Source: Gemmatimonadota bacterium (lineage in GTDB: Bacteria > 4572-55 > J002). Taken from it: a DNA stretch of 9,675 nt. Below are positions 1-9,675 of the stretch, one piece after another. Every line of letters starts with the position of its first letter. Positions within the stretch are counted from its first letter, which is position 1. The DNA is taken from positions 1 through 9,675 of the forward strand of contig RFFQ01000176.1 in the NCBI GenBank assembly GCA_003697105.1, read 5' to 3'. Under the pieces are notes generated by a model, which ran no database searches, had not been told where the DNA came from, and was given only the letters and a program-made list of their open reading frames with translations. The position numbers and the translations under genes are program-made.

Positions 1-1389
1 ATTAGTGTGAATGACCCACCCACACCCAGTTTGCCGGATACCTTTTATTTCCATGAAGATACAACCTTTGTACTCAACCTAGACCCCTACGTGATCGACC
101 CGGATAATACCCCGGATGAAATGACATGGCAAGCCAATGTGATTGACCCGGGTACGCTAGGGCTGGCACCCGCTGAAATCCAGATTGATAATGAGCGTAC
201 CCTCCACATTACCCCAGCGATGGATGCTTACGGCATGGCAACGGTGCGCTTCACCGTCACGGATGATTCCGCCGCCAGTCGCACGCAGGAGGTGGTAATC
301 ATGGTCAGCAATGTCAATGATACTCCGGTGGTGGCGGCAACCGTTGATACGATTTGGATGTTGGAAGATATGCCCGATGAAAGCCTGTATCTGCCGCCGC
401 TGGTGACCGATGCCGATCCGGCAGACCAAATCTCGTGGACATGTCAGGTATTGGGAGCGGACCCCGCGGTGCTCACCTGCTCGATTACCCCCACTAACCG
501 GCTTTACCTCGATCCGCAACCGGATTGGTACGGTGCGGCAGACGTGCTTTTGGTTGCGGCCGATCTGGCGGGAGCAAGGGATTCCACTATCGTGCCGGTG
601 CAAGTTCAGCCACAAGATGACCCGCTCTGCTTCTGCCCGCCGGCGCCGCCCATCCCGGATTTTCTGGATTGTGTGGAAGATGGGCAATGCGAACTGGAAG
701 TTGGCACTTACGTCTTTGACCCCGATGGGGATACGGACATCACCCAATGGTCATACCAAATCACGGCGGGCGGTCTTATCGGTTTGCAACGGGTTGATTT
801 TCTGCCCGATTCCCTCAATGCAGAGCGGGCGGTGTTCGTCTTTGATGAAAATTGGGCGGGCGATAAAACGATCCGCCTGACGGTGGAAGATGGCAACGGG
901 AATTCTACCAGCCATGAGGTGAACATCCATGTGGAACCGCAGAATGACCCCCCATTTTTTACGAATATCCCAGATACCACGTTGGCGGCGAGTGAGTTAG
1001 TACCCTTTTGCTATACCTTGCGGGCTTCGGATGTGGACGATGATGACCTGACCTTGCATTTTTCGGATATGACGAACCTGTTTGATGTTGACTCCGTTAG
1101 TGGGCGCTTCTGTTTTACGCCGGCGCGGGGTCAAATCGGCTATTATCCAGCAACGGTGTGTGTCTCCGATGGAGATAGCACCGTCTGCGCCGAGATCGCG
1201 TTCGACATCCGGCAGGTTTACCATCCGGCGGATGTGGATGGCAATTTTCAGGTGGATTTGGTGGACGTGCACCTTGTGTTGCTCCATTGGGGGTCTGCCG
1301 ATGATGGTTATGACCTTACCGGCGATGGCCGGGTGGATATTGCTGATCTGCAATTTGTCATTCGGAATCTAGGTGCACCTCGTCCGTAA
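1..1389 (+). CDS. Secreted cadherin/Ig-like repeat protein with C-terminal dockerin (5' partial)
   Basis: The frame is already open at base 1 and runs to TAA at 1387-1389, so the N-terminus and any signal peptide lie outside the window. About four repeats of roughly 100 residues are seen, each entered by a linker of the VNDPP/VNDTP/QDDP/QNDPP type (near bases 7, 313, 607 and 937). They carry D-x-D and WYG-type patterns typical of cadherin-like, Ig-like extracellular repeats. The C-terminus has two dockerin type I calcium loops. Loop 1 (bases 1231-1266) has D, D, N, V, D, D at positions 1, 3, 5, 8, 9, 12. Loop 2 (1312-1347) is DLTGDGRVDIAD. The repeats contain many cysteines, which fits an oxidised extracellular location. 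Family knowledge: dockerins bind cohesins or act as calcium-stabilised C-terminal modules in large surface proteins. The ligand and role are unknown. The gene is not obviously linked to the downstream operon. Confidence 0.85.
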   Translation: MSVNDPPTPSLPDTFYFHEDTTFVLNLDPYVIDPDNTPDEMTWQANVIDPGTLGLAPAEIQIDNERTLHITPAMDAYGMATVRFTVTDDSAASRTQEVVIMVSNVNDTPVVAATVDTIWMLEDMPDESLYLPPLVTDADPADQISWTCQVLGADPAVLTCSITPTNRLYLDPQPDWYGAADVLLVAADLAGARDSTIVPVQVQPQDDPLCFCPPAPPIPDFLDCVEDGQCELEVGTYVFDPDGDTDITQWSYQITAGGLIGLQRVDFLPDSLNAERAVFVFDENWAGDKTIRLTVEDGNGNSTSHEVNIHVEPQNDPPFFTNIPDTTLAASELVPFCYTLRASDVDDDDLTLHFSDMTNLFDVDSVSGRFCFTPARGQIGYYPATVCVSDGDSTVCAEIAFDIRQVYHPADVDGNFQVDLVDVHLVLLHWGSADDGYDLTGDGRVDIADLQFVIRNLGAPRP

Positions 1390-1437
1390 AGGGGCGGTTT
1401 TCTGAATACCGCTTATCTATCCTTAAACTTCTCAAAT

Positions 1438-1446
1438 GGAGGTGAT
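1438..1446 (+). promoter_or_regulatory. Strong Shine-Dalgarno for the zinc-ribbon gene
   Basis: GGAGGTGAT is a nine-base perfect complement to the 16S rRNA 3' end and ends six bases before ATG 1453. It fixes that start over the out-of-frame ORF that begins at 1436. Confidence 0.85.
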
Positions 1447-1452
1447 TCTCTT

Positions 1453-1647
1453 ATGCCAAAATGGAATTCCTGCCCCAGTTGCGGGCATCGTCCCGGCAGT
1501 GGCCTCTTTAGTGGAAACTGGTTTCCGGTCTATCAATGCAAAAAGTGCCGTAAAACCTTTTGCCACAAGTGCGGGCTCCGTAATGGAGAGGAATGCCCCT
1601 CCTGCGGCTCGCGCGAGAAACAAAAAGTAGGCGAAGTGTACCGGTAG
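1453..1647 (+). CDS. Small zinc-ribbon protein with four CxxC pairs
   Basis: This 64-residue basic protein has four cysteine pairs: C7/C10, C29/C32, C37/C40 and C48/C51. That is enough for two structural zinc sites, arranged as a CPSCG knuckle, a QCKKC/FCHKC double knuckle and a final CPSCG knuckle. The stop codon TAG follows at 1648-1650. The start is set by a near-perfect Shine-Dalgarno at 1438-1446. There is no signal peptide or membrane segment, so a cytoplasmic location is expected. The gene stands 63 bases after the dockerin gene and is closed by a strong terminator, so it may be its own small transcription unit. I do not recognise a named family. Small zinc-ribbon proteins of this kind can bind nucleic acid or act as protein-protein adaptors, but nothing here decides between these. 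Confidence 0.75.
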   Translation: MPKWNSCPSCGHRPGSGLFSGNWFPVYQCKKCRKTFCHKCGLRNGEECPSCGSREKQKVGEVYR

Positions 1648-1682
1648 CATCCCCGGTTTTTACGAAAGTTGCTTTCTTCAAG

Positions 1683-1719
1683 CGCTGTGCCCTTTAGCAA
1701 GGCACAGCGTTTGTTTTTT
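1683..1719 (+). terminator. Rho-independent terminator
   Basis: A perfect 9-bp stem, CGCTGTGCC (1683-1691) with GGCACAGCG (1701-1709), encloses a 9-base loop. It is followed by a T-rich tract TTTGTTTTTT (1710-1719). It ends transcription from the zinc-ribbon gene just ahead of the promoter of the chemosensory operon. The other strand has no comparable T-run, so it is probably one-directional. Confidence 0.88.
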
Positions 1720-1720
1720 A

Positions 1721-1749
1721 TTGCAATCATGCCGGATTTATGCTACAAT
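1721..1749 (+). promoter_or_regulatory. Sigma-70-type promoter of the chemosensory operon
   Basis: The -35 element TTGCAA (1721-1726, 4 of 6 matches) is separated by exactly 17 bases from the -10 element TACAAT (1744-1749, 5 of 6). The -10 is extended by TGC at 1741-1743. Transcription would start near 1756, giving a leader of about 40 bases before ATG 1797. It sits immediately after the terminator T-tract, as expected for a fresh transcription unit. Confidence 0.65.
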
Positions 1750-1796
1750 TCCCCTGCTTGTGCTTGTTCGCGTGCTCGGTATAGGATTCTTTTGAG

Positions 1797-2243
1797 ATGC
1801 CTGATCCTCAAACATTTCGCACCTTTTGCACCTTTACTTTGGATAATACCCGGTTGGGTATTGATGTGAGGCACGTGCGAGAGAGTTTTTATCTACCACC
1901 ACATTTCACCCAGATTCCACTGGCGCCACCGCTGCTGGTAGGGGTGACCGTTTTTCAACAGTCGGTGTTGCCGGTTTTAAAAATTCATTCGTTTCTAAAT
2001 ATGCCGAATTCGAGTCGTACGGCGACAACGTCGGTGATTGCGGTTGAAGTGAACGATTATCAAGTGGGTATTTGGTCAGATACCGTACCCCGCTTGCGGA
2101 TGGTGGACCCGGCCGGATTACACGTACCCGATGAGCCACAACCGTATGTGTCGTACCTGTTTCAGCACGAGGAGGACTTAATCTCTGTCCTCGATCTGCC
2201 GGTATTGCTTCAGGATGCTCAACACCAGTTGGAGATAGATTAG
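1797..2243 (+). CDS. Divergent CheW-like coupling protein (first gene of the operon)
   Basis: The 148-residue protein has the length and beta-rich pattern of a single CheW domain. An N-terminal strand reads CTFTLDNTRLGIDVRHV, comparable to the FxLGxxxyGIxixxV opening of CheW. A central LLVGVTVFQQSVLPVLKIHS corresponds to the GVxNLRGxVxPVxDL segment, and a C-terminal ISVLDLPVLL corresponds to the closing ILDVxxLL. The usual NLRG turn, part of the receptor/kinase contact region in CheW, is replaced by TVFQQ. This is therefore a divergent coupler and may contact a partner other than the usual receptor tip. The start ATG 1797 has only a weak upstream AGGA (1783-1786). The gene is followed after 5 bases by the chemoreceptor. 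CheW proteins join chemoreceptors to CheA at the array base. Assignment rests on pattern and gene order. Confidence 0.75.
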   Translation: MPDPQTFRTFCTFTLDNTRLGIDVRHVRESFYLPPHFTQIPLAPPLLVGVTVFQQSVLPVLKIHSFLNMPNSSRTATTSVIAVEVNDYQVGIWSDTVPRLRMVDPAGLHVPDEPQPYVSYLFQHEEDLISVLDLPVLLQDAQHQLEID

Positions 2244-2248
2244 CGCTT

Positions 2249-4504
2249 ATGTTTGGAAAATTAACCTCCCTCAAACAGCAGTTGCGGGTGCATTTTGTCA
2301 TTTTGGGATTGTTGGTGGCACTGGTTGGAAATGGGGTCGTTTGGGTGTATTTGGGGAGTGTGTTGCGCACGTCGGCAGAACAGCAATTGGTAGCCATAAA
2401 TACGGCAAAAGGGCGGGCAGTCCATAACTGGTTGGATGAACGCTTGCGGGATGTTCGCACTGTGTCGGAGTTGCCGCTGGTGCGCCGTTACTTGCGCTCT
2501 GATCCCGATTCCATTAGCCGCTATTTTGCCAATCTCAAAACCATTTTTCAAATTTATCAGGAAATTGCGATTTTTTCGACCAAAGGTAGCCCGTTGGCAT
2601 CCTCGGGTTTGGTGATTTCCACCCAAAATAGGGCGCAGATGCCCTACTTTATCCGGGCGATGCAAGGGCAGACCGGCTTTCAGAACATCTATTTTTCCCC
2701 CGAATACCAAGCTATACTCCTCTCTGTTTCCGCACCGATTTATGACCAGCCTCCAGACCCGATTGACCGCCGGACCATCGGGGTGGCTGTGCTTCATGTC
2801 CGGCTGGATGACACCCTCTGGAAAATTTTGACCGACCGCACCGGTTTGGGTGAAACCGGTGAATCGTATCTGGTCAAATATTACAATGACGGAACCCAAT
2901 TACAGGATACGGAAAATCCAGTCTTGGCGTCCCCCTCACGGTTTTCGCGAGATTTACTCCGATTGGGCTTCAAAAATCCACAAGACCCGCTGGATTATGT
3001 GCTCAATACCGGTCTTCCACTGGAAACCGAAGCGGTTAAAGCCGCCCTTTCCGGTAACAGCGGCACCCTGATCAACCGGGACTATCGCGGGAAAAAGGTA
3101 CTCTCTGCCTACCATTTTATTCCCGGGCAACAGGATGACCTACGCTGGGCGCTGATCTCCCAAATCGATCTGGGAGAAGTCCTGGCACCCCGGTGGCGAT
3201 TGATGTTCAGTTTGATTCTCATCGAGGTGATCTTGATTTTCGGTTTGATGATGGTGTTGACCGGTGTATTGCTCCGGCAAATCAAACCGGTGCTGATGTA
3301 TTTCCGCGGGACGTTGCAATCCGCTTTGCGTGGGGAACCGCCCCAGCATGGTGTCCCGCTGCCTCTCGCCCTTCAATTGGATGAATTTCAACCGGTGGTG
3401 ACTGATACCGACCAACTGTTGCAAATCCTGAAAACTGCCACCACCGATCAGGCACATTACCGCCAGTTGCAGCACGAAGTCGATCAATTTATAGAGCGAT
3501 TTTCCCTCCCGTTAGCTGAACAGATGAAGTCTGGTACTGCCTTCCATTTCCACCAACTTGAGGGTCTTTCAGCAATCTATCACACGCTCCGGAATACGCT
3601 TAAACACGTGCAGGAGGCTCTCGACCGGTTGCAGAACGAATTGGTACAAACGCATCGTGAAAGTAAGCTTATTGCTGAACGGGTCCAAAAAGATGCTAGC
3701 CATCATTTGGAGCAATTTATCGAATTGAAACCGGCTTTAAACGCGGTGCATGAGGTGCAAGTCCGCTTAAAAACCGATGTGGAATCCACGGTGCAATTAC
3801 AACGGGAATTTCAGGAATCTGTGTTGCGCAATGTGGAAACGATTTCGGAAACGGTTAAGCGCGTCGATCGCTTGTACCAGCAGACTCAAGCGGTGGCACA
3901 AACGGCAGAATACCTCGCCGGGCAGATTCAGCGCCTTGAAGATGGAGTCCAAACCATAGGAGAGATGGCTTCGCAGATTTCCATGCTGGCATTGAATGCC
4001 AATATTGAGGCGACTCGTGCTGGAGAACAGGGGCAAGGGTTTGCCATCGTTGCCGCCAAAATCCAGACCATGGGGGAACGTGCGGTCACGGTTAGCCAAG
4101 ATATGGTCACTGGCGTGCGCTCCTTGCAAACCGGTGCCCAAGAGATGAACGAGGCTACCACGGCTCAACAACGGGCGATGGATGAGGCGGTGCAACAAAT
4201 TGAACGTGCTCAAAGTACACTGCATTCCCTCGAAATTCAGACCATTCAGGTGTCAGACCAACTCAAAGCGCACTTAACGGATGTCAAAGTGCAGGAAAAC
4301 CATGTGAGCACTCTCCGGCATCAATTTGAAAGTTTACAGAGCCGCGCCCAGCGCATTAGTTCCGATCTGAAACCGTTACAAGAGTTGTTATCCCAACTGG
4401 CACAAAGCATGGCGTATTTTCAGCAGATCGAGCACCTGTTCCAATCCGAACTGACTTCCCGTACACGTTCAACCAAGTTGGACCCGAATGACACAGATGA
4501 TTAA
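2249..4504 (+). CDS. Methyl-accepting chemotaxis protein with dCache sensor domain
   Basis: This 751-residue receptor has transmembrane helix 1 at about residues 14-36, a periplasmic region at about 37-312 and transmembrane helix 2 at about 318-342. A long cytoplasmic coiled coil follows. The periplasmic part looks like a double Cache domain, with a characteristic GLGETGESYLV stretch near residues 199-209. The conserved signalling hairpin tip lies at about residues 573-605, with LALNANIEATRAGEQGQGFA instead of the common NLLALNAAIEAARAGE pattern. Directly after TM2 there is an I-K-P and a later D-E-F, which may be a degenerate HAMP; a normal HAMP is not evident. No C-terminal CheR-docking pentapeptide is present. 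ATG 2249 follows a GGAGA at 2231-2235. The ligand is unknown; dCache domains commonly bind amino acids, amines or other small molecules. The 3' end overlaps cheA by 17 bases. Confidence 0.93.
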   Translation: MFGKLTSLKQQLRVHFVILGLLVALVGNGVVWVYLGSVLRTSAEQQLVAINTAKGRAVHNWLDERLRDVRTVSELPLVRRYLRSDPDSISRYFANLKTIFQIYQEIAIFSTKGSPLASSGLVISTQNRAQMPYFIRAMQGQTGFQNIYFSPEYQAILLSVSAPIYDQPPDPIDRRTIGVAVLHVRLDDTLWKILTDRTGLGETGESYLVKYYNDGTQLQDTENPVLASPSRFSRDLLRLGFKNPQDPLDYVLNTGLPLETEAVKAALSGNSGTLINRDYRGKKVLSAYHFIPGQQDDLRWALISQIDLGEVLAPRWRLMFSLILIEVILIFGLMMVLTGVLLRQIKPVLMYFRGTLQSALRGEPPQHGVPLPLALQLDEFQPVVTDTDQLLQILKTATTDQAHYRQLQHEVDQFIERFSLPLAEQMKSGTAFHFHQLEGLSAIYHTLRNTLKHVQEALDRLQNELVQTHRESKLIAERVQKDASHHLEQFIELKPALNAVHEVQVRLKTDVESTVQLQREFQESVLRNVETISETVKRVDRLYQQTQAVAQTAEYLAGQIQRLEDGVQTIGEMASQISMLALNANIEATRAGEQGQGFAIVAAKIQTMGERAVTVSQDMVTGVRSLQTGAQEMNEATTAQQRAMDEAVQQIERAQSTLHSLEIQTIQVSDQLKAHLTDVKVQENHVSTLRHQFESLQSRAQRISSDLKPLQELLSQLAQSMAYFQQIEHLFQSELTSRTRSTKLDPNDTDD

Positions 4505-5858
4505 TGCAACCTCCGCTACACTAATCCCTTACGCCGCCGGTTTGCCGGATCGGGTGGAAATTCCGAACACCGAATTAGACCGCCTGAGCGAATTGCTGGC
4601 GGTACTCCAACTGGATCATGACCTTCTGCATCTGGATTTGCATCACTTGCCGGAGGTTTTACCGCGCCAATACCACATTGAACTGCAACGCACGTTGCAA
4701 ACCCTCAAGCGGCTGCAAGCTGAAATCCCGCCGGTGGATGTCCGGCGATTACAAGATGCCATTCAGAATTTACAACAGGTTGTGGCAGATTTGGAAGATA
4801 ATCGTTGCCGATTGCAACGGCACTCCCAACGTCTTCAGGATCAATTTGCTACCTTGCAAACCCGTTTAGATCGGGTGATGGATGGTTTTCAGGCGTGGCG
4901 GGATGTACCGGTACAGGTACTTTACGATCAGATGATTCCGCGCATTCACGAATGGGCGGCAGCTTATGGTAAATCCGTGGAGGTGGTAACCCGTGGGGCA
5001 GATTTGCACTTAGACCGCGAAATCGCTAACCATCTACTCCCACCGGCGTTAGAAATAGTGCATAATAGCTTAAAACACGGTATCGAACCCCCCGATGAAC
5101 GTGAACGTGTCGGCAAACCGCCGGTGGGGCGGTTGTATTTGGATGCCTTGACGGAAGGGGATTCCGTCTTGTTGGGGGTGGAAGATGATGGACGTGGAAT
5201 TGACTGTCGCGCCTTGCTCAAACAGGCATTGGAACGGGGAGCGTTGAGTCGTGCCCAAGCCCGAAGACTCTCACCTACAGACCAACTGCATCTAGTTTAC
5301 TTGCCGGGAATTTCCTTGACCTCGGATGCCGGTCGCGGGCTATTTGATGCGCGCTCCCAATTACAACAATTGCGGGCACTGATCGAGATCGATTCTGAAA
5401 CCGGTATCGGCACCTCGTTTATCATTACGGTGCCCCGTTCGCCGCATACCACAACGGTGTTATTAGTGGATGTGGGTCACCAACGGGTGGGGATTCCGGC
5501 AGAAATGGTGCTGGAAGTAATGACTCTACCCGCCAACTGGATCAAAAAGACGACCACCGGTAACGTCCTGACACTGGACAACCGGATCATTCCGCTGATC
5601 AATCTCCGGCGCTTTTGGGGATTTGACGATCTGCCGGAGTCCACCTCGTTAGCCATTGTGATGGTCGGGTTGGGATCCAAACGCACCGCCTTAGTGGTTG
5701 ACCGGTGGTGTCAGCAACGCCGGGTGATTGTCCGTCCAAAATCCCCATTTTTGCGCCCGTTAGCCCTCGTCAACAGCTTTGGGATGCTCTCGTCCCAAGA
5801 GGTGATCGTCTTACTGGATATTCCCGAATTGATTGCACGAAGTTCACTCCATGATTGA
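4488..5858 (+). CDS. cheA: CheA-type histidine kinase lacking P1 and P2 domains
   Basis: The 456-residue protein has P3, P4 and P5 regions of CheA but no N-terminal Hpt (P1) or P2. Residues about 21-150 are a mainly helical dimerisation-like region starting RVEIPNTELDRLSELL. Residues about 150-316 are the ATPase. The N-box is EIVHNSLKHGIEPPDERERV (189-208, N193 kept), followed by GKPPVG. The G1 box DDGRGID is at 233-239 and the last glycine box GIGTSF at 306-311. The lid region is short and altered: YLPGISLTSDAGRGLFD (271-287) replaces the usual PGFST, spacer and SGRGVGMD. Residues about 320-456 are a good P5 domain ending ALVVDRW, then VNSFGMLSSQEVIVLLDIPEL. ATG 4488 is chosen; an in-frame ATG at 4497 is possible. 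CheA normally phosphorylates its own P1 histidine, then CheY. Here any phosphoryl acceptor must be another protein, or the kinase may be weak or inactive. Confidence 0.9.
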   Translation: MTQMINATSATLIPYAAGLPDRVEIPNTELDRLSELLAVLQLDHDLLHLDLHHLPEVLPRQYHIELQRTLQTLKRLQAEIPPVDVRRLQDAIQNLQQVVADLEDNRCRLQRHSQRLQDQFATLQTRLDRVMDGFQAWRDVPVQVLYDQMIPRIHEWAAAYGKSVEVVTRGADLHLDREIANHLLPPALEIVHNSLKHGIEPPDERERVGKPPVGRLYLDALTEGDSVLLGVEDDGRGIDCRALLKQALERGALSRAQARRLSPTDQLHLVYLPGISLTSDAGRGLFDARSQLQQLRALIEIDSETGIGTSFIITVPRSPHTTTVLLVDVGHQRVGIPAEMVLEVMTLPANWIKKTTTGNVLTLDNRIIPLINLRRFWGFDDLPESTSLAIVMVGLGSKRTALVVDRWCQQRRVIVRPKSPFLRPLALVNSFGMLSSQEVIVLLDIPELIARSSLHD

Positions 5859-6447
5859 ATCTGTCCTTATACCGACACCGGCGGAACGGCGCCCCATTCC
5901 GCATTTTCGCCAGCACCCATCGCTTTCCTCGACTCCGGTTGGAAAAAACCGGCTGACATTGCTCTGCTTTCGTCTGGGAGAGGATGATTATGCGATGACT
6001 ACCGACCGGTTACTGGCGAGTATCACTTTGCGCCAATTAGGTGAAACATGGCGGGTCGTGAATTCCAAATTGCCGTTTTTCCGGCATTTTTCGCGGTATC
6101 GAACTACGCTCATTCCGTTGATCGACCTGCGGCGGCTCTGGAGCATCCCCCACGATGTGTATGATCTGGAAACGCCGATTTTGATCGTGCAACTGCCCCG
6201 CTTTAACGCCGGATTTTTCGTGGATCAGGTATTGAACGACGTGCAAATATTCCGGCAGAACTGTTTTCCGCTCCCCCCGTGGTTATTTGGACGGGAGTCC
6301 GCCTATTTTACCGCGATGCTATTTTGTGAAGGGCGGTTAACGGCACTTTGTAATGAGCAAACACTCTTGACCATTGCCCAGCAAGATTATATCTATCAAG
6401 CACAGCAAACGTTGGCACGCCGGCAGAAAGCGGTATCTTCCAAATGA
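5851..6447 (+). CDS. Divergent CheW-like protein with N-terminal extension
   Basis: With ATG 5851 the product has 198 residues. A roughly 30-residue proline-rich N-terminal extension precedes a CheW-like core. The core opens LTLLCFRLGEDDYAMTTDRL, continues with TTLIPLIDLRRLWSIP (the PVIDLRxxLG-like segment), then ILIVQLPRFNAGFFVDQVL, and ends ALCNEQTLL. The NLRG turn is absent, replaced by a region reading HFSRYRT. ATG 5851 overlaps the cheA stop codon by 8 bases, a typical coupling arrangement. A TTG at 5833 in the same frame would add six residues but deepens the overlap and has no better ribosome site. The role is probably a coupler or competitor in the same receptor array. It is more diverged than the next gene, and the length exceeds the usual 150-170 residues of CheW. 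Confidence 0.75.
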   Translation: MIESVLIPTPAERRPIPHFRQHPSLSSTPVGKNRLTLLCFRLGEDDYAMTTDRLLASITLRQLGETWRVVNSKLPFFRHFSRYRTTLIPLIDLRRLWSIPHDVYDLETPILIVQLPRFNAGFFVDQVLNDVQIFRQNCFPLPPWLFGRESAYFTAMLFCEGRLTALCNEQTLLTIAQQDYIYQAQQTLARRQKAVSSK

Positions 6448-6929
6448 CATATCAAAAATTAAAAGATGGATTTATCGAGCCAGTGACCGAACCCAACCAA
6501 TATCTGGTTTTCGCAGTAGGTCACGGTCGATTTTGTTTGCCCCTGATGGCGGTCAGTGAATTGCTCCACGTAGAGAAGCCGCGACGGCTCCCCGGTACGT
6601 TGCCCCATGTGATGGGGGTGATTGCCCACCGCGAGCGAGTCTTCCCCGTTCTTGACCTGCGGCGGCGCTTGGGTATGAATGTGATCTGGCACTACGCCCA
6701 ACAAGGGATGTTGCTGGAAGACCCCCCTTTAGAATCGCCGTTAATTTTAGTTGTGGACCGGGTGTTTGGCGCGACCACACTACCCCCGGAATGGAGGCAT
6801 CTGCCCGAACAACCCATCTGGGGGATTCCTTTAGAATTTATGGAACAGGTGATCCACGCCCCCGATAAAGAAGACCCTATTGTCCAAATTAAATATAATT
6901 TGCTTTTTCACCCATCGCACTTAAATTAA
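6444..6929 (+). CDS. cheW: CheW coupling protein
   Basis: This 161-residue protein is the most regular CheW of the three. An opening QYLVFAVGHGRFCLPLMAVS is followed by LPGTLPHVMGVIAHRERVFP and then VLDLRRRLGM, matching the LPxxPxxVxGVINLRGxVxPVxDLRxRLGx core. LILVVDRVFGATTLP then matches the VDxVxxVxxxP strand. The NLRG of canonical CheW reads AHRE here. It links the chemoreceptor tip to the CheA P5 domain. The ATG overlaps the previous stop codon (ATGA, 6444-6447), so translation is likely coupled. The segment between the core and the VVDRV strand is shorter than usual. The stop codon lies 9 bases before the rodZ-like gene. Confidence 0.82.
   Translation: MTYQKLKDGFIEPVTEPNQYLVFAVGHGRFCLPLMAVSELLHVEKPRRLPGTLPHVMGVIAHRERVFPVLDLRRRLGMNVIWHYAQQGMLLEDPPLESPLILVVDRVFGATTLPPEWRHLPEQPIWGIPLEFMEQVIHAPDKEDPIVQIKYNLLFHPSHLN
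6871..6899 (+). promoter_or_regulatory. Possible internal promoter ahead of the rodZ-like gene
   Basis: A perfect -10 hexamer TATAAT (6894-6899) lies in a locally AT-rich patch at the end of cheW, 39 bases before ATG 6939. The best -35 at a 17-base spacing is AAGACC, a poor match. It could let rodZ and mscS be expressed apart from the chemosensory genes, but a chance AT-rich match is quite possible. Confidence 0.25.
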
Positions 6930-6938
6930 GAGGGTTGT

Positions 6939-7745
6939 ATGGCGTCATTAGGTGAATTTCTACGAAGTGAGCGGGAATCGCGTAACCGGACCCTAGAAGA
7001 TATTGCCAAAGCGACACGGATTCGTTTGCAATATTTACAGGCAATTGAGCGCGATGACTTTGATCTATTTAGTGCAGAAGCATATCTAAAAGGGTTTTTA
7101 ATTGCCTATGCCCAGCAATTGGGGATTCCGCAAAAGGAGATTTTGGAACGATATTACGAAGCACGTCCCTCCCAAAAACCCCCCGCTGCCACGGGTAGCC
7201 CGGAAGCATTGATCGAGGATGACCGTACGGAAACGCCGCTGGCGGATGTGGGTTACCTCAATACCGGTCTGCCAATGTGGTTGCCCAAAGTGGGAATTGC
7301 GGTAGGGGGTGTCTTGGGGGTGATCGTGTTGATCTTTCTCGTGCGGAGCTGTGTACCGCTAGCGCCGCCCGTTACCCCAGAACCGGCTACCAATACTGTG
7401 GCGGATAGCGACCATGCGGCAGTCCCGGACAGCACCGCACCAGTAACGGTTGATTCCGTGACCACACCAGATAGCGGTGAGGATGTGCCGGATAAAATTT
7501 CGTTGCGGCTCAATACGGTGGATACCACTTGGATGCGCATCCGGGTGGATGATGCCTCTTCTGAAGAACTCATGTTGTATCCGGGAGATACTCGCGAATG
7601 GGAAGCAACCCAAAAATTTACCTTGAATATCGGTAATATTGATGGTATCCAACTCTGGTTTAATGGCCAGCCGGTGGATTCCATCCCATCGGTCGGAGGG
7701 CGGGGTATCAATCCAAATTTTATTTTGCAAAAACCGGCGCCGTAA
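6939..7745 (+). CDS. rodZ: RodZ-like protein (cytoplasmic HTH, one membrane helix, C-terminal RodZ domain)
   Basis: The 268-residue protein has the RodZ layout. Residues 1-75 form a HTH of the RodZ type, with LGEFLRSERESRNRTLEDIA, then YLQAIERDDF and AYLKGFLIAYAQQLGI. A linker follows, then one transmembrane helix at about 117-136 (GIAVGGVLGVIVLIFLV). Next comes a Thr/Val/Asp/Pro-rich periplasmic linker to about 180. The C-terminal beta-rich domain (about 186-268) contains TWMRIRVDDASSEELMLYPG and GIQLWFNGQPVD, matching the DUF4115-type RodZ tail. RodZ links the MreB cytoskeleton to the membrane and the cell-wall elongation machinery in rods. A good AAGAGGG site (6928-6934) stands before ATG 6939. 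The gene follows cheW by 9 bases and precedes mscS by 16. No mreB is in the window, so a role tied to the chemosensory operon is possible but unproven. Confidence 0.87.
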   Translation: MASLGEFLRSERESRNRTLEDIAKATRIRLQYLQAIERDDFDLFSAEAYLKGFLIAYAQQLGIPQKEILERYYEARPSQKPPAATGSPEALIEDDRTETPLADVGYLNTGLPMWLPKVGIAVGGVLGVIVLIFLVRSCVPLAPPVTPEPATNTVADSDHAAVPDSTAPVTVDSVTTPDSGEDVPDKISLRLNTVDTTWMRIRVDDASSEELMLYPGDTREWEATQKFTLNIGNIDGIQLWFNGQPVDSIPSVGGRGINPNFILQKPAP

Positions 7746-7747
7746 AA

Positions 7748-7754
7748 GGGAGGT
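7748..7754 (+). promoter_or_regulatory. Shine-Dalgarno fixing the mscS start
   Basis: GGGAGGT ends seven bases before ATG 7762 and lies between the rodZ stop codon and that ATG. It rules out the upstream in-frame start at 7639, which would lie deep inside rodZ. Confidence 0.8.
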
Positions 7755-7761
7755 TTCTAAA

Positions 7762-8889
7762 ATGCAAAATCTGTTAAACACCGCATTTTTTGGGGTAACG
7801 GTCAATGATTACCTGCTATTTTTCTCGATCTTGCTGTTAGCCCTGATTTTACGCAGTCTGTTTGACCGCTACCTCAGCCGTCTGTTGATGCACTGGGCGC
7901 AAAAGACCGAAGCCAAATATGACGATATGTTCGTTGATGCCATCACACCGCCGTTGAATGCCCTCTTTATTTCGGTGGGGTTATTGGTAGCGGTTTCCGT
8001 GTTGGACTTACCCGTCGGGGATGTGGATATCCGGACGTTTGTCCTTCAGGCACTTAAAATCGCCACCTCCATCATTTTTGTTTGGGTTTTTTACCGTTTG
8101 TGTGCTCCGGTCACGGAGATGCTGCGGGATTTTATGTCCAAATCCGATGGCGATCTAGCGGCACAATTTGCCCCCCTCATGCGGCAAGCCATGCGGGTTT
8201 CTGTGGTGGCGATTGGGGGGATTTTGATCATCCAAAATCTTGGTTACTCGGTCAGTAGTTTACTGGCAGGTCTGGGCGTAGGGGGGTTGGCGGTTGCTCT
8301 GGCGGCACAGGATACCGTGGCGAACCTATTCGGTACGTTTGTGATGTTCACCGACCGCCCCTTTAAAGTGGGCGACTGGGTGCAGTTTAAGGATGTCGAT
8401 GGTGACGTGGAAGCGATTGGGTTTCGTTCCACCAAAGTGCGCACCTGGTCTAAATCCCTGAAGGTTATTCCCAATAAAGTGTTGACCTCCGAGATCATCG
8501 AAAATTGGTCAGCCATGCCCAAGCGCCGGGTCAAAATGACGTTCGGCATCACGTATGATAGCACCCCGGAACAGATCGAGGCATTGATCGCTCGGATTAA
8601 AACCTTGCTGAAGACGCACCCCGGCGTCGATCAAGATTATATGTTGGTCAATTTTACCGGCTTTGGTAGTTCCCAATTGGATATATTCTTATATTATTTT
8701 ACCGCGACCACCGTTTGGGCAGAATACATGGAAATCCGGCAAGACATCAATCTTAAAATTATGAAGATTGTGGAGGAGTTGGGTCTGGCGTTTGCCTTCC
8801 CCAGCCAATCGGTCTATTTTGAGAACCCGCTCACCACCCGCATGGAGCAGAATTTCCGTCTCCCAGACGACCCAACCTTGCCCCAATAA
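7762..8889 (+). CDS. mscS: MscS-family mechanosensitive channel
   Basis: The 375-residue product is longer than the 286-residue E. coli MscS because of extra N-terminal membrane helices. Likely helices lie at about residues 16-33, 63-83, 93-113 and 143-160. The pore-lining helix (about 166-195) has the glycine/alanine pattern SSLLAGLGVGGLAVALAAQD followed by TVANLFG. The beta domain shows PFKVGDWVQF, then IGFRSTKVRTW and VIPNKVL, the signature of the family. A C-terminal alpha/beta domain follows. MscS channels open under membrane tension and release solutes during osmotic downshift. The start is ATG 7762, supported by GGGAGGT at 7748-7754. It is the last gene of the co-directional run that begins at 1797, 16 bases after the rodZ-like gene. 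The channel family is clear; the conducted ions and physiological trigger cannot be told. Confidence 0.93.
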   Translation: MQNLLNTAFFGVTVNDYLLFFSILLLALILRSLFDRYLSRLLMHWAQKTEAKYDDMFVDAITPPLNALFISVGLLVAVSVLDLPVGDVDIRTFVLQALKIATSIIFVWVFYRLCAPVTEMLRDFMSKSDGDLAAQFAPLMRQAMRVSVVAIGGILIIQNLGYSVSSLLAGLGVGGLAVALAAQDTVANLFGTFVMFTDRPFKVGDWVQFKDVDGDVEAIGFRSTKVRTWSKSLKVIPNKVLTSEIIENWSAMPKRRVKMTFGITYDSTPEQIEALIARIKTLLKTHPGVDQDYMLVNFTGFGSSQLDIFLYYFTATTVWAEYMEIRQDINLKIMKIVEELGLAFAFPSQSVYFENPLTTRMEQNFRLPDDPTLPQ

Positions 8890-8906
8890 CGTCGCGGGGC
8901 AATTTT
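8878..8906 (+). terminator. Probable intrinsic terminator at the end of the operon
   Basis: A 7-bp stem, TTGCCCC (8878-8884) with GGGGCAA (8896-8902), encloses an 11-base loop containing the mscS stop codon and is followed by TTTT (8903-8906). The T-tract is short and the loop rather large, so termination may be partial. Confidence 0.5.
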
Positions 8907-8975
8907 GTTACGCCAGATGGTGAGGCATCCACCACGCCCCACAGCACTGGCAGACTCTTTAAGCGATAAATACCA

Positions 8976-9200
8976 ATGGATAACCGGAACATCTTACAAC
9001 ATCTGATCACCTCCTTTCACCCCAGCAGCCTTATCGCTCTCCTGCGCCGGATCGCCCCTGCTTTTCGTCCGGAAGATACATCCTTTAACCGTTTCATCGC
9101 ACCTGCTCAACCCACAGGGGGGTGCACGTCTTCATCTGCTCCAATTCCTGCCGTCTGCCAGCTGGTCTGGGAGCGCATCAGCAAAGCAAGGAGTGTGTAG
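8976..9200 (+). CDS. Short doubtful ORF, possibly a gene remnant
   Basis: This 74-codon frame has no good Shine-Dalgarno. Its first part, ILQHLITSFHPSSLIALLRR with a following FRPEDTSFNRF, looks like the helical start of a real protein. It faintly recalls the N-termini of Eco57I-type DNA methylase/restriction proteins, but that is memory of style, not a match. The last third, from about base 9106, changes to Cys/Ser/Pro-rich residues and looks non-coding. The stop TAG (9198-9200) lies just before the transposase GTG. One reading is a gene truncated when the transposase arrived. Apart from this ORF, I see nothing recognisable in the 8907-9187 stretch. Confidence 0.25.
   Translation: MDNRNILQHLITSFHPSSLIALLRRIAPAFRPEDTSFNRFIAPAQPTGGCTSSSAPIPAVCQLVWERISKARSV
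9188..9193 (+). promoter_or_regulatory. Shine-Dalgarno for the transposase GTG start
   Basis: AAGGAG ends nine bases before GTG 9203 and supports this non-ATG start. The encoded beginning PYDPERHHRRSIRLKGYNY is also where members of the family normally begin. Confidence 0.65.
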
Positions 9201-9202
9201 CC

Positions 9203-9675
9203 GTGCCGTACGACCCGGAAAGACACCACCGGCGCAGCATCCGCCTGAAAGGGTACAATTATGCCCAACCCGGCGCGTATTTTGTGACCATCGTTACCCA
9301 GAACCGGGACTGTCTGTTTGGCGAGGTGGTGGATGGGGAAATGCGATTGAATGCCGCGGGACAAATGGTGCAACGGTGGTGGGACGAATTAAATCGAAAA
9401 TTCCCCAATGTCCGTACCGATGCGTTTGTGGCCATGCCCAACCATATCCACGGTATTATCATCATCCACGCCAATGGGGAAACGGATCGATCTGTAGGGG
9501 CGGACCGACGTGTCCGCCCCGATGGGGGAATGGGCGGACACGCGGTTGATGGGGACGCCAATTGGGACGCACACACCGGTGCGCCTCTACGTATTTGTCC
9601 GGATGGGGACGCCAATCGGGACGCACACACCGGTGCGCCCCTACGTATTTGTCCGGATGGGGACGCCAATTGGGG
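9203..9675 (+). CDS. REP-associated tyrosine transposase (Y1/HUH, IS200-like), 3' partial, with in-frame repeats
   Basis: The frame starts at GTG 9203 and stays open to the window end (157 codons). Residues 1-90 are a typical RAYT N-terminus: HHRRSIRLKGYNYAQPGAYF, then VTIVTQNR and a long helix ending WWDELNRKFPNV. AFVAMPNHIHGIIII follows, with the metal-binding HUH motif as H81-I-H83 (bases 9443-9451). The catalytic tyrosine helix is expected further on, outside the window. From about residue 97 the normal protein is interrupted by low-complexity sequence. This first encodes a palindrome (9497-9520), then 18-residue units beginning DGDANWDAHTGAPLRICP and repeating at least twice. The 54-bp unit is a multiple of three, so the frame survives. 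Family knowledge: RAYTs are single-copy, domesticated-looking relatives of IS200 transposases that bind and cleave REP hairpins. Activity of this copy cannot be judged without the C-terminus. Confidence 0.85.
   Translation, partial: MPYDPERHHRRSIRLKGYNYAQPGAYFVTIVTQNRDCLFGEVVDGEMRLNAAGQMVQRWWDELNRKFPNVRTDAFVAMPNHIHGIIIIHANGETDRSVGADRRVRPDGGMGGHAVDGDANWDAHTGAPLRICPDGDANRDAHTGAPLRICPDGDANW
9497..9520 (+). repeat. REP-like perfect palindrome, copy A (plus orientation)
   Basis: Arms GGGGCGGAC (9497-9505) and GTCCGCCCC (9512-9520) form a perfect 9-bp stem around loop CGACGT. The bases just before are GTA. It lies inside the transposase reading frame. Its geometry (9-bp arms, 6-base loop, TA before the G run) equals that of the two hairpins in the downstream tandem repeat, seen on the other strand. 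Confidence 0.8.
9532..9546 (-). repeat. Half copy of palindrome A in reverse orientation
   Basis: GGGCGGACACG followed by CGGT matches the reverse complement of hairpin A across its left arm and loop, with one T missing. The second arm is absent. It looks like a truncated or recombined copy between hairpin A and the 54-bp units. Confidence 0.45.
9564..9587 (-). repeat. REP-like palindrome, copy B1 (minus orientation)
   Basis: Arms GGGACGCAC (9564-9572) and GTGCGCCTC (9579-9587) flank loop ACACCG. On the minus strand the mismatch at the fourth pair becomes a G-T wobble, so the hairpin folds better as minus-strand DNA. The loop read on the minus strand is CGGTGT, close to CGACGT of copy A. Confidence 0.7.
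9618..9641 (-). repeat. REP-like palindrome, copy B2 (minus orientation)
   Basis: Arms GGGACGCAC (9618-9626) and GTGCGCCCC (9633-9641) flank loop ACACCG. Compared with B1, the C at 9640 restores a Watson-Crick pair in the stem, leaving only the one G-T wobble on the minus strand. Confidence 0.72.

Follow-up and report, generated by a model that had tools for sequence, protein, structure and literature searches.

The gene that runs off the end of the window (the whole stretch of DNA analyzed here, 9675 bases long) is quite likely an intact RAYT of TnpA-REP subclass 2.4, with a linker built of REPs in which inverted REPs have been amplified as 54-bp units, and with a helix, alphaC, that would read the cognate REP built into the gene. 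For the subclass at large, we would give about even chances to a broader proposal: that the built-in REP and the alphaC that follows it form one specificity cassette, in which alphaC reads the REP apex, and that the gene carries its own substrate and can seed new hosts with REPs. What points in this direction is the type of the REP apex, which among the genes compared here tracks alphaC rather than the other parts of the protein, a relationship that appears to be new.

The window is the entire contig C56 of a 4.18-Mb assembly in 199 contigs, and it stops inside a 54-bp repeat, at which the assembly broke off. The RAYT frame has no stop codon from 9203 to the contig end, and its features are collected in the table below. 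The forward palindrome (GTAGGGGCGGACCGACGTGTCCGCCC, 9494-9519 of the plus strand) has a stem of 9 bp if the final G of GTAG is included (position 9497, paired with 9520). The hallmark of a REP, a 5′ GTAG foot beside a hairpin, is found at the forward REP and at both inverted ones, and all three share a loop class. Tandem units 1 and 2 are 96% identical (TRF score 240, 0% indels). The fold of the repeat region beats 200 of 200 dinucleotide shuffles (z = -3.05); an Rfam search gave no match, and a tRNA search found none. The original prediction had placed hairpins and 54-bp repeats inside a RAYT frame, after the HUH motif, and its coordinates and repeat length proved right. The reading of the frame also bears out that 54 bp make 18 codons without a stop, and the naming of the gene as a RAYT is upheld, as is that of the hairpins as REP-like (5′ GTAG).

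Features of the RAYT gene in the window (positions in the window)
Feature	Position	Strand	Remark
N-terminal part of RAYT (TnpA-REP) gene	9203..9675	+	open frame from GTG to contig end; continues in C120, bases 1-295
HUH motif MPNHIHG	9434..9454	+	translation; fits NH[IFV]H of subclass 2.4
Forward REP, GTAG foot and hairpin	9494..9520	+	in-frame reading VGADRRVRP
54-bp tandem unit 1 (18 codons)	9548..9601	+	TRF
Inverted REP in unit 1	9565..9590	-	GTAGAGGCGCACCGGTGTGTGCGTCC
54-bp tandem unit 2	9602..9655	+	TRF
Inverted REP in unit 2	9619..9644	-	GTAGGGGCGCACCGGTGTGTGCGTCC
Third unit, first 19 bases, cut by contig end	9656..9674	+	TRF

The remainder of the gene is found on contig C120, whose first base takes up the 54-bp unit exactly where C56 leaves off. 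More repeat sequence comes there, and the frame then stays open through FKTMTTNEYIRHVKNDGWAPFHKRLWQRNYYEHIIRDDGSLYRIRKYIATNPLRW up to a stop at C120:293-295. The simplest join, in which the two contigs abut, is in frame and without a stop, and this would also be true however many complete 54-bp units were added. On a single contig, L132 is a collinear ortholog of the C56 and C120 halves, with 82-85% nucleotide identity outside C120:309-510 (82.5% to window 9150-9509, 85% to C120:66-281, and 73% to C120:309-510) and with the order conserved. In the linker of L132, a forward and an inverted REP are accompanied by about six copies of an 18-bp repeat, which stands where the window has the 54-bp repeat. 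Collinearity in spite of a different linker repeat supports the join, and it indicates that the repeats turn over while the frame is kept. Since C120 continues the frame to a normal stop and L132 is collinear on one contig, the RAYT copy looks intact, and the joined gene is probably whole. The frame rejoins the catalytic-tyrosine region, as had been left to be checked by extension, and runs past WQ and YIATNP to the stop; C120 has neither the stop codon nor the frameshift just downstream that would mark a dead copy. L132 was sampled from Chloroflexota, the phylum to which the SAR202 genome G101 belongs, which would make its phylum different from that of the window's genome. The nearest relatives of the window's genome in the comparison share a class with it at most (one genome), and otherwise the domain only.

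Some sequence around the gene deserves mention. C120:309-510, downstream of the RAYT, is common to L132. Upstream, the 35 bp at window 9039-9073 match the beginning of a large C145 ORF (94%), and window 9099-9150 matches L132:361-411, which lies about 1 kb further upstream there. These upstream matches suggest a gene remnant.

RAYTs are domesticated transposases. As set out in passages of Quentin et al. (2018; PMC6006769), subclass 2.4, which matches RAYT group 4, has the motifs NH[IFV]H, WQ, and YIxNNP and a linker whose length and sequence vary greatly, and its unique feature is that REPs are inserted into the gene itself, as a rule between HuH and Y, with the frame undisrupted. Judged by its motifs, the window gene is a RAYT of this subclass and a further case of the published phenomenon. 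NHIH at 9440-9451 is the HuH motif, WQ is present in C120 ahead of the catalytic tyrosine (LWQRNYYEHIIR), and the Y motif, YIATNP, is one residue off the consensus in Table 1 of that paper. As in the subclass, a variable insertion of in-frame REPs lies between beta3 and alphaC. A transposase of the IS200/IS605 type (subclass 1.1) was considered and rejected: Y[IV]ENQ is expected there, and YIATNP is of the TnpA-REP type. The NCBIfam model NF047646 (REP_Tyr_transpos) gives 25.2 bits (E 1.2e-5) to the window half, 38.3 bits (E 1.1e-9) to the C120 half, and 52.7-63.3 bits to the relatives, all below its curated 80-bit cut-off, and the subclass is therefore outside the strict range of the model.

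The likeness to subclass 2.4, as described in those passages, extends to the scattering across phyla, and what the window adds is the 54-bp tandem expansion and a genome in which its REP class was found only inside the gene. The original prediction had treated in-gene REPs as a departure from the intergenic norm. The departure is real, but it is not exceptional, being a published hallmark of the subclass in the same source. Intragenic REPs and Rickettsia palindromic elements inserted in coding sequences have also been described (Di Nocera et al., 2013; PMC3733652). Those elements occur in varied, unrelated genes, whereas here a presumed REP transposase gene is involved, at one conserved site.

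For the protein fold, a model of the close relative L033 stands in for the two-contig protein of the window (pTM 0.71). It has a low-confidence linker (about residues 88-121), presumably disordered, between the HUH strand (beta3) and a confident helix (residues 125-148), which is alphaC. The fold is of the HuH/Y1 kind related to TnpA-REP, and the best solved match is PDB 4ER8 (E 6.3e-7), a RAYT bound to a REP hairpin. In that E. coli TnpA-REP, which belongs to subclass 2.2, K82 of helix alpha3 contacts the mismatched REP base (Corneloup et al., 2021; PMC8266576). AlphaC would be the counterpart of alpha3, judging by its location between HUH and Y. For E. coli TnpA-REP and the REPtrons tested in that study, alpha3 contacts an irregular base of the REP, and RAYT and REP are said to co-evolve; for group 3 RAYTs, a role of alpha3 in loop reading is given as speculation (PMC8266576). 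The window gene shares GTAG-tagged hairpins with E. coli TnpA-REP and with these REPtrons. The REPtrons, however, are of groups 2 and 3, and their palindromes are described as bordering the coding sequence, not as lying inside it.

The relatives number about 135 in all. They were drawn with the subclass profile and share ancestry, and hence are not independent. A first set consisted of 72 genes from other genomes in which a single open frame holds both HUH and Y, and a second, held-out set of 61 further genes was examined after the rule described below had been written down. Of 80 named loci, 26 escaped the first regex; those in which both motifs were later found have no frameshift or stop, and the remaining ones have divergent motifs. 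Viral contigs, as an independent sample, yielded 2 relatives only.

The architecture of REPs in the linker recurs across many phyla. A GT[AG]G hairpin is present in the linker of 58 of the 72 relatives, in both orientations in 41, and was not detected in 14. Hairpin density in the linkers is 7.2/kb. The core halves have 0.29 and 0.13/kb, shuffled linkers about 0.26/kb, and the 300-bp flanks of the gene 3.1 and 2.2/kb. The N-terminal core has 5 hairpins, and a longer N-terminal stretch that includes upstream sequence has 28. Across the 72 relatives GTAG never falls in the frame that yields a TAG codon, as an open frame requires. Tandem periods are divisible by 3 in all 16 linker arrays (10 genes) and in 11 of 32 flanking arrays, the core being without arrays, and the same holds for 10 of 11 linker arrays in the second set, a result partly forced by the open frames required of the sample. 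With the same proviso on open frames, frame-keeping arrays across relatives agree with the earlier suggestion that the repeats expand without breaking the protein. Pairing in the stem is conserved: 22 in-gene REPs of the window's class have 24 double-change cells, compared with 4.8 from shuffles, and sliding the stem partner destroys the covariation. Extreme in-frame arrays are found in the linkers of L148 and L182 (12 bp x 10.9 and 18 bp x 7.6, with AVAPNN repeats), and close to its C-terminus, beyond the usual linker, L012 carries another half REP in frame (AIRELPLQ).

We now turn to the pairing of REP apex and helix. Because a core-only tree for mapping the REP classes had too few columns and was mostly unresolved, similarity-matrix tests were used. 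The similarity of in-gene REPs follows that of the alphaC segment with a rank correlation of 0.53 (the highest of 500 permutations was 0.16), compared with 0.16 for the N core and 0.06 for the C core. REPs outside the gene at the same locus also follow alphaC (0.285, with 0 of 400 permutations as high) and do not follow the cores. The loop classes used in what follows were assigned by simple patterns of our own choosing, and unclassified REPs of the first set are left aside in the ratios. In genes with the long alphaC-beta4 form the apices of in-gene REPs are asymmetric, with GT or a similar ending, and in genes with the short form they are palindromic (asymmetric to palindromic, 47:0 and 0:25, respectively). 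Outside the gene the ratios are 29:8 and 2:16. The held-out genes behave alike: 7:0 and 0:27 inside the gene, and 6:1 and 0:20 outside.

Among long-form genes, the loop varies with the residue that precedes FK: C-NRY-GT accompanies W in 15 cases (one other), C-TY-GT accompanies A in 9, and C-CCY-GT accompanies R in 7 (one other). In the held-out set this rule holds for W in 2 of 2, for R in 1 of 1, and for A in 4, with 2 more unclassified but of closely similar loop. As part of the cassette reading, these pairs would form a code, in which the short KRIN-type helices would go with perfect palindromes. Genome-wide, C-NRY-GT REPs are present in 15 of 16 W-type genomes (1 to 96 copies, the built-in ones counted). 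They also turn up in 1 of 10 genomes of the A type, in 1 of 7 of the R type, and in 4 of 12 of the short type. The genomes that have them without a sampled W-type helix are G111, G115, G116, G118, and G823, along with a single copy in G044, and they may hold further RAYTs. The two copies L011 and L032 of genome G010 are instructive: the Tyr region is the same at 33 of 34 residues and the HUH half at 50 of 70, but alphaC at only 15 of 30, and the REP class differs along with alphaC. It looks as if linker and alphaC had been exchanged as one cassette. A connection of alphaC with the REP apex was not found in main-text passages of Quentin et al. (2018), whose supplements have drawings of intragenic REPs, and the pairing may be partly known already to those authors.

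The mechanism we favor has REPs entering or arising in a disordered loop that would tolerate any in-frame insert. Slippage or unequal exchange would then expand them, and purifying selection would remove all lengths but multiples of three. The REP apex would be read by alphaC, equated here with alpha3 of E. coli TnpA-REP, and the gene and its cognate REP would travel together in horizontal transfer to new hosts. Passive tolerance could instead account for the linker REPs, if REPs fall by chance into a disordered loop and are harmless there, without any special relation to the protein. The low confidence of the linker in the L033 model and the many unrelated lengths of the linker arrays agree with such an account; passages of Quentin et al. 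(2018) suggest little impact on activity; and a linker REP is evidently not required, since 14 of 72 relatives are without a detected one. However, the class of the linker REP tracks alphaC and not the remaining protein, REPs outside the gene obey the same rule, and linker REPs are denser than those of the flanking DNA. We hold tolerance alone to be possible but doubtful. The tracking itself could reflect physical linkage or shared descent without recognition, the linker REP and alphaC being exchanged as one DNA stretch. L011 and L032, differing in both together with a nearly unchanged Tyr region, are what one would expect from this, but REPs outside the gene and dispersed genome-wide track alphaC too, although more weakly, which makes linkage alone an unlikely explanation.

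A RAYT that binds hairpins in its own gene or mRNA, and thereby limits its own expression, is very improbable. The hairpins are conserved by covariation and lie within the coding-strand region of their own gene, but covariation needs no regulation because REPs proliferate as palindromes anyway, and relatives without a detected linker REP are at odds with such a role. No direct evidence was found for it, nor for the self-targeting or self-regulating insertion that the original prediction had entertained. That the copy is dead, with the gene split or degenerate and C120 an unrelated remnant, is very unlikely. C56 does end here, the C56-C120 join comes from assembled contigs and not from reads, and the genome also holds a truncated RAYT on C50. 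On the other side, C120 continues both the repeat and the frame into a complete Tyr domain, and the single-contig ortholog is collinear with both contigs. An intact gene with a REP-built linker is the reading we keep.

The pairing bears on how RAYTs spread REPs and on their specificity. Each subclass 2.4 gene seems to display its own target beside the helix that would read it, and the pairing is therefore readable from sequence across many phyla; RAYT-REP recognition would become a table of testable predictions. If true, enzyme and substrate would be inseparable in horizontal transfer, and this would explain how a RAYT arrives in a new host with its REP.

In the window's own genome the class of these REPs (C-NRY-GT) is found, as assembled, only inside the RAYT gene. 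A scan of C56 and C120 outside the gene with the GTAGGGGC hairpin pattern found none, and the many dispersed extragenic copies expected of REP elements were not found in this assembly. The 54-bp unit was considered as a dispersed genomic repeat family and rejected, BLAST having located it only at C56 and C120. Besides the hairpins of the RAYT, a single properly stemmed GTAGGGGC hairpin was found in the genome, a double-foot palindromic-class REP that immediately precedes a gene for HsdR, of type I restriction (L008, C115:54-80, with the REP at 57-80). In the large majority of subclass 2.4, canonical REPs occur within about 1 kb around the gene, which passages of Quentin et al. (2018) describe as usual and not obligatory. 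Extragenic copies could be missing from the assembly, since REP arrays can break short-read assemblies. As no copy of the class was found outside the gene, RAYT activity in this genome is only putative. We do not take the absence as refuting the RAYT-REP link, because the in-gene hairpins fit the REP type of the RAYT's helix class. As far as the assembled sequence goes, the genome carries the element, which has hardly spread there. The expectation that the hairpin would recur elsewhere in the genome was thus disappointed here, but same-type relatives have up to 96 REP copies per genome. G209 and G099 have only two copies of the C-NRY-GT class, likewise at the RAYT gene.

RAYT genes can also stand head to tail, two or three within 1-2 kb (G378/G724, C2:2300405-2302065; G414, C1:11148-12377). 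The window's genome (G000) has a second RAYT, L123 (C50:3914-4060, minus strand), of which only the N half is present, with a stop soon after. Its linker contains a 21-bp palindromic tandem repeat, and L123 is a remnant with this same architecture.
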